Origin: an uncultured Verrucomicrobiota bacterium
Lineage (GTDB): Bacteria > Verrucomicrobiota > Verrucomicrobiia > Limisphaerales > UBA9464
Assembly (NCBI GenBank): GCA_903842505.1
Contig: CAIMMI010000234.1
Coordinates: 1-58,747, forward strand
Length of the DNA stretch: 58,747 nucleotides
Direction: 5' to 3'
The notes under the pieces are model-generated. The model was not told the origin of the DNA, searched no databases, and was given only the letters and a program-made list of their open reading frames with translations. Shown piece by piece: positions 1-58,747 of the stretch (within the stretch, counting starts at the first letter, position 1; the number at the start of each line of letters is the position of its first letter). The translations under genes and the position numbers were made by a program.

Positions 1-1316
1 TCGGGCAGGACGAACTTGAAGCCGTCGGTGGTGATGAACTGGAGGACCTTCTTGCCCGCGAACGATTCCATGCCTTCGGCGAGCCGCTTGAGGAGCGCTT
101 CCTTCTTGTCGGCGGGGACGGCGACGTTGATGCGGTCGGTGTGGAACTCGCCGGCCTGCCTGGCGAGATCGGCCAGGATCTTGCCCAGGGGACGTTTCTC
201 GACCGCGACGAGTTCCGCCATCAGGAGGCACGCGAGGATGCCGTCCTTCTCGGGGACATGACCCTTCACGCTGAGCCCACCGGATTCCTCGCCGCCGACG
301 ATGACGGGCTCGGATTCCATGAGGGCGCCGATGTACTTGAATCCGACCGGCGTCTCGTGGAGCTGGACGCCCAGCAGGCGGGCGACGGCATCGACCTGAT
401 GGCTGGTGGGAACTGTGCGGACGACGGAGCCGGTCCAGCCGCGGTTCTTCTTCAGGTGATAGAGGGCGAGGGCAAGGATCTGGTTCGGAGTGAGCCAAGT
501 GCCGTCCTTGTCGACGATGCCGAAGCGGTCGGCGTCGCCATCGAGGCCGAGGCCGAGTTGGGCCTTGCCGGCGAGGATGGCCTCACGGGCTTCGGACATG
601 CCCTCGGCGTTGGGTTCGGGGTGATGGCCACCGAAGGAGGGGTTCAGGACATCATGGAACCGGAGGACCTTGGCGCCGCCGTCCTCGATGAGGAACGTGT
701 CGAGGTAGCCGCGGCCGGTGCCGTACATCAGTTCAACGGCGACCTTGAGCTTCGCCTTCTTGATGGCGGCGAAGTCGATGAGCTTGCGGATCTGTTTGAA
801 GTAGTCCGGGGCCGGGTCAAAGGAACGGCACTCGTAGGTGCCGACGATGGAGGTCTTGAAGGTCCAGCCTTCCTCCTGACGCTTGCGGATGTTGGCCTCG
901 ACCTGCTTGGTGACTTCGGGCGGGGCGGCGGCACCGTTCTCCACGGAGAACTTCAACCCCTGATACTCAGCAGGGTTGTGGCTGGCGGTCATGTTGATGC
1001 CGCCAATGGCCTTCTTCGATCGGATCGCGTGGGCGATCACCGGAGTGGGGGCATCGCGCTGGCAGAGGAGCGGTTGGAGGCCGTTCGCGGCGAGGACTTC
1101 GGCGACGGCGAGGGCGAACTCACGACCGAGGAAACGGGTGTCATGGCCCAGGATCACGACGGGTTTCCGGCCGTGGATGGGCGAGCCAGCGCGCTTCAAT
1201 TCGGCGCACCAGTGATCGGCGATCCCTTGGGTGGCGACCAGGACATTTTCGAACGTGAAGTCACGCGCGATGAGACCGCGCCATCCGCTGGTGCCGAACT
1301 TGATCGTGGTGGCCAT
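1..1316 (-). CDS. Phosphoglucomutase/phosphomannomutase family protein (3' end outside window)
   Basis: Alpha-D-phosphohexomutase superfamily enzyme that interconverts hexose 1- and 6-phosphates for sugar-nucleotide and cell-envelope synthesis in the cytoplasm. Reading the minus strand from an ATG at 1316 gives about 438 residues with no stop before the window edge, so the C-terminus is missing. It opens with MATTIKFGTSGWRG, typical of the family. The catalytic phosphoserine loop TASHNP has its serine near residue 112, and the metal-binding loop DGDADRFG starts near residue 259. Whether glucose, mannose or glucosamine phosphate is the substrate cannot be read from these motifs. The gene lies downstream of nuoA in the same direction, but a strong hairpin separates the two, so co-transcription is doubtful. 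Confidence 0.9.
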   Translation of the reverse strand, partial: MATTIKFGTSGWRGLIARDFTFENVLVATQGIADHWCAELKRAGSPIHGRKPVVILGHDTRFLGREFALAVAEVLAANGLQPLLCQRDAPTPVIAHAIRSKKAIGGINMTASHNPAEYQGLKFSVENGAAAPPEVTKQVEANIRKRQEEGWTFKTSIVGTYECRSFDPAPDYFKQIRKLIDFAAIKKAKLKVAVELMYGTGRGYLDTFLIEDGGAKVLRFHDVLNPSFGGHHPEPNAEGMSEAREAILAGKAQLGLGLDGDADRFGIVDKDGTWLTPNQILALALYHLKKNRGWTGSVVRTVPTSHQVDAVARLLGVQLHETPVGFKYIGALMESEPVIVGGEESGGLSVKGHVPEKDGILACLLMAELVAVEKRPLGKILADLARQAGEFHTDRINVAVPADKKEALLKRLAEGMESFAGKKVLQFITTDGFKFVLP

Positions 1317-1375
1317 GGTGGGGGAAGGAGGGATTGGGGACGAAGGGGGGAAGGAAGACCGAAAGGAAACGGAGG

Positions 1376-1403
1376 CCGGGAGGGAGGTTCACATCCCTCC
1401 CGG
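1376..1403 (-). terminator. Hairpin between nuoA and the mutase gene
   Basis: A perfect 10-bp inverted repeat (1376-1385 with 1394-1403, 8-nt loop) lies 17 bp past the nuoA stop on the minus strand. What follows on that strand is pyrimidine-rich rather than a clean U-run, so it may be a terminator or an mRNA-stabilising hairpin. It suggests that nuoA is transcribed on its own. Confidence 0.55.
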
Positions 1404-1419
1404 GATCAGGTGGGTTGGC

Positions 1420-1815
1420 TCAGCTGCGCCAGTCAAAGGCCTTCTTCTTCAGCGCATAGACGTAGCCGACGAAGAGGATGCCGAGGAACGAGAGCATGCC
1501 GCCGAGGACGAGGGGGGCATTGGTCTTGAGCATGTCCTTGTAGGTGACCGCCCACGGGTACATGAAGACCACTTCGATATCGAACAGCACGAAAAGCAGT
1601 GCCACCAGGTAGAACTTCACGGACAACCGCGCGGAACCTTCGCCTTCGGGAAGCATGCCGCACTCGTAGGGGGAATCCTTGACCTTGGTGCGGCGTCCCA
1701 GTTTGCCGGCGACGACCGAGAAGATGAGGGTTCCGAACGCGAATCCCACCGCAACCCCGAGGAACATCAGGATCGGCAGGTACTGTTGAAGCTGCGAGCT
1801 CATTGACGCGGCCAA
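1420..1815 (-). CDS. nuoA: NADH-quinone oxidoreductase subunit A
   Basis: Membrane subunit A of respiratory complex I (NuoA/NdhC family), part of the proton-pumping arm and the quinone-site region. The 131-residue protein has three hydrophobic segments and the family signature: SPYECGM, then the conserved FYLVALLFVLFDIEVVF helix and a following YPWA. The first ATG gives MAASMSSQ; the internal ATG (at 1803) giving MSSQLQQY is an equally plausible start. NuoA normally heads a nuoABCDE... operon. Here the next gene in the same direction is a phosphohexomutase and a hairpin follows nuoA, so it stands alone. It may be a second copy or a gene split from the main nuo locus. The panC gene diverges from it. 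Confidence 0.93.
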   Translation of the reverse strand: MAASMSSQLQQYLPILMFLGVAVGFAFGTLIFSVVAGKLGRRTKVKDSPYECGMLPEGEGSARLSVKFYLVALLFVLFDIEVVFMYPWAVTYKDMLKTNAPLVLGGMLSFLGILFVGYVYALKKKAFDWRS

Positions 1816-1900
1816 GGTACGGTCCGGAGCGAGGCTGGCAAGCGGGTTCCCGGAACTGGGTGCTTGGGCCCGACGCCGAATGGCCGCCAGGAACTCTGGA

Positions 1901-1928
1901 AAGGCTCGGCGGAGTCTTGCCCCACCCC
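1901..1928 (+). repeat. Family A palindromic repeat, single arm (copy A1)
   Basis: Contains GGCTCGGCGGAGTCTTGCC followed by CCACC, a diverged single right arm of the family A intergenic repeat (better copies at 16066-16238 and 57440-57510). It lies in the nuoA-panC divergent region. No left arm is recognisable. Confidence 0.6.
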
Positions 1929-1994
1929 GGGGAGCAGTCCGGTTCTCGGGAAGTCAGTGGCGGTGACGGGATCTTCTCGGCATGTTCGGCGCCG

Positions 1995-2864
1995 ATGAAG
2001 ATCGTGCGTTCACCGGGAGCGATGCAGCGTTTGGCGATGGAGTGGCGGCGTTCAGGGCGACGGGTGGGTTTCGTGCCGACCATGGGATTCCTGCATGAAG
2101 GCCACGTTTCCCTCATGCATGTGGCGCGGCGTCGGGTGGGGCCGAACGGGATCGTGGTGGTCAGCATCTACGTCAATCCGACCCAGTTCGCCCCGACCGA
2201 GGATCTGTCGCGGTATCCCCGGGATTTTGCACGGGACCGAGAGCTTTGCTCCGAGGCTGGGGTCGACGTGATCTTTGCGCCTTTGGACGGGGACATGTAC
2301 GCGGGCCGGGAACAGGGCTTGTACTCGACCTACGTGGTTGAGGAGCAGTTGGGGCAGGGGATGGAAGGGGCTTCGCGGCCGACGCATTTCCGCGGGGTCA
2401 CGACGGTCGTGGCGAAACTGTTCAACGTCGTGTTGCCGGATGTGGCGGTGTTCGGGGCCAAGGACTGGCAGCAGGCGGCGGTGATCCGTCGGATGGTGAA
2501 GGACCTGAATTTTCCGCTTCGGATGGTGGTGGCGCCGACGCGACGGGAGAAGGACGGCCTGGCGATGAGTTCGCGGAACACGTACCTCGGGCCGGACGAA
2601 CGCAAGCAGGCGACGGTGCTGATCCGGTCGATCCGCCAGGTGCGGTCGCGGGTGGGTGCGGCTGGGAAGGGAGGGCTTCCAGCCGTGGATCTGAAGCGGG
2701 AAGTGGCCGGGTTGGTGGCGACGGCGCCGGCGGCCCGGTTGGACTACGTCGAGTTCTTCGATCCGGAGGCGCTGCGGCCGGTGGAGCAGGTCCGGAAGGG
2801 CGGCCACATGGCGCTGGCGGTGTTCGTGGGGAAGACGCGGCTCATCGACAATGGTCGGATCTGA
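1995..2864 (+). CDS. panC: Pantoate--beta-alanine ligase
   Basis: Cytoplasmic pantothenate synthetase: condenses D-pantoate and beta-alanine with ATP, going through pantoyl-adenylate, in the last step of vitamin B5 synthesis for coenzyme A. The 289-residue length is normal. Sequence hallmarks are PTMGFLHEGHVSLM (the HxGH adenylylation motif, His34 and His37), VVSIYVNPTQF, FGAKDWQQ (PanC usually has FGxKDxQQ) and the SSRN loop that acts like KMSKS. The frame is open upstream to 1803, but residues encoded before 1995 look like noise and MKIVRSPGAMQ matches the usual N-terminus, so the ATG at 1995 was chosen. panB and panD are not in the window. Confidence 0.96.
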   Translation: MKIVRSPGAMQRLAMEWRRSGRRVGFVPTMGFLHEGHVSLMHVARRRVGPNGIVVVSIYVNPTQFAPTEDLSRYPRDFARDRELCSEAGVDVIFAPLDGDMYAGREQGLYSTYVVEEQLGQGMEGASRPTHFRGVTTVVAKLFNVVLPDVAVFGAKDWQQAAVIRRMVKDLNFPLRMVVAPTRREKDGLAMSSRNTYLGPDERKQATVLIRSIRQVRSRVGAAGKGGLPAVDLKREVAGLVATAPAARLDYVEFFDPEALRPVEQVRKGGHMALAVFVGKTRLIDNGRI

Positions 2865-2900
2865 GCCGGCGATTCGTCCTTCGAGCCTGAGTTGGAGTAG

Positions 2901-3025
2901 CCACAGATTTCACCGATTGACTGGGACAAGAAGCGTCACCGCTTCGCCGGTCCATTTTACAGGCCGGGTGAAACGATAGCCTCTCCCCACCTGCTTCCAA
3001 TCCGTGGAATCGGTGAAATCTGTGG
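2901..3025. repeat. 125-bp element bounded by perfect 18-bp inverted repeats
   Basis: CCACAGATTTCACCGATT at 2901-2918 is repeated exactly in inverted orientation at 3008-3025, bounding about 89 bp of non-coding sequence between panC and trpS. Perfect ends with a short non-coding middle resemble a miniature inverted-repeat element or a large foldback. No transposase is present. Confidence 0.75.
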
Positions 3026-3098
3026 ATCCAACGGCCCTTTGCTGGTTCCTCCCCATCCGCTCCATCGCCATCTGCGAATGCCTCCGGGCTCTGTGGAA

Positions 3099-4079
3099 TC
3101 AATCGAGACCGCAGGCGCGTTTGGCGCGGGCGAGGGTCTTCTGGGCGACAGCGCGGGCGCGTTCGGCGCCCTCGCGCAGGACGGTGTCGACGTAGTCCGG
3201 GTTCGCGGCGAGCTCGGCGCGGCGGGTCCGGGCGGCGGCGAAGTAGTTCCAGTAGCTTTCGAACAGCTGCTTCTTCAGGTCGCCGTATCCGAATCCGCCG
3301 GCGCGGAGGCGGTCCTCGGTGGACCGGGCGAGTTCGGGCGGAGCGACGAGGCGGAGGAGCTGGATGGCGATGTTCTTGTCGGCATCGGGCTTGGGTTCCT
3401 CCATGCCGCGGCTGTCCATGGCGATGCCCATGATGCGTTTCTTGAGGATCTTTTCGTCGCCGAAGATGGGGATCGTGTTGCCGTAGCTCTTGGACATCTT
3501 CTCGCCATCCAGGCCGGGAACGACAGCGACCTCGTCGCGGATGCGGGGTTCCGGGACGACGAAGGTTTCGCCGTAGAGGATGTTGAACTTGATGGCGATG
3601 TCGCGGGTGACCTCGAGGTGCTGCTTCTGGTCGCGACCCACGGGCACCACGTTGGAGTCGTAGAGGAGGATGTCGGCGGCCATGAGGACCGGATAGGCGA
3701 AGAGCCCGTGGTTCACGGAGCCGGCGGCGTCGTCACCCATGCGGGCGAGCTTGTCCTTGTAGCTGTGGCAGCGCTCGAGGAGGCCCATGGGGGTGACCGT
3801 GGACAGGAGCCAGGCGAGTTCGGTGTGTTCCGGGGTGTCCGACTGCTTCCAGAAGATGCAGCGCTTCGGGTCGAGTCCACAGGCCATGAAATCGAGGGCC
3901 ACGTCGCGGGAGTACTGGCGGCGCAGGGCGGCGTCGGTGAGCGACGTCATCGAGTGATAATTGGCGATGAAGTAGTAGGCCTCGCCCTCGTCCTGCAATT
4001 GGATGGCGGGAAGCATCGCGCCGAAGTAGTTGCCCAGATGCAGGGCACCGCTCGGCTGGATCCCGGTCAGAATTCGCAT
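3099..4079 (-). CDS. trpS: Tryptophan--tRNA ligase
   Basis: Class I aminoacyl-tRNA synthetase that charges tRNA-Trp with tryptophan using ATP. The 326-residue length is typical of bacterial TrpRS. The N-terminus MRILTGIQPSGALHLGNYFG contains the HIGH-equivalent HLGN at residues 14-17, and GEKMSKSYGN supplies the KMSKS loop at residues 194-198. The start is the obvious ATG immediately before the conserved RILTGIQPSG strand. The gene is single, with repeat-rich spacers on both sides (the 18-bp inverted repeat downstream and family B repeats upstream). No T-box-like leader is evident. Confidence 0.97.
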   Translation of the reverse strand: MRILTGIQPSGALHLGNYFGAMLPAIQLQDEGEAYYFIANYHSMTSLTDAALRRQYSRDVALDFMACGLDPKRCIFWKQSDTPEHTELAWLLSTVTPMGLLERCHSYKDKLARMGDDAAGSVNHGLFAYPVLMAADILLYDSNVVPVGRDQKQHLEVTRDIAIKFNILYGETFVVPEPRIRDEVAVVPGLDGEKMSKSYGNTIPIFGDEKILKKRIMGIAMDSRGMEEPKPDADKNIAIQLLRLVAPPELARSTEDRLRAGGFGYGDLKKQLFESYWNYFAAARTRRAELAANPDYVDTVLREGAERARAVAQKTLARAKRACGLD

Positions 4080-4140
4080 GGGTGGGAGGTTACCTGAGGA
4101 GAGTTGCCAGTTTCCAGAAGCCAGATGCCAGATTGGTGGC

Positions 4141-4199
4141 CGGCGACGTGAGGAGGCGGGTGGAGATTGAGACAGCCTCCTGACGTTGTATTGGCTACG
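4141..4199. repeat. Family B repeat hairpin (copy B1)
   Basis: An inverted arm (4141-4157) and a direct arm (about 4175-4197, GCCTCCTGACGTT then GGCTAC) of the family B repeat face each other across a short spacer. They are diverged versions of the core GCCTCGTTACCTCGG + GGCTAC. The stretch just before (4101-4132) is built from repeated CCAG words. Confidence 0.6.
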
Positions 4200-4211
4200 G
4201 AAGGGGGATGA

Positions 4212-4276
4212 CCCGCCTCGTTACCTCGGCGGCTACGGGAGTGTGGGATATCCCGCCTCGTTACCTCGGCGGCTAC
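4212..4276 (+). repeat. Family B repeat, two direct units 40 bp apart (copy B2)
   Basis: Two identical 25-bp units (4212-4236 and 4252-4276), each CCCGCCTCGTTACCTCGGCG followed by GCTAC, lie head to tail with a 15-bp spacer. The second unit ends 2 bp from the stop codon of the downstream minus-strand hypothetical gene. Related units occur near 7.6 kb and 31.5 kb. Confidence 0.8.
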
Positions 4277-4278
4277 AC

Positions 4279-5136
4279 TCAGAATCGTTCCGGCGTCTGG
4301 CCGGGGAAGTCTTCGGTGTAGCGGCGGAGGAGTTGATGGGTGTCGTTGGGGAGGAGGTAGATCTTCTGGCGGATGCGGCGGGATTCGCCGGGTTGGAGGC
4401 CGCCGATCCAAGGGTCGCTGTGGAGACAGACGTAGACGCCTTCGAACAGTTCGAAGGTGCGGTCGCTGGCGATGGCGAGCAGGGAGGAACCATCGGCGGA
4501 GACGGCGCCGATGATCCCATTGGTGATGCGATCAAGGGCAACGGGACGCGGGTTGGCGTCGCGTTCCTCGATCCAGTCGGGAAGGAAGACCTGTCCGCCG
4601 AGGTAGAGGGCGTTGGTGGTGCGGCGGAGGGCGTCGAGGGGCGTGCGGCTGGATCGGGTGAAGACGAAGCTGCGTGCGGTGTAGTTGGACTGGCTGGCGC
4701 TGGTGAAGTGGTCGACGCGGATGCAGGCGGGCTGGAACCATTGGACGGGCCAAGCCTGGGTGCCGCGATGGGTGATCAGGAAGTTCATCTCGACGAGGGT
4801 ACCGGGTGGACCGGTGCGGACTTCGTGGAGAACTTCGGTATCGGGCCCGATTGTGGAGCGGAAGCGGAGTTCGGATCCGTCGGGGGTGGCGTTGAGGAGG
4901 GTGGTCTGGTGTGGGATCCGGGTGTGGCCCCAGGAGCGTTGGTGACCGCCCGGGAGGCAGAAGGCTTCGAGGTAGAAGACTTCGAGGGAGCCGCCGGGCA
5001 GGCGTGGGTCGCGGACGATGAGCAGGTTGTTGGTCCAGGAAAGGCGCGTGGTCGGGGAGTCCGCACCGACGGTGCGGCTTTGCGAGGCGAGGCCAAGCAG
5101 GAGGAACAGCAACAGGCGGAGGCGCGGGGGGATCAC
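4279..5136 (-). CDS. Secreted hypothetical protein
   Basis: Not recognised as a known family. The 285-residue product starts with a basic, leucine-rich signal peptide (MIPPRLRLLLFLLLGLASQS...), with cleavage likely in the LAS/VGA region, so it is probably periplasmic or extracellular. The mature part is rich in beta-type sequence with scattered Trp and Tyr, and no catalytic motif stands out. The middle region (residues ~75-190, containing RSTIGPDTEVLHEVRTGP and WPVQWFQPACIRV) reads like a beta-sandwich, possibly of the galactose-mutarotase or DUF-type carbohydrate folds; that is a guess from pattern only. Family B repeats abut its stop codon, and its promoter side faces the DUF2231-like gene. 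Confidence 0.7.
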   Translation of the reverse strand: MIPPRLRLLLFLLLGLASQSRTVGADSPTTRLSWTNNLLIVRDPRLPGGSLEVFYLEAFCLPGGHQRSWGHTRIPHQTTLLNATPDGSELRFRSTIGPDTEVLHEVRTGPPGTLVEMNFLITHRGTQAWPVQWFQPACIRVDHFTSASQSNYTARSFVFTRSSRTPLDALRRTTNALYLGGQVFLPDWIEERDANPRPVALDRITNGIIGAVSADGSSLLAIASDRTFELFEGVYVCLHSDPWIGGLQPGESRRIRQKIYLLPNDTHQLLRRYTEDFPGQTPERF

Positions 5137-5210
5137 GACGCGAGGCTATCCGCGGGACAGGGGAAAAGAAAAGGCCCCCGGGTTTCTGGAACCCGCGACG
5201 GATCGGGAAG

Positions 5211-5234
5211 CGGCTCGACGGAGTCTCGCCCCAC
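5211..5234 (+). repeat. Family A palindromic repeat, single arm (copy A2)
   Basis: Right arm core CGACGGAGTCTCGCCCCAC is intact, with no left arm alongside. It sits between the divergent secreted hypothetical gene and the gene starting at 5286. Confidence 0.75.
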
Positions 5235-5285
5235 TCCGTGAGGATTGGAGATGCAATCGGGGAAGGCTGGGGCGACGATGCGGCC

Positions 5286-5759
5286 ATGAACTGGACTCAC
5301 CTGCATCTGGCGCTGAACCACGTGCCGGTTCTGGGCGTTCCCTTCGCGACGTTGTTGCTGGCGTGGGGGTGGGGCTTTCGGAAACCGGAGGTGATCCGCG
5401 TGGCCGTGCTGTGGACGCTGGGCCTCGCGGCAGCCTCGATCGCGATCAAGTTCACGGGGGACTCGGCGGCGGGCGTGGATCCTGCGCGGTTCGTGCCCGT
5501 GCAGTACCTGCTGGAGCGGCATGAGAAGTCGGCGGACCAGGCGACGACGGCGGTGTTCCTGTGGGGATTGGCAGCGGCAGTTGCCACCTGGTTCGGTCGA
5601 GGGAACAGGTCCGTTCCGAGGCCAGCCCTGGGAGCGTTGATGGCGCTGGGCATCGTCACCTGCGTGCTGCTTGCCCGGACGGCAAACCTGGGAGGACAGA
5701 TCTCGCATCCGCAGATCCGCGAGGCAGCGGCCTTGACTGCGCCGGGAGCCAAGCCTTGA
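5286..5759 (+). CDS. Four-helix membrane protein, DUF2231-like
   Basis: A 157-residue integral membrane protein with four predicted transmembrane helices (about residues 8-30, 36-58, 83-104 and 115-136). The N-terminus MNWTHLHLALNHVPVLG carries three histidines in or next to the first helix, a pattern common to small uncharacterised membrane proteins related to DUF2231. Histidines placed this way could ligand heme, but that is inference. The frame is open from 5238; the ATG at 5286 was chosen because helix one follows directly. The stop lies 10 bp before the ATG of the heme-motif protein at 5770, so the two are probably one transcript and may cooperate in electron transfer. Confidence 0.75.
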   Translation: MNWTHLHLALNHVPVLGVPFATLLLAWGWGFRKPEVIRVAVLWTLGLAAASIAIKFTGDSAAGVDPARFVPVQYLLERHEKSADQATTAVFLWGLAAAVATWFGRGNRSVPRPALGALMALGIVTCVLLARTANLGGQISHPQIREAAALTAPGAKP

Positions 5760-5769
5760 CGATTTGAAG

Positions 5770-7017
5770 ATGCATCCGAGTCGGAGAATCCTGGGCTGGG
5801 GCGTGGCGGTGATGGCATCGGTATGGCGATTGTCGGCGGCGACCTTCGAACCCGAGCTCGATGCTGTGCCGCATCGTTACTTCGAGCGGGAGGCGACGGA
5901 CCGGTTCACGCGTCGGATGGGGGACCTGGGGAGCGAACGGCTGCCCCTGGACCGGTCGAGCGAACTGGCCTTTGTGAAGAGCCTCTTGAAGGCGCTGGAG
6001 GTTCCGGAGTCCTCGCAGATGCTGGTCTTTTCCAACACCAGCCTGCAGCTGAGCCTGATCAACCCGTCGAATCCACGGGCCCTGTATTTCAACGACGACC
6101 TTTATCTGGGCTGGGTCCCGGGTGGGAAGATCGAGGTGGCGACGATCGATGCGGAGTTGGGGGCGGTCTTTTACATTTTTGACATTCCGCAGGAGGGCGG
6201 GCCGGTTCGGGTTGAGCGGGCGAAGCGTTGCATGAACTGCCACGCGAACGAGGACACGTTCGAGGTGCCGGGACTGGTGGTGAAATCGGTGGCGCCTGCG
6301 GTTGGGGGCGGGAGCCTCGATGCCTTCCGCAAGGAACTCTCAGGCCATGGCGTCCCGATCTCAGAGCGGTTCGGCGGATGGCACGTCACGGGCGATGCGG
6401 GGGTGAAGGGGCATCTGGGAAACCAGTTGGGCCGGTTATACCAAGGCGAGATCACGTGGACGCCGCTGGAGCCGGGGAAGCGGTTTGCCTGGAACCGGTA
6501 TCCGGTCCCAACCAGCGATCTGGTGGCGCATCTGGTGCATGAGCATCAGGTGGGTGGCGTGAACCGGATGGTCCGGGCGCAGTACCGGATCCGGGCCCTC
6601 CGGCATGTCGGCGGCGGGGTCTTGGGGAAGGAGGCGTCGGCGGAGGTGGATGCCGACGTGCGGGAGGTTGTTCGTTACCTCCTGTTTGCGGATGAGGTTC
6701 CGCTGACGGCGGGTGCCTTGTCGTCAGAGGGGGACTTTGCCCGGGCCTTCGTGGTGGGGCGGAAAGCGGTGGGGGGACGGTCCCTGAAGGACCTTGAGCT
6801 TCGGACGCGCCTGTTCCGGCATCGATGCAGCTTTCTGGTGCACACCCCTTTGTTCGCGGGGTTGGATCCGGAATTGCGGAAGCGGGTGTTGGACGCGATG
6901 GGGATGGCGCTCGCTCCCGGGGAAGGGGCTGTCGAGTTCCGGTACCTGGGCGAGGACGAGAAGCAGACGATCCGAGGGATCCTGCGGGAGACGGTGGCCG
7001 GTTGGGGCGGGAGGTAA
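5770..7017 (+). CDS. Exported one-heme c-type protein of unknown function
   Basis: A 415-residue product with an N-terminal signal peptide (MHPSRRILGWGVAVMASV..., cleavage near LSA-ATF) and one covalent heme motif, CMNCH at residues 154-158. Before the heme site are segments LVFSNTSLQ, ALYFNDDLYLGWVPGG and GAVFYIFD; after it comes WHVTGDAGVKGHLGNQ. I recall this pattern from a broadly distributed but functionally undescribed family of exported CxxCH proteins; no enzymatic role should be assumed. The ATG at 5770 follows an in-frame TTG at 5764, and the ATG is preferred. It follows the DUF2231-like membrane protein at 10 bp, suggesting a membrane/periplasm pair. Confidence 0.75.
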   Translation: MHPSRRILGWGVAVMASVWRLSAATFEPELDAVPHRYFEREATDRFTRRMGDLGSERLPLDRSSELAFVKSLLKALEVPESSQMLVFSNTSLQLSLINPSNPRALYFNDDLYLGWVPGGKIEVATIDAELGAVFYIFDIPQEGGPVRVERAKRCMNCHANEDTFEVPGLVVKSVAPAVGGGSLDAFRKELSGHGVPISERFGGWHVTGDAGVKGHLGNQLGRLYQGEITWTPLEPGKRFAWNRYPVPTSDLVAHLVHEHQVGGVNRMVRAQYRIRALRHVGGGVLGKEASAEVDADVREVVRYLLFADEVPLTAGALSSEGDFARAFVVGRKAVGGRSLKDLELRTRLFRHRCSFLVHTPLFAGLDPELRKRVLDAMGMALAPGEGAVEFRYLGEDEKQTIRGILRETVAGWGGR

Positions 7018-7025
7018 TGGGGAAC

Positions 7026-7063
7026 AAAAACGGGGAGATGTCCTGGGTGGGACATCTCCCCGT
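7026..7063 (-). terminator. Rho-independent terminator (rhodanese gene; possibly bidirectional)
   Basis: A perfect 14-bp stem (7030-7043 with 7050-7063, 6-nt loop) is followed on the minus strand by a T-run (complement of 7026-7030). It serves the minus-strand rhodanese gene ending at 7098. On the plus strand it lies 12 bp after the heme-protein stop and could also stop that transcript, though without a U-run. Confidence 0.85.
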
Positions 7064-7097
7064 CTTGAAGGGAGCAACGGGTATCAGGACCCGATGA

Positions 7098-7484
7098 TCA
7101 CTTGGCGGCTTCGGTCTTTTCGCCGGCGCCGGTCCAGCCGGAGATGCCGGCGGACATGTGCTTCACGTTCTTGTAGCCGAGTTTCTCGGCGGCTTCGGCG
7201 GCGGCGCGGTAAGCCTTGCAGCGGGGGCCGCCGCAGTAGGCGACGATGAGGGCGTTCTTGTCCGCGGGGAGGGACTTGGAGAAGTCCTTCTCGATGGCGT
7301 CGAAGTCGAGGGCGCCCGGGATGTGACCCTTCTGCCAGGACTGGGTGCCGTTGACGTCGACCAGAACAGCCTTCTTGGAGGCGACGAGGGCCTTGACCTC
7401 CTTGATGCTGATGTCCGGGAACTCACCGGCGTAGGCAGCAACGGCGACGAAAAGAGAGGCAACAACAGCGAAGATTTTCTTCAT
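7098..7484 (-). CDS. Exported rhodanese-like protein
   Basis: A single-domain rhodanese, 128 residues from the ATG at 7484. The signal peptide MKKIFAVVASLFVAVAAYA ends at about residue 19, placing the domain in the periplasm. The family fold is seen as VLVDVNG (CDC25/rhodanese motif), GHIPGALDFD and the active loop at residues 84-89, CGGPRC, whose Cys84 is the likely sulfur-accepting residue. The loop also carries a second cysteine (Cys89), unusual enough to suggest redox or metal chemistry as an alternative. An in-frame TTG 12 bp upstream is a less likely start. It is monocistronic, with a strong terminator downstream. Confidence 0.88.
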   Translation of the reverse strand: MKKIFAVVASLFVAVAAYAGEFPDISIKEVKALVASKKAVLVDVNGTQSWQKGHIPGALDFDAIEKDFSKSLPADKNALIVAYCGGPRCKAYRAAAEAAEKLGYKNVKHMSAGISGWTGAGEKTEAAK

Positions 7485-7812
7485 GGTGACGGGCAAATTC
7501 GGCCGATCCCGGTCATTGGCAAGGGTTATTTTCCCCGGGGGAGAAGCCAGTTGCCAGAGGCCAGTTCCCAGTTCAACGGTCCCGCCTCGTTACCTCGTCG
7601 GCTACGGCTGAACAGTCCTGGAAGCTGGAAACTGGCGACTGGGAACTCCCTCCGGGCCCCGCCTCGTTACCTTGGCAGCTCCGGTTGGGGGGTGACGGGG
7701 AGATGACGGTTGAAACCGGTGGGGGTGGACCGTAACGTGGGCGCGTGGTTCGGCCTGCGTTGGGCAGGACCGCACCTCGGCCTACCAGATTTTCGGTTTT
7801 TGACCAGTCGCC
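7485..7812. other. Intergenic region with family B repeats
   Basis: A 328-bp gap between the divergent rhodanese and livK genes. It holds CCAG-rich words (about 7545-7575 and 7618-7650) alternating with two family B units (7581-7605 and about 7657-7684), then about 120 bp of unremarkable sequence leading to livK. No coding region is convincing. The livK promoter must lie here, but I see no clear -35/-10 pair. Confidence 0.7.
7581..7684 (+). repeat. Family B repeat, two direct units (copy B3)
   Basis: Unit one (7581-7605) reads CCCGCCTCGTTACCTCGTCG + GCTAC. Unit two (about 7657-7684) is a diverged copy, CCGCCTCGTTACCTTGGCAG + CTCC. They are separated by a CCAG/GGAA-rich spacer. Confidence 0.7.
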
Positions 7813-8979
7813 ATGAGCCTTCCAACTGCAGTGCGTCGTCGGGTTTTCCTTGGAGTCGCGGTGGCCGCGTTGATTGCGGCGGGATGCAAGCCCTCGGGTG
7901 GAGGTGCGGGTACGGGAACGGACATTCCCGTGGGAGAGTTTGCCTCGCTGACGGGTAGCGAAGCGGCCTTCGGGCGTGCGTCGCACAACGGGACGGTGCT
8001 GGCGATCGAGCAGTTGAATGCGGCGGGCGGGGTCCTTGGGAAGCAGTTCAAGCTGATCACCGAGGACAACCAGTCGAAGGACGGTGAATCGGCGACGGCG
8101 GTGAAGAAGTTGATCTCCCGCGACAAGGTCGTGGCCATCCTTGGAGAGGTGGCATCGGGACGCTCGCTGGAGGCGGCGCCGATCTGCCAGCAGTACAAGG
8201 TGCCGCAGATCTCGCCTTCGTCGACGAACCCGAAGGTGACGGAGATGGGGGATTACGTCTTCCGGGTGTGTTTTGTGGATCCGTTCCAGGGGACGGTGAT
8301 GGCGAAGTTCGCGGCGAAGACGCTGCGGGCGAAGAAGGTGGCGGTGCTGACGGACGTGGGCGCGCCCTACTCGGTGGGGTTGGGAACGTTCTTCAAGGAG
8401 CGCTTCGTGGCGGACGGCGGCACGGTGGTGGCGGAACAGAAGTTCACGAAGGACGACAAGGATTTCAAAGCCCAGTTGACCGCGATCAAGTCGCAGGCCC
8501 CGGATGCGATCTTCGTGCCGGCGTACTACGGGCAGGTGACTTTGATCGTGATGCAGGCGCGGGAGTTGGGGATCACGGTGCCGTTGTTTGGTGGCGACGG
8601 ATGGGAGGCTCCGGAGTTGCTGCAGGGGCCGGGTGCGGCGGCGGCGCTGGAAGGGTGTTACTTCTCGACCCATTTCTCGCCGGACCAGGATTCGCCGCGG
8701 GCGAAGGAGTTCGTGAAGGCGTACGAGGCGAAGTTCGGTGCGAAGCCGGACGCGATGGCGGCGCTCGGATACGATTCCGCATTGCTGTTGTCGGATGCGA
8801 TCAAGCGCGCCGGCTCGGCGGAGCCGGAGAAGCTCCGGCCGGTTTTGGCGGCGACCAAGGACTTTGACGGGGTGACGGGCAAGATGACGTTGAATGACAA
8901 GCGGAATGCCGAGAAGTCGGCGGTCATCATCGGGATCAAGGGTGGGAAGTTCGTGTACACGGAAACGGTGAACCCGTGA
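7813..8979 (+). CDS. livK: Branched-chain amino acid-type ABC transporter, substrate-binding lipoprotein
   Basis: Periplasmic binding component of a HAAT-family (Liv) ABC importer, 388 residues. The N-terminal signal ends in a lipobox, LIAAGC (Cys at about residue 25), so it is a membrane-anchored lipoprotein. The mature part shows the type I periplasmic-binding fold of the ANF/LivJ group: VGEFASLTGSEAAFG, NAAGGVLGK, AILGEVASG and ISPSSTNPKVTE. The true ligand could be branched-chain amino acids, other amides or urea-type compounds; sequence alone does not decide. It is the first gene of a five-gene operon, and its TGA overlaps the ATG of livH by one base. Confidence 0.9.
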   Translation: MSLPTAVRRRVFLGVAVAALIAAGCKPSGGGAGTGTDIPVGEFASLTGSEAAFGRASHNGTVLAIEQLNAAGGVLGKQFKLITEDNQSKDGESATAVKKLISRDKVVAILGEVASGRSLEAAPICQQYKVPQISPSSTNPKVTEMGDYVFRVCFVDPFQGTVMAKFAAKTLRAKKVAVLTDVGAPYSVGLGTFFKERFVADGGTVVAEQKFTKDDKDFKAQLTAIKSQAPDAIFVPAYYGQVTLIVMQARELGITVPLFGGDGWEAPELLQGPGAAAALEGCYFSTHFSPDQDSPRAKEFVKAYEAKFGAKPDAMAALGYDSALLLSDAIKRAGSAEPEKLRPVLAATKDFDGVTGKMTLNDKRNAEKSAVIIGIKGGKFVYTETVNP

Positions 8980-9869
8980 TGTCCGAGTTCATCCAGCAGA
9001 TCATCAACGGGCTGTCGGTCGGCGCGATGTACGCGTTGATCGCGATTGGCTACACGCTGGTGTACGGGGTTCTGCGCTTCATCAATTTTGCGCACTCGGA
9101 CGTGTTCATGGTGGGATCGTTCGTGGGGTTTTACTCGGGCAAGGCGTTGGGCGGGACCTCGTGGGCGGGTGGGTTGGGGGTGATGGCGGCATCGATGGTT
9201 GGATGCGCGCTGCTGGGCATCCTGATTGAGCGGTTGGCGTACAAGCCGCTGCGGTCCCGGTCGAAGTTGACGGTTCTCATCACGGCGATCGGCGTGTCGA
9301 TGCTGCTGCAGAACGTGGGCCAGCTCGTGTTTGGGGCGAATCCGCAGCCGTTCCCGGACACATTGCCGGCGACGACGTTCCAGGTGGGTGGGGTGGTGGT
9401 GTCGAGCAAGGATCTCGTGGTGCTGGGTTTCACGCTCTGCCTGCTGGGGGCGCTGGAGTACATCGTGCTGAAGACGAAGGTGGGCACAGCGATGCGGGCG
9501 GTCGCTTTCAATCCGCAGGCGGCCTCGCTGATGGGCATCAATATCGACTGGATCATCAGCTTCACGTTTGGGTTGGGCTCGGCGTTGGCCGCGGCGGGCG
9601 GGTTCCTGTGGGCGTACAAGTTTCCGAAGATCGAGCCCTTCATGGGAGTGGCTCCCGGTCTGACGGCGTTCGTCGCGGCGGTGCTGGGTGGGATCGGCAA
9701 CATCACGGGAGCGGCTCTGGGCGGGCTGTTGCTCGGGGTGATCGAGACGTTGGTGAAGGGATCGCGCTGGTCGACCTGGACGGAAGCGATCGCCTTTGTG
9801 TTGTTGATCCTGATCCTGCTGTTCAAGCCGGCGGGACTTCTGGGGCGCGTGCAGGCGGAGAAAGTCTGA
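8979..9869 (+). CDS. livH: Branched-chain amino acid-type ABC transporter permease LivH
   Basis: First integral-membrane subunit of the Liv-type importer, 296 residues with eight or so hydrophobic segments. Family features are the opening MSEFIQQIINGLSVGAMYAL, GYTLVYGVLRFINFAHSD (LivH loop) and the ATPase-docking region MRAVAFNPQAASLMGIN. The ATG at 8979 shares its A with the livK stop codon (TGATG), preferred over the GTG three bases earlier. The 3' end overlaps livM in the same way, indicating translational coupling. Confidence 0.93.
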   Translation: MSEFIQQIINGLSVGAMYALIAIGYTLVYGVLRFINFAHSDVFMVGSFVGFYSGKALGGTSWAGGLGVMAASMVGCALLGILIERLAYKPLRSRSKLTVLITAIGVSMLLQNVGQLVFGANPQPFPDTLPATTFQVGGVVVSSKDLVVLGFTLCLLGALEYIVLKTKVGTAMRAVAFNPQAASLMGINIDWIISFTFGLGSALAAAGGFLWAYKFPKIEPFMGVAPGLTAFVAAVLGGIGNITGAALGGLLLGVIETLVKGSRWSTWTEAIAFVLLILILLFKPAGLLGRVQAEKV

Positions 9870-10849
9870 TGAAGCATCCGGGCGCACGACGATGGTTTCT
9901 GGTGGCGGCGGTGCTGAGCCTCGGGCTGGGCTGGGCGCAGGACCGTCTGGATCCGTACTTTGTGGATATCCTGACGCGGATCGGGATCAACGTGATCCTG
10001 GCGGTCAGCCTGAACCTGATCAACGGGCACACCGGGCAGTTCAGCCTGGGGCATGCGGGGTTCATGGGGGTGGGTGCGTACACCGCGGCGGCACTGACCT
10101 TGTTTGCGGGGCCGAAGCTCCTGCCGGCAGGTGCGGGGTTCTGGGTCGAACAACTCTGGTTCCTGGTGGCGCTGGCCGGGGCGGGCCTGGTGGCGGCGTT
10201 GGCAGGATTGTTGGTTGGTGCGCCGTCGTTGCGGTTGAAGGGGGATTACCTGGCGATCGTGACCCTGGGATTCGGGCAGATCATCGCGGTCATCTTCCGG
10301 AACATTGAATCGCTGGGAGGCGCGCTGGGACTGAACGGGATTCCCGCGCGGACCAATCTTTTCTGGGCGTTCGCTGCGGCGGCGCTGACGGTCTATGTGG
10401 TGACGGCTCTGGTGAACTCCACCTACGGGCGCGGGTTTCTGGCCACGCATGACGACGAAGTCGCGGCGGAGGCGATGGGGATGAACACGACGCGCTACAA
10501 GATCGTGGCGTTTGTGACGGGGGCGTTCTTCGCGGGAATCGCGGGCGGCCTGTCCGGGCATTTCACGCTGACGATCAATCCCAAGGGATTCGACTTCAAC
10601 AAGAGCATCGAGATCGTGGTGATGGTGATCGTGGGTGGCATGGGGCGCACGGTCGGGGTGATCATCGCTGCGGTGCTGTTGACCTTGTTGCCGGAAGGGT
10701 TGCGGATGCTGTCGGGTGTGTCCCCCAGCCTCAAGTGGATCGGGGAGACCCGGCCGTTGCTGTACGCGATCCTGCTGATTGCGCTGATGATCCTGCGGCC
10801 GCAGGGGTTGTTTACGTGGAAGCGGAAGAAGGGGGCGGTGGTGGCATGA
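9869..10849 (+). CDS. livM: Branched-chain amino acid-type ABC transporter permease LivM
   Basis: Second permease subunit of the importer, 326 residues, multi-spanning. Diagnostic stretches are NLINGHTGQFSLGHAGFMGV (LivM signature), GAPSLRLKGDYLAIVTLGFG and the coupling loop HDDEVAAEAMGMNTTRYK. The frame is open far upstream of 9869 but that part is antisense-like noise inside livH; the ATG at 9869 overlaps the livH stop by one base and gives a standard N-terminus. It ends overlapping livG by 4 bp. Confidence 0.93.
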   Translation: MKHPGARRWFLVAAVLSLGLGWAQDRLDPYFVDILTRIGINVILAVSLNLINGHTGQFSLGHAGFMGVGAYTAAALTLFAGPKLLPAGAGFWVEQLWFLVALAGAGLVAALAGLLVGAPSLRLKGDYLAIVTLGFGQIIAVIFRNIESLGGALGLNGIPARTNLFWAFAAAALTVYVVTALVNSTYGRGFLATHDDEVAAEAMGMNTTRYKIVAFVTGAFFAGIAGGLSGHFTLTINPKGFDFNKSIEIVVMVIVGGMGRTVGVIIAAVLLTLLPEGLRMLSGVSPSLKWIGETRPLLYAILLIALMILRPQGLFTWKRKKGAVVA

Positions 10850-11625
10850 GCGCGATCCTCGAGTTCGACCAGGTGACCATCCGGTTCGGAGGGTTGACCG
10901 CGGTTTCGGCGGTTTCTCTTTCGGTTGGGCCCACGGAGTTGGCGGGTTTGATCGGGCCGAATGGTGCGGGGAAAACGACGGTGTTCAACCTCACGACCGG
11001 GGTGTATCAGCCGACCGAGGGGAAGATTTCGTTCGCGGGTCGTCCTTCGGCGGGACTGAAGCCGTACGAACTGACGCGGGGTGGCATCGCGCGCACGTTC
11101 CAGAACATCCGGTTGTTCAAGTCGCTGAGTGTGCTGGACAACGTCCGGGCGGCGATGCAGGTGCACCGGTCGCAGGGCATCTGGAATTCGCTTTGGCGTG
11201 GGGGAGGGTTTGTCCGGGATGAGGGCGTGGTGGAGAAGGAGGCGCTCGAATTGCTGTCGATCTTCAAGTTGGACCTCGCCCGGGACGAGCAGGCGACGTC
11301 GTTGTCCTACGGCGACCAGCGTCGGTTGGAGATCGTGAGGGCATTGGCAACGAAGCCGAAGCTGCTGCTGTTGGACGAACCGGCGGCCGGAATGAATCCG
11401 ACGGAGAAGCTGGAGTTGGCGCGGTTGATCCGCGAGATCCGGGACCGGTTCCAGATTGCGGTCTTGCTGGTGGAGCACGACATGCAGTTGGTGATGGACC
11501 TGTGCGAGCGGATCCATGTGCTGGATCACGGTACCAAGATCGCCGAGGGAACGCCTGCCGAGGTCCGGCGCAATCCGAAGGTGATCGAGGCCTATCTGGG
11601 CGAGGAACACGCCCTACCGAATTGA
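10846..11625 (+). CDS. livG: Branched-chain amino acid-type ABC transporter ATP-binding protein LivG
   Basis: Cytoplasmic ATPase subunit, 259 residues, energising the LivHM channel. All nucleotide-binding motifs are intact: Walker A GPNGAGKTT, signature LSYGDQRRLEI and Walker B LLLLDEPAAGMNP, with the H-loop in VLLVEHDM. The C-terminal tail AEVRRNPKVIEAYLGEE is the LivG-specific extension. ATG at 10846 overlaps the livM stop (ATGA), the most compact arrangement in the operon. Confidence 0.95.
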   Translation: MSAILEFDQVTIRFGGLTAVSAVSLSVGPTELAGLIGPNGAGKTTVFNLTTGVYQPTEGKISFAGRPSAGLKPYELTRGGIARTFQNIRLFKSLSVLDNVRAAMQVHRSQGIWNSLWRGGGFVRDEGVVEKEALELLSIFKLDLARDEQATSLSYGDQRRLEIVRALATKPKLLLLDEPAAGMNPTEKLELARLIREIRDRFQIAVLLVEHDMQLVMDLCERIHVLDHGTKIAEGTPAEVRRNPKVIEAYLGEEHALPN

Positions 11626-11630
11626 AGCCC

Positions 11631-12338
11631 ATGCTCGAAGTTGTCGATCTCAAGGTGGGATATGGGGCGATCGAGGCGCTCCACGGGATTTCGTTCTCGG
11701 TGAAGCAGGGCGAAATCGTGACGTTGATCGGCGCGAATGGTGCCGGGAAGAGCACGACGTTGCGGGCGGTGTCCGGTTTGGTCCGGGCGCGGTCCGGGCA
11801 GGTGACCTTTGACGGGCGTGCGATCACGTCGATGCCGGCGCACGAGATCGTGAAGCTCGGGTTGGCGCACGTTCCGGAGGGTCGGATGGTGTTCGCGAAC
11901 CTGACGGTGATGGAGAACCTCCGGATGGGGGCGTACCTGCAGAAGGACAAGGCGGCGATTGCGCGGGAGTTGGAGTATGTGTTTTCGGTGTTCCCGCGGT
12001 TGAAGGAGCGGGAGAAGCAGATCTCAGGGACGTTGTCCGGTGGCGAGCAGCAGATGCTGGCGATCGGCCGTGCACTGATGAGCAAACCGCGGTTCCTGAT
12101 GCTGGATGAACCCTCGCTCGGAATCGCGCCGTTGCTGGTGAAGTCGATCTTCGAGCAGATCGTGAAGATCAACCGGGACCAGGGCCTGACGATCCTGCTG
12201 GTGGAGCAGAACGCCAACCTGGCCTTGCGCGTGAGTTCGCGGGGCTACGTGCTGGAGACGGGGAAGATCACTCTGGCAGATGCTTCGCAGGCCTTGCTGG
12301 CGAACCCGAAGGTGCGGAGTGCGTACCTGGGTGGGTAG
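11631..12338 (+). CDS. livF: Branched-chain amino acid-type ABC transporter ATP-binding protein LivF
   Basis: Second ATPase subunit of the Liv-type importer, 235 residues. Motifs: Walker A GANGAGKSTT, signature LSGGEQQMLAIGRAL, Walker B FLMLDEPSLGIAP and H-loop LLVEQNA (glutamine replacing the histidine, as is common in LivF). Starts 6 bp after livG, completing the KHMGF order expected for a full importer. The operon is followed by a tandem-repeat region rather than a simple terminator. Confidence 0.95.
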   Translation: MLEVVDLKVGYGAIEALHGISFSVKQGEIVTLIGANGAGKSTTLRAVSGLVRARSGQVTFDGRAITSMPAHEIVKLGLAHVPEGRMVFANLTVMENLRMGAYLQKDKAAIARELEYVFSVFPRLKEREKQISGTLSGGEQQMLAIGRALMSKPRFLMLDEPSLGIAPLLVKSIFEQIVKINRDQGLTILLVEQNANLALRVSSRGYVLETGKITLADASQALLANPKVRSAYLGG

Positions 12339-12384
12339 GGCGGTAGGCGGGAGGCGGGAGGGTAGGGGAGGGGTAGCTGGTAGG

Positions 12385-12487
12385 GATGGGACCTATGGGA
12401 TGAATGGGACCTATGCGACAGGACGCGAAGACATAGGTCCTATCGGTCCCATGGGTCCCATAGTTCCCATACTTCCCATAGTTCCCC
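12385..12487. repeat. Short-tandem array with dyad symmetry (ATGGGACCTAT words)
   Basis: Two direct copies of ATGGGACCTATG near 12386-12415 face several inverted words, CATAGGTCC, GGTCCCATGGGTCCCAT and repeated TTCCCATA, between 12432 and 12487. The segment can fold on itself and is the only feature between livF (plus) and the VC0807-type gene (minus), so it may double as a termination zone for both. Confidence 0.75.
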
Positions 12488-12490
12488 CGT

Positions 12491-13219
12491 TCAGCCCCCG
12501 TTCCCTGCCTTCGGCTTGTTCGCGAAGAGGTGCTCGCCCTTGAGGCCGGTGATCCGTTCGAGGCCCTTCACGAGGCGGAGGAGTGCGTAGACCATGACGC
12601 CCATGGACGGGACAAAGATGACGGGCCAGCTCAGCCAGTTCATGCGGCCCAATTGCTTGTTGAACTCGTCGGTCCCCGGGGCGGCGGTGAGCATCCATCG
12701 GGCGAGGACGAAGTTGAGCACGGCGGATCCGAGGAACGACGCGGCAAGGATCCAGCTGGAGCTGACCATGAGGCGTTCGAACTCCGGGTGGGTCTTCCGT
12801 TCGTCGAGAGAACGGTCGATGAGGGCGGTGTCGAGGATCTGTTCGTTGAACAGGAGCGTGCGGATGAGGGGTTGCCGGGTGCGGAGGGAAACCGGGATGG
12901 CGATTGCCAGGAGCGATGGAATGGCGGCTTCCTTGACGGCAAACCAGAAGGGATCGGTCTTGAGCAGTCCGAGGACGCCGGTCATGGCGACGGAGACCAA
13001 GCCCAGGATGGAGAAGACGTTCCAGACGCGTCGTCGGGCGAAATCCCAGATGCCGTAGCCGAGGGGGATGGAGAGGGCGACGACCAAACCCCAGACGGGG
13101 CCGAGCATCGAAGCCTTGCTGAGCTTGTCGAGGAGCAGCCCGGGCAGGAAGACGTTGCAGACCAGGTTGACGAGGACGTTTTCCTTCGGGGGCTGGGAGG
13201 GTCGGGATTCTTGGCTCAT
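12491..13219 (-). CDS. VC0807-type integral membrane protein
   Basis: A 242-residue membrane protein with about six or seven hydrophobic segments. The pattern VNLVCNVFLPGLLLDKLSK, LGPVWGLVVALSIPLGYGIWDF, SILGLVSVAMTGVLGLL and DPFWFAVKEAAIPSLL matches what I know of the VC0807 family, a group distantly like intracellular septation protein A with no established activity. The N- and C-termini are hydrophilic and presumably cytoplasmic. It stands alone, convergent with the Liv operon and co-directional with the upstream DUF1501 gene, from which it is separated by 93 bp. Confidence 0.75.
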   Translation of the reverse strand: MSQESRPSQPPKENVLVNLVCNVFLPGLLLDKLSKASMLGPVWGLVVALSIPLGYGIWDFARRRVWNVFSILGLVSVAMTGVLGLLKTDPFWFAVKEAAIPSLLAIAIPVSLRTRQPLIRTLLFNEQILDTALIDRSLDERKTHPEFERLMVSSSWILAASFLGSAVLNFVLARWMLTAAPGTDEFNKQLGRMNWLSWPVIFVPSMGVMVYALLRLVKGLERITGLKGEHLFANKPKAGNGG

Positions 13220-13312
13220 CGCACGAAAGGGAAAGCGTCCTGTGTTTGGTGGCGCCGGGCAACCGTGATCCTGAGCTGGAATCTGGGCAGGACTGGCGCG
13301 CGGAGCGGAGGC

Positions 13313-14788
13313 TCAGGCCAGGATCTCCCGGACGATCTTTCCGTGGAGGTCGGTGAGGCGGTAGTCGCGTCCGGCGTGGTGGAAGGTGAACTTCTCGTGG
13401 TCGAATCCGAGGAGCCACATGAGGGTGGCGTGGAGGTCGTGGACGTGGACGACGTTCTCGGTGGCGGCGAATCCGAATTCATCGGTGGCGCCGTAGACGG
13501 TTCCTCCGCGGACGCCGCCGCCGGCGAGCCACATGGTGAATCCGTGGTTGTTGTGGTCGCGGCCGTTGATCTTGCCGGAGTTGGCGCCGGGAGTGGGGAG
13601 TTCGACGGTGGGGGTGCGACCGAACTCACCGCCCCAGATGACGAGGGTGTCCTCGAGCATGCCGCGTTGCTTGAGGTCAGCGAGGAGGGCACCGATGGCC
13701 TGGTCGGATTCGCGGGCGAGCTTGCGGTGGTTGACCTCGATGTCGTCGTGGTTGTCCCAGGGTTGACCCGAGCCGTGCCAGACCTGGACGAAGCGGACAC
13801 CGCGTTCCACGAGGCGGCGGGCGATGAGCATCTGCCGGGCTTGGGTGCCTTCGCCATACATCTTGCGGATATGCTCGGGTTCGCGGCCGATGTCGAAGGC
13901 GTCGGCGGCATCGAGTTGCATGCGATAGGCGAGCTCGAAGGACTGGATGCGGGCTTCGAGTTGCGAGTCGGCGGCGCGGGCGCGCTGATGGCGTTCGTTG
14001 AGTTGGGCGAGGAGATCCAATTGGGCGCGCTGCTCGGGGAGCGAATGGTACTGATTGGTGATGTTCTCGATCAGTCGCTCGATGCGGGTGTGCTCGGTGT
14101 TGATGTAGGTTCCCTGATAGACGCCGGGGAGGAAGGCGGACTGCCAGTTCTGGGATTCCTGGATGGGATAGCCGCCGGGGCACATCACGACGAACCCAGG
14201 CATGTTCTGATTCTCGGAGCCGAGGCCGTAGGTGACCCAGGAGCCGAACGAGGGTCGGACCTGGCGGGCCTCGCCGCAGTTCATGAGCAGGAGCGAGGGT
14301 TCGTGGTTGGGGACATCCGCCTTCATCGAGCGGATGATGCACATGTCGTCGACGTGCTGGGCGACGTGGGGGAAGAGGTCGGAAACGGGGATGCCCGACT
14401 GACCGTAGCGACGGAAGGCAAAGGGGGATTTGAAGGCAGATCCGGTGCGACGCTCGGTCTGGTGGCGGATGGGGATCTCCTTGCCGTGCCACTGGTCGAG
14501 GGACGGCTTGGGGTCAAAGGTGTCGACGTGGGAGGGACCGCCGTTGGCAAAGATGTGGATGACGCGTTTGGCTCGGCCGGGGAACTGGGGGTTTCTGGGC
14601 GTGAGGGGCTTGGTGAAGCCACTGCCAGCGGCGACCTCCGCACGGGCGCGGGGATCGAACTGCCCCAGGGATCCCATGAGGGAAGCCAGGCCGAGCGTGC
14701 CCATGCCCATGCCGCATTGTTCAAGGAACCCGCGGCGGGTCAGGGCGAGATGATCTTGGTTCGGCGCGTGATGGCTCATGCGGTGCAA
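13313..14788 (-). CDS. DUF1501 domain-containing protein, Tat-exported
   Basis: A 491-residue member of the DUF1501 family (alkaline-phosphatase-like/sulfatase-related fold), extremely common in planctomycetes and verrucomicrobia. A twin-arginine signal TRRGFLEQCGMGMG at residues ~17-30 predicts export in folded form. Family features include VIHIFANGGPSHVDTFDPKP (metal site region), FGSWVTYGLGSENQNMPGFV, GVRFVQVWHGSGQPWDNH and VIWGGEFGRTP. ATGs at 14788 and 14779 are both possible starts. These genes usually form pairs with a DUF1549/DUF1553 cytochrome-like gene, and no such partner is visible here. Confidence 0.92.
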   Translation of the reverse strand: MHRMSHHAPNQDHLALTRRGFLEQCGMGMGTLGLASLMGSLGQFDPRARAEVAAGSGFTKPLTPRNPQFPGRAKRVIHIFANGGPSHVDTFDPKPSLDQWHGKEIPIRHQTERRTGSAFKSPFAFRRYGQSGIPVSDLFPHVAQHVDDMCIIRSMKADVPNHEPSLLLMNCGEARQVRPSFGSWVTYGLGSENQNMPGFVVMCPGGYPIQESQNWQSAFLPGVYQGTYINTEHTRIERLIENITNQYHSLPEQRAQLDLLAQLNERHQRARAADSQLEARIQSFELAYRMQLDAADAFDIGREPEHIRKMYGEGTQARQMLIARRLVERGVRFVQVWHGSGQPWDNHDDIEVNHRKLARESDQAIGALLADLKQRGMLEDTLVIWGGEFGRTPTVELPTPGANSGKINGRDHNNHGFTMWLAGGGVRGGTVYGATDEFGFAATENVVHVHDLHATLMWLLGFDHEKFTFHHAGRDYRLTDLHGKIVREILA

Positions 14789-14888
14789 TGATGACTCCCT
14801 TCACTGATGACTGCCGGCACGCGGTTCTTCACGCCATTTTTTGCAAAGCCTCGGCTGAAGGGCGGCCGTCTACACGGGTCCCAAAGCG

Positions 14889-15024
14889 GGTGGGGTGAGA
14901 CTCCGTTGAGCCGTTCCTCGAAGTCGCAAGTTTTCAGATTCAAGTTTGAAGGAGGAGTCGGGCTTGAATCTTGAATCTTGAAACTTGGGACTCCCAAACG
15001 GCTCGTGAGGACACGAGCCCCACC
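14889..15024 (-). repeat. Family A element, full-length inverted copy (A3)
   Basis: Read on the minus strand, this 136-bp segment aligns along nearly its full length with 16110-16238 on the plus strand. The ends are GGTGGGGC... and ...GGAGTCTCACCCCACC, and the interior (CAAGTTTCAAGATTCAAG ... AAACTTGAATCTGAAAACTT) is almost identical. A3 has an extra 7-bp ATTCAAG duplication. It lies between DUF1501 and glutaredoxin and contains no ORF. Confidence 0.85.
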
Positions 15025-15031
15025 ACTCGAT

Positions 15032-15055
15032 GGGGGCAACGAGGACGTTGTCCCC
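15032..15055. repeat. Small palindrome GGGGCAACG-AGGA-CGTTG
   Basis: GGGGGCAACGAGGACGTTGT with following CCCC is a compact hairpin. A close match, GGGCAACGGGGACGTTGCTC, occurs at 42548-42568, so it is a dispersed element rather than a chance dyad. Confidence 0.6.
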
Positions 15056-15062
15056 TCCGGTT

Positions 15063-15314
15063 TCAGCGATCGAACTCCATGCGCTTCCACCAGACCTCGA
15101 GTTCGTCGGCGCCAAAGTCGGCGAGGATGTGGCCATCGACGTCGATGGAGGGCGCCTTGGTCTGGCCGGTGAGGTCGTGCATCTCGCGTCGGGCCGCGGC
15201 GTCGCGGAGGACGTCGAGGGTTTCGTGGGAGATGCGCCGATGGGCGAGCCAGTCGATGGCTTCGTCGCACCAGGGGCAGCCGGACTTGATGAAGAGGCGG
15301 ATGGACTTGGGCAT
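15063..15314 (-). CDS. Glutaredoxin-family protein
   Basis: An 83-residue thioredoxin-fold redox protein. MPKSIRLFIKSGCPWCDEAI places the CPWC active site at residues 13-16, just after the first beta strand. The cis-proline is in TKAPSIDVDG, with DGHILADFGADEL following, as in class I glutaredoxins. It is expected to reduce disulfides or glutathionylated proteins in the cytoplasm. The stop of this gene faces the A3 repeat, and its start is 12 bp downstream of the Lon-N-domain gene end, so the two are probably co-transcribed. Confidence 0.92.
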   Translation of the reverse strand: MPKSIRLFIKSGCPWCDEAIDWLAHRRISHETLDVLRDAAARREMHDLTGQTKAPSIDVDGHILADFGADELEVWWKRMEFDR

Positions 15315-15326
15315 ACGTGGTTGCGG

Positions 15327-16004
15327 CTAGAAAGGGGTGGAGTCGTCGGCGTGTTCTTCGGCGAGGTCTCCAGTGAGGAACACGACCAGGTAACGGAAAC
15401 GTTCTGCGACGTTCGCCGCCTGAAGGATCATCTGTCGATGGTTTGCCGACCGGATGAGGAGCAGGGTGAGGAGGTCGGCCAGGTGACCCGGGCTCGAGAT
15501 GAGGCGGAGGGCATCGACTGCGGCACGAGAGGGGTCATCCGGATGGCCGCCGGAGCGGACGAGTTGGCGGAGGAGATCGGTGGCGACGACCGAGTTGTTT
15601 CGGATCCGGGTCTCGGCGAGTTCGAGCACGCGGGCGCGGAGGGCATCGACGAGGACGGTGTCGGAATCACCGACGTCGAGCACGTTGATCTTCTGCAGGC
15701 GGAAGGGCTTGTACCGGACGACCGAGGCAAGTTTGACGCGGGCGACCCCCTGAAGGATGAGGTTGGAGGTGCCGTCGGCGTTCTTGACGGCGGCGCGGAT
15801 GACTCCGAGGCCGGCGACGGGGCAGGGGGTTTCCCGGCTGGACCCGGGCTTGAGCATGGCGACGCAGAACATCCGATGGGAGTCGAGCGACTCGGCGAGC
15901 ATGGTCCGGTACCGCGGTTCAAAGATGTACAGGGGGAGCATCGCCTGGGGAAACAGGACGCCACTGCTGAGGATCATGACTCCGACGGAGTCCGGTACGA
16001 GCAT
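15327..16004 (-). CDS. Lon N-terminal (substrate-binding) domain protein
   Basis: A 225-residue protein resembling the N-terminal LON domain without the AAA+ ATPase or protease parts. Key stretches are VLFPQAMLPLYIFEPRYRTML (near residue 17, the family hallmark), MFCVAMLKPG, VAGLGVIRAAVKN and LILQGVARVKL. The helical C-terminal half (ETRIRNNSV, SPGHLADLLTLLL) corresponds to the helical extension of Lon-N. Such stand-alone proteins are presumed adaptor or folding factors; the function is not established. The frame continues upstream to 16352, but that part is antisense to repeats, so the ATG at 16004 (MLVPDSVG) was chosen. Upstream of glutaredoxin by 12 bp. Confidence 0.88.
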   Translation of the reverse strand: MLVPDSVGVMILSSGVLFPQAMLPLYIFEPRYRTMLAESLDSHRMFCVAMLKPGSSRETPCPVAGLGVIRAAVKNADGTSNLILQGVARVKLASVVRYKPFRLQKINVLDVGDSDTVLVDALRARVLELAETRIRNNSVVATDLLRQLVRSGGHPDDPSRAAVDALRLISSPGHLADLLTLLLIRSANHRQMILQAANVAERFRYLVVFLTGDLAEEHADDSTPF

Positions 16005-16342
16005 GTCGGATTGTATGGTGAGAGTGGGAGGCTGCAAGTGGAGGAACGATTCCGCATGGGTGGAACGGCTCGACGGAGTCTCGCCCCACCTCTCGACAGG
16101 TCCCGCACTGGTGGGGCGAGTGAACTCACGAGCCGCGGCAGAGTCCCAAGTTTCAAGATTCAAGCCCGGCTCTTCCTTCAAACTTGAATCTGAAAACTTG
16201 CGACTTCGAGAAACGGCCCGACGGAGTCTCGCCCCACCCGACGGGGTAGCAGGTGAGGAGTGGTTCGTGAGGGTACTCGCCTCACGGGGGGATTGGGGCG
16301 GGGTATTGCATCGGGCTGAGGACTGGCGAGAGTGGGTTCGAG
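16005..16342. other. Intergenic region filled with family A repeats
   Basis: This 338-bp divergent region between the Lon-domain gene (minus) and the coiled-coil gene (plus) is mostly a composite family A element (16066-16238). The remaining ~100 bp before 16343 show no ORF or clear promoter. Confidence 0.7.
16066..16238 (+). repeat. Family A composite element: arm-loop-arm plus full-length copy (A4)
   Basis: Order of parts: right arm 16066-16090, variable 19-nt spacer, left arm 16110-16135, interior, right arm 16214-16238. The first three parts form a hairpin of 11 plus 7 paired bases around an internal loop; the last three form the ~130-bp element matched in inverted orientation by 14889-15024. 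The right arm core is CGACGGAGTCTCGCCCCACC. Confidence 0.85.
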
Positions 16343-17107
16343 ATGAGTGCACGAGTGGTAGCGATCTTTCTGGGGTTGGCCTGCCTGGGTTTGGGTGGCG
16401 GGCTCTACTATGTGCAGGATCAGGCGACGAAGGAGCGGCGTGCAGCCGCGGCGGCGAGCGACCAGTACAAGGCGGAGTTGGTCCGTTCGGAGACCAAGTT
16501 GGTCGAGCAATTGAAGGTAAATGCCTCCCTGGAGACGAATCTGGTGCGAAGGGTGGAGGAAGCCGGGTTGATCTCGAACAAGCTGGGATTCATTACGGCG
16601 GAGTTGGCGAAGACGGAGCAGGAGGCGAAGGCGGCGGCGGAGAAGGCGCGACTCGAGATCGAGGAGCGCCAGAAGCGGATCGAGGGTTTGAAAGGGGACA
16701 AGGACGAGTTGACGGCGAAGTTGGACGAATTGAACGGGAAGATCGGTGGGTTGCAGAACCAGATCCGGGAGACCGAGCGGCGGTTGGCAGCCAGCGATGG
16801 AGATCGGGAGATCCTGAAGAAGGAATTGCGGCGCATGCTGACGGAGAAGGCGGACCTCGAGAAGCGGTTCGCGGACCTGTCTGAATTGAAGGCCCAGGTG
16901 AGTCGGTTGCGGGAAGAGGCCTACGTGGCGCGCCGGATGGAATTGATCCGGAAGGGAGTCATCAACTTTGACCAGAAGGGAGCCGTGTTGCTCCAGCAGG
17001 GAATCCGGCGTGCGGCGGCGACGAATGCCCCGGCGGAAGGGGGGCGGTTGGACGTCGAGTTGCGCCGGGACGGGACAGGCCGGGTGTTGCCGGTGGAACC
17101 GAACTGA
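16343..17107 (+). CDS. Membrane-anchored coiled-coil protein
   Basis: Not a recognised family. The 254-residue product has an N-terminal hydrophobic segment (residues ~4-23, VVAIFLGLACLGLGGGLYYV) that acts as an anchor or uncleaved signal. A long charged coiled coil follows (about residues 30-200, with heptad-like runs such as EKARLEIEERQKRIEGL and EKADLEKRFADL). The C-terminus is shorter and less regular, with NFDQKGAVLLQQGIRR. This shape is typical of periplasmic structural or tethering proteins, but no function can be read. It starts with a clear ATG and ends 70 bp from the convergent alcohol dehydrogenase gene. Confidence 0.75.
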   Translation: MSARVVAIFLGLACLGLGGGLYYVQDQATKERRAAAAASDQYKAELVRSETKLVEQLKVNASLETNLVRRVEEAGLISNKLGFITAELAKTEQEAKAAAEKARLEIEERQKRIEGLKGDKDELTAKLDELNGKIGGLQNQIRETERRLAASDGDREILKKELRRMLTEKADLEKRFADLSELKAQVSRLREEAYVARRMELIRKGVINFDQKGAVLLQQGIRRAAATNAPAEGGRLDVELRRDGTGRVLPVEPN

Positions 17108-17176
17108 CGTCCGGCCCGCCCCGTGGAGACGGTCGATGCGACGGTGGATGCCGGCTTTGGCCGGCACCGGGTCGGT

Positions 17177-18334
17177 TCAGAGGACTTCTTGGTAGAGCGC
17201 GCGGAAGTCGTCGGCGCTGACCGGCACGGCGTTGGTCTTGTGGCAGGGGTCGTCGACAGCCTGGGCAACGAGGGCCTCGAGGGCGTCGGGGTTGACGCCG
17301 TGTTCGCGTAGGCGGGTGTTCAGTCCGAGGTCGGCAAGGAATCGGGCGATGAAGTCGATGGTGGCGGCATCCGCCTGAGCATCCGGGAGTCCGAGGACGG
17401 GGAGGTCGCAGGCAACCCCGACACGACGGTAGAGGCCGGGCTTGCGGGCGGCGCAGAACTTCATGCTGGCGACGAGGCACAGGGCGTTCGCGAGGCCGTG
17501 GTGCATGCCGAACAGCGTGGAGAGGGGGTGGGCGAGCGAGTGGACGACGCCCAGGTCCTTCTGGAAGGCGATGGCTCCCATGGCGGCGGCCACCAGCATT
17601 CGGCCGCGGGCGTCGAGGTCAGCTCCATTCCGGACGGCCCGAGGCAGTGCATCCACGATCAGTCGGACGCCTTCGAGGGCGATGCCGTCGCACATCGGAT
17701 GGAAGGCGGGGCAGGTGTAGCTCTCGATGCAGTGGGTGAGGGCATCGGCGCCGGTGGCGGCGGTGAGCTTGGGCGGGAGGCCGACGGTGAGTTCGGGGTC
17801 GAGGATCACCAGTTTGGCGAGCAGTTCCGGGTTGAAGAGGACGGCCTTGCGCTTGGTGGAGTCGAGTGTGATGACGGAGCTGCGGCCGACTTCGCTGCCG
17901 GTGCCGGCGGTGGTGGGGATGGCGATGAGGGGGACGAGGCCAGACCAGTCGTGGGGTTCGTCGTAGAATCGGGCCATGTCGAGGTCCGGCTTCCTGGCGA
18001 GGAGTCGGGCAGCCTTCCCGGCGTCGAGCGGACTGCCGCCACCGATGGCGATGACACCGTCGCAGCCCTTGTCGCGGATGATGGCGCCGGGGATGCGGAC
18101 ATCGTCCTCGATGGGGTTGGGGTGCACGCCGTCGAAGACGAACCAAGTGGAGCCGCGTCCGGCGGCGCCGAGGACGGCTTCGAGGGACTTGAAGGCGTCG
18201 GTCCGGGCGAGGCCTGGATCGGTGACGACGAGAGGTCTGTGGATGCCGAGGCGGGCGAGGTGTGCGGGCAACTCGCGGAGGGAGCCCGCGCCGAAGAGGG
18301 TGCGGGTCGGGAACGAAAAGGAAGTCAGCGACAT
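17177..18334 (-). CDS. Iron-containing alcohol dehydrogenase
   Basis: Cytoplasmic NAD(P)-dependent dehydrogenase of the group III (Fe-ADH) family, 385 residues. Cofactor-binding motifs are GGGSPLDAGK and IPTTAGTGSE. Metal ligands are expected in TGADALTHCIE (Asp and His) and in HSLAHPLSTLFGMHHG (two His), all present. The substrate could be an alcohol, lactaldehyde, a butanol-type aldehyde or a phosphonate-derived aldehyde; the motifs do not separate these. The frame is open to 19069 through cysK, but only the ATG at 18334 (MSLTSFSFPTRTLFG) gives a family-like N-terminus. It diverges from cysK. Confidence 0.93.
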   Translation of the reverse strand: MSLTSFSFPTRTLFGAGSLRELPAHLARLGIHRPLVVTDPGLARTDAFKSLEAVLGAAGRGSTWFVFDGVHPNPIEDDVRIPGAIIRDKGCDGVIAIGGGSPLDAGKAARLLARKPDLDMARFYDEPHDWSGLVPLIAIPTTAGTGSEVGRSSVITLDSTKRKAVLFNPELLAKLVILDPELTVGLPPKLTAATGADALTHCIESYTCPAFHPMCDGIALEGVRLIVDALPRAVRNGADLDARGRMLVAAAMGAIAFQKDLGVVHSLAHPLSTLFGMHHGLANALCLVASMKFCAARKPGLYRRVGVACDLPVLGLPDAQADAATIDFIARFLADLGLNTRLREHGVNPDALEALVAQAVDDPCHKTNAVPVSADDFRALYQEVL

Positions 18335-18481
18335 GCGGGCGTGAGTTTTGGGGAAGGTCTGGTTGGGTTCAATCGCCGAAGCGGGGGTGGTCCCAATCTG
18401 GGTGCTTGCGTCGGCGAGACGGGTTCCGCAGCGTTCCAGAATCCTTTCTGACATCAGCAAGCACTGAACGCACTTTGAGCC

Positions 18482-19477
18482 ATGGGCCGCATCTTTAACA
18501 ACATCGTGGAGACCGTGGGGCATACCCCGCTGGTCCGACTCAACCGCATTCCAGCCTCGGCGGGGGTTGATCCCTCGACGTCGATCCTCCTGAAGTGCGA
18601 GTTCTTCAATCCGCTGGGTTCGGTGAAGGACCGGATCGGGATGAACATGATCGAGGAGGCGGAGAAGAGCGGTGTGTTGAAGCCCGAGACGGTGATCATC
18701 GAGCCGACGTCGGGCAATACGGGTATCGCGCTGGCGTTCGTGGCGGCGGCGAAGGGATACAAGCTGATCCTGACGATGCCGGAGACGATGTCGTTGGAGC
18801 GGCGGACGCTGTTGGCGTTGCTGGGGGCCAAGCTGGTTCTGACGCCGGGATCGGAGGGCATGCGCGGGGCGATCGCGCGAGCGGAGCAATTGGCGCGGGA
18901 GACGCCGAATTCCTGGATTCCGCAGCAGTTCGAAAACCCGGCGAACCCGGATGTGCATCGGCGGACGACGGCGGAGGAGATCTGGGCGGACACCGATGGG
19001 CAGGTGGACATCCTGGTGTCGGCGGTGGGCACGGGTGGGACGATCACGGGCTGTTACGAGGCCCTGCATGCGCGGAAGCCGTCGTTCCAGGCGATCGCTG
19101 TGGAACCGGCGGATTCACCGGTGATCTCGCAGACGTTGGGCGGGCAGGTGGTGAAGCCGGGAGCGCACAAGATCCAGGGCACCGGGGCGGGCTTCGTGCC
19201 GCGCAACCTGCACCTGAAGTCCGAGTCGGGCGAAACGCAGATCGCGGAAGCGGTCACGGTTTCGAACGACGATGCATTCGCGATTGCGCGTCGGTTGGCG
19301 AAGGAGGAGGGCATCCTGGCCGGGATCTCGACCGGAGCGAACGTGTGGGCGGCGATCCAGGTGGCGAAGCGACCCGAGAACAAGGGCAAGACGATCGTCA
19401 CGATTGGCTGCTCGACCGGTGAGCGGTACCTGTCGACGGCCTTGGCGGCCGAGGCACGTGCCGAGGTGGGCGGCTGA
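18482..19477 (+). CDS. cysK: Cysteine synthase A (O-acetylserine sulfhydrylase)
   Basis: PLP-dependent enzyme that makes L-cysteine from O-acetylserine and sulfide. 331 residues. The N-terminus [17 protein letters not shown] is classic. The PLP lysine is Lys49 in NPLGSVKDR. The phosphate-binding loop appears as GTGGT in [12 protein letters not shown], and the substrate loop is PTSGNTGIA. CysE is not present in the window. A divergent promoter region of 147 bp is shared with the alcohol dehydrogenase gene, and a hairpin follows its stop codon. Confidence 0.97.
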
Positions 19478-19503
19478 GCTGCGATCTCCTGAGATGGGCT
19501 TTC

Positions 19504-19540
19504 AAGGCCAGTACGGTCCCTTGCGGGCTGTGCTGGCCTT
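19504..19540 (+). terminator. Terminator hairpin after cysK
   Basis: AAGGCCAG (19504-19511) pairs with CTGGCCTT (19533-19540), with T-rich sequence following. It lies between the convergent cysK and glnE genes and may act on both strands. Confidence 0.6.
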
Positions 19541-19547
19541 TCTGCGT

Positions 19548-22514
19548 TCAGGGGGTCTTCGACGAAAATCCAGGCGGCGTCGGGTGGGCAAACGATTCGA
19601 TGATGCCTCGGGCACGCTGGGATTCGAGCAGCAGTGCCTGATGGTTCGGATGCCCGCATCGGACGGCGACGCGGTCGAGGGCGGTGGGGTCCGAGGGAAG
19701 CACGACCTCGGGTGAGCAGCTCCATCGGCGGAGGACGAGTTCGATGCGGCGGAGGGAATCGAAGGCGCCGAGGAGTGACTGCCCTTGTTCGGGATCGAGT
19801 CGGCCGAGGGCAACACCCTGTTCCAGGGCCTTGCGCGTGTTGGGTTCGTGGAATCCTTCGGCGAGGGCCCATTTCTGGGCAAGGAACTCGGCCGTGACGA
19901 GCCCACCGGGACCGGTCTTGAAGGCGAGGGCTTCGGTTCCCGGGGAGGTCCGTTCCGACTGGATGCGGTAGAGCATGTGGTCGATGGCCTGTTTCCAGTC
20001 CGCCTGCCAGGCAGTGATGCCCGGGTCGCCGTCCGTGAACCGGGTGAGGGGGGCGATGGCAGCGATGAACCGATTGGCGGAAGGGATGTCGCCGCCCACA
20101 GGACGGGCGCGTGTGAGCGACTGGATCTCCCAGAGTCGGGCGCGGCGGTGGTAGTAATCGAGGTAGGCCGACGCCGTGTTCACGAGAAGGCCCTTGTCGC
20201 CGTCGGGCCTCAGGCGGGCGTCGATGGCATAGGCCTGGCCGAGTTCGGAAGCGCCGGAGAGAAGGGCGATGAACTCCGAGGCGAGGCGGATCGATCGCTC
20301 GAGGTCGCCTTGGCGGTCGCGGGCGACGAACAGGAGGTCGAGGTCGGAGCCGAAGGTGAGTTCGGCCCCACCGAGTTTTCCGAGGCCGATCAGGGCGAAG
20401 GGAGGGTTTCGAAGGCGGTGACGGTGCTGGAGGACTTCGAGGGCGTACGCGAGGCAGGCCTCGGCGAGAATCGAGAGTTCGGACTGGGTCTGGGGTGCAG
20501 TGGCGAAGTCGAGGATGCTGCGGAGTCCGATGCGGAGTTGCTCGGCCTGATGATAACGGCGAAGCCATCGGGACTGGTCGGCGTCGGCGCGGCCGTGGCG
20601 GAGGTCGCTGAGGGTTTCGAGGTGGGTCCTGGCACGACGCAGGTGGCCGCCGGCGAGGATCTCCTCGACCAGATCCGGGGTACGGATGGCAATTTCGCCG
20701 AGGGCTTCAGACCGGTCGAAGAGCCAGAGGAGCAGTTCGAAGAACAGCGGGTTGGCCGACCAGGTTTCGTAGAGCGTGGACCGGTTGCCGTAGGCCTGGA
20801 TGAAGCGGTCGAGCCGGGCCAGGACACGGTCGGGATCGGACAGGACGCCCGGGACGCGGCTTGGGGTGGAACGGAAGTGGGATCCGCCGGGGCAGATCGA
20901 GAGCAGGTTGGGGAGCAGGGCGCGGCCGAGTTGGCCGGTGCGTTGGGAGACGTGGGACCAACCGGGACCGTCGACGAGTTCGCGGATGCGTCGAGTGCTG
21001 AGGGCGGGGTCGCGGAATCCGTGTCGGCCCAGCAAGTTGAACCAGGCTTCTTCCCCTGCGCGGGTCGTGGGAGGGAGGTCCGGGGCGGGGTCGGAAGTGA
21101 CGCGGTTGCCGAGGAACCGATCATAGATCGTCCGGACGCGATCGGCGTGGGTTCGGCGCTTCCCTTCAAACTCCGGGATTGAGCTGCAGCCCATGAGGCG
21201 GGCGATCCGGAGGAGTCCGGCTTCGTCCTGGGGAAGCGTGTGGGTCTGGCGGTTCTCGTCCATCTGGAGGCGATGTTCGACGTCGCGCCAGAACCGGTAG
21301 GCGTCGGCAAGACACGAGGCATCGGAGGACGAAAGGAGGTCGTACTCGGAGAGCTTGGAGAGGGTGGGGAGGGTGGTGGCGGACTGGAGGAAAGGCTGGC
21401 GTCCGGCATTGAGCAGTTGGAGGGACTGGGCGATGAACTCGATGTCGCGGATGCCTCCGCGACCGCGTTTGACGTCGCGATGGGAGTCGCCCTGGACGGC
21501 CTCGGTTTCGAGTCGGGACTTGGTGGCGGCGACTTCTTCGAGGAGGCCTTCGCTGAGAGAACGGGGGTGGCGAAACGACTGGATCGTCTCGAGGAATTCC
21601 GCGCCGAGTTGGCGATCGCCGGCGATCGGGCGGGCCTTGAGGAGCATGAGGCGTTCCCACGTCTGACCCCATTCGGCGTAGTAGGTTTCGTAGCTGTCGA
21701 GCGAGCGGGCGAGCGGTCCGGTGTCCCCCTCCGGGCGGAGTCGGAGGTCGACGCGGTAGAGTTGGCCGTCGGGGGTGATCCGGGCGACCTCGGACCCGAA
21801 GTGTTCCGCAAGGCGCCGGAAGAACTGGTGGTTGGGCATCGCGCCCGGCCGGGGTTCGGCGCGCGCCGCGGGCAGGTCGCGGAAGACGGTGCCTTCATCG
21901 CCGTAGACGAAGAGGAGGTCGACGTCCGAGCTGAAGTTCAATTCCTGTCCGCCGAGCTTGCCGAGCGCGAGGACGCAAAAGGGGGTGGGTACCCAGGGAC
22001 CTCCCTGCGCCCGGTGCCAGGGTTCGCCGTGGCGGGACGCCAGTTGGGCGCGGACGATCCGGTAGACGCCGGCGAGACAGACATCGGCCAGGTCCGAGAG
22101 TTCGCGGGTGATGCCTTCGACCTGATCGACCCCGGCGAGGTCCCGTGCCGCGATGCGGAGGGATTCCCGTTCCCGGAACCGGCGCAGGGCGGTGAGCGCT
22201 GCGGCGTGATCGGCGCGGCCGATGGCCTCGTCGAGGAAGGTGGCGGACTCGAGTCGGAGGCCCTCAGCCCGGCGGGCATGGGCGATGGCGTCCGGTTTGA
22301 AGCAGGCAGAAGCCCAGGCGGGTTCGCGCAACAGGAGCGAGGCCAGGTAACTGGAACCGCCGGCGACGCGGACGAGGGCGCTGGCGGAATCGGGGCGGAT
22401 CGACGTGATGAAGCGGGCAGAATCCGGGTGATGACGCAGTTCCTCCACGACGCGGCGGGCGCGGTCGGGATCCACGGCGAGGTTCCAGAATCGATTCCAG
22501 ATGGAGGCGGGCAC
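19548..22514 (-). CDS. glnE: Bifunctional glutamine synthetase adenylyltransferase/deadenylylase
   Basis: Adds and removes AMP on glutamine synthetase in response to nitrogen status. The 988-residue length is normal. Two nucleotidyltransferase domains are evident, each with a GSD-type motif: ELNFSSDVDLLFVYGDE in the N-terminal (deadenylylase) half, and ELTFGSDLDLLFVARDR in the C-terminal (adenylylase) half. RDIEFIAQSLQLL and similar helical GlnE linker motifs lie between them. The start MPASIWNRFWN is a clean ATG, 130 bp from the divergent SufT-like gene. Its target glnA and the PII protein glnB are outside the window. Confidence 0.96.
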   Translation of the reverse strand: MPASIWNRFWNLAVDPDRARRVVEELRHHPDSARFITSIRPDSASALVRVAGGSSYLASLLLREPAWASACFKPDAIAHARRAEGLRLESATFLDEAIGRADHAAALTALRRFRERESLRIAARDLAGVDQVEGITRELSDLADVCLAGVYRIVRAQLASRHGEPWHRAQGGPWVPTPFCVLALGKLGGQELNFSSDVDLLFVYGDEGTVFRDLPAARAEPRPGAMPNHQFFRRLAEHFGSEVARITPDGQLYRVDLRLRPEGDTGPLARSLDSYETYYAEWGQTWERLMLLKARPIAGDRQLGAEFLETIQSFRHPRSLSEGLLEEVAATKSRLETEAVQGDSHRDVKRGRGGIRDIEFIAQSLQLLNAGRQPFLQSATTLPTLSKLSEYDLLSSSDASCLADAYRFWRDVEHRLQMDENRQTHTLPQDEAGLLRIARLMGCSSIPEFEGKRRTHADRVRTIYDRFLGNRVTSDPAPDLPPTTRAGEEAWFNLLGRHGFRDPALSTRRIRELVDGPGWSHVSQRTGQLGRALLPNLLSICPGGSHFRSTPSRVPGVLSDPDRVLARLDRFIQAYGNRSTLYETWSANPLFFELLLWLFDRSEALGEIAIRTPDLVEEILAGGHLRRARTHLETLSDLRHGRADADQSRWLRRYHQAEQLRIGLRSILDFATAPQTQSELSILAEACLAYALEVLQHRHRLRNPPFALIGLGKLGGAELTFGSDLDLLFVARDRQGDLERSIRLASEFIALLSGASELGQAYAIDARLRPDGDKGLLVNTASAYLDYYHRRARLWEIQSLTRARPVGGDIPSANRFIAAIAPLTRFTDGDPGITAWQADWKQAIDHMLYRIQSERTSPGTEALAFKTGPGGLVTAEFLAQKWALAEGFHEPNTRKALEQGVALGRLDPEQGQSLLGAFDSLRRIELVLRRWSCSPEVVLPSDPTALDRVAVRCGHPNHQALLLESQRARGIIESFAHPTPPGFSSKTP

Positions 22515-22644
22515 GGTAGGAGTCGCAGGGACCGTTTGGTCCGTCGGGGAAGGGAACCACGGAATCCGGTCCGGATGGAATGCCCTGTTGGGATTCCGGC
22601 TTTGCCCTTTCCGGGAACTGGATCGTGCCTATATTCCGCCCGCC

Positions 22645-23187
22645 ATGCATGCCGTGACCACTGTTTCGCTGAGCCGCGATTGCGACGCCGTCCAGATCCC
22701 CGCGGGGAATGTCGTTACCTTGCCCGCAGGGACCGAGGTCGACATCACGCAGCGATTGGGAGGTTCGTTTACGGTCCACGCCCTGGGAGGGTTGTTCCGG
22801 ATCGCGCCGAAGGATGCGGATGCGCTGGGGTTGCCTGTGGAGGAGCCTGGGGTGGCGCCGGTGGTCGAGGGGGCCGTGGATGAGAAGATGGTGTGGGAGA
22901 CGCTGCGCTCCTGTTACGATCCTGAGATCCCGGTGAACATCGTGGACCTGGGCCTCGTGTACGACATGGGGGTCGAGGACCTGCCGAACGGGAACAAGAA
23001 GGTGTTCGTGAAGATGACCCTGACGGCGCCGGGATGCGGTATGGGTGCGACCATTGCAGGGGATGCCCAGCAGAAGCTGCTTTGCCTGCCGTCGGTCGAG
23101 GATGCGAGCGTGGAGATCGTCTGGGATCCGCCCTGGCACCAGAGCATGATTACGCCCGAGGGGCGTCGGTTGCTGGGGATTGAGTAA
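22645..23187 (+). CDS. sufT: SufT-like putative Fe-S cluster assembly protein (MIP18/DUF59)
   Basis: A 180-residue protein with two parts. Residues ~1-65 are a small beta-rich N-terminal extension (IPAGNVVTLPAGTEVDITQ, FTVHALGGLFRI), characteristic of the SufT type. Residues ~75-180 are a MIP18/DUF59 domain with YDPEIPVNIVDLGLVYD and the reactive TAPGCGMG motif. In related systems these proteins support maturation of Fe-S enzymes; the role here is by homology. The frame is open upstream to 22501, but ATG 22645 gives the typical N-terminus. No suf genes are nearby, so it acts as a detached accessory gene. Confidence 0.9.
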   Translation: MHAVTTVSLSRDCDAVQIPAGNVVTLPAGTEVDITQRLGGSFTVHALGGLFRIAPKDADALGLPVEEPGVAPVVEGAVDEKMVWETLRSCYDPEIPVNIVDLGLVYDMGVEDLPNGNKKVFVKMTLTAPGCGMGATIAGDAQQKLLCLPSVEDASVEIVWDPPWHQSMITPEGRRLLGIE

Positions 23188-23213
23188 GGAAGGGCGGCAG
23201 AGGCTCGGAGGCA

Positions 23214-23310
23214 GTTCGACGTCTCGCTCCACCCGATGAGGATCCGCTTCGGTGGGGCGAGTGTCCCCACGAGCCGATCGATGAACGGCTCGACGGAGTC
23301 TCGCCCCACC
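23214..23310 (+). repeat. Family A repeat, degenerate arm plus minimal palindrome (A5)
   Basis: Left arm (23251-23276) and right arm (23286-23310) are separated by only 9 bp, giving a ~60-bp palindrome. A degenerate further right arm lies just upstream (23214-23233). A CTTGAAACTTGAAG-type dyad follows (about 23314-23335), matching the interior words of the full-length copies. Confidence 0.8.
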
Positions 23311-23384
23311 CTGCTTCAAGCTTGAAACTTGAAGCTTCCCACCTCTTGCCACGGGCGGGGGCTGCCTCGTAAGTTCCCGGCCCC

Positions 23385-24509
23385 ATGAGTCCTGGTGCAG
23401 AGTACCTCAGCCGAAGCCGACGTCTGGTTGACCGAGTGGAGGCGCAGTTGCCGGAGTTGAGGATGGCAGCCCGCTGGTTTTCGGAGACGATCCTCGCAGG
23501 TCGGATGGTCCACCTGTTCGGATCGGGGCACAGTCGGATTCTGGTCGAGGAGATGTGGCCGAGATACGGATCCTTTCCGGGGTTCAATCCGATCGTCGAA
23601 TTGTCGTTGAGCTTCCACAACCTGGTCGTCGGGGCGAATGGGCAGCGGCAGGCAATGTTTCTGGAGAATGTGTCGGGGTTGGCGGCGCGGATCCTCCGGA
23701 ACTACGACCTTTCACCGCAGGACACGGCGTTGGTGGCTTCTTCGTCCGGTTGCAATGTGGTCCCGATCGAGATGGCGGAAGAGTTCCGTCGTCGTCGGGT
23801 TCGGGTGGTGGCGGTGATCTCGAAGCAGCACTCGGACAAGAGCAAGAGCCAGCGTGCCGACGGGAAGAAGCTTCAGGATTTTGCGGATCTGGTCTTGGAC
23901 ACGGGGGCGCCGGTAGGGGACGCGATGGTTCGCATTCCGGGTCTGGAAACGCCGGTGGCGCCCGGGTCGACGGTGGGCGGTTGCCTGCTGATCAATGCGA
24001 TCAAGGCGGAGTTGGCGGATCGATTGACGCGGGCTGGGCATCCACCGCTGGTGCTGACGGCCGGGGCGGTGGTGGGGAAAGAGAAGGCGACGGAGCTGTT
24101 CGAGGCGGCCTACGACGAGCATGCGCGGCGTCTGGCGCGGTTGTATGCGAACATCGGGGCGAAGCCTGCAGCTGGGCCCGTGCGTGATCCGGAACCTGCG
24201 CCCGCGCCGAAGACGGCGTCAGCCCGGCCAGTGGATCGGGGCGAGCGTCGGGAGGTTTCCCGGCCGGTTCATCGCGAGGCTGCACCGATCCGGGAGCGCT
24301 CGGGAGTTGGTGAACGGTCTTCGAGTGATCGTTTTCCGGAGCCTCTTGCGAGAGCCCGCCGGGCACCGGTTGAGGATCGGGAGCACCGTCCGTCCGGGTG
24401 GAGTCCGGGTGGTGGCGCGTCGTCCGAGGGAATGAAGCCCACCCGTACTTCGGATCGGGATCGGGACGTGATTCCGGCCTCGCATGGCCGGCGGAGCCGC
24501 CACGGATGA
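23385..24509 (+). CDS. SIS-domain sugar isomerase-like protein with charged C-terminal tail
   Basis: A 374-residue protein whose first ~265 residues match the SIS (phosphosugar isomerase) fold of the UPF0309 type: VHLFGSGHSRILVEEMWPRYG, DTALVASSSGCNVVPIEMAEEFR, VVAVISKQHSDK and GSTVGGCLLINAIKAEL. Family members are thought to bind or isomerise sugar phosphates; the exact substrate is unknown. The last ~105 residues are an unusual low-complexity tail rich in Arg, Glu, Pro and Ser (such as VDRGERREVSRPVHRE), almost certainly disordered. The stop codon overlaps the start of purU (ATGA), which suggests co-expression. Confidence 0.82.
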   Translation: MSPGAEYLSRSRRLVDRVEAQLPELRMAARWFSETILAGRMVHLFGSGHSRILVEEMWPRYGSFPGFNPIVELSLSFHNLVVGANGQRQAMFLENVSGLAARILRNYDLSPQDTALVASSSGCNVVPIEMAEEFRRRRVRVVAVISKQHSDKSKSQRADGKKLQDFADLVLDTGAPVGDAMVRIPGLETPVAPGSTVGGCLLINAIKAELADRLTRAGHPPLVLTAGAVVGKEKATELFEAAYDEHARRLARLYANIGAKPAAGPVRDPEPAPAPKTASARPVDRGERREVSRPVHREAAPIRERSGVGERSSSDRFPEPLARARRAPVEDREHRPSGWSPGGGASSEGMKPTRTSDRDRDVIPASHGRRSRHG

Positions 24510-25348
24510 AGGCTCGGGTGCTGTTGGTGGAGTGCGCGGACCGACCGGGTTTGGTGCACGGGGTCACCGGTGTGCTTCTGTCGCACGGGGCGAACGTGGT
24601 GGGGAACCAGGAGTTCGTCGACCGCACGGCGGGCCGGTTCTTCATGAGGACTGAGTTCGAGCCGGCTCGGTCGGAGGGGGTGGTGGGTCTTGAGGGTGAA
24701 ATCGCAAGGGTACTGCCCGACGGGGCTCAGGTGCGGTTGGCATCGGCGGAGCCCAAGCGGGTGGTGATCCTGGTTTCGAAGGAGCATCATTGCCTGTCCG
24801 ACCTGATCGTTCGGCATCACTTTGGGGACCTGCATGCGGAGTTGGTCGGCGTGGTCAGCAACCACGCGTTGATGGAGGGTTTCGTGGCGCGGTTTGGGAT
24901 TCCGTTCCGTGCGGTGCCTGCGGACGGGTTGGAGCGTTTGGATCACGAGGCGCGGTTGCTGGAGGAGATCCGGTCGCTGAAGCCGGACGTGTTGGTTCTG
25001 GCGAAGTACATGCGGGTTTTGAGTCCGGGTTTTGTGGCCCGATTTCCTTCGCAGATCATCAACATCCATCACTCCTTCCTGCCGGCATTCGTTGGAGCGC
25101 GGCCTTACCATCAGGCATTCGCGCGCGGGGTGAAGGTGATTGGTGCAACGGCGCATTTCGTCACGGACGAGTTGGATGCGGGGCCGATCATCGTCCAGCA
25201 GGTGCTGCCGGTGGATCATACCCGGAGCGCGGAGGATCTGGCCCGGGCGGGTCGGGACGTCGAGAGCTTTGCCTTGTCGCAGGCGCTGCGATTGGTGCTG
25301 GAGGACCGGGTGTTCCTGTGTGGCAACCGGACGGTGATCTTCGACTGA
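24506..25348 (+). CDS. purU: Formyltetrahydrofolate deformylase
   Basis: Hydrolyses 10-formyl-THF to formate and THF, supplying formate for PurT and balancing the one-carbon pool. The 280 residues comprise an N-terminal ACT domain (residues ~1-75, VLLVECADRPGLVHGVTGVL) and a C-terminal formyltransferase domain. Active-site motifs: IINIHHSFLPAF (Asn and His) and ATAHFVTDELDAGPII (Asp). The ATG at 24506 overlaps the preceding stop codon and places the ACT domain correctly; the longer frame upstream belongs to the SIS gene's other strand phase. Confidence 0.95.
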   Translation: MKARVLLVECADRPGLVHGVTGVLLSHGANVVGNQEFVDRTAGRFFMRTEFEPARSEGVVGLEGEIARVLPDGAQVRLASAEPKRVVILVSKEHHCLSDLIVRHHFGDLHAELVGVVSNHALMEGFVARFGIPFRAVPADGLERLDHEARLLEEIRSLKPDVLVLAKYMRVLSPGFVARFPSQIINIHHSFLPAFVGARPYHQAFARGVKVIGATAHFVTDELDAGPIIVQQVLPVDHTRSAEDLARAGRDVESFALSQALRLVLEDRVFLCGNRTVIFD

Positions 25349-25421
25349 CGCTGGAGCGGGTGCAGGATCCGCCAAGGGAACCCGGTTGATTTGCCATGGC
25401 CCTCGCGGATACGGAAGGGGC

Positions 25422-26489
25422 ATGGAATCGAATCCCCTGCGGACGTCGGTGATTGGCAGTTATCCGTTTCCGGGTTGGCTGGAGATGGCCTCGCAGAACC
25501 TGGCTGCGTTCGGCCCTGAAGATTTGGCGGAGTTGCAGCGCGACGCGGTGGTCGTGGCGGTGCATGACCAGGTGGAGGCGGGGTTGGATGTCATCACGGA
25601 CGGCGAGCAGACGCGGTTGGACTTCAACCTGTCGTTCTATGGGTACCTCGAAGGGATTGCATTGGAGTCGGCGTCGCCGCGGCGGTTTGGTCCGCCGGCC
25701 CATGACCAGCGCGGACGGCATGCGATCACGAGCGAGTTGAAGGCGTCGCGCGGGCTCGGGGTTGTGGAGGAATTCGAGCGGTTGAAGCAGGTGGTCCACG
25801 CTGGGCATCCGGGCTTGCCAGCCACCTTGAAGGCTTCGGTCCCGGGACCCTACACGCTGAGCGGGCGGTTGGTGCCAAACGCGGCCTTGGGTTATGCGGA
25901 TCGGTGGGCGGTTGCGGAGGCGCTGTTGCCACTGGTGCGCACCGAACTCGAGCGTTTGGTGGCGGCGGGTTGCCGGGAAATCTCGGTCGATGAACCTTCC
26001 ATGAGTTGCTACGCGTACCGGGAGGACACGCGACGATTCGTGGACCTGTTCAATCGGACGGTGGAGACCGTCCGCGGGCGCACGCGGGTCTGCACCCATC
26101 TGTGCTTCGGGAACTACAAGGCGCGTGCCGTGGGGCCGCGTCAGATTGCACCGATGTTCCCCGCCTTCCTCGATTTCCACTGCGACGAGATGCACGTGGA
26201 GATGGCGAGCCGGGAATTTGCCGAACTGGAGTTGATCCGGTTGATCGCCCAGCGATGCGATGCAGCGGTGGGCGTGGTGGACGTGAAGAGCTATTACATC
26301 GAGACGCCGGACGACATCGCGCGTCGGATCCGGCGTTGCCTGGAGCATGCGCCGGCGGACCGGTTGGTGTTCGCTCCGGACTGCGGGTTGAGCCAGACAG
26401 CGCGATGGGCTTCGCGGCGCAAGCTGGCGGCGATGGTCGCCGGTGCGCGGAAGGTGCGGGAGGAACTCGGGTTGCGTGCGGTTGGCTGA
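25422..26489 (+). CDS. MetE C-terminal-like (cobalamin-independent methionine synthase II-like) protein
   Basis: A 355-residue protein related to the catalytic C-terminal half of MetE, without the N-terminal half. It begins LRTSVIGSYPFP. The zinc ligands typical of this fold appear in CTHLCFGN (His, Cys), HCDEMHVEM (Glu) and FAPDCGLSQ (Cys). VTDGEQTRLDF-type features are visible as DVITDGEQTRLDF. Such short homologues may methylate homocysteine from alternative methyl donors or act in sulfur metabolism; the substrate is not assigned. It starts 73 bp after purU and is co-directional. ATG at 25422 is preferred to the in-frame TTG/ATT region from 25386. Confidence 0.88.
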   Translation: MESNPLRTSVIGSYPFPGWLEMASQNLAAFGPEDLAELQRDAVVVAVHDQVEAGLDVITDGEQTRLDFNLSFYGYLEGIALESASPRRFGPPAHDQRGRHAITSELKASRGLGVVEEFERLKQVVHAGHPGLPATLKASVPGPYTLSGRLVPNAALGYADRWAVAEALLPLVRTELERLVAAGCREISVDEPSMSCYAYREDTRRFVDLFNRTVETVRGRTRVCTHLCFGNYKARAVGPRQIAPMFPAFLDFHCDEMHVEMASREFAELELIRLIAQRCDAAVGVVDVKSYYIETPDDIARRIRRCLEHAPADRLVFAPDCGLSQTARWASRRKLAAMVAGARKVREELGLRAVG

Positions 26490-26509
26490 GGGTGGAGGGT
26501 GCCGGTCAG

Positions 26510-28699
26510 ATGGCGAGGCGAAGCAAGAGCAAGGGACCTGGGCCAACCCCGGGCCAAAGGAACCGTGGATTGGGGTTGGCGGGCGCGATTGTTTTGCTGG
26601 CCTCGTTGGTTCCGGAATTGTCTCTGTTTGCCGAGACCTTCGAGGTTCCTGGTCTGCTTGGGGCCGAGGAGTATGTCGTTGAACGGCGCGAAGGCTGGCT
26701 TCCGTTTTCGTCCCGCCGCGCCGTGTTGTCTGGGGATATCCGATGCCGGCGTATTGGGGTTGGGGTTGAACCGGGCGAAGCGCGCCTTCTGACGACCCAG
26801 GTGGTTGTTCGGGTGAGGCAGGGCGTGGATGTCGAGCGCCTCGCAGCGGAGGTCGGTGCCGTTCGGGTGCGGTCCCTCGAAACCGAGTTGGGTGTGGTTG
26901 CCATGGAAGCCGGAGATCCCGGGGAGGGAGTCCTCGAGTTGCAGCGGCGTTTGCGTGGTCGGGCCGAGGTGGATTCCGCCTGGGTCCAGTTGACGTCGAA
27001 CCGGTCTGCCCGGGCCCTGCCCAACGACCCCTATCTGCTGCGCCAATGGAATCTCAACAATACCGGCCAGTCCCGGGGTACTGTCGGCGCGGATGCGCGG
27101 GTCTTTTCCGCGTGGGAGGCGGGGTTCACGGGCAAGGATGTCCTTGTGGCGGTGGTGGACGATGGCTTTGAACTCACGCATCCGGATCTTGCTGCCAACC
27201 TTCGGTCGGATCTCGGGTGGGACTACCGGAGCGATGACGCCAACCCCTCGGCCGAGGGACTCGATGGGTTTGGCGAGGATGGTCGTCCGCGGGCGGACGC
27301 GCATGGGACGGCGGTCTCGGGCATCATTGCCGCCGTGGCGGACAACAGGCTTGGAATAGCCGGGATCGCGCATGGGGCGCGGGTAGTACCCGTCCGGGCA
27401 CTTCAACGGACGATGACCGACCTGCAGGAGGCCTCCGCGTTGGGGCACCGCGCTGCGATGGTCTCGGTCTCCAACAACTCCTGGGGCCCGGATGACGACG
27501 GCAAGGTGATCGTGTCGCCGGGAGTCCTGGCGGAGACAGCGCGCGAAACCGGCGTGCGGGACGGCCGGGGAGGGCGAGGAATCGTTTATGTGTGGGCGGC
27601 TGGGAATGGGGGGGAACAGGAAGACGACGCCAATTATGATGGATACGCCAACTCGATCTACGCCGTGGCGGTCGGTGCGTTGACGGACAAGGGAACCCGG
27701 TGTGCGTACAGCGAGGTGGGGGCCTGCCTGGCGGTATCGGCGCCCTCGGGTTACGACGCGGTGCGGCGCCCGGGCACCTGGACGACGGACCTGATTGGCA
27801 ACCGCGGTTACAACAACAGCTCCGTCACGGACGACATTTCGGACAACCGGTTCACGTCGGGTTTCAATGGAACGTCCGCGGCAGCGCCGGTGGTGTCGGC
27901 GGTGGTGGCGCTGATGCTGGAGGCGAATCCGCGGTTGGGCTGGCGAGATGTGAAGGAGGTCCTCCTCCGGAGCGCGGCGAAGACGGATCCGGCGAACCCG
28001 GGTTGGTTCACGAATGGGGCAGGGTTGCGCTTCAACCACGAGTACGGTGCCGGACGGGTCGATGCGGCCGCAGCGGTGCAGTTGGCCCGGGCTTGGACGA
28101 ACCTTCCGCCGCAGGCGCGGATCGTCCGGACGCGGGTTACGCGGGATCTGTTGTATCTCCCGGACGGCGATCCGGGCGGGATCCAGCATCGGTTCGTGTT
28201 CGGCGAGGATTTCCGGGTGGAACAGGCGCGGTTGAAGGTCGAAATCACCCATCCGGCCCGGGGCGAGTTGCAGATCGAGTTGGTGTCGCCGTCCGGGACG
28301 GTGAGCCGGCTATGGTCGCCCCACGCGGATTCGAACCACGACCTGCGACACCGGTTCATGTCGGTGTTCAACTGGGGAGAACCGGCCGCGGGCGAATGGG
28401 TGATCCGATTGGTGGATTTCGTGCCCGAGAAGGCGGGCTTCCTGAGCGGGTTGGAGTTGGAGTTGTTTGGGTCGCGTCCGGATCCTGAGGTCCGGCTTTC
28501 GGGGAGCATCGGGGCGAAGGGGGGATTCGAGCTGGTCCTGGCGGGACGACCGGGGGCGCGGGGCAGGGTGCAGCGGGCCGGGCGGTGGGGAGAATGGACG
28601 GATCTGGGGTTGGTTGTGATCGGTGAGGCCCCGATCGTCTTCGAAGACCTGACTTCGTCCGGGGACGGAGCGTGGTATCGGTGGGTGCAGGAACCATGA
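26510..28699 (+). CDS. Kexin-type subtilisin (S8) protease with P domain
   Basis: An exported serine protease of 729 residues. A cleavable or anchor-type signal occupies residues ~15-40 (GLGLAGAIVLLASLVPELSLF), and a propeptide-like region runs to ~190. The catalytic domain holds Asp217 (VVDDGFELTHPDL), His265 (DAHGTAVSG), oxyanion Asn366 (AAGNGG) and Ser456 (FNGTSAAAPVVS). A P/homoB domain follows (about residues 540-655, ITHPARGELQIELVSPSGT and NWGEPAAGEWVIRLVD), the arrangement of kexin/furin-like enzymes. The last ~70 residues form the module shared with two other secreted proteins here. The ATG at 26510 was chosen; the open frame back to 26006 overlaps the MetE-like gene out of phase. 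Confidence 0.92.
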   Translation: MARRSKSKGPGPTPGQRNRGLGLAGAIVLLASLVPELSLFAETFEVPGLLGAEEYVVERREGWLPFSSRRAVLSGDIRCRRIGVGVEPGEARLLTTQVVVRVRQGVDVERLAAEVGAVRVRSLETELGVVAMEAGDPGEGVLELQRRLRGRAEVDSAWVQLTSNRSARALPNDPYLLRQWNLNNTGQSRGTVGADARVFSAWEAGFTGKDVLVAVVDDGFELTHPDLAANLRSDLGWDYRSDDANPSAEGLDGFGEDGRPRADAHGTAVSGIIAAVADNRLGIAGIAHGARVVPVRALQRTMTDLQEASALGHRAAMVSVSNNSWGPDDDGKVIVSPGVLAETARETGVRDGRGGRGIVYVWAAGNGGEQEDDANYDGYANSIYAVAVGALTDKGTRCAYSEVGACLAVSAPSGYDAVRRPGTWTTDLIGNRGYNNSSVTDDISDNRFTSGFNGTSAAAPVVSAVVALMLEANPRLGWRDVKEVLLRSAAKTDPANPGWFTNGAGLRFNHEYGAGRVDAAAAVQLARAWTNLPPQARIVRTRVTRDLLYLPDGDPGGIQHRFVFGEDFRVEQARLKVEITHPARGELQIELVSPSGTVSRLWSPHADSNHDLRHRFMSVFNWGEPAAGEWVIRLVDFVPEKAGFLSGLELELFGSRPDPEVRLSGSIGAKGGFELVLAGRPGARGRVQRAGRWGEWTDLGLVVIGEAPIVFEDLTSSGDGAWYRWVQEP

Positions 28700-28789
28700 G
28701 GGGGCAAGGTCTGTTCTTGAAAGTTCCGCGCTGAATCCGCGAAGTACGCGCGGCGTGCCGGTATTTTTCGGGCCGCCCCATAACCATTC

Positions 28790-29491
28790 ATGAGTCTGCA
28801 ACGTGTAACTTCGGTGGCGGCCGCGGCGATGATCGCGGGTGCCGTGTGTGCCCAGGACAAGCCCGACCTCAAGGATCCCAAGCTGCGTGCCAGCTACGCC
28901 CTGGGCGCGGACATCGGGTCCAACCTCAAGCGGCAGGAACTGGACCTGGACGCCAAGGCCCTCGCGGCCGGCATCTCGGATGCCATCGGTGGCAAGACGG
29001 CGCTGACGCCGGCCGAGGTTCAGGAGACGCTCGCGGAGTTGCGCAAGCAGTACATGGCGCAGATGGAATCGAAGGCGAAGGTCGCCGGTTCCAAGAACCT
29101 GAAGGACGGCGAGGACTTCCTGGCGGCGAACGGCAAGAAGGATGGCGTCAAGACGACGGCCTCCGGCCTCCAGTACAAGGTCATCAAGTCCGGTTCCGGC
29201 GCGACGCCGAAGCCCTCGGACGAGGTCAAGGTCCACTACCACGGCACGCTGATCGACGGCACGGTGTTCGACAGTTCGGTGGAGCGGGGTGAGCCGATCT
29301 CGTTCCCGGTCACTGGCGTGATCCCGGGTTGGGTCGAGGCGCTGCAGTTGATGAAGGTCGGCGACAAGTGGCAGATCTACATTCCTTCCAAGCTCGCCTA
29401 CGGCGAACGGGGATCCGGTCCCAAGATCGGGCCGAATGCCGCGTTGATCTTCGACGTGGAGCTCCTCGGGATCGAAGGCGGAGCGAAGTAA
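28790..29491 (+). CDS. FKBP-type peptidyl-prolyl cis-trans isomerase, exported
   Basis: A 233-residue folding factor with a signal peptide (MSLQRVTSVAAAAMIAGAVCA, cleaved before QDKP). Residues ~25-115 form the helical N-terminal dimerisation domain of the Mip/FkpA type (YALGADIGSNLKRQ, KTALTPAEVQETL). The C-terminal FKBP domain follows, with VKVHYHGTLIDGTVFDSS, PISFPVTGVIPGWVEAL and IPSKLAYGERG. It is expected to catalyse proline isomerisation in the periplasm, possibly at the outer membrane. It is monocistronic, followed by a hairpin terminator. Confidence 0.95.
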   Translation: MSLQRVTSVAAAAMIAGAVCAQDKPDLKDPKLRASYALGADIGSNLKRQELDLDAKALAAGISDAIGGKTALTPAEVQETLAELRKQYMAQMESKAKVAGSKNLKDGEDFLAANGKKDGVKTTASGLQYKVIKSGSGATPKPSDEVKVHYHGTLIDGTVFDSSVERGEPISFPVTGVIPGWVEALQLMKVGDKWQIYIPSKLAYGERGSGPKIGPNAALIFDVELLGIEGGAK

Positions 29492-29537
29492 CTGTTTGGA
29501 AGCCGGACCGGGGTTGAAGCCCGGTCGGATTCCTGTG

Positions 29538-29576
29538 ACGCGTCACCCTGGTTTGTCCGGGGTGGCGCGTTGTCGT
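29538..29576 (+). terminator. Probable terminator for the FKBP gene
   Basis: ACGCGTCACCC (29538-29548) pairs with GGGTGGCGCGT (29560-29570) with one wobble, followed by TGTCGTTT. A smaller dyad (29506-29512 with 29520-29526) precedes it, so the transcript end may have two hairpins. Confidence 0.6.
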
Positions 29577-29615
29577 TTGCGGAGTCGACGGTTGGGCGGC
29601 GGTGCGTGCGGTGGG

Positions 29616-29652
29616 AAAAAGAAAAAGGCGGTTCCGCCGGAGCGGAACCGCC
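29616..29652 (-). terminator. Rho-independent terminator for the MFS gene
   Basis: An 11-bp stem (29627-29637 with 29642-29652, 4-nt loop) is followed on the minus strand by a long T-rich run (complement of 29616-29626). It lies 47 bp past the stop codon of the MFS transporter. Confidence 0.85.
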
Positions 29653-29699
29653 GTTGAAGGAATCGTCCGGATCAAGGACCGGCCGAAATCCCGAATGAC

Positions 29700-31175
29700 T
29701 CAGGCCTTGGCGCCCTGCTCATCGATGTTGACGGCCTTGTAGCCGCCCTTGCTCTTGAAATAGAGCAGGATGAGGACGTAGCAGAGTGCCATGAGCGCCG
29801 GCACAGCGGAGGTCCACTTCAGTGCCATGCGGCCACCGACGAGGTTGGCCTCGGCGAGGAGCGGCTTGGCCGCGATCTGCTCGGGGGTGAGCTTGGTGAC
29901 ATCTCCATCCAGAACAGCAGCCTTCTTCGATCCGTCGAGACCGGTGATCTGCTTGAAGAACAGGAACTGGCTGGGCTTCTCGGCCTTGTAGAGATCGTAG
30001 GTGGCCTTGCTCTTGGACTCGAGGTGCTCGGCAGCAAAGCGGTCCTGCTTGTAGCCGATGCCGGGACCGCCGAGGAGACCGGCGGAGAGCATGCCCACGC
30101 CGCCGATGGCGCCGATGGTGATGGCGCCACCCTTCGGGAAGCGGTCAGAAACCACGCCGAGCATCGTGGGCCAGAGGAAGGTCTTGCCGCAGGCGTAGAC
30201 GGTCGCAGCGACGACGCAGGCGGCGATTCCGTTTGCCGTGCTGAGGAGATTCAGGCCGATGCAGCCGAGGACTGCGCTGACCGCCAGAAGGCCCAGCGGC
30301 GAGATGCGGTGAACGATCGGCCCGGCGACGAAGCGGAGGGCGAACATGAGGGCCGAGGTGTAGACGAAGAGCAGGATGCCATTCGCGGGGCTGGCCATGA
30401 TGGCGCCGGTGATCTGGCCGATCCAGGAGTCCGTGCCGAGTTCGACGTAGCCGACGAGGGCGTGGACGAACAACAGGAACAGGAGCAGCGGCGCAGCGAA
30501 CTCGGAGAGCATCGAACCGATGCCGACACCCTTGGTGCTGGCTTCGGACTTCGGGAAGTTCTGGCCGAGGCACATCACACCGTACAGGACGACCGGGACC
30601 AGGAAGAGCGCCCATTGCACTTCCCAGCTGGTGTGGCCGGCGACACCGCTCTTCGCATCGAATGCGTAGTTGGCGAGTGAACCGAGCACGAGGCCGGCGG
30701 GCCAACCGGCGTGGAGGATGTTGAGGTAGTGGGTCCGGTTACGGGGGAAGCAGGTGGCGACGAGCGGATTCACCACGGCTTCAGCGAGGCCGTTTCCGAT
30801 CGAGAAGAGGATCTGACCCCACTTGAGCAGATTGTAGGCAGCGGCCTGATTGTGGGCCTCACCGTAAGCCGGGGAGGCGCCCAGGCAGAGCGCGGCGCCG
30901 ACGAAGTGGCAGAGGAAGGCGGCGATCATCAGCTTGCCGTATCCGACGACATCCGCGAGGAGTGCGCCGAAGAGGATGATCAAGCCGAAGCCGACCAGGC
31001 CGAAGCCGGTGATCTCACCGGATTGCTGCTGGGTGAAGCCGAACTGCGCGGACCAGTCATCGAGGATGCCGCCGCGGACGCCGAAGCCGACGCCGGCAGC
31101 CAGGATGGCCATGAAGCCGGCCCATAATAGCCTGTGCGCGTTGGGCGCTACGGCATCGTTGTTTCCGTTACTCAT
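29700..31175 (-). CDS. Major facilitator superfamily transporter
   Basis: Inner-membrane transporter of 491 residues with about 12 predicted helices. Helix one reads RLLWAGFMAILAAGVGFGVRGG, followed by FGLVGFGLIILFGALLADVVG and the cytoplasmic PRNRTHYLNILHAGWPAG loop. An unusual polar insertion of ~60 residues lies before the last helix (residues ~410-465, YKQDRFAAEHLESKSKATYD to AAKPLLAEANLVGG). This combination is familiar from PVC-group sugar or nucleoside permeases, but the substrate is not assignable. The ATG at 31175 (MSNGNND) is preferred over an upstream in-frame start at 31223. Isolated gene with its own terminator. Confidence 0.85.
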   Translation of the reverse strand: MSNGNNDAVAPNAHRLLWAGFMAILAAGVGFGVRGGILDDWSAQFGFTQQQSGEITGFGLVGFGLIILFGALLADVVGYGKLMIAAFLCHFVGAALCLGASPAYGEAHNQAAAYNLLKWGQILFSIGNGLAEAVVNPLVATCFPRNRTHYLNILHAGWPAGLVLGSLANYAFDAKSGVAGHTSWEVQWALFLVPVVLYGVMCLGQNFPKSEASTKGVGIGSMLSEFAAPLLLFLLFVHALVGYVELGTDSWIGQITGAIMASPANGILLFVYTSALMFALRFVAGPIVHRISPLGLLAVSAVLGCIGLNLLSTANGIAACVVAATVYACGKTFLWPTMLGVVSDRFPKGGAITIGAIGGVGMLSAGLLGGPGIGYKQDRFAAEHLESKSKATYDLYKAEKPSQFLFFKQITGLDGSKKAAVLDGDVTKLTPEQIAAKPLLAEANLVGGRMALKWTSAVPALMALCYVLILLYFKSKGGYKAVNIDEQGAKA

Positions 31176-31723
31176 GATGCGATACGAGTTGGTTTGATCT
31201 GTGGGTGTACTAGGCGTGGTCACCGGGTTGCTGCGGGGCCCTGAAGCTTTGGCTGGAGACAGCCAGAAGCGGGTCGCCGGGCATCACGGAGTGTTCCGGG
31301 ATGCCCAAGGGCTCAGTCTTGCCGATGAACTTTTGTTGGCACATGCCTGCGCAAAACCGTCCCACAGGTCTGGCTGGCGACCCAATGCAACCATAGCGTG
31401 GAGACGGAAGATGGCGCGTAGTGAACGCGGGGGGGGCGGCGAGCGCAACGGAAAACACGGCTGACCCGTGGCAGCCGAGGTAACGAGGCGGGGCGCACGG
31501 AGAGTTCCCAGTCGCCAGATTCCTCGCCCTGCCTCGTGACCTCGGCAGCTACGGACCGGGAGTAGCCGACGAGGTGACGAGGCGGGGTGTGGGATCAGCC
31601 TCCTGACGTCGACTGCTACCCTCAACCGTACCAGCTGAGGCAGCGAGGCTGGCCCTGGATCGCTCGTTTCCCAACTCTCCGCTTCAAAGTCCTTTTGGGA
31701 TTTGGCAACAAGGGCAGACCGAA
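31176..31723. other. 548-bp intergenic region, family B repeats in the second half
   Basis: Divergent region between the MFS transporter and the lipoprotein gene. The first ~290 bp show no coding region; a modest dyad around 31278-31303 (GGGCATC / GATGCCC) stands out. From 31470 to 31620 the sequence is almost wholly family B repeats. The last ~100 bp before 31724 hold the lipoprotein leader and no obvious promoter. Confidence 0.7.
31470..31620. repeat. Family B repeat cluster with alternating orientation (copy B4)
   Basis: Units run inverted (31470-31494), direct (about 31527-31554), inverted (31562-31587), then a diverged direct unit (about 31597-31619, GCCTCCTGACGTCG + CTGCTAC). The middle two face each other across ~8 bp and can form a long hairpin. 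A CCAG-type spacer (31502-31525) separates the first two. Confidence 0.75.
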
Positions 31724-33178
31724 ATGAGATCCGCGATTGTGGTCATGGTAGCGGCCCTGCTGGGAGTCGGCTGCGGGAGTCGTTCTGAGACGGGCAGTGC
31801 TGCGTCGAAAGACCCGGTGTTGGCCCGCTGGCGTTTTGTGGGTGGCCAGACCCTGCGGGGGCAAAGCAATGCCCCCGTGGTGCGGGACGTGATGTCCCTA
31901 CCCGAGGCGACGGGCATCGGGTCGCGGTTGGGAACCAACCTGACCCGGCTGATCCTGGACCGGATCCCGGGATCGCGTGGGCGCGCGGTGGAAGGGCAGT
32001 TGTATCCACTGGTTCAGGCCGTGCTGGACCATGAGAGCGCGGGCGAGATCACGGCGTCGGGTTGGGTGGTGGCGATCCGGGCGGGTGACCTGCCGGCGGC
32101 GGCGATGGGTCAGGCATTGGCACTTCTTCCGAGGCCCGGCGGGGCAGCGGCGCCTGCCATGCTCGTGACGAATGGCTGGTGGATGGCCGCTTCTTCGCCG
32201 ACCGCACTGGCCAAGTCCGCGGCCTTGCCGGCGGCGACTCCGGGGAGCGTGCTGAATGGCGACTTCGACCTTCCGGCCCTGTTTGGTGCCGGGCATGAGG
32301 CCTTGCCTTCGGTGAACCTTTCGGTGGGGACGAGCAACGCCACGGTGCGGACTTCGGCGACGCTGAAGTTCGCCAAGGCGCCCTTGGGGGAACTCGAGGG
32401 CTGGAAGGTGCCGGATGATTTCATCCGGGATCCGATCATCCGGTTCAGCGCCCTGCGCGGCGCGGGACCGCTGATCGACAGCGTCGAGTGGTTGCGGACG
32501 CTGGCCGGCGGGGCAGGACCTGGACAGGTGGTCTCGTGGGCTCAATCCGGCGTGACGTTCCGGAACTGGTTTGCAGTGCCAGTCGAGGACACCGCGGGGC
32601 GCATCGAGAAGATCCATTCGAACCTCCAGCCTTACTTCGGCACCACGAATGACCCGGGCCGCTACACGGGTCGGTTGGTGGTGAACTCGAATCGCTCGGC
32701 GGTCACGGTGTTCGACCTGAAAGCCTGTTTCCCGATGGTCGGGGCGGTGAAGCAGAACGGTCAGTCGTTCCTGCTGACGAGCTTCATCCCGGGTGAGAAG
32801 AGCGACCGCAGAATCCCGGCCGAGCTCCTGGGCCAGATCAACCGGACGAACCTGGCCTTCTACGAGTGGGAGATCACGGGCGAGTCGGCCCGGAACTGGA
32901 ATGTCCTCGCCCAGTTCAACCAACTGTCGCAGCGGCGGGCACCGAATCCGATCGGGGCAAAGGCATTCCGCTGGATGCTCGCGACGACGCCGAAGCTGGG
33001 GAACGCCGTGACCCAACTCGAGCGCCGCACGCCGACGGAGTATCTCTTCACGCGCAAGTCGGACATCGGGTTCAACGGACTGGAATTGGTCCTCCTGACC
33101 CGGTGGATCGACGATGGTTTCCCGATCCTCGCCGGCAAGGTTCCCGCACTTTCACCTCCTCTTCCCGTCAAGCCGTGA
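31724..33178 (+). CDS. Lipoprotein of unknown function
   Basis: Unrecognised 484-residue protein. The N-terminus MRSAIVVMVAALLGVGCGS ends in a lipobox with Cys17, so it is lipid-anchored. The mature sequence is soluble with alpha/beta character and no catalytic motif, including segments such as WWMAASSPTALAKSAALP and RNWFAVPVEDTAGRIEKIH. The overall layout suggests a substrate-free structural or sensing protein typical of large verrucomicrobial lipoproteins; no function is assigned. The stop overlaps the GTG start of pdxJ by 3 bp (GTGA), an operonic link to vitamin B6 synthesis that is probably positional only. Confidence 0.75.
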   Translation: MRSAIVVMVAALLGVGCGSRSETGSAASKDPVLARWRFVGGQTLRGQSNAPVVRDVMSLPEATGIGSRLGTNLTRLILDRIPGSRGRAVEGQLYPLVQAVLDHESAGEITASGWVVAIRAGDLPAAAMGQALALLPRPGGAAAPAMLVTNGWWMAASSPTALAKSAALPAATPGSVLNGDFDLPALFGAGHEALPSVNLSVGTSNATVRTSATLKFAKAPLGELEGWKVPDDFIRDPIIRFSALRGAGPLIDSVEWLRTLAGGAGPGQVVSWAQSGVTFRNWFAVPVEDTAGRIEKIHSNLQPYFGTTNDPGRYTGRLVVNSNRSAVTVFDLKACFPMVGAVKQNGQSFLLTSFIPGEKSDRRIPAELLGQINRTNLAFYEWEITGESARNWNVLAQFNQLSQRRAPNPIGAKAFRWMLATTPKLGNAVTQLERRTPTEYLFTRKSDIGFNGLELVLLTRWIDDGFPILAGKVPALSPPLPVKP

Positions 33179-33924
33179 GCAACGAACTGAAGCTGGGGGT
33201 CAACATCGACCACGTCGCCACCCTCCGGGAGGCCCGGTATCGGGGACTCCCCGTCGGTGAACCGGATCCGGTGGAGGCGGCGCTGGTGGCGGAGCAGGCG
33301 GGTGCGGCCGGCATCACGGCTCACCTCCGTGAGGATCGCCGGCATATCATCGACCGCGATGTGCGTCGGTTGCGGGATTCCATCCGCACCCGGCTCAACC
33401 TCGAGATGGCGGTGGTGCCGGAGATCATCGAAATCGCCTTGGGCATCCGACCCGAGATTGTTTGCCTGGTTCCGGAGAAGCGGACCGAGGTGACGACGGA
33501 AGGTGGGCTGGACGTGGCGGGCAACGAGTCCTTGATCCGCGATACCTGTTCCCGGATGCGGGATGCGGGGATCGAAGTGAGCCTGTTCCTGGATCCGGAT
33601 CCGGTGCAGGTCGAGGCGGCGGCGCGCACGGGGGCTGAGTTCATTGAATTGCACACCGGAGCGTACGCCGAGGCTTTCGACCAGAAGCGCGAGCGCAACG
33701 TCGAGTTGGAGCGATTGGTGGCGGCTTCGAAGCTGGCGCACGGGCTGGGTCTGAAGGTCAACGCAGGCCACGGATTGAACGTCCGGAACCTGCCCCTGCT
33801 CCACATCGTTCCCCACCTGATCGAGTTGAACATCGGTCACAGCCTCATGAGTCGGGCGATATTCGTGGGATTGCCCGAAGCCATCCGTGAGTTCCTCGCG
33901 GTGATGGCGGGGTACCGGGGTTGA
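33175..33924 (+). CDS. pdxJ: Pyridoxine 5'-phosphate synthase
   Basis: Condenses 1-deoxyxylulose 5-phosphate with 3-amino-2-oxopropyl phosphate to give pyridoxine 5'-phosphate in the DXP-dependent vitamin B6 route. 249 residues from a GTG start, the usual PdxJ length. Motifs: LGVNIDHVATLREARY (His near residue 13), GITAHLREDRRHI, LNLEMAV, VCLVPEKRTEVTTEGGLDV and HAGHGLN-type KVNAGHGLNVRNL. An ORF back to 32866 exists in the same frame but lies within the lipoprotein gene; the GTG at 33175 gives the standard N-terminus SNELKLGVNIDHV. PdxA is not in the window. Confidence 0.96.
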   Translation: MSNELKLGVNIDHVATLREARYRGLPVGEPDPVEAALVAEQAGAAGITAHLREDRRHIIDRDVRRLRDSIRTRLNLEMAVVPEIIEIALGIRPEIVCLVPEKRTEVTTEGGLDVAGNESLIRDTCSRMRDAGIEVSLFLDPDPVQVEAAARTGAEFIELHTGAYAEAFDQKRERNVELERLVAASKLAHGLGLKVNAGHGLNVRNLPLLHIVPHLIELNIGHSLMSRAIFVGLPEAIREFLAVMAGYRG

Positions 33925-34091
33925 TGGCTCGGGGGGCAACCCGCCCCACCCTGGATTGAGCCGGGGAGTTCGTCCGCGAGTCCAACCACCCGGTGGATGA
34001 TCCCTTGATCCTGGAGGCGAAGGCGTTGGCGCCCGGGATCGAGGAAAGTGCGGGGAATGGTCGAATGGAATTCCCCTCCCGTGGAGGAGGG

Positions 34092-34121
34092 AACAAAGGA
34101 GGCAGTAACAAAGGAGGCGGT
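34092..34121 (+). repeat. 15-bp tandem repeat, two units
   Basis: AACAAAGGAGGCAGT (34092-34106) and AACAAAGGAGGCGGT (34107-34121) are tandem, with a further AACAAA starting a third. The run borders the terminator hairpin of the tRNA-Leu gene. Confidence 0.75.
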
Positions 34122-34124
34122 AAC

Positions 34125-34147
34125 AAAAAACCCCTCCGAGGGAGGGG
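34125..34147 (-). terminator. Rho-independent terminator for tRNA-Leu
   Basis: CCCCTCC (34131-34137) pairs with GGAGGGG (34141-34147) with a 3-nt loop. On the minus strand the stem is followed by TTTTTT (complement of 34125-34130). It lies 14 bp past the CCA end of the tRNA gene. A second C-rich dyad (34073-34088) may reinforce it. Confidence 0.85.
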
Positions 34148-34160
34148 TGCTTTCGAGGAG

Positions 34161-34245
34161 TGGTGCCCGCGACAGGACTTGAACCTGTACGATGTTACTC
34201 ACTAGAACCTGAATCTAGCGCGTCTGCCAATTCCGCCACGCGGGC
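34161..34245 (-). tRNA. tRNA-Leu (anticodon CAG)
   Basis: The minus strand folds as a class II tRNA: acceptor GCCCGCG pairs with CGCGGGC, D-arm GGCGGAATTGGCAGACGC, anticodon stem CTAGA/TCTAG around loop TTCAGGT (anticodon CAG, reads CUG), variable arm, T-loop GGTTCAAGTCC, and an encoded CCA end. It carries its own terminator and is independent of neighbouring genes. Confidence 0.95.
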
Positions 34246-34395
34246 TCCGCGAGCCGTGAAAATGGTTATCCAAGGGCGTTCGCTCAAGACCTTTTTGTGG
34301 GAAAGTTGAACCACGCTTGTCGTTCGGGGTGGGCATTCGAACCCAAACCAACGGACGAAAGTGCCCGGATCGCCACCGGGTGTACCGGAGTTGGC

Positions 34396-34428
34396 AAAAA
34401 AAAGGAGGGGGCAGTAGATGCCCCCTCC
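34396..34428 (-). terminator. Rho-independent terminator for the Gfo/Idh/MocA gene
   Basis: GGAGGGGGCA (34404-34413) pairs with TGCCCCCTCC (34419-34428) across 5 nt. On the minus strand it is followed by eight T residues (complement of 34396-34403). It lies 20 bp past the stop of the dehydrogenase gene. Confidence 0.9.
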
Positions 34429-34447
34429 CTTTGGAAGATTGCTGGGA

Positions 34448-35635
34448 TCAGGCTTTGGCGGCCTTCGATGCCTTCGAGGCCTTCGGTGCCTTGGGTTGCT
34501 TCACCTTGACCCACTTGTGGGTGCGGGCAGAGGTCAGCACGGCATCGACCACGTAGTCCGTGGCGAGGCCGTCGGCGAAATCGGGCTTCGCCGGGGCGCC
34601 GGTTTCCAGACCCTTGAGGAAGTCGGCAACCTGATGGACGAACGAGTGCTCGTATCCGATCTGCAGGCCGGGGACCCACCAGTTCTTGATGTACGGATGG
34701 TCACCGTCCGAGACGTGGATCGAGCGCCAGCCGCGGAGGTTGCTCTCGTCCTTGTGGTCAAACCACTGGAGGCGGTGGAGGTCGTGGAGGTCCCACTTGA
34801 GGGAACCGTGCTCGCCGTTGACCTCGAAGGTGTAGAGGGCCTTGTGACCCCGGGCGTAGCGGGTGGACTCGAAGAGGCCGAGGGCGCCGTTGTTGAAATG
34901 GCAAAGGAACGCGCAGGCGTCGTCGATCTTCACCTTCTCGACCTTGCCGCTGACGGTATGCTTCCGCTCCTTGATGAACGTTTCCGTCATGGCATTGACG
35001 TCGGCGATGCCGCCGTTGAGCCAGAGGGCGGTGTCGATGCAGTGGGCGAGGAGGTCACCGGTGACGCCGGAGCCGGCGGCCTTGGCGTCGAGACGCCAGA
35101 GACCTGCGCCGCCCTGGGGCAGTTCGGGAGAGATCGTCCAATCCTGGAGGAAGTTGGCGCGGTAGTGGAACACGCGGCCGAGGCGTCCCTCATCGATGAG
35201 TTGCTTGGCGAGAACCACGGCCGGGCAACGACGGTAGTTGTACCAGACCATGTTGGGCACGCCGGCCTTGGCGATGGCAGCGACCATCTTCTCGGCTTCC
35301 TTCGGGTTCATCGCGAGCGGCTTCTCGCACAGGATCATCTTGCCGGCCTTGGCAGCGGCGGTGGCGATCTCGGCGTGAAGGTTGTTGGGGACCGCGATGT
35401 CGATGAGGTCGATGTCGTCCCGGGCGATCAGCTTCTTCCAGTCGGTCTCGATCGTCTGGTAGCCCCAGCGCGTGGCGAAGGCCTTGAGCTTCTCCTCGTC
35501 GCGGGCGCAGACGGCCTGACGGACGAGTTCGTACTCGGAGTCGAAGAAGTTGCCGACCTTGGCGTAGGCGTTGGAGTGGGCTCGGCCCATGAAGCCGTAG
35601 CCGATGAGCCCGATGCGGATCTGTTTCTTGGCCAT
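34448..35635 (-). CDS. Gfo/Idh/MocA family oxidoreductase (inositol-dehydrogenase-like)
   Basis: NAD(P)-dependent dehydrogenase of 395 residues, cytoplasmic (no signal). The Rossmann motif [17 protein letters not shown] starts the protein, followed by [21 protein letters not shown] and the hallmark [15 protein letters not shown] (the EKP motif). The catalytic dyad region is seen as [16 protein letters not shown] lysine/alanine-rich tail ([14 protein letters not shown]) closes the protein, a repeat-like run not part of the fold. The substrate is probably an inositol or sugar derivative. It follows yhbY in the same direction after 121 bp and ends at a strong terminator. Confidence 0.9.
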
Positions 35636-35756
35636 AACTGGTGATGCTCGTTGAATGATCTGCCGGAGCAGGACGGGTCAGCCGTCTTGCTGCCGGGGAA
35701 CTGCGGAAAGGCTATGGAGGCGATGCTTCCCGGGGAAGGGGGAAGTGCGGGCTTCG

Positions 35757-36083
35757 TCAGGAGTTCGCGGCATCCGGATGCGGGCGGCGGCGGAAGAGGA
35801 TGGCGCAATGGCCGATGGTCCAGACGAGGTGGCTGCGGGTGGAACTGGCGAGCTGTGGGGAGAGTTCGTGCTTCTGTTCCTTCAGACCGGTGAACTTCAC
35901 CTTCACGAGTTCGTGGAGTTCGAGAGCCTGGTCGAGGCTCTTGATGAGTTCGGGAGTAAGACCGGCGTGGCCGACCTTGATGACGGGATCCAGCGATTGG
36001 GCCCGGCTCTTGAGCTGGCGCACCATCGCGTTGGGAAGTTTTTCCAGGGCGTCGCCTGGCGTGGACGGGGTTTCGTTCGACAT
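35757..36083 (-). CDS. yhbY: YhbY/CRM-domain RNA-binding protein
   Basis: A 108-residue single-CRM-domain protein; relatives bind pre-50S ribosomal particles and help ribosome maturation. The core spans residues ~20-90: RQLKSRAQSLDPVIKVGHAGLTPELIKSLDQAL (shown in pieces by family alignment), with the GHAG turn and the basic VKVKF strand. The C-terminal ~15 residues are a variable basic tail. It is co-directional with rfaE2 (7 bp upstream) and probably co-transcribed with it. Confidence 0.92.
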   Translation of the reverse strand: MSNETPSTPGDALEKLPNAMVRQLKSRAQSLDPVIKVGHAGLTPELIKSLDQALELHELVKVKFTGLKEQKHELSPQLASSTRSHLVWTIGHCAILFRRRPHPDAANS

Positions 36084-36089
36084 GAAAAT

Positions 36090-36575
36090 TCAGAGTTTCT
36101 GGATCTTGGAAAGCAGGCCCGTTGTGCTGCGGCCTGGGAGGAAGGGGATGAACACGATCCGGCCGCCGTGGGATTCCACCGCATGCCGTTCGTCCTGATT
36201 GATCGTGTCGATCGTATAGTCGCCGCCCTTCACGTACACGTCGGGCTGGGCAACACCCAGAAAGCGGATGGCGCGTACTTCCGGGAAGACGCACACCGCG
36301 TCCACGCAACCGAGGGCGGCGAGGACTCGGGCTCGGTCGGTCTCGGGGACGACGGGTCGGGTGGGCCCCTTGAGTTCGCGGACGGATCCGTCGCCGTTCA
36401 GTCCGAGGAGCAGGAGATCCCCCTCGGCCCGGGCGGCTTCGAGGTAGCTGACGTGACCGGCGTGAAGCAGGTCGAAGCAACCATTGGTGACAACGACCTG
36501 CCTGCCGGCTTGACGCTGCTGCTCCCGCCAGGCGGGCAACGCGGCGGCAGTCAGGATTTTTTCGGCGGACGACAT
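36090..36575 (-). CDS. rfaE2: D-glycero-beta-D-manno-heptose 1-phosphate adenylyltransferase
   Basis: Second half-enzyme of ADP-heptose synthesis for the lipopolysaccharide inner core: converts heptose 1-phosphate and ATP to ADP-heptose. The 161 residues correspond to the nucleotidyltransferase domain alone, the split-gene form of HldE. The motif TNGCFDLLHAGHVSYL contains the HxGH adenylylation signature, and VYVKGGDYTID and the C-terminal PGRSTTGLL loop fit. This supports an LPS-type outer membrane. The gene heads a small transcript with yhbY 7 bp downstream, and it diverges from typA. Confidence 0.93.
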   Translation of the reverse strand: MSSAEKILTAAALPAWREQQRQAGRQVVVTNGCFDLLHAGHVSYLEAARAEGDLLLLGLNGDGSVRELKGPTRPVVPETDRARVLAALGCVDAVCVFPEVRAIRFLGVAQPDVYVKGGDYTIDTINQDERHAVESHGGRIVFIPFLPGRSTTGLLSKIQKL

Positions 36576-36779
36576 GACCTCGGCAGCCTAACGCAGGACG
36601 GGCCGGGGGTGCGCCTTTTTTCTCGGAGGGCTCCGTGCGGATCACTTGAATGGAGTACGAAGGGCGGGTGGCGCGGGAGTCACGATTGCATTCCGAGGGA
36701 CAGGGGAGCCAAGGCGGCCCTTGACCTTTTCTCCACGGTAGGGATGCTGCGCGGCTCCTCATCGGGGGAATTCGCGCTT

Positions 36780-38627
36780 ATGCAGCACATCCGTAACATT
36801 GCAATCATTGCCCACGTCGATCACGGCAAGACGACGTTGGTGGACTGCCTACTGAAGCAGTCGGGAACTTTCCGTGCCAACCAGGCTGAGACGCAGGTGG
36901 AGCGTCTGATGGATTCGATGGACCTTGAGAAGGAAAAGGGCATCACCATCCGGGCCAAGAACGCGGCCTTCAAGTACAAGACCTACCACATCAATATCGT
37001 CGACACCCCAGGCCACGCTGACTTCGGCGGCGAGGTCGAGCGGATCATGAACATGATCGACGGTGTGTTGCTGGTGGTGGACTCGGCCGAGGGTCCGCAA
37101 GCCCAGACGCGCTTCGTGCTCCGCAAGGCGCTGGAGGCGGGAGCCAAGCCGATCGTGGTCATCAACAAGATCGACCGCGAGAACGCGAATCCGAAGAAGG
37201 TGCTCGATCAGGTGTTCGAGCTCTTCATGTCGCTGAACGCGACGGACGAGCAGCTGGACTTCCCGTTCATCTATTGCTCGGCGAAGATGGGTTACGCGAA
37301 GCTCGAACTCGACCACGTGACCGACACGATGGAACCGCTGTTCGACGCCGTCGTGAAGCACATCCCCCCGCCGCGCGCTCATGCGGGCGACGGATTCCAG
37401 CTGCTGGTCGCCAACCTCGACTACAGCGACTACATGGGTCGTATCGCCTTCGGAAAGATCTATTCCGGCAAGGTGAGCGTGGGTGATCCCGCGATCTGCC
37501 GCCACGGCGACGGTCGCGTGACGAAGGGCAAGATCACCATGGTCTACCACTTCGAGGGCATGAAGCGGATCGAGGTCAAGGAAGCCCATGCCGGCGACAT
37601 CGTCGGTCTGGCCGGCTTCGAGGACGTCTTCATCGGCGAGACGATCTGTGACTCGGACGTGCGCCCCGGGTTGCCGTACATCCCCGTCGATCCCCCGACG
37701 ATCCAGATGGAATTCGCCGTGAACGACGGCCCGCTGGGTGGCACGGACGGCAAGTTGGTGACCGCACGTCACCTCTGGGAACGCCTTGTCCGCGAAATCC
37801 GGACCAACGTTGCGCTCCGCATCGCCCAGACCTCCGACCCGAAGATCTTCGCGGTCTCCGGCCGCGGTGAGATGCAGATCGCGATCCTGGTGGAGCAGAT
37901 GCGCCGCGAGGGTTACGAGGTGCTCGTCTCCCGTCCTGAAGTGCTCTGGAAGAGGGGTGAGGATGGCAATCCCCAGGAGCCGATCGAGAAGCTGTTCGTC
38001 GAAATCCCGTCCGAGAACCTTGGTTCGGTGATGGAGAACCTCTCCTTCCGGAAGGCCCAGATCACGAACATGAACCATGTCGGATCGCAGGTCTCGGTCG
38101 AGGCCCTGATCCCGATGCGCGGTTTGATCGGGTTCGAGACCGATCTGGTGAACATGACCCGCGGCATGGGGGTGATGAGCCACCTGTTCCACGAGTACGG
38201 CGAGGACCGCGGCGAGATCGCGGCCCGCAAGAACGGATCGCTGGTCGCGATGGAAGCCGGCGAAGCGACGTCCTACGCCCTCAACATGGTCCAGGAGCGC
38301 GGTCGTCTGATGGTGGAACCCGGCGAGCAGGTCTACGTCGGCATGATCATCGGCGAGAACGCCCGCGAGGCCGACATTCCGGTCAATGCTGTGCGTGAGA
38401 AGAAGCTGACGAACATGCGTTCGCAGGGCGACGGCAAGGGCATCCAGTTGAACGCGCCGTTGAAGCTCACGCTGGAGCGCGCGCTGGAGTACATCGACGT
38501 CGACGAGTACGTCGAGGCCACGCCGCACCACCTGCGGTTGCGCAAGAAGATCCTCGATGAGAACGCCCGCAAGCGTTCCGAGAAGTCGCGCGTCATCAAG
38601 TTCGTCGAGGATCAGGCCGCGCGCTGA
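36780..38627 (+). CDS. typA: Translational GTPase TypA/BipA
   Basis: Ribosome-associated GTPase of the EF-G family that responds to stress and temperature. 615 residues, the standard length. G-domain motifs: [13 protein letters not shown] (P-loop), [18 protein letters not shown] (switch II), VINKIDRE (NKxD) and [10 protein letters not shown]-terminal domains include [24 protein letters not shown] runs upstream to 35655 but those residues are nonsense and overlap genes on the other strand; the ATG at 36780 ([14 protein letters not shown]) is clear. A strong terminator hairpin follows, before the DsrE-like genes. Confidence 0.97.
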
Positions 38628-38655
38628 TCCTTGAACGTCGGTTGACGTCTGGCAC

Positions 38656-38692
38656 ACGGGCCGGGTCGCAAGACCCGGCCCGTTGGCTTTTC
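38656..38692 (+). terminator. Rho-independent terminator after typA
   Basis: A perfect 12-bp stem (38656-38667 with 38672-38683) with a GCAA (GNRA-type) tetraloop, followed by TGGCTTTT. It lies 28 bp past the typA stop and separates typA from the DsrE-like genes, though some read-through would link them. Confidence 0.88.
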
Positions 38693-38743
38693 CTCGGATT
38701 CAACCTTGAAACCGGAAACTCCGCCGTGCCCAGAGTTCCAGCC

Positions 38744-39049
38744 ATGGCGAAGCTGGGCATCCTGATTTCGAGCGCGCCGGATCGACCTTCGTTCCGGCAC
38801 GGCGTCCAGTTTGCCGAGGCGGCCCTGGGGCGCGGTTTGGATGTCTACCTGTACTGCCTGGACGACGCGGTTTCCGGGGTGCGCGATGCAGCCCTGCAAG
38901 GGTTGAAGGCCCGGGGGCTCAAGCTCTACGCCTGCGCTTACGGTGCCCATCAGCGCAATCTTCCCGTGGATGATTCGGCTGCCTATGCCGGATTGACCGT
39001 GGTCAGCGACCTCGTCGCGGGCACGGACCGGTTCGTGAGCTTCGATTGA
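38744..39049 (+). CDS. DsrE-family protein (first of three)
   Basis: A 101-residue protein of the DsrE/F/H family, small thiol-handling proteins that pass sulfur in sulfide oxidation, tRNA 2-thiolation or redox buffering. It has the compact alpha/beta order: LGILISSAPDRP, VQFAEAALGRGLDVYLYCLDDAV and LKLYACAYGAHQRNLP, then GLTVVSDLVAGTDRFV. The cysteine in LYACAYGAHQR sits where TusD/DsrE keep their sulfur-carrying Cys; a second lies in VYLYCLDD. ATG at 38744 is chosen from a longer frame starting at 38642. It precedes the next DsrE-like gene by 10 bp. Confidence 0.85.
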   Translation: MAKLGILISSAPDRPSFRHGVQFAEAALGRGLDVYLYCLDDAVSGVRDAALQGLKARGLKLYACAYGAHQRNLPVDDSAAYAGLTVVSDLVAGTDRFVSFD

Positions 39050-39059
39050 TCCTCCGCCC

Positions 39060-39440
39060 ATGCCTTCGCCCATTTCACCTACCGCTCCCCGCCGCCCGCT
39101 GGTGGTGTTCGTTGTCACCAGCGATCCGCGTGAGACGCACCGTCCAGCCGAGGCGATCCGTGTCGCGGCCGGGTTGGGCGCGTGGAAGAAGGCGGACGTC
39201 CGGGTGTACTTGCGCGGCGCGGCGATCCGCGGCCTGGGCGAGTGGGTGGACGACCTCAAGATGGAGGATGACTTCACCCGTTACCTGCCGATCATCCGCG
39301 ACTGGGGTCATCCCGTGTGGGTGCAGGCGGGCGCTGCCGAGATCGCGGACCTCGGCGAAGCCACCGCACCGTTCGAGGAACTGGACGATGCGGAACTGGC
39401 GAAGCGGTGCGCGGGCGCGACGTCGGTGTTGCGTTTTTGA
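39060..39440 (+). CDS. DsrE/DsrF-like protein (second of three)
   Basis: A 126-residue protein with the same fold as its neighbours: PLVVFVVTSDPRETHRPAEAIRVAAGL as first strand-helix unit, then DVRVYLRGAAIRGLG and the WVQAGAAEIADLG strand. The cysteine typical of DsrE at the active position is not evident; the only Cys is in AKRCAGATS near the C-terminus. It may therefore be a non-catalytic partner, as DsrF/TusC are in hexameric DsrEFH complexes. Lies between the first and third DsrE-type genes with 10-12 bp gaps. Confidence 0.75.
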   Translation: MPSPISPTAPRRPLVVFVVTSDPRETHRPAEAIRVAAGLGAWKKADVRVYLRGAAIRGLGEWVDDLKMEDDFTRYLPIIRDWGHPVWVQAGAAEIADLGEATAPFEELDDAELAKRCAGATSVLRF

Positions 39441-39452
39441 GTTTTGATTCCG

Positions 39453-39626
39453 ATGAAGCCCCTCCTCCATCTGCTGAACGGAGCGCCGGATGAACTGGTG
39501 CAGAAAGTCATCGAGGCCCAGCGCACCGCCGGGTTGCCGGTCGAGGTCATCCGCCTCGATGAGGTGAAGGACTGGGGCGAGGTCGTGGACCGGGTGATGC
39601 AGGCCGACAGTGTGTCGACCTGGTAA
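39453..39626 (+). CDS. Short DsrH-like protein (third of three)
   Basis: A 57-residue product: MKPLLHLLNGAPDELVQKVI then IEAQRTAGLPVEVIRLDEVKDWGEVVDRVMQADSVSTW (shown in parts). The start resembles DsrH/TusB (LLHLL-type strand), and its position after a DsrE-like pair supports a DsrEFH-type cluster, but it is shorter than the usual ~95 residues and lacks the cysteine. It may be a divergent or reduced subunit. The ATG at 39453 is preferred over the TTG at 39444. It is 12 bp after the second gene and probably on the same transcript. Confidence 0.65.
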   Translation: MKPLLHLLNGAPDELVQKVIEAQRTAGLPVEVIRLDEVKDWGEVVDRVMQADSVSTW

Positions 39627-39694
39627 AGGTCCTCTGCCCGAGACGCAGGAAGGGCGGCTTGACCTGGCGTGGCAGGCGGGCTCTTTTCGAACGT

Positions 39695-40420
39695 ATGCAC
39701 TCCCTCGTTTCCCTTCTCCTTGAGGGCGTCCGTCCCGCCCACCTGCTCCGTGTTTCCGGCGTAGCCGTCGGCTTGTTCTTGCCCAGCGCGGTATTCGGCC
39801 AGCAGCCGAGCAGCCCGGTGGACGTGAATCAGGACGGAGTTCCCGACCTGATGGAACTCTACCAGTACTTCGGAGGCGGGACCTCAGGCACGGTGGCAGT
39901 CCACAGGGCCATCCATGCGGACAATGCTCTGTTGACCTCGCCCTCCGGTGGGGCCGGGTTCGAGGTTGGGGCATCCCTCGATGGGAACCTGACGCCCGCC
40001 AGTTATGCCGCGGTTTCCGCGTATGGCTATTACGGGTTCCGATTCCGCGCGGCGGATGGCCTCCACTACGGTTGGTTTCTGGCCGGCCAGCCAGTCATGC
40101 CGGGGGGTGGATTCTGGCCCAATTTCAACGGAGTCACCGTCAGGGGATCTGGTTATAATCGGATACCGGATGCGCCATTCACGGTGGGAACTCCGACTTC
40201 CTCGGTGCCGGTTCCCATCCCGATCGTGTTGAAGGCTTCCGTTGTCGGCGGACGGTTGCGACTCAGTTGGACCGGGAGCGCTTCTTCAGGGTTCCTGGTT
40301 GAAAGCCGGGCGCTCCGCCCCGATGCCAAGTGGACTTTCTTGCAGAGCGTCTCCTCGGGTAAGCAACTGGACGTCGAACTGAGCGGCGAGGGACGGATGT
40401 ACCGCGTGGTCCAGAATTGA
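39695..40420 (+). CDS. Secreted protein with EF-hand-like loop and shared C-terminal module
   Basis: Unrecognised 241-residue exported protein. A signal peptide (MHSLVSLLLEG...VGLFLPSAVFG) ends at about residue 38, before QQPSSPVDVN. Right after it is a calcium-loop-like DVNQDGVPDLMELY (DxNxDG, as in dockerins). Residues ~55-165 are uncharacterised. The last ~70 residues (SVVGGRLRLSWTGSAS, ending GRMYRVVQN) match the pattern found at the ends of the subtilisin and CotH proteins in this window. ATG at 39695 gives the signal; the upstream frame is not needed. Confidence 0.75.
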   Translation: MHSLVSLLLEGVRPAHLLRVSGVAVGLFLPSAVFGQQPSSPVDVNQDGVPDLMELYQYFGGGTSGTVAVHRAIHADNALLTSPSGGAGFEVGASLDGNLTPASYAAVSAYGYYGFRFRAADGLHYGWFLAGQPVMPGGGFWPNFNGVTVRGSGYNRIPDAPFTVGTPTSSVPVPIPIVLKASVVGGRLRLSWTGSASSGFLVESRALRPDAKWTFLQSVSSGKQLDVELSGEGRMYRVVQN

Positions 40421-40605
40421 GCGGCGCAGCGACGCGGTGACGGGATGGGGACGGGGTGGCGTCGGCATCGAAGCGGGCAGGAGTGGGAAGGTTTTCCGCA
40501 GAGGTGCTGAGGCGATGAGGAGGGGTCGACCATCGCTGACGTCGCTATCGTTGTTCTAAACCCGACCTTCATTCCTTCGCACCCTCGCGGCTTCGCGCGA
40601 AAGGT

Positions 40606-40633
40606 GGCAATGGGGTCAGATCTGTCCATTGCC
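40606..40633. repeat. Inverted repeat GGCAATGG / CCATTGCC around GGTCAGATCTG
   Basis: GGCAATGG (40606-40613) and CCATTGCC (40626-40633) flank GGTCAGATCTGT. The GGGGTCAGATCTG word is one I associate with intergenic remnants of REP-type or Y1-transposase elements, but no transposase is present; treat the connection as tentative. Confidence 0.5.
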
Positions 40634-40663
40634 CCTGTTCGCCAGTGCTGTGTGAGGCGCCAG

Positions 40664-42259
40664 TCAGGGCTTGGAATTTCCGAGGACGGAAGGCGCCGGT
40701 CTCAACGGCCACAGCGACACGGAATCCACGCGGACGTTGCCCGCAGCCCCTGTGGCGACCAGCGACAGTTGGAGATCCGGGGATTCGGGCAGAATCAGGT
40801 CGGTCAGCACGGTTTCGCCGCCTTGGGCGAAGACCTCCACGGATGAAGTGTCCAGCAGGAGTCTCAGGTCGAGCTTCCCGTTGATGATCCGGAGCGGTGC
40901 CATGTGAACCCCGGCGAAGGCGGTGCTGAAATCGCTGGGGCCGGAGCGCGTTCGATCAATGCGCAGGGTGCCGGCCTTGAAATCGGCTTCGATCCTCGTG
41001 TTCCCGCTCTTGCCGTGTCGGCATTCCAGCGCGAGCACGCCGGAACCGGGAACCTGATCCAGGTGCAGTTCCAGCTCTGCCAGACCCAGGGGAACGGGCC
41101 GCCTCGCCAGCCAGCCATTGGCTTCGGCGACGGTGGTTCGCCGCACGGAACCACCGCCGTCGCGGAGCCTGTTCAGTTCCCGCACGGGCCTTTGCAGGAG
41201 GCGGTGTCCAGCCGGTGTCTGGCGGAGCACGAGATCGCGCGGAACCGTCATGGCGCTGCGCCACGGGAATGTGGGCACGTCGTTGGCGTATTCCCAATTG
41301 CTCATCCAGCCGAGCAACAGCCGGCGACCGTCGCGCCTCGGGATGTCGCTCCAGGAAACGGCGGCGTAGAAGTCACGTCCCCAGTCGGCCCACAACGGCT
41401 CCGATGTTCTGGAATGGGTGGTTCGGTCCGCGACGAAGCGTTTGCCGTCGAATTCGCCAACGAAATACTGACAGCCCGAGCCGCCTGCGGGACCCCCGGG
41501 ATTGATGTTCACGACGAGCACCCACTTCGAGCCGCCGCCCTCGACCGGCAGCGGAAACAGATCCGGACATTCCCAGAGCCCGTTCGTGGCTCCGGCCCCG
41601 CCAAACTCGCCGACGTAATCCCAGCGCTTGAGATCGGGCGAGGCGTAGAAATGCACCTTGGCTTCCTTGGGCAGCGCCACCGTCATCACCCAGCGTGAAG
41701 TCGGCTCGTGCCACAGGGCCTTGGGATCGCGGAAGTCCGCCATCTTGAGGTCCAGCACGGGATTGCCGGCAAACTTCGTCCAGGTCCGTCCCTTGTCGTT
41801 GCTATAGGCGAGGTGCTGGTTCTGTAGCGGCCTTTTCGTGTAGTGGCCTGTGTAGAGGGCCACGAGCGGTGGCCTGCCTTCCTTGCCGAAGCCCGACGTG
41901 TTCTTCCAGTCCACCACGACGCTGCCCGAGAAGATCATCACGCCGTCCTCCTCGGCGAGCGCGAGAGGGAGGTGTTCCCAATGCGCGAGATCGCGGCTGA
42001 TTGCGTGGCCCCAGCTCATATGTCCCCAGCGGTTGCCGAAAGGGTTGTTCTGGTAGAACAGGTGATATTCCCCCTCGTAGAAGACCATCCCGTTCGGGTC
42101 GTTCATCCAGGTGTCCACCGGGGTGAAATGGAACTGTGGGCGCCACTTCTCGTGGAACGTGGGGGGCGCGTCGGCGGCCAGCACCCTGGCGAGCAGGACC
42201 AGGAACAGGGTGCCGAGCAGGGCGAGCGCGTTCGGGAATCCGAGGAGTGGTTTCATCAT
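40664..42259 (-). CDS. Glycoside hydrolase family 32 (fructan-degrading; levanase/inulinase-type)
   Basis: Exported fructan hydrolase of 531 residues with a signal peptide (MMKPLLGFPNALALLGTLFLVLLARVLA). The GH32 catalytic triad is intact: nucleophile Asp54 in WMNDPNG, transition-state Asp178 in FRDPK, and acid/base Glu230 in ECPD. Other family motifs are FYQNNPFGNRWGHMSWGH and FSGSVVVDW. Residues ~370-531 form the C-terminal beta-sandwich, ending with SVEVFAQGGETVLTDL. It should release fructose from levan or inulin outside the cytoplasm. Two adjacent ATGs (42259 and 42256) differ by one Met. No susCD or PTS transport gene is next to it. Confidence 0.95.
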   Translation of the reverse strand: MMKPLLGFPNALALLGTLFLVLLARVLAADAPPTFHEKWRPQFHFTPVDTWMNDPNGMVFYEGEYHLFYQNNPFGNRWGHMSWGHAISRDLAHWEHLPLALAEEDGVMIFSGSVVVDWKNTSGFGKEGRPPLVALYTGHYTKRPLQNQHLAYSNDKGRTWTKFAGNPVLDLKMADFRDPKALWHEPTSRWVMTVALPKEAKVHFYASPDLKRWDYVGEFGGAGATNGLWECPDLFPLPVEGGGSKWVLVVNINPGGPAGGSGCQYFVGEFDGKRFVADRTTHSRTSEPLWADWGRDFYAAVSWSDIPRRDGRRLLLGWMSNWEYANDVPTFPWRSAMTVPRDLVLRQTPAGHRLLQRPVRELNRLRDGGGSVRRTTVAEANGWLARRPVPLGLAELELHLDQVPGSGVLALECRHGKSGNTRIEADFKAGTLRIDRTRSGPSDFSTAFAGVHMAPLRIINGKLDLRLLLDTSSVEVFAQGGETVLTDLILPESPDLQLSLVATGAAGNVRVDSVSLWPLRPAPSVLGNSKP

Positions 42260-42480
42260 GAGCTGGAACGACGTCGTAGCAGGCAAGACGAAGTTCCGGG
42301 AATGGGTACAGCATGGATGGCTCTCCTTTGTAGCCAAAACTCCGTTCCGGAGACCTGCCAGTGCGAGTCGGAAGGGCCTTGCCACATCCCGAAGACGCCG
42401 TCGGCTTCCCAGAGGCAGGAGGCGCGGTAAGTGCGCATGTCCTTGAGGTTTTTCCAGGCGGCGGAGGGTTTGCTGCCAGG
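42256..42480 (-). pseudogene. Possible gene remnant upstream of GH32 (aromatic-rich frame)
   Basis: A minus-strand frame overlapping the start of GH32 reads GSKPSAAWKNLKDMRTYRAS then CLWEADGVFGMWQGPSDSHW and QVSGTEFWLQRR before degenerating. The Trp/Tyr-rich, low-Arg/Pro composition is unlike the shadow frames seen elsewhere and suggests former coding. No complete ORF or start can be supported, and I do not recognise the family; it could also be coincidence. Confidence 0.3.
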
Positions 42481-42671
42481 GCCGCAAGCGCGATGCGGTG
42501 GGACGGGGCGGCGATGTCCTCATCGCCTGTGGAAAGGGGCTTGGGAGGGCAACGGGGACGTTGCTCCCCCGTACGGGTCCGGAGGCGGTATCCGGGCCTG
42601 GGAGGCATCGGGAAAACGGGCGCGCTTCTGTCGGAACTCTGCTAGGGTTCTGTCGTACCACCGACGAATCC
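42260..42671. other. 412-bp divergent intergenic region
   Basis: Between GH32 (minus) and the giant CotH protein (plus). Its left half carries the possible gene remnant (42256-42480). The right half has two small hairpins: GGCGATG-TCCT-CATCGCC (about 42510-42528) and the GGGCAACGGGGACGTTGCTC palindrome (42548-42568). No convincing promoter for either gene. Confidence 0.6.
42548..42568. repeat. Small palindrome GGGCAACG-GGGA-CGTTGCTC
   Basis: Second copy of the compact dyad found at 15032-15055; conserved in the arms CAACG/CGTTG, with flanking G and C runs. Confidence 0.55.
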
Positions 42672-45600
42672 ATGAAGCTGTTCCGTCTTCTTTCCGGATG
42701 CCTGCTGGCCTTGGTCAGCGGGTGGTTCCTGCCTGTTTCCGCGCAGGTGACGATTACCGAGTTCCTCGCCAGCAACAGCCGCGGGTTGATGGATTCGGAT
42801 GGGGATCGGCCGGACTGGATCGAGCTTTTCAACACCAGCGGAACGGCGGTGGACCTGTTGGGATGGTCGCTGACCGATGATGCCGCGCTGCCGCGGAAGT
42901 GGGTGTTTCCGTCGGTGCAGATTCCGGCGAACGGGTATCTGGTGGTATTTGCGTCGGGCAAGAACCGGACCAACGGGGTGGCGTTGCATACGAGTTTCAG
43001 CCTGTCGGTGGACGGAGAGTATCTGGGTTTGTTCCGGCCGGAAGGCGGGGCGCCGGTGACGGAATTTGCGCCGGCTTATCCTGGGCAGCGGGCAGACGTC
43101 TCGTACGGCGTTCGTGAGGGGCAGCGCTACTTTTTTACAACGCCTTCGCCCGGCGTGGGGAACACGGGTGGCGTTGGGGACTTTGTTGCGGACACCAAGT
43201 TCAGTCGCGACCGCGGCGTGTACGACGCGCCATTCGACCTGGAGATCACCTGCGCGACGGCCGGAGCCGCAATCCGCTACACCACAAACGGAGCTCCGCC
43301 GACGGCGACCACGGGCATTGCATACGGTGGCCCGGTTCGGATCAGTCGATCGACGGTGATCCGGGCGGCCGCGTTCCGGACGGGGTTGCAACCGTCGAAT
43401 GTCGACACCCACACCTATCTGTTCCCCTCGGATGTCGTGCGTCAGCAACCGGCGGGGCAGGTGCCTTGGAGCGAGTGGCCGACACCGGGGACGCAGGCGC
43501 AGGACTACGACTATGGCATGGATGCTCGGATCGTGGATTCGCCGGCCTACGCGAGCCAGGTGGTGCCCGCGTTGAAGGCGTTGCCGACGCTGTCGATGGT
43601 CACGACGCTTTCGAACCTGTTCAACGGTGCGAACGGCATCTACGCGAACCCGGGGCAGGATGGCCGGCCGTGGGAACGTCCGGCGTCGCTGGAGTTGATC
43701 CATCCGGACGGGACGCCGGGGTTCCAGATTGATTGCGGGATCCGGATCCGGGGTGGGTTCAGCCGAAGCACGGACAATCCGAAGCACGCGTTCCGGTTCT
43801 TCTTCCGGGAGGAATATGGCGAAGGGAAGTTGCGGTATCCGCTGCATGCCGGCGGCGTGGAGGAGTTCGACGCGCTCGATCTGCGGACGCTCCAGAACTA
43901 CTCGTGGAGCTTTGATCCGGGCGGTGGGGCAAACGGCGTGTTCATCCGGGACGTCTTTTCGCGGGACACGCAGTTGGCGATGGGGCAGCAGGGCGAGCGC
44001 GGCAACTACTACCATCTCTACATCAACGGCGTTTACTGGGGGATCTACAATTCCTGCGAACGGCCGGAGGCGAACTACGGCGAGGCTTATTTCGGCGGGA
44101 ACGCAGCGAACTACGACGTCGTGAAGGTTGAGGCGGGGCCCTACGCCCTGAACGCCACGGATGGTACGATGGTGGCGTGGACCCGGCTCTATAATCTGTG
44201 CCGAGCCATGACGGCGGCCAATGCGAACGACACGTTCTGGCGGGTGCAGGGGTTGAACCCGGATGGGACGGTCAACCCGGCGTACGAGGACCTGCTCGAG
44301 ATCGACAACCTCATCGATTACATGCTGGTGATCGTCTACGGCGGCAACCTCGATGCGCCGATCTCGAACTTCCTGGGCAACACACGGCCGAACAATTGGT
44401 ACGGCCTCCGCGATCGGACGGGGACGAACGGAGGGTTCCGTTTCATCTCACATGACGCGGAACACACCCTCCTCGACGTGAACCAGAATCGGGTCGGGCC
44501 CTTCAGTGCGGGCAGCGACTCGGTGAGCTACTCGAGTCCGCAGTATCTCTGGCAACGATTGTGGCAGAGCACGGAGTTCCGGGTGCGCGTCGCGGACCGG
44601 ATCCAGCGGCACTTCTTCAACGGTGGGGCATTGACGGTGGCGGCGGCGCAGGCGCGTTTCGCGGCCCGTACGAACCAACTCTATCTGCCAGTGGTCGCGG
44701 AGTCGGCGCGCTGGGGGGATTCGAAGCAGGGGACTCCGCTGACCCGGAATGACCATTGGCTCGCGGTGGCGAACCGCATCCTGAACAGTTACCTGCCGGC
44801 GCGCGGAAACATCGTCCTCAACCAACTCCGGGCGGCGGGCCTCGTGCCCAATGTCTCGGCCCCGACCTTCAGCCGCTTTGGCGGTGTGGTGACGGATGGA
44901 TTCAACCTGACGATGACCGCGCCTTCGGGCGGGACGATCCTGTACACGCTGAACGGATCGGACCCGCGGGCGATTGGTGGCGGGGAGGCCGCCGGGGCGC
45001 GGCGCTACACGGGGCCCGTCGTCCTGACGGACGGCGTGCTGGTCCGCGCACGGGTGTATCGGTCGGACGCGACCACCAACGAATGGAGCGGCGTAACGGA
45101 GGCTGTCTTCCATATCGACCAGGACTTCGGCGGACTGCAGTTGAGCGAGATCCACTACAATCCCGCGGCGGACGTGGCGCCGGGGCAATTCTCGGCGCAG
45201 GACTTTGAGTTTGTGGAGTTGAAGAACGCGGGTGCCGTTGAACTCGACCTGTCCGGGGTCCGGTTCGCGGGTGGCATCGGGTATGAGTTTCCCTTGGGAA
45301 CACGGCTGGCGCCGGGACGATTCCTGGTGCTGGCGGAGAATGCGGGGGCGTTCACGAACCGGTATCCGGCCCGTCGTCCGGATGGGGTCTATTCAGGGCA
45401 GCTGTCCAACGGAGGTGAGCGCGTTTCGGTGGTGGGACCGGATGGACGGGTTCTCGTGTCGGTCGACTACGGAACGGCGGCTCCGTGGCCGGCGACCCCG
45501 GATGGATTGGGATTCTCCCTGGTGCCGAGGGATCCATTCCGGAATCCGGCGCCGGGCGAGGCGTCCTCGTGGAGGGCCAGTTCCAGGGCGGGAGGATCGC

Positions 45601-47915
45601 CGGGCGCGGATGACGCGCCGAGCAACCTCGTGCCCGTGGTGGTGAACGAGGTGCTGGCGCATACCGACCCGCCGGCTCTGGACGCGGTCGAGTTGCACAA
45701 TCCCGCGGCGGTGGACGCACCGGTGGGAGGTTGGTACCTCACGGATGACGCGGGGCAACCGATGAAGTACCGCATTCCGGCGGGGACGGTGGTTCCGGCC
45801 GGTGGATATCTGGTGATCTCCGAGGCGGCGTTCCATGCAGCAGGGCAGGGGACGAACGCGTTCCGCCTCTCGTCCACGGGCGATCAGGTCTACCTGTTCA
45901 GTGCGGGGAGCGACGGCTTGCTGAGTGGCTTCAGCGATGGAGGATCTTTCGGTGCGTCCTTCAACGGCACGACCTTCATCCGGCATACGAACTCGGTGGG
46001 TGAGATTGATCTGGTGGCGTCCGCAGCGCCGACCCTCGGGGTGGCGAACTCGGGTGTGCGAATCGGGTCGGTGATCGTGAGCGAGGTGCACTATGCGCCG
46101 GCGATCGGTGAGGCGGCGTTCGTCGAGATCTGGAACCGGTCCGGCGAGGCGCAGGCCTTGCATGATCCGCTGACCCCGACCCACACGTGGCGGTTGGCTG
46201 GGATGGATTTTTCCTTCCCGACCGGGTTCACGCTGCCGGCGAATGGCTATGCGGTGGTGACCGAGATCAACGCCGAAGTCTTCCGGCAGGCGACCGGGAT
46301 TCCAGCGTCGGTACCGATCTTCGGGCCGGCCTCGGGCCAATTGCAGCGGAACGGTGAGAGGTTGGAATTGCTGGCTCCGGACCGGCCGAATCCGGTGACG
46401 AACAGCGGGGTTGTCAGTTCGGTCATTCCCTGGGTGGTGATGGACTCGGTCCGGTACAACGACCGGGAGCCTTGGCCGGTGGCGGCTTCGAGAGGGGGCG
46501 TCTCGCTCGAACGGGTGATCCCGGTAGCGTATGCGGATGATCCTGCCGCCTGGCGGGCAGCGGCTTTCGGTCCCTCGGCCGGTGGCGCGTCCGCAGGCAA
46601 TCGAGCGCCACGGGTCGATGCCGGTCCAGACCGGGACCTTTCGTCCGGGGCGTTCCCGCTGGTGCTGACGTTGGCCGGGTCGGCGGTGGATGACGGCTTG
46701 CCGGTTCCATCCCGGCTCCAGTTGCGTTGGACGCAAGTGGACGGTCCGAGGGGAGTGGTCTTCCGGGATGGCACGGTGAGCAATGCCGTCGTGGAATTCC
46801 CCGGCTCGGGGACGTACACGCTCCGGTTGCTGGCCAACGATGGCGAGCGGGAGGTGTTCGATGATGTGAAGGTGGCCGTGCAGCGATCGGGCAGTTCCGG
46901 GACGCTGGTGCCGTTCGGCTCGACCTGGCGTTATTTCGACCAGCGGCAGGACCTCGGGGTGGGCTGGCGGGCAAGGACGTTCGCGGATGGAACGTGGGCC
47001 ATGGGGCGTGCGCGACTGGGCTACGGCGGGGATGGCGAGGCGACAAGCATCAACTCCGGTCCATCCAATGACCGGATCCGGACGGCTTACTTCCGTCACC
47101 GTTTCACCGTTCCGTCTGCGGCGGCGGTGACGGAGTTGGTTGCCCGGATCGTGCGGGACGACGGCGCTGTGGTGTACCTGAACGGGCAGGAGGTGTTCCG
47201 CATCTCGATGCCGGAGGGCACGATCCTGTTCGACACGTTCGCGAGCGAGACGATCGGGGGGGCGGATGAGACGACGCCCTTCGCGAGGACGATTCCTGCC
47301 TCGCTGCTGGTCGACGGGGACAACGTGCTGGCGATCGAGGTTCACCAGGTCAACTCGACGAGTTCGGACCTGGGCATGGACTTCTCGCTGGAGGGCGTGA
47401 TCCAGCCAACGAACCAAGGACCCACGGCGAACGCCGGGGCGGATGCCGAGGTGACGCTGCCGGCGCGGTTGCGCTTGCGAGGCGTGTTTGCGGACGACGG
47501 GCTGCCGGTGAGCCCGGGCGTGCCGGTCTTCGCGTGGAACCGGGTCAGCGGGCCGGGGGAGGTGACGTTTGTCGATGGGGACACCCCGACCCCGGAGGCG
47601 GCCTTCACCGTATCTGGAACCTACGTGCTCCGGTTCCGCGTCCAGGACGGAAGCCTCGCTGCGGAAGATGCCGTTACCGTTTTGGTGAAGCCGGGGATCG
47701 TGGAGTCGCCGGGACTTTCTGCGATTCCGGGCGATCCATTGCTGCTGCGGTTCGGTGCCTTGGCCGGGATCGCGTACGAAATCCGGTACCGGTCTGACCT
47801 GACGGAGGGGACGTGGCAGGTGCTGCAGTCGGTGCCGGCCGGGCCAGCCCGCGCGGTGGAAGTGGCGGAGCCGGTCTCGGAACTCCGCCGCTTCTACCAG
47901 GTGATCGTGCGCTGA
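42672..47915 (+). CDS. Giant secreted protein: lamin-tail, CotH, chitobiase-like and PKD domains
   Basis: A 1747-residue exported protein with a signal peptide (MKLFRLLSGCLLALVSGWFLPVSA). Domain order by pattern: a lamin-tail domain (~25-165, TEFLASNSRGLMDSDGDRPDWIELFN); a chitobiase-C-like unit (~190-250, IRYTTNGAPPTA); a CotH-type region (~310-640, GIRIRGGFSRSTDNPKHAFRF, YYHLYINGVYWGIYNSCERPEA, RFISHDAEHTLL); a second chitobiase-like unit (~755-810); three further lamin-tail domains (~820-1230); a PKD-type domain (~1245-1330); a beta-sandwich (~1345-1485, DDGAVVYLNGQEVF); a second PKD; and the C-terminal module ending FYQVIVR. CotH members are kinase-like; catalysis here is not proven. It may be a cell-surface or polysaccharide-attached protein. 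ATG at 42672 is preferred over the long upstream frame. Confidence 0.88.
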   Translation: MKLFRLLSGCLLALVSGWFLPVSAQVTITEFLASNSRGLMDSDGDRPDWIELFNTSGTAVDLLGWSLTDDAALPRKWVFPSVQIPANGYLVVFASGKNRTNGVALHTSFSLSVDGEYLGLFRPEGGAPVTEFAPAYPGQRADVSYGVREGQRYFFTTPSPGVGNTGGVGDFVADTKFSRDRGVYDAPFDLEITCATAGAAIRYTTNGAPPTATTGIAYGGPVRISRSTVIRAAAFRTGLQPSNVDTHTYLFPSDVVRQQPAGQVPWSEWPTPGTQAQDYDYGMDARIVDSPAYASQVVPALKALPTLSMVTTLSNLFNGANGIYANPGQDGRPWERPASLELIHPDGTPGFQIDCGIRIRGGFSRSTDNPKHAFRFFFREEYGEGKLRYPLHAGGVEEFDALDLRTLQNYSWSFDPGGGANGVFIRDVFSRDTQLAMGQQGERGNYYHLYINGVYWGIYNSCERPEANYGEAYFGGNAANYDVVKVEAGPYALNATDGTMVAWTRLYNLCRAMTAANANDTFWRVQGLNPDGTVNPAYEDLLEIDNLIDYMLVIVYGGNLDAPISNFLGNTRPNNWYGLRDRTGTNGGFRFISHDAEHTLLDVNQNRVGPFSAGSDSVSYSSPQYLWQRLWQSTEFRVRVADRIQRHFFNGGALTVAAAQARFAARTNQLYLPVVAESARWGDSKQGTPLTRNDHWLAVANRILNSYLPARGNIVLNQLRAAGLVPNVSAPTFSRFGGVVTDGFNLTMTAPSGGTILYTLNGSDPRAIGGGEAAGARRYTGPVVLTDGVLVRARVYRSDATTNEWSGVTEAVFHIDQDFGGLQLSEIHYNPAADVAPGQFSAQDFEFVELKNAGAVELDLSGVRFAGGIGYEFPLGTRLAPGRFLVLAENAGAFTNRYPARRPDGVYSGQLSNGGERVSVVGPDGRVLVSVDYGTAAPWPATPDGLGFSLVPRDPFRNPAPGEASSWRASSRAGGSPGADDAPSNLVPVVVNEVLAHTDPPALDAVELHNPAAVDAPVGGWYLTDDAGQPMKYRIPAGTVVPAGGYLVISEAAFHAAGQGTNAFRLSSTGDQVYLFSAGSDGLLSGFSDGGSFGASFNGTTFIRHTNSVGEIDLVASAAPTLGVANSGVRIGSVIVSEVHYAPAIGEAAFVEIWNRSGEAQALHDPLTPTHTWRLAGMDFSFPTGFTLPANGYAVVTEINAEVFRQATGIPASVPIFGPASGQLQRNGERLELLAPDRPNPVTNSGVVSSVIPWVVMDSVRYNDREPWPVAASRGGVSLERVIPVAYADDPAAWRAAAFGPSAGGASAGNRAPRVDAGPDRDLSSGAFPLVLTLAGSAVDDGLPVPSRLQLRWTQVDGPRGVVFRDGTVSNAVVEFPGSGTYTLRLLANDGEREVFDDVKVAVQRSGSSGTLVPFGSTWRYFDQRQDLGVGWRARTFADGTWAMGRARLGYGGDGEATSINSGPSNDRIRTAYFRHRFTVPSAAAVTELVARIVRDDGAVVYLNGQEVFRISMPEGTILFDTFASETIGGADETTPFARTIPASLLVDGDNVLAIEVHQVNSTSSDLGMDFSLEGVIQPTNQGPTANAGADAEVTLPARLRLRGVFADDGLPVSPGVPVFAWNRVSGPGEVTFVDGDTPTPEAAFTVSGTYVLRFRVQDGSLAAEDAVTVLVKPGIVESPGLSAIPGDPLLLRFGALAGIAYEIRYRSDLTEGTWQVLQSVPAGPARAVEVAEPVSELRRFYQVIVR

Positions 47916-47933
47916 CGGGCCGAGCGGGAACGG

Positions 47934-47957
47934 GCCGGAGCCGTCTACGGCTCCGGC
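47934..47957. terminator. Hairpin between convergent genes
   Basis: GCCGGAGCCG (47934-47943) pairs with CGGCTCCGGC (47948-47957) across 4 nt. It lies between the CotH protein and the HEAT-cytochrome gene, which converge. No U-run follows on either strand, so it is a weak intrinsic terminator at best. Confidence 0.5.
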
Positions 47958-47963
47958 AGACGC

Positions 47964-49994
47964 TCAGTCGAGGATGAAGGTCGCGTCGGTGGACTCGAGG
48001 CGGAGGGCATCGGGCACCTGCTTGGGGTCGAGTTTGACGAGCACCCGGTGCCGGCCTGGGGTGAGGTTGATGGTGGAGGCGCCTGTGCCGCCGGCCTTGC
48101 GGTCGCCAACCCAGAGTTCAGCGCCGGGGCCGGCGGCGAGTTGGAAACGGACCGGGCCCGCGACGGCGACCTGGACTTCCGTGACGGCGTAGACGGCGAG
48201 ACGGCCGGTCCAGGGATTGCCCTTGGAGACCTCTTCGATCGAGGCCTTGGTCAGGGAACCGCGAACGAGGGCGTAGGTCGCCAGCCAGCGCCGATCCGTG
48301 AAGGGCTTGGTGAACGGCCAGCCCTCCTGGCCGGACTGGGCATCGGTGTGGACGAGTTGTGCGAGGCGCCAGCGGCGGGCGACGCCGCCCTTGCTGGCGT
48401 CGTAGTCGCCTTGTTTGCCGAGGCGGGAAAGGAAGGCGAAGAGATCGAGTTGCTCCTGTTCGGGCAGCGCGTCGATGAGGCCGGCCGGCATGAGGGAGGA
48501 AGTGCCCTGTTCGCGCTTGGCGACATCCGTCTTGGGCACGGTCTGTTCGGCACCGGCGGCGTTGCGGAGGATGATCTCCTGAGGGGTCTCGCGGGCGAGC
48601 GTTCCAACGTATTCGGTGCCGTCCTTCAGGGTGAGGACGAGGGAGTGGTAGCCTTCCTTGATCTTCGAGTTCGGCAGCAGCACCGACTCGACCAGGTAGT
48701 CAGCGGGAGCGCTGGCTCCGATGGAGGTCATGTCGGGTCCGACCTTGCCGCCGGCGCCGCCGATGGCGTGACAAGCGGTGCAGGCGAGGCTGTCGCGGCG
48801 GTAGATCATTTCGCCGCGGGCAGGGTCACCGGACTGGACGGCCTTGGCGGCGAGATCCTTGATGAGGCCGGCGGTGAAGGACTGGGCGTCCGGGGCGAGG
48901 CCGGCGGCCTTTGCCAGGGCGACGACGAGTTCCATTTCGTTGCGGCCCCCTTCGCGGGCGACGCGCATGCCGGCGCGGGCGACATTCTCGGGGAGGAATC
49001 GGGCACCGGCGGTCTGTGGGCGGGCGTCGAGGGCGCCGGCGAGGGACTTGGCAAAACCCTTCTGGGATAACAGGCCACGGAAAAGGGCGAGGGCAGCGTT
49101 CTCGTCCTGGATGCCCGGGAGCAGGGCAAGGGTGGGTTCGAGCGCCGCTGACGGATCGAGTGCAGCGAGGGCGGCGACGGCTTCACCGCGGTTCTCGGCT
49201 GGGCCCTGGGTTGCCTGGGTCCGGAGCAGGGTGATGACCGGGGCACCGCCGATCTGACGGAGGGCCTGGAAGCAGGCCTGACGGACGGGCGCGCTGGGAT
49301 CGCCCCCGGCGAGTTGGCCGAGTTGGGCCACCCGACCGGCATCCTTGAGCAGCCCAGCCCAGGTGGCGGACGCCTCACGGATTCCGGCTTCTGGATTTTG
49401 GAGGAGCGCCGGGATGGCGGCCGCGTCGCCTTCGGTCCGGATCTTCCGGAGCCGTTGGGCATCCATGAGCGAGCGGATCGCCCGTTGAGCCGCGGCGGGT
49501 TGGAAGGTGCCTGCCGTGACGGTGTTGAGAAGCTTGCGGAGTTCCGCAGGGCCGCCGGCCTGGCCGATGATCTCGATCCACGGGCCGCTTCCGGCAGGGT
49601 CAAGCGGGCGTGATTCGAGCAGGCGGGAGAGGACGCGACTGGCCTGGGAGGGGGGGATGGCCTTGAGGGCGAACTCCAGTTGGCGCTCGCGGCCTTCGGT
49701 CTTCCATGCACCCGATTCGAGCGCCTCGATCCACGGCGTCGAGACCTCGTTGATGGTGAGCCAAAGGGCGTAGTCGAGCGTCGGGTCCATCGGTTGGTCG
49801 AGGACGCCCAGAGCGATCTCGGCGGACCGGGCCTCGGGAATCCTGGCGAGTGCGCGGATGGCCTCGAGCCGCACGGCAGGCGAGGGGTCGCGGGCGAGCC
49901 GTTCCAACGCGGGGAGGCGCGGGTGCTCGGCGAGCAGGGAACCGACGGCGAAGAGGGTTATCGCGAGGGAAGCTTGCGGAGCGCGATGTGGCAT
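47964..49994 (-). CDS. HEAT-repeat protein with PVC-type heme-binding (CxxCH) domain
   Basis: A 676-residue exported protein. A hydrophobic N-terminus (ASLAITLFAVGSLLA) is followed by HEAT-type helical repeats (~30-390, beginning RLEAIRALARIPEARSAEIAL and DQPMDPTLDYALWLTINEV). The heme-binding domain follows, with CTACH at residues 405-409 and GPDMTSIGASAPADYLVESVLLPNS, which is the planctomycete/verrucomicrobial signature. The last ~110 residues form a small beta-rich domain. Proteins of this family usually carry a large beta-propeller ahead of the HEAT part (over 1000 residues); here that part is missing and replaced by a short signal peptide. The function is assumed to be electron transfer or dehydrogenase-like. 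Confidence 0.9.
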   Translation of the reverse strand: MPHRAPQASLAITLFAVGSLLAEHPRLPALERLARDPSPAVRLEAIRALARIPEARSAEIALGVLDQPMDPTLDYALWLTINEVSTPWIEALESGAWKTEGRERQLEFALKAIPPSQASRVLSRLLESRPLDPAGSGPWIEIIGQAGGPAELRKLLNTVTAGTFQPAAAQRAIRSLMDAQRLRKIRTEGDAAAIPALLQNPEAGIREASATWAGLLKDAGRVAQLGQLAGGDPSAPVRQACFQALRQIGGAPVITLLRTQATQGPAENRGEAVAALAALDPSAALEPTLALLPGIQDENAALALFRGLLSQKGFAKSLAGALDARPQTAGARFLPENVARAGMRVAREGGRNEMELVVALAKAAGLAPDAQSFTAGLIKDLAAKAVQSGDPARGEMIYRRDSLACTACHAIGGAGGKVGPDMTSIGASAPADYLVESVLLPNSKIKEGYHSLVLTLKDGTEYVGTLARETPQEIILRNAAGAEQTVPKTDVAKREQGTSSLMPAGLIDALPEQEQLDLFAFLSRLGKQGDYDASKGGVARRWRLAQLVHTDAQSGQEGWPFTKPFTDRRWLATYALVRGSLTKASIEEVSKGNPWTGRLAVYAVTEVQVAVAGPVRFQLAAGPGAELWVGDRKAGGTGASTINLTPGRHRVLVKLDPKQVPDALRLESTDATFILD

Positions 49995-50099
49995 GGGCGG
50001 AGCTTATCGGAGTCCGGTGAACGGGAACAAGGCCGGCGGCGGGCGATTGGGGGAAAGGCGTGGCTCTGTGGAAAGGTGAGAATCTTTTGAACCGGGTTG

Positions 50100-50127
50100 T
50101 TGACTTCTTCTGCTCGATCCGCATTCT
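50100..50127 (+). promoter_or_regulatory. Candidate promoter for tRNA-Lys
   Basis: TTGACT (50100-50105) and CATTCT (50122-50127), 16 bp apart, lie 15 bp upstream of the tRNA start. The -35 match is good and the -10 is weak; no other candidate is closer. Confidence 0.35.
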
Positions 50128-50142
50128 TTCGCCCCGTTCGGA

Positions 50143-50217
<75 letters not shown>

Positions 50218-50473
50218 ACCTCCTGTTGGTTCCTTCCTCCTCCCGAACTGGTTCTCCCCCGTCCTCGCCGTTCTCGACGTCGTCCGGTTTTGCTGTTCCC
50301 GCTTTCGATCCCGGATTTGTTGGTTCTTTTGGTTGGCTAGGTGAGGACTCTCGGCATACCGCCGGAGCGCCGACTGGAGACGGGAATTTTTCATTGGCCG
50401 CTTTGAGGGTGGCCCGGTCCCGATTTTCCCCTACCCAATTGGCGGAATCCCTGCTGGGGTAATCCAATCGCAC

Positions 50474-51184
50474 ATGAATCCTGCTCAAAAAGTTGCCGCG
50501 GCCTTGCTTTTCGGGTCGATCCTTCAGGGTGCGGCGCTGGGCCAGAGCCTGGTTTACGACAACACGGCCAATCTGCGGACCAACGTCGTTTACCGGTTCT
50601 CGAAGGAGTATGGCGATGAAGTGGCTCTGGCTCCCGGTTATCGGACCATCAGCCAGTTCGCTTTCCAGTATTTTGGTGATTTCAATCCAACCAACCGCCT
50701 CGATGCGACGGCCAAGGTCCGGTTCTACGCAAACAACGGCCCCGATGCAGATCCCGGGCCGAAGGTGATCGCCATGCCGGGCGCAAGTCCGCTGTGGGAG
50801 AGCGACAGCTTTCCGCTATTGACCGGATACAACATCGTTTCGCTGGACGTGCCCTGGGTGGAGGTTCCGAACGTGTTGATCTGGACGGTTCAGTTCTCGG
50901 GAGTGACAGGGGCGAACAAGGACGCCGCCGGTCTGGCCTTGGCGGATCCGCCGACGGTGGGCGGCGTTCTGGCGGACGGAAAGGTCGGGAGCTTCTGGGA
51001 TGCCTGGATCCGGAATGATCCGAACCGGGCGGACTCCTGGTCGCTGATCAACTTCGGCTTCCGGGAAAACGATCCGAAGGCAAATTTTTACGCCCGGATC
51101 CATGCGGTGCCTGAACCGTCGACGTGGGCGTTGATGGTGAGTGGTGGAGTCCTTCTCGCCCTGGCTGTGCGTCGTCGGTCCTGA
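50474..51184 (+). CDS. PEP-CTERM sorting-signal protein
   Basis: A 236-residue exported protein. N-terminal signal MNPAQKVAAALLFGSILQGAALG is cleaved before QSLVYDN. The C-terminus carries the exosortase recognition tripartite motif: VPEPSTWAL, a hydrophobic helix (MVSGGVLLALAV) and a basic end RRRS. The middle is a beta-rich, choice-of-anchor-like domain with FQYFGDFNPTNRLDATAKVRFY. Exosortase-dependent anchoring to the cell surface or extracellular polysaccharide is inferred; no exosortase is in the window. It precedes the RsbU-like regulator gene by 23 bp. Confidence 0.9.
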   Translation: MNPAQKVAAALLFGSILQGAALGQSLVYDNTANLRTNVVYRFSKEYGDEVALAPGYRTISQFAFQYFGDFNPTNRLDATAKVRFYANNGPDADPGPKVIAMPGASPLWESDSFPLLTGYNIVSLDVPWVEVPNVLIWTVQFSGVTGANKDAAGLALADPPTVGGVLADGKVGSFWDAWIRNDPNRADSWSLINFGFRENDPKANFYARIHAVPEPSTWALMVSGGVLLALAVRRRS

Positions 51185-51207
51185 CCCCGGGTTGCGAACC
51201 CGGTTGC

Positions 51208-52788
51208 ATGAATTCCCAGGAGGCACCCAGGACGGCGGATGGGGTTGTACCCCGGCCTTTGCTCCGCACCCTCATTGTTGAGGACTCCGAGTTGGATGCC
51301 CGGGTGTTGGTGAACCTGCTCAAGGGTGGTGGATGGCAGGTGGATCACCGACGGGTGGAAACCGGGCCTGCGCTCACGGAGACGCTGAATTCAGAACGCT
51401 GGGACCTGATTCTTTCGGATCACAACCTCCCCGAGCTTTCCGCACCCAGGGCGCTGGCCATGCTGCAAGCCTCCGGGCGTGACATCCCCTTCATCATCGT
51501 TTCCGGCGGAATCGATGAAGGAGTTGCCATCCAGGCGATGAAGGCCGGGGCGCATGACTTCCTGATCAAGGGAGCCCTGGCGCGATTGGTGCCGGTGGTG
51601 CAGCGCGAACTCCGTGAGGCGGCCACGCGGGCGGCGCGGCGGCAGGCGGAGGATTCGCTGAAGGAATCCGAATTGCGGTATCGTTCGGTGTGGGAGAATT
51701 CAACCGATGCCGTCCTGCTGATGGATCTGGACGGAATCATCCGGTTTGCGAATCCAGCCGTAGCAACGGTGTTTGGTCGGGATCCGGACTTGGTGGTGGG
51801 GCGGACGCTCGATCACCTGCAACCGCCGTTGAGCAAGTCTGGCGAGTGGTGGTCGGTCGCGCGCAGCACCGAGGTCCGCGTGCTGGAAGGCGTCACCGTT
51901 CGCGACGATGGGACCTCCATCCCGGTTGAAATTGCGTTCAACGAAATGGCGACGGGGGGCCAGCGATGGGTGGTGGCTTTCGCCCGTGACATTTCGGTGC
52001 GGTTGGCGCAGCAGGCGGAACTCACGCGGAACCGGGAACAGTTTGCGGTGGCGCGGGAGATCCAGCAGCGCTTGTTCCCGCGCGAAGCTCCGCGGATTGC
52101 TGGGTTTGAGTTCGCCGGTGATTCGCAGTCGGCGGAATCAGCCGGCGGCGATTACTTCGATTACCTGACCCTCCCGGGCGGAGCGGTGGGGTTGGTGGTG
52201 GCGGATGTTTCGGGACATGGGGTGGGGTCCGCGTTGCTGATGGCCGAGGCTCGGGCGTACCTGCGATTGCTTTCTCGCGATGTGGGGGACCCTGGCCTCT
52301 TGCTGACCGCCGCCAACCGGGCCCTCGCGGACGATCTCGGTCGCGACCGCTACATCACCATGATCCTGGTCCGGATTGATCCGGTGTCGCGTCGGTTGAC
52401 GTACGCCTCGGCCGGTCACCCGGAGGGATTGGTGTTTGGACCCGAAGGTGGGGTCAAGGCTTCGTTGCGGCGGACCGGGCCGCCTCTGGGGCGGCGGCCG
52501 GACGCCGTCTACGCGAACGGTGCGGACGCGGTGTTGGCGGTGGGGGACACCCTGTTGTTGGTGACCGATGGGATCGACGAGGCGTTGGATGAAGCGCAGA
52601 CCGACTGTTTTGGAATGGATCGGGCGCGGGCGGTGGTTCAGAGCCACGGTTCGCTGCGCGCGGTGCAGGTTGTCGCGGAGTTGTGTGCGGAGGTTCGGCG
52701 GTACACCGAGCCGCACGCGCCAGCGGATGACCTGACGGTCCTCATTGCCCGGGTTCTGGAGCGGTCCGAGCCATCCGCGTCGCATTAG
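51208..52788 (+). CDS. Response regulator with PAS and PP2C (RsbU/SpoIIE-type) phosphatase
   Basis: A 526-residue signalling protein with three modules. Residues ~20-135 are a receiver domain (LIVEDSELDARVL with acid pair Glu25-Asp26, phosphoacceptor Asp71 in LILSDHNLPE, and FLIKGALARL with the conserved Lys). Residues ~155-285 are a PAS sensor domain (LMDLDGIIRFANPAVATVFG). Residues ~300-520 are a PP2C-type serine phosphatase (VADVSGHGVGSALLMAEAR, SAESAGGDYFDY, LVTDGIDEAL). It would dephosphorylate an anti-anti-sigma factor when the receiver is activated, setting a stress sigma factor. No partner sigma, anti-sigma or histidine kinase is seen here. ATG at 51208 gives a standard start. Confidence 0.93.
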   Translation: MNSQEAPRTADGVVPRPLLRTLIVEDSELDARVLVNLLKGGGWQVDHRRVETGPALTETLNSERWDLILSDHNLPELSAPRALAMLQASGRDIPFIIVSGGIDEGVAIQAMKAGAHDFLIKGALARLVPVVQRELREAATRAARRQAEDSLKESELRYRSVWENSTDAVLLMDLDGIIRFANPAVATVFGRDPDLVVGRTLDHLQPPLSKSGEWWSVARSTEVRVLEGVTVRDDGTSIPVEIAFNEMATGGQRWVVAFARDISVRLAQQAELTRNREQFAVAREIQQRLFPREAPRIAGFEFAGDSQSAESAGGDYFDYLTLPGGAVGLVVADVSGHGVGSALLMAEARAYLRLLSRDVGDPGLLLTAANRALADDLGRDRYITMILVRIDPVSRRLTYASAGHPEGLVFGPEGGVKASLRRTGPPLGRRPDAVYANGADAVLAVGDTLLLVTDGIDEALDEAQTDCFGMDRARAVVQSHGSLRAVQVVAELCAEVRRYTEPHAPADDLTVLIARVLERSEPSASH

Positions 52789-52874
52789 GCGTGCAGAGTC
52801 TGGCTTGGAGCGGGGTCGCGGAGGTTCAACCACCGCAATGGGACCGGCAAAATGAACTTTGCCGAAGAAAACCA

Positions 52875-52902
52875 TTGATGGTTGGCCGTATCCCCGTATT
52901 TT
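52875..52902 (+). promoter_or_regulatory. Candidate promoter for tRNA-Pro
   Basis: TTGATG (52875-52880) and TATTTT (52897-52902), 16 bp apart, with the tRNA starting 26 bp further downstream. This is the best -35/-10 pair in the region. Confidence 0.4.
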
Positions 52903-52928
52903 CCGCCTCGCCTTCACGGCAGACCGGT

Positions 52929-53005
52929 CGGGACGTAGCGTAGCTTGGTAGCGCGTCTGAATGGGGTTCAGAAGGTCGTGAGTTCAAATCTCACCGTCCC
53001 GACCA
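52929..53005 (+). tRNA. tRNA-Pro (anticodon GGG)
   Basis: A 77-nt cloverleaf: acceptor CGGGACG/CGTCCCG, D-arm AGCGTAGCTTGGTAGCGC, anticodon stem TCTGA/TCAGA with loop ATGGGGT (anticodon GGG, reads CCC), T-arm GTGAGTTCAAATCTCAC and encoded CCA. Single gene, between the phosphatase and DUF1294 genes. Confidence 0.96.
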
Positions 53006-53094
53006 TCTTTCTTCTTCTCTCACTTTTCCCTGTCTCCTCGATCTTTGGGTCGTGGTCTTTCGCAGCCCGGACTGGCCCGAGGACCTCGCCCGCG

Positions 53095-53382
53095 TCACCG
53101 ACCCGAACCGCGGAACAGGAACACTCCCCAGATGCCGGCATGGATGGCCACCGTCATCCAGTAGACGATCTGAAACGGGAGTTTTCGGGTCTTGTGACGC
53201 AGGATCTGTTGTCCAGCGAATGCGCCCGGCCAGCCGCCAAACAGGGCAAGCAGGTGAAGTGTCCTTTCGGGAACCCGCCTTCCTCCCGCGCCCGCACGGA
53301 TCTTGTCGTAGGCGTACAGGGTGAAGGTGACGACGCTCACGGCGACGTGGACACCCAGGATGATCGACAGGGTCGAAGGCAT
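53095..53382 (-). CDS. DUF1294 small membrane protein
   Basis: A 95-residue membrane protein of the DUF1294 family. Two or three hydrophobic segments are seen: IILGVHVAVSVVTFTLYA, LHLLALFGGWPGAFAGQQ and VYWMTVAIHAGIWGVFLF. Conserved family features are YAYDKIRA, RRVPERTLHLLALFGGWPG and the HKTRKLPFQ turn. The family has no established function. It is co-directional with the SMP-30-like lipoprotein gene, whose stop is 25 bp upstream of its start, so they may be co-transcribed. Confidence 0.9.
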   Translation of the reverse strand: MPSTLSIILGVHVAVSVVTFTLYAYDKIRAGAGGRRVPERTLHLLALFGGWPGAFAGQQILRHKTRKLPFQIVYWMTVAIHAGIWGVFLFRGSGR

Positions 53383-53407
53383 GGCAAACGGCGGTGGGAG
53401 CCGGACC

Positions 53408-54325
53408 TCAGCGATGCCAGCGCGTCCATTCGAGGCCGGGTCGGTCGACGCGGAACTGGACGACCCGCATGGTCTTGGCCTCGGTTACGTAGGCGGTGCG
53501 GCCATCCGGTCCGCCGAAGCAGATGTTGGAGGGATTGGGGCCGAGGACGGGGATCTCGCGGAGGATCTCTCCCTTCGGGCTCACCTTCACGACGGTGCCC
53601 TTGCCGTGGCGGGTGATGTAGAGGTTGCCGTCGACATCGCACCGCATGCCGTCGAAGCCAAAGTCCTCAAACCGGCGGAGCAATCGCTTGTTGGTGAGGG
53701 AACCCTCCGGTTTGCGGTCGAAGGCCCACAGGTTCCGCTGGACGCTTTCGTTGACGTACACCGTGCGTCCATCCGGGCTGACCTCGATGCCGTTGGTCGT
53801 GCCCATTCCCGAAGCTTCCAGGTGGGTCCTGCCATCGGGCGTGATCCGCCAGAGTTGGCCGGTGCCGTCCTTCCAGTTCGGGTCGCTGGCGTAGAGCGTG
53901 CCGTCGGTGGCGATGGCGATGTCGTTCGGTTGGTTCATCGCGGGGTTGTGAGCCAGCACCGAGACGGCCCGGGTGCGGGGATCGACCTGGAGGATGTTGT
54001 GGCCGGTGTAGTCGGCGATGAACAGGGTGCCGGCCGGGTTGAACCGGATGCCGTTGCCGGCGCTTTGGGGCGGGAGGGCGACGAACAGGTCCGCCTTTCC
54101 GTCAGGCTGGACGCGGCCAATGTTCCGGGCCTCGCGGTAGCTCACGCAGTAGAGCGTGCCATCCCGATCGCAGGCCGGGCCTTCGATGCCCCCGGTGAAA
54201 TCGCCGGTCGTGAGGAATGACGACGTGAAGAGGGACTCGGACTTCGGCTGGTGTTGGGCGCAGCCGCCGAGGAGAAGGCCGGCGGCGACAAAGGCGAGGG
54301 CGTGGGGCGAACGCTGGGACGACAT
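53408..54325 (-). CDS. SMP-30/gluconolactonase/LRE-like lipoprotein
   Basis: An exported 305-residue beta-propeller protein anchored by lipid: the N-terminus ends in a lipobox, LLLGGC (Cys near residue 22). Propeller motifs of the SMP-30/gluconolactonase family are IEGPACDRDGTLYCVS, GNGIRFNPAGTLFIADYTGH, PNDIAIATDGTLYASDP, TNGIEVSPDGRTVYVNES and GFDGMRCDVDGNLYITRHG. The conserved metal ligands (Glu, Asn, Asp) are present, so hydrolysis of a sugar lactone is plausible. It ends just upstream of DUF1294 and begins 112 bp after the oxidoreductase terminator. Confidence 0.9.
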   Translation of the reverse strand: MSSQRSPHALAFVAAGLLLGGCAQHQPKSESLFTSSFLTTGDFTGGIEGPACDRDGTLYCVSYREARNIGRVQPDGKADLFVALPPQSAGNGIRFNPAGTLFIADYTGHNILQVDPRTRAVSVLAHNPAMNQPNDIAIATDGTLYASDPNWKDGTGQLWRITPDGRTHLEASGMGTTNGIEVSPDGRTVYVNESVQRNLWAFDRKPEGSLTNKRLLRRFEDFGFDGMRCDVDGNLYITRHGKGTVVKVSPKGEILREIPVLGPNPSNICFGGPDGRTAYVTEAKTMRVVQFRVDRPGLEWTRWHR

Positions 54326-54361
54326 GCAGCGTGACTACCGGATCCGGGCTGTTGGCCAAAG

Positions 54362-54389
54362 CAAAAAGCCGGCTTCCTGGAAGCCGGCT
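54362..54389 (-). terminator. Rho-independent terminator for the Tat-exported oxidoreductase
   Basis: AGCCGGCTT (54367-54375) pairs with AAGCCGGCT (54381-54389) with a 5-nt loop. On the minus strand the stem is followed by TTTTTGC. It separates the oxidoreductase gene from the SMP-30-like gene. Confidence 0.85.
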
Positions 54390-54436
54390 CGAAGACTGCT
54401 GCCCGGGAACGCCCGGGCATTTCTGCGGATGCCCGC

Positions 54437-55915
54437 CTAGACCCGGGACGGAACTTCGAATCCCTTCCGGTACTCGCGCTTGAGGCGGATGTTGGCGTCG
54501 CGGGAGTTGGTGAACTGCTCCGAGCCGGTGTCCATCTTCAGGTGGGCCCCGAGGACGGCTGGCGTCGCATTGAGATCCACGCCATTGGCGGCGAGGTGCT
54601 CGGCGAGGCGTTCGAAGGTCTCGCTGGCGGCGGGACTGTCCTTCAGTCGCTCCCGGATGGCGCCGGGGCTGAGCCGGGAACCCAGCTGATAGGAAATGTT
54701 GCTCGTGTGGCAGAGGGCGCTCGAAAGGTGGCCCTCCTCGATGTCCGCGTTCAGGTCGGCGGACTTCCGGCTGCGGACGGCGGCAATGAAGTTGGCGTAG
54801 TGATCGGCGCCTTCCTTCCAGCGTTTGATCTCCTTGCCGGACTTGTCGTACGCGATCGCGGAGTCGTAGCTGGGGATGACGACATGGCCACCTTCGCAGT
54901 CGACGACGACCCCGATCTGGGCACCGCGGTAGTCGGGCATGTTCTTGCTCCAGCCGTCGCCCTGGAACGATTTGGCCTTGGGGAGTCCTCGAACCTCGAA
55001 GATCAACGGAGCCCGCTTGTACCCGTGAATGGCGAACTGCGAGTTCGGGGTGTCGCCGTCGTCCGAGTAGGCGAACCGGCCGCCGATGCTGAACACGGAC
55101 GGGGAAAGCGTCTTCTCGCCGAGGACCCATCGGGCGATGTCCATCTGGTGGATGCCCTGGTTGCCGAGGTCGCCGTTGCCGGTGACGAACTGCCAGTGCC
55201 AATCGTAGTGCAGTTTCTGGCGCATCAGCGGGCTCGTCGGGGCCGGGCCGCACCAGAGGTCATAGTCGATGTGGTCGGGAATCGCGGTCGGGCCGGAGAC
55301 CTTGCCGATGGACTGGCGGGGCTTGTAGCAGAGGCCGCGGGCGAGGGTGATCCGACCGAGGTTGCCGGCCTGGATCCAGGCCACGCCGTCGCGGAGGCCA
55401 GGGTTCGAGCGGCTCTGGGTGCCGGTCTGGACGATCCGGCCGTATTTGCGGGCGGCCTTGACGATCTGGCGGCCTTCCCAGGCGTTGTGGGAAACGGGCT
55501 TCTCGACGTAGACGTCCTTGCCGGCCTGGCAGGCCCAGATGGCGAGCAGGGCGTGCCAGTGGTTGGGCGTCGCGGTCGAGATGCAGTCGATGTCATCCCG
55601 TTCGAGCAGCTTCCGCACGTCCGTGAATGTCGCCACCGGTTCGCCCCGGTCGGCGAACTTCCTGGCCTCGGCCTCGAGGACCTTCCGGTCCACATCACAG
55701 AGCGCCACGATCTTCACTCCGGCCAGCTTCCGGAAGCCCTCGATGTGGTCCTTGCCACGACTATTGAACCCGACGATCGCAATGCGGATCGTGTCATTGG
55801 GCCCAATGACGCGGCTCCGGGGACGGACCGAGGCTTGGCGCGTGGTAGTACATCCGGGCAGCGCCAGGCCGGCGGCCGCGATCGAGCTGGAGACGAAGAA
55901 CTGTCGACGATTCAT
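54437..55915 (-). CDS. Tat-exported Gfo/Idh/MocA family oxidoreductase
   Basis: NAD(P)-dependent oxidoreductase of 492 residues with a twin-arginine-type signal (MNRRQFFVSSSIAAAGLALPGC, lipobox-like Cys22). The Rossmann domain begins IRIAIVGFNSRGKDHIEGF, with STATPNHWHALLAIWACQAGK and YVEKPVSHNAWEGRQIVKAA (the EKP motif), and WHWQFVTGNGDLGNQGIHQMD near the active site. This exported subtype is characteristic of PVC bacteria and processes sugar-derived substrates in the periplasm. It is followed by a terminator, and it has a small lipoprotein and DUF6807 gene just upstream. Confidence 0.93.
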   Translation of the reverse strand: MNRRQFFVSSSIAAAGLALPGCTTTRQASVRPRSRVIGPNDTIRIAIVGFNSRGKDHIEGFRKLAGVKIVALCDVDRKVLEAEARKFADRGEPVATFTDVRKLLERDDIDCISTATPNHWHALLAIWACQAGKDVYVEKPVSHNAWEGRQIVKAARKYGRIVQTGTQSRSNPGLRDGVAWIQAGNLGRITLARGLCYKPRQSIGKVSGPTAIPDHIDYDLWCGPAPTSPLMRQKLHYDWHWQFVTGNGDLGNQGIHQMDIARWVLGEKTLSPSVFSIGGRFAYSDDGDTPNSQFAIHGYKRAPLIFEVRGLPKAKSFQGDGWSKNMPDYRGAQIGVVVDCEGGHVVIPSYDSAIAYDKSGKEIKRWKEGADHYANFIAAVRSRKSADLNADIEEGHLSSALCHTSNISYQLGSRLSPGAIRERLKDSPAASETFERLAEHLAANGVDLNATPAVLGAHLKMDTGSEQFTNSRDANIRLKREYRKGFEVPSRV

Positions 55916-55939
55916 GACGTGGGATGGACGGGGTTGGGT

Positions 55940-56356
55940 TTATTGGTCCACGGCGACCTGGATTTCGCCGCCGGGACGGAAGGTGACTTTGTAGGCAACG
56001 CGCTGGCCGCAACGGCTGACGGTCCAGCGTTCGGTGAACTCGGAGTAGGTGGTCTCGACGGGCCGGAGCGACGCGGAGGGAGACGTGGTGGCCTTGGAGG
56101 AATCCGGGAGCGAATGGGTGTAGGCCTGATCGTAGGGCGTGGCGGAGACCTGCGGACGCGTGAGGACCTCGGTGTTGACGATCTTGCGGTCCTTGCAGTC
56201 CGGTGCCGCCGCGATGTCGGCCCCGAGGACCTTGGACTCGGCCGCGGCGTAGAGGCGTCCGGTGGCGATGCCAGTGCCGACGCCGAGACCGAGGGGGGAC
56301 GAGGCGCAGCCGACGACGAGCAGCGCGATGAGGGAGAACCCAATGAGCTTTTTCAT
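55940..56356 (-). CDS. Small lipoprotein, hypothetical
   Basis: A 138-residue lipid-anchored protein: MKKLIGFSLIALLVVGCASS with Cys17 in the lipobox. The mature part has four Tyr/Thr-rich stretches and two cysteines (APDCKDRK and SRCGQRV), possibly a disulfide pair. No family is recognised. It sits 24 bp upstream of the oxidoreductase gene and 2 bp downstream of the DUF6807 gene, so all three are probably one transcript. Confidence 0.75.
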   Translation of the reverse strand: MKKLIGFSLIALLVVGCASSPLGLGVGTGIATGRLYAAAESKVLGADIAAAPDCKDRKIVNTEVLTRPQVSATPYDQAYTHSLPDSSKATTSPSASLRPVETTYSEFTERWTVSRCGQRVAYKVTFRPGGEIQVAVDQ

Positions 56357-56358
56357 AG

Positions 56359-57363
56359 CTAGTGCTTGATAGCGCGCACGTACTCATCGAAGCGAGCCGC
56401 GATTCCCGCCGCCCCGGTATCCCCGGGGTGGAGAAGCACGCGGTAGCGGAACGTCACCGAGCCGCCGGCCGGGATCTTCAGGTCCCCGGCGCCCTTCTCG
56501 CGTTTCTCAAAGTCGTGCACACCGAACGGGTTCGCAGCAAACAGGCCATAATCACGGGCGTGCCACCAGGTGGGGTAACGGGGGTTGCGCGGGTCGTCGA
56601 AAATGGCGATTCCGTAGGTTTTTCCGTTAACAGGACCGTAGTAGTCGACCCACTCCGCCCGCTTGCCCCAGACGTCCCCGTCCTTCGCACCTCGGGAACT
56701 GACCAGGTGGCCAGCCCCCGGCTGGTTCTTCGGTTGCTTGTTCCGCATGGACTCGGCCATGCGGATGGCAAAGGTGCCTTCCTTGGTATCGCCTAAGGTG
56801 ATCTCCCCATGGGAGGCATGGATCGTGATCTCGAAATCCAGGGTGCGCTCGGCGCCGGTCGGTCGGTGAAACCGGAAGGTCCGCTCGTCGTGGGCGATGA
56901 CCTTGCCGTCCTTGTCGCGCCACTCGTTTCGGGTCGTGAGTGAGCCTGAGTCTGAGCCGGACTTCTGCTTCACGACGGACTGATGGACGGTCTTGCCGGC
57001 CTTGGCGGACTCGCTCCAGAGATCAACCCCGTTGACGTCGCCGTGGCTGTACCAGAGGGCGTGGTGGTGGGGGTGGTCGTGTTCCTCGCCCGGGACGTCC
57101 TCCTGCGGCCACCGGCGGGTGAGGTGCTCGCCATCGGCCGAGAGCAGGGGATAGAGGAACGGTCGGGTGACGTTCTTGAAGTGGTATTGCGTGAAGAGCT
57201 GCCCGTCGAGGTCGACCCGGATCACGTCGTTGGTCTCATAGAGACGCACACCCCGCGAGGCCGAGGCCTGTCCGGTTCCGCTGCACCAGGAAGCACACCC
57301 ACCGCAGAGGATGGCCATGAGCGCAACGCAGGGAGCCCAGAGGGAACGCGGACGGGGAAGCAT
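56359..57363 (-). CDS. DUF6807 (PmoA-like) protein, exported
   Basis: A 334-residue protein of the DUF6807/PmoA-like family often found beside Gfo/Idh/MocA genes in PVC bacteria. A signal with a possible lipobox (LMAILCGGC, Cys near 23) precedes VRLYETNDVIRVDLDGQLF. Family features are PEEHDHPHHHALWYSHGDVNG in the form GEEHDHPHHHALWYSHGDVN, and GIAIFDDPRNPRYPTWWHARDYG with NPFGVHDFE. The His-rich segment suggests a metal-dependent or sugar-binding active site; the activity is unknown. ATG at 57363 is preferred over the TTG at 57375. It starts the three-gene cluster. Confidence 0.9.
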   Translation of the reverse strand: MLPRPRSLWAPCVALMAILCGGCASWCSGTGQASASRGVRLYETNDVIRVDLDGQLFTQYHFKNVTRPFLYPLLSADGEHLTRRWPQEDVPGEEHDHPHHHALWYSHGDVNGVDLWSESAKAGKTVHQSVVKQKSGSDSGSLTTRNEWRDKDGKVIAHDERTFRFHRPTGAERTLDFEITIHASHGEITLGDTKEGTFAIRMAESMRNKQPKNQPGAGHLVSSRGAKDGDVWGKRAEWVDYYGPVNGKTYGIAIFDDPRNPRYPTWWHARDYGLFAANPFGVHDFEKREKGAGDLKIPAGGSVTFRYRVLLHPGDTGAAGIAARFDEYVRAIKH

Positions 57364-57439
57364 GTCTTCATGCAATAGCTCCGGGCCGCACCCAGCGGCA
57401 ACGCTTTTTCCGGGGGATGAACGGACTCAAGATGCAAAG

Positions 57440-57510
57440 CGGCTCGACGGAGTCTCGCCCCACCCTTTCGGAGCTCTCCAAATCGGTGGGGCGAGTGTCC
57501 TCACGAGCCG
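57440..57510 (+). repeat. Family A hairpin element with variable loop (A6)
   Basis: Right arm (57440-57464) and left arm (57485-57510) bracket a 20-nt spacer unrelated to the spacers of the other copies. The left arm is followed by GGGGAATCCCGAGTTTCAAG, the start of the interior found in the full-length copies. Confidence 0.85.
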
Positions 57511-57558
57511 TTGGGGAATCCCGAGTTTCAAGGAGCCCGGCGTTGCCCCGGCGCGGCA

Positions 57559-58659
57559 TTACGCGCGTGGATGAGCGGAGTCGTAGACCTGCTTGAGGCG
57601 GGCGGCACTCACGTGGGTGTAGACTTCGGTGGACTGGAGTTGGGCGTGGCCAAGGAGTTCCTGCACGGAGCGGAGGTCGGCGCCGTGGTCGAGCAAGTGG
57701 GTGGCGAAGCTGTGGCGGAGTTTGTGGGGCGTGATCGCGGGGTCGAGTCCGGCGGCGGCGAGGTAGCGCTTGAGCCGGGTCTGGATTTCGCCGGGGCGGA
57801 CCGGCGCGAGCCCCTCGGCGCGGGCCAGGAACACATGCGTGCCCACCGCCTGCGGGTGACCGACGCTGGTCCAGTAATGGCGGATGGCTTCCAACGCCGG
57901 TTCGCCAATCGGCACCTCGCGCTCCTTGCGTCCCTTGCCGCGTACGCGGAGGACGCGGCCCGTCAGATCGAGCTGTTCGAAAAGGAGGCCACAGGCCTCG
58001 CTGATGCGGAGTCCGGAGGAATACAAAGTTTCGAGCAACGCGCGGTCGCGGAGGAACGGCGTCGGATCGAAGTCACCTTCCTCGGCGGTCTTCCGCTCGC
58101 GCTCCATTTCGGAGATCGGCGCGGCCAGGAGCTTGGGGACATCGGATTCTGGCAGGTACTTGGGCAATCGCCTCGGCAGGCGCGGGAGTCGCAGCTGGCG
58201 CGCGGGCGTCGATTCCCGGCGGCCTTCGCGGACCATCCACTTGAAGAACGTCCGCAGCGCACTGAACCGGAGCGCGATGGACGACGGATCGAGTCCCTTG
58301 CGGCCAAGCCAACGCAGGTAGAGGCGGAGTTCGTCGCGGCTGATGGTTACCCAGTTCGGCGGTCGGCCGGCGGTGGTCTGGTGCCAGTTGGAGAATTCGT
58401 CGAGCGCCTGCCCGTAGTTCCGCACGGTGTAACCCGAGGTGTTCCGCTCAACCTCCAGGTGCCGCCGGAATTCGGCGACGAGGGCATCGGGGGAGGGAGA
58501 CGCGGCTTCTGCAGGCACGGCGAAAGCATGTGGGTGCGGTCGCACGCGGTCGACTTCGAACACCGGGGATGGGGCGGCGATGTCGGTTGCGTAGAAGTTT
58601 GGGTTACGCCGGAGGCACAGCAGAATCTGAAACTGGCCTCGGACGGGCGACAGGTGCAT
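57559..58659 (-). CDS. xerC: Tyrosine recombinase (XerC-like)
   Basis: Site-specific recombinase of 366 residues. The N-terminal SAM-like core domain (~60-155, FRRHLEVERNTSGYTVRNYG) is followed by the catalytic domain with all residues present: Arg in SSGLRISEACGLL, Lys in RVRGKGRKEREVPIG, HKLRHSF (His and Arg), LGHA and nucleophile Tyr in STEVYTHVS. This is the chromosome-dimer-resolution type; XerC or XerD cannot be distinguished without a partner. The ATG at 58659 gives an unusual ~55-residue N-terminal extension, so an internal start may be used. No att or dif site is identified. Confidence 0.9.
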   Translation of the reverse strand: MHLSPVRGQFQILLCLRRNPNFYATDIAAPSPVFEVDRVRPHPHAFAVPAEAASPSPDALVAEFRRHLEVERNTSGYTVRNYGQALDEFSNWHQTTAGRPPNWVTISRDELRLYLRWLGRKGLDPSSIALRFSALRTFFKWMVREGRRESTPARQLRLPRLPRRLPKYLPESDVPKLLAAPISEMERERKTAEEGDFDPTPFLRDRALLETLYSSGLRISEACGLLFEQLDLTGRVLRVRGKGRKEREVPIGEPALEAIRHYWTSVGHPQAVGTHVFLARAEGLAPVRPGEIQTRLKRYLAAAGLDPAITPHKLRHSFATHLLDHGADLRSVQELLGHAQLQSTEVYTHVSAARLKQVYDSAHPRA

Positions 58660-58682
58660 GACGGCCGGGTTGGGCTCGGTTC

Positions 58683-58746
58683 TGTAGGCCGCGTGCCCCC
58701 ACGCGGCGTTTACCGATCCACGCCGGGTGAGGGCACCCGGCCTACA
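58683..58746. repeat. REP-like two-hairpin element
   Basis: TGTAGGCCG (58683-58691) and CGGCCTACA (58738-58746) bound two internal hairpins: CCGCGTG/CACGCGG (58689-58695 with 58700-58706) and CCGGGTG/CACCCGG (58723-58729 with 58734-58740). This bipartite layout resembles REP/BIME elements. Confidence 0.75.
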
Positions 58747-58747
58747 A

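Follow-up and report, generated by a model that had tools for sequence, protein, structure and literature searches.

The two segments of about 130 bp that lie in opposite orientation around a pair of genes are members of a non-coding, hairpin-forming, intergenic family of mobile repeats in a bacterium of Verrucomicrobia subdivision 3. The family is of the REP/REPIN type, its sequence is new as far as searched, and its nesting in a MITE shell is unusual. The window, i.e., the whole stretch of DNA analyzed (58,747 nucleotides), had been described in a first-pass annotation as carrying a MITE-like or REP-like family, and this was right: intergenic palindromes with REPIN/BIME anatomy occur genome-wide, and part of them lie inside a MITE-like shell with 9-bp duplications. 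We regard it as probable that the family is a non-autonomous mobile repeat of the REP/REPIN type, whose arms were spread by a Y1 enzyme and part of whose copies were captured by the outer shell, here called A.

Copy 1 (14889..15024, minus strand, 136 bp) and copy 2 (16110..16238, plus strand, 129 bp) can be aligned inversely from end to end, with 84% identity over the full length (BLASTN), and appear as two inverted pairs, 14887-14985/16142-16240 (99 nt, 91% complementary) and 14970-15025/16109-16164 (56 nt, 84% complementary). Each is a composite of arm, heptad palindrome and arm. In copy 1, an arm of the AC/GT type (GGTGGGGTGAGACTCCGTTGAGCCG) occupies 14889..14913 on the plus strand, and an arm of the TG/CA type, in which the tandem G.A mismatch has been lost and the stem is fully paired, occupies 14999..15024 on the minus strand. 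The heptad palindrome between them (CTTGAAT/CTTGAAA, 14922..14992) has one heptad more than that of copy 2, an inverted-repeat pair at 16142..16205; the extra ATTCAAG reported earlier was confirmed (TRF, 14963-14987, period 7). The arms of copy 2 are of the TG/CA type at 16110..16135 (plus) and of the AC/GT type at 16213..16238 (minus). The genes between the copies encode, as first annotated, a glutaredoxin (PF00462) and a LON substrate-binding domain (PF02190), and the gene beyond copy 1 encodes a DUF1501 protein. As single-stranded DNA, copy 1 was predicted to fold at -29.7 kcal/mol (z -4.9) and copy 2 at -31.7 kcal/mol (z -4.8), and all three window elements tested folded far better than their shuffles (z -4.8 to -6.9).

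The composite has the order B-C-B', where B reads GGTGGGGCGAGTGTCCTCACGAGCCG at one end and GGTGGGGCGAGACTCCGTCGAGCCG at the opposite end, and the spacer C is a palindrome of approximately 85 nt made of AAGTTTC/AAGATTC heptads, whose number varies by gain and loss of units. The B arm (24-26 nt) consists of an unpaired tag GGTGG, a stem GGC, a tandem G.A/A.G mismatch, a G-C pair, two further pairs and a loop TCC(T); the tag is constant, and the canonical GTAG is absent from the arm. In relatives, the two inner stem pairs change together (AC/GT, TG/CA, CG/CG, GA/TC, GC/GC and others). In a set of 71 different inner sequences, 113 of 142 cells were paired, compared with a mean of 60.4 and a maximum of 81 in 20,000 shuffles, and among longer arms at the phylum level the figure was 64 of 69 (shuffle mean 42.4, maximum 58); in neither set were sequences weighted by relatedness, and the anchors of the search pattern (GTGGGGCGAG...CGAGCC) held the outer stem constant. 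Since the two arms of one copy differ at the inner pairs and yet each pairs with itself, the sequences point to the single arm, and not a large cruciform, as the recognized hairpin.

Doublets of arms were examined in the window and 60 further sampled stretches, where 21 dimers with tags outward (HH), 12 with tags inward (TT) and four head-to-tail (HT) were found, and 44 arms were single at no more than two substitutions. Every HH (21/21) and every TT (12/12) dimer combines two arm types. The TT spacing is 17-20 nt in 11 of 12 cases, and the shortest spacer measures 11 nt (window 23251-23310), the longest more than 100 nt. The heptad palindrome C lies inside 11 of the 21 HH doublets, and a hexad palindrome (GTACTC/GAGTAC) in one other (L155). 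The family is thereby a high-copy hairpin palindrome, mainly extragenic, with inverted doublets as its main higher-order unit, which are the marks of REPs and REPINs.

Several other members are present in the window. An additional AC/GT arm (16066..16090, minus) points its tag toward copy 2 over 19 nt, forming a BIME-like TT dimer, and a decayed arm lies at 16261..16285 (minus). The simple doublet at 23251..23310 (plus, fold z -6.9) has an 11-nt spacer free of heptads and is probably the ancestral form. At 57440..57532, a TT dimer spaced by 20 nt precedes what is left of a heptad interior, and single arms lie at 1902..1925 and 5211..5234, both on the minus strand. Apart from this family, the window also contains GTAG-tagged repeats of another REP family (4205-4276, 7574-7682 and 31466-31590; GTAGCCG(C/A)CGAGGT(A/G/C)ACGAGGCGGG), with a predicted hairpin, tandem G.A mismatches and a GTNA-type loop, whose variants GAGGTAACGA and GACGTCAGGA look compensatory. 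A tandem 9-bp unit (CATAGGTCC, about six copies) adjoins a gene end at 12432-12486.

The genome of origin is a Limisphaerales-type draft (5.2 Mb, 362 contigs, 96% complete). Querying it with copy 1 yielded 412 first-look candidates, and all 40 that were scored had E<=2.7e-31. By pattern search, the exact terminal arm occurs 326 times, compared with none for the reversed control, and a terminal 20-mer has seven matches in the window alone versus 0.04 expected, which excludes chance as the source of the match between the two copies. The exact junction of arm and heptads occurs 78 times (control 0), so that the composite has at least 78 copies. The pair is therefore not confined to this locus: copies occur genome-wide, and the arm was detected in 29 of 96 relatives and 18 of 288 genomes of the phylum. 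These counts come from pattern searches and approximately 330 kb of sampled sequence, and the genomes are mostly drafts. Among the matches listed, the exact arm is shared with Verrucomicrobia, several of which, where named, are MAGs of subdivision 3 or Limisphaerales. Its distribution is patchy, with 20 copies in one congener (G003) and 0-1 in the seven others, and it is abundant again in scattered genomes from other genera, families and classes, which suits a mobile repeat; in other families and classes the doublets have an unrelated spacer or none. Rfam gave no match at the element, and a literature search for the arm sequence gave, among the papers listed, unrelated ones only. The impression that the pair itself is recent could not be upheld, because contig C114 holds two copies that resemble copy 1 more closely (91% and 88%, among the 40 scored of 412 candidates) than copy 2 does (84%), and copies 1 and 2 are thus not a recent local duplication.

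Many B units are surrounded by the shell A, an outer 23-bp inverted repeat (GGGCGCATCTTGACACTGCCCCC). Taking the 1% quantile of a random control (10 mismatches) as the limit, an A arm was found on at least one side in 30 of 52 B units and on both sides in 13; 22 had none. Copy 2 is without the shell. Around copy 1, the stretch 14860..15054 is probably a decayed A shell, judging from weak matches at the edge of significance (left arm 14860-14882 with 9/23 mismatches, right arm 15032-15054 with 10/23), and no target duplication was detectable there. A sites number 66 in the own genome, 462 in G006, 97 in G004, 79 in G002 and 62 in G003, and the A-bounded elements are 120-540 bp long and mostly non-coding. 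What they enclose differs among the genomes. In the own genome it is B-C-B', in G003 a doublet similar to B, in G006 the REP-like doublet D (GGTGGCGACGTCCTCGTCGCC), in G004 a near-perfect palindrome of about 390 bp besides other sequences, and in G002 and G007 palindromes of the CCCGGG type, with a stretch containing a 156-aa reading frame at one G007 locus (L203). The G004 palindrome (L192, contig C116; 87% self-complementary, predicted RNA fold -387 kcal/mol) resembles two head-to-head copies of the end of a longer element. Many of the A copies in G003 are no more than about 100 bases away from the end of a contig (e.g., C92:17, C106:73 and C98:92), suggesting that such palindromes probably fragment draft assemblies.

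The 9-mers directly outside A match at 7 or more of 9 positions in 23 of 42 elements (control 0.12%), and perfect duplications were found 11 times at length 9, twice at 8, once at 10 and never at the other lengths tested, which indicates that A is the end of a transposable element. Elements with 9-bp duplications and species-specific cargo were seen across the genus (L190-L203, L254-L273 and L185-L188 among the loci). In the own genome, one element with a simple B doublet as cargo (L136) has a 9/9 duplication (GAAGTTCAT twice), and others reach 8/9 (L002; L248, with D as cargo) or 7/9 (L157). Only two of the 13 doubly A-flanked B units of the own genome reach 6/9 or more, in addition to one with a one-base shift (L114), and most have no clear duplication; these copies may be old, as their mere 80-91% likeness to each other suggests, or may have been inserted other than as A units. 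At the one candidate empty site compared, an A insertion of G006 and its orthologue in the window gave no alignment. The A-bounded unit thus presents terminal inverted repeats, a duplication of fixed length and no transposase gene, as a MITE does. The boundary of the 130-bp B-C-B unit, on the other hand, has no perfect target duplication of length 4-12 in any of 52 units, and by itself this unit does not qualify as a MITE.

The same data could be read to mean that the composite is merely the middle of an A-ended MITE of about 190 bp, with a DDE transposase as the sole agent and the inner arms as passive cargo. The A-bounded units with 9-bp duplications across the genus, the perfect duplication at L136 and the lack of duplications at B boundaries all agree with this reading, which we nevertheless consider doubtful, because 22 B units are free of any A arm, the arm abounds in other families and classes in doublets whose spacer is unrelated or missing, and covariation within a single-arm hairpin is unexpected for passive cargo. 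On the preferred reading of a REP/REPIN-type repeat partly captured by A, the B arms would have spread first, as single-strand hairpins moved by a Y1 (RAYT-like) enzyme without target duplication. A Y1 route is suggested because a tag plus a mismatch-bearing hairpin is what TnpA-REP recognizes in E. coli (PMC8266576) and because duplications are lacking at the B boundaries. A would be moved in trans by a transposase of the DDE type, as the fixed length of its 9-bp duplication suggests, and B-C-B' would have been captured in A and multiplied as its cargo. Both enzymes are hypothetical and may be gone from the own genome.

Candidate enzymes were sought with PF01797 in the own genome and 20 relatives, and then, starting from the Y1 protein of G006, among its relatives in 50 genomes. 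The transposase with matching ends that the first-pass annotation asked for was not found, in that the two Y1 genes (PF01797) of the own genome are bounded by terminal repeats unrelated to the element. These repeats are inverted and approximately 25 bp long (L031 and L032); that of L031 is GCAATGGGGTCAGTCCCG, has an extra copy outside and is of the TIRYT type. A cognate RAYT for B was likewise not identified among 30 Y1 loci of relatives, none of which is immediately flanked by B; an arm doublet lies within about 1 kb of the Y1 gene at only two of them (L085 and L092), and the ten best-matching Y1 genes have flanking palindromic repeats of their own, several with a TAG- or GTAG-type tag, and never B. 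A Y1 gene of G006 (L098) with a D doublet and an A arm was considered as a REPtron and rejected, since its D doublet is one of dozens in that genome and the association is probably an insertion. In sister genera, Y1 genes with palindromic repeats on both sides, e.g., TAGCCGGTGGT...CACCACCGG, are likely to be REPtrons that each possess a separate REP sequence (L225-L233). No parent insertion sequence with A ends was found among the sampled loci.

In Pseudomonas and E. coli, REPs and REPINs are tagged hairpins present in hundreds of extragenic copies and as inverted doublets (PMC3116915; PMC8266576). The present family resembles them in its doublets with variable spacers, its compensatory stem changes and its conserved mismatch bulge (AA-GC in E. 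coli, tandem G.A here), and differs in its tag (GGTGG, not GTAG), its exclusive heterodimers, a spacer that may be a heptad palindrome of about 85 nt, and the lack of a cognate RAYT in the own genome and at the relatives' Y1 loci. Further comparisons draw on PMC3733652. There, a cognate RAYT is not universal, CGTC REPs being described without one, and most GTAG-20 elements of Opitutus terrae have GTGG as a mutated form of the tag. B shares the phylum and the GTGG tag with GTAG-20 and so may be related to it. REP dimers inside longer unrelated palindromes, as here, are described in the same paper for GTAG-15 of A. variabilis and CGTC-1 of H. neapolitanus; here, unlike in those accounts, the outer palindrome is repeated and mobile, makes 9-bp duplications and has species-specific cargo. 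With bacterial MITEs, as characterized there as a class, the A shell shares terminal inverted repeats (23 bp here), length (120-540 bp here), mostly non-coding content and a target duplication, and it departs from that description by placing many unrelated, often palindromic cargos in one shell. The two Y1 genes of the own genome are like the TIRYT/TIRtron type of that paper in having inverted terminal repeats unrelated to REPs, one of which contains GGGGTCAG and fits the published motif GGGGWSAS; these terminal repeats differ from both A and B. The literature searched offered no example of a mobile shell whose palindromic cargo varies from species to species.

It is improbable that selection maintains the elements for a regulatory or RNA structure (as terminators, mRNA stabilizers or BIME-type protein-binding sites) and that they are not mobile repeats. 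Strong folding (z about -5 to -7), stem covariation and intergenic placement would fit such a role: predicted coding sequences hold only 5 of 113 arms, although approximately 79% of the 330-kb sample is coding according to our own gene prediction with a simple hexamer model. However, amplification is patchy and lineage-specific (326 arms against 0-20 in eight congeners), orthologous genes lack the element, Rfam offers no counterpart, and a loosely matched set of arms is spread over all gene arrangements (95 between tandem, 59 between divergent and 26 between convergent genes) without favoring gene ends. Nothing points to a function for the neighboring genes.

Orthologous sites without the element were identified in the sister species G006, G002 and G007. 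The unaligned part of the gap between the DUF1501 and glutaredoxin genes is 229 nt in the window versus 51 in G006, and 282 versus 71 in G002, and that between the LON gene and the next gene is 334 nt versus 79 in G007. At a third site (window 23251), G006 and G002 hold different palindromic repeats in the same intergenic space. The order and orientation of DUF1501-glutaredoxin (G006, G002) and of LON and the next gene (G007, G003) are as in the window, implying no net inversion of the two-gene unit, and the earlier proposal that the two genes may be inverted finds no place in these sites, which keep both neighbors and orientation. An invertible switch, in which recombination between the inverted copies flips the glutaredoxin-LON segment and alters expression, is highly improbable: inverted repeats of about 130 bp lie about 1.1 kb apart as it would need, but they are only 84% identical with indels, the gene order is the same in sister species free of the element, and a specific local switch is needless to explain two members of one scattered family.

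The usual explanation of REPs invokes only Y1 (RAYT) transposases, and for some REP families no transposase is known to us. As a tentative extension of the preferred reading, A may be a general carrier, in which REP palindromes would enter at or near the center of A as a hairpin target and a DDE transposase would copy the shell together with its cargo; this would explain why different palindromic repeats are found in A in each sister species and, if true, would constitute a second, RAYT-independent route of REP spread. Palindromes of the A type are also a warning of fragmentation in draft genomes. If REP doublets also ride as cargo of an ordinary transposon shell, it becomes understandable that REP families can be abundant where a RAYT is lacking, and the uncultured Limisphaerales, which combine one common shell with a number of species-specific REP families, would be a natural comparison set.
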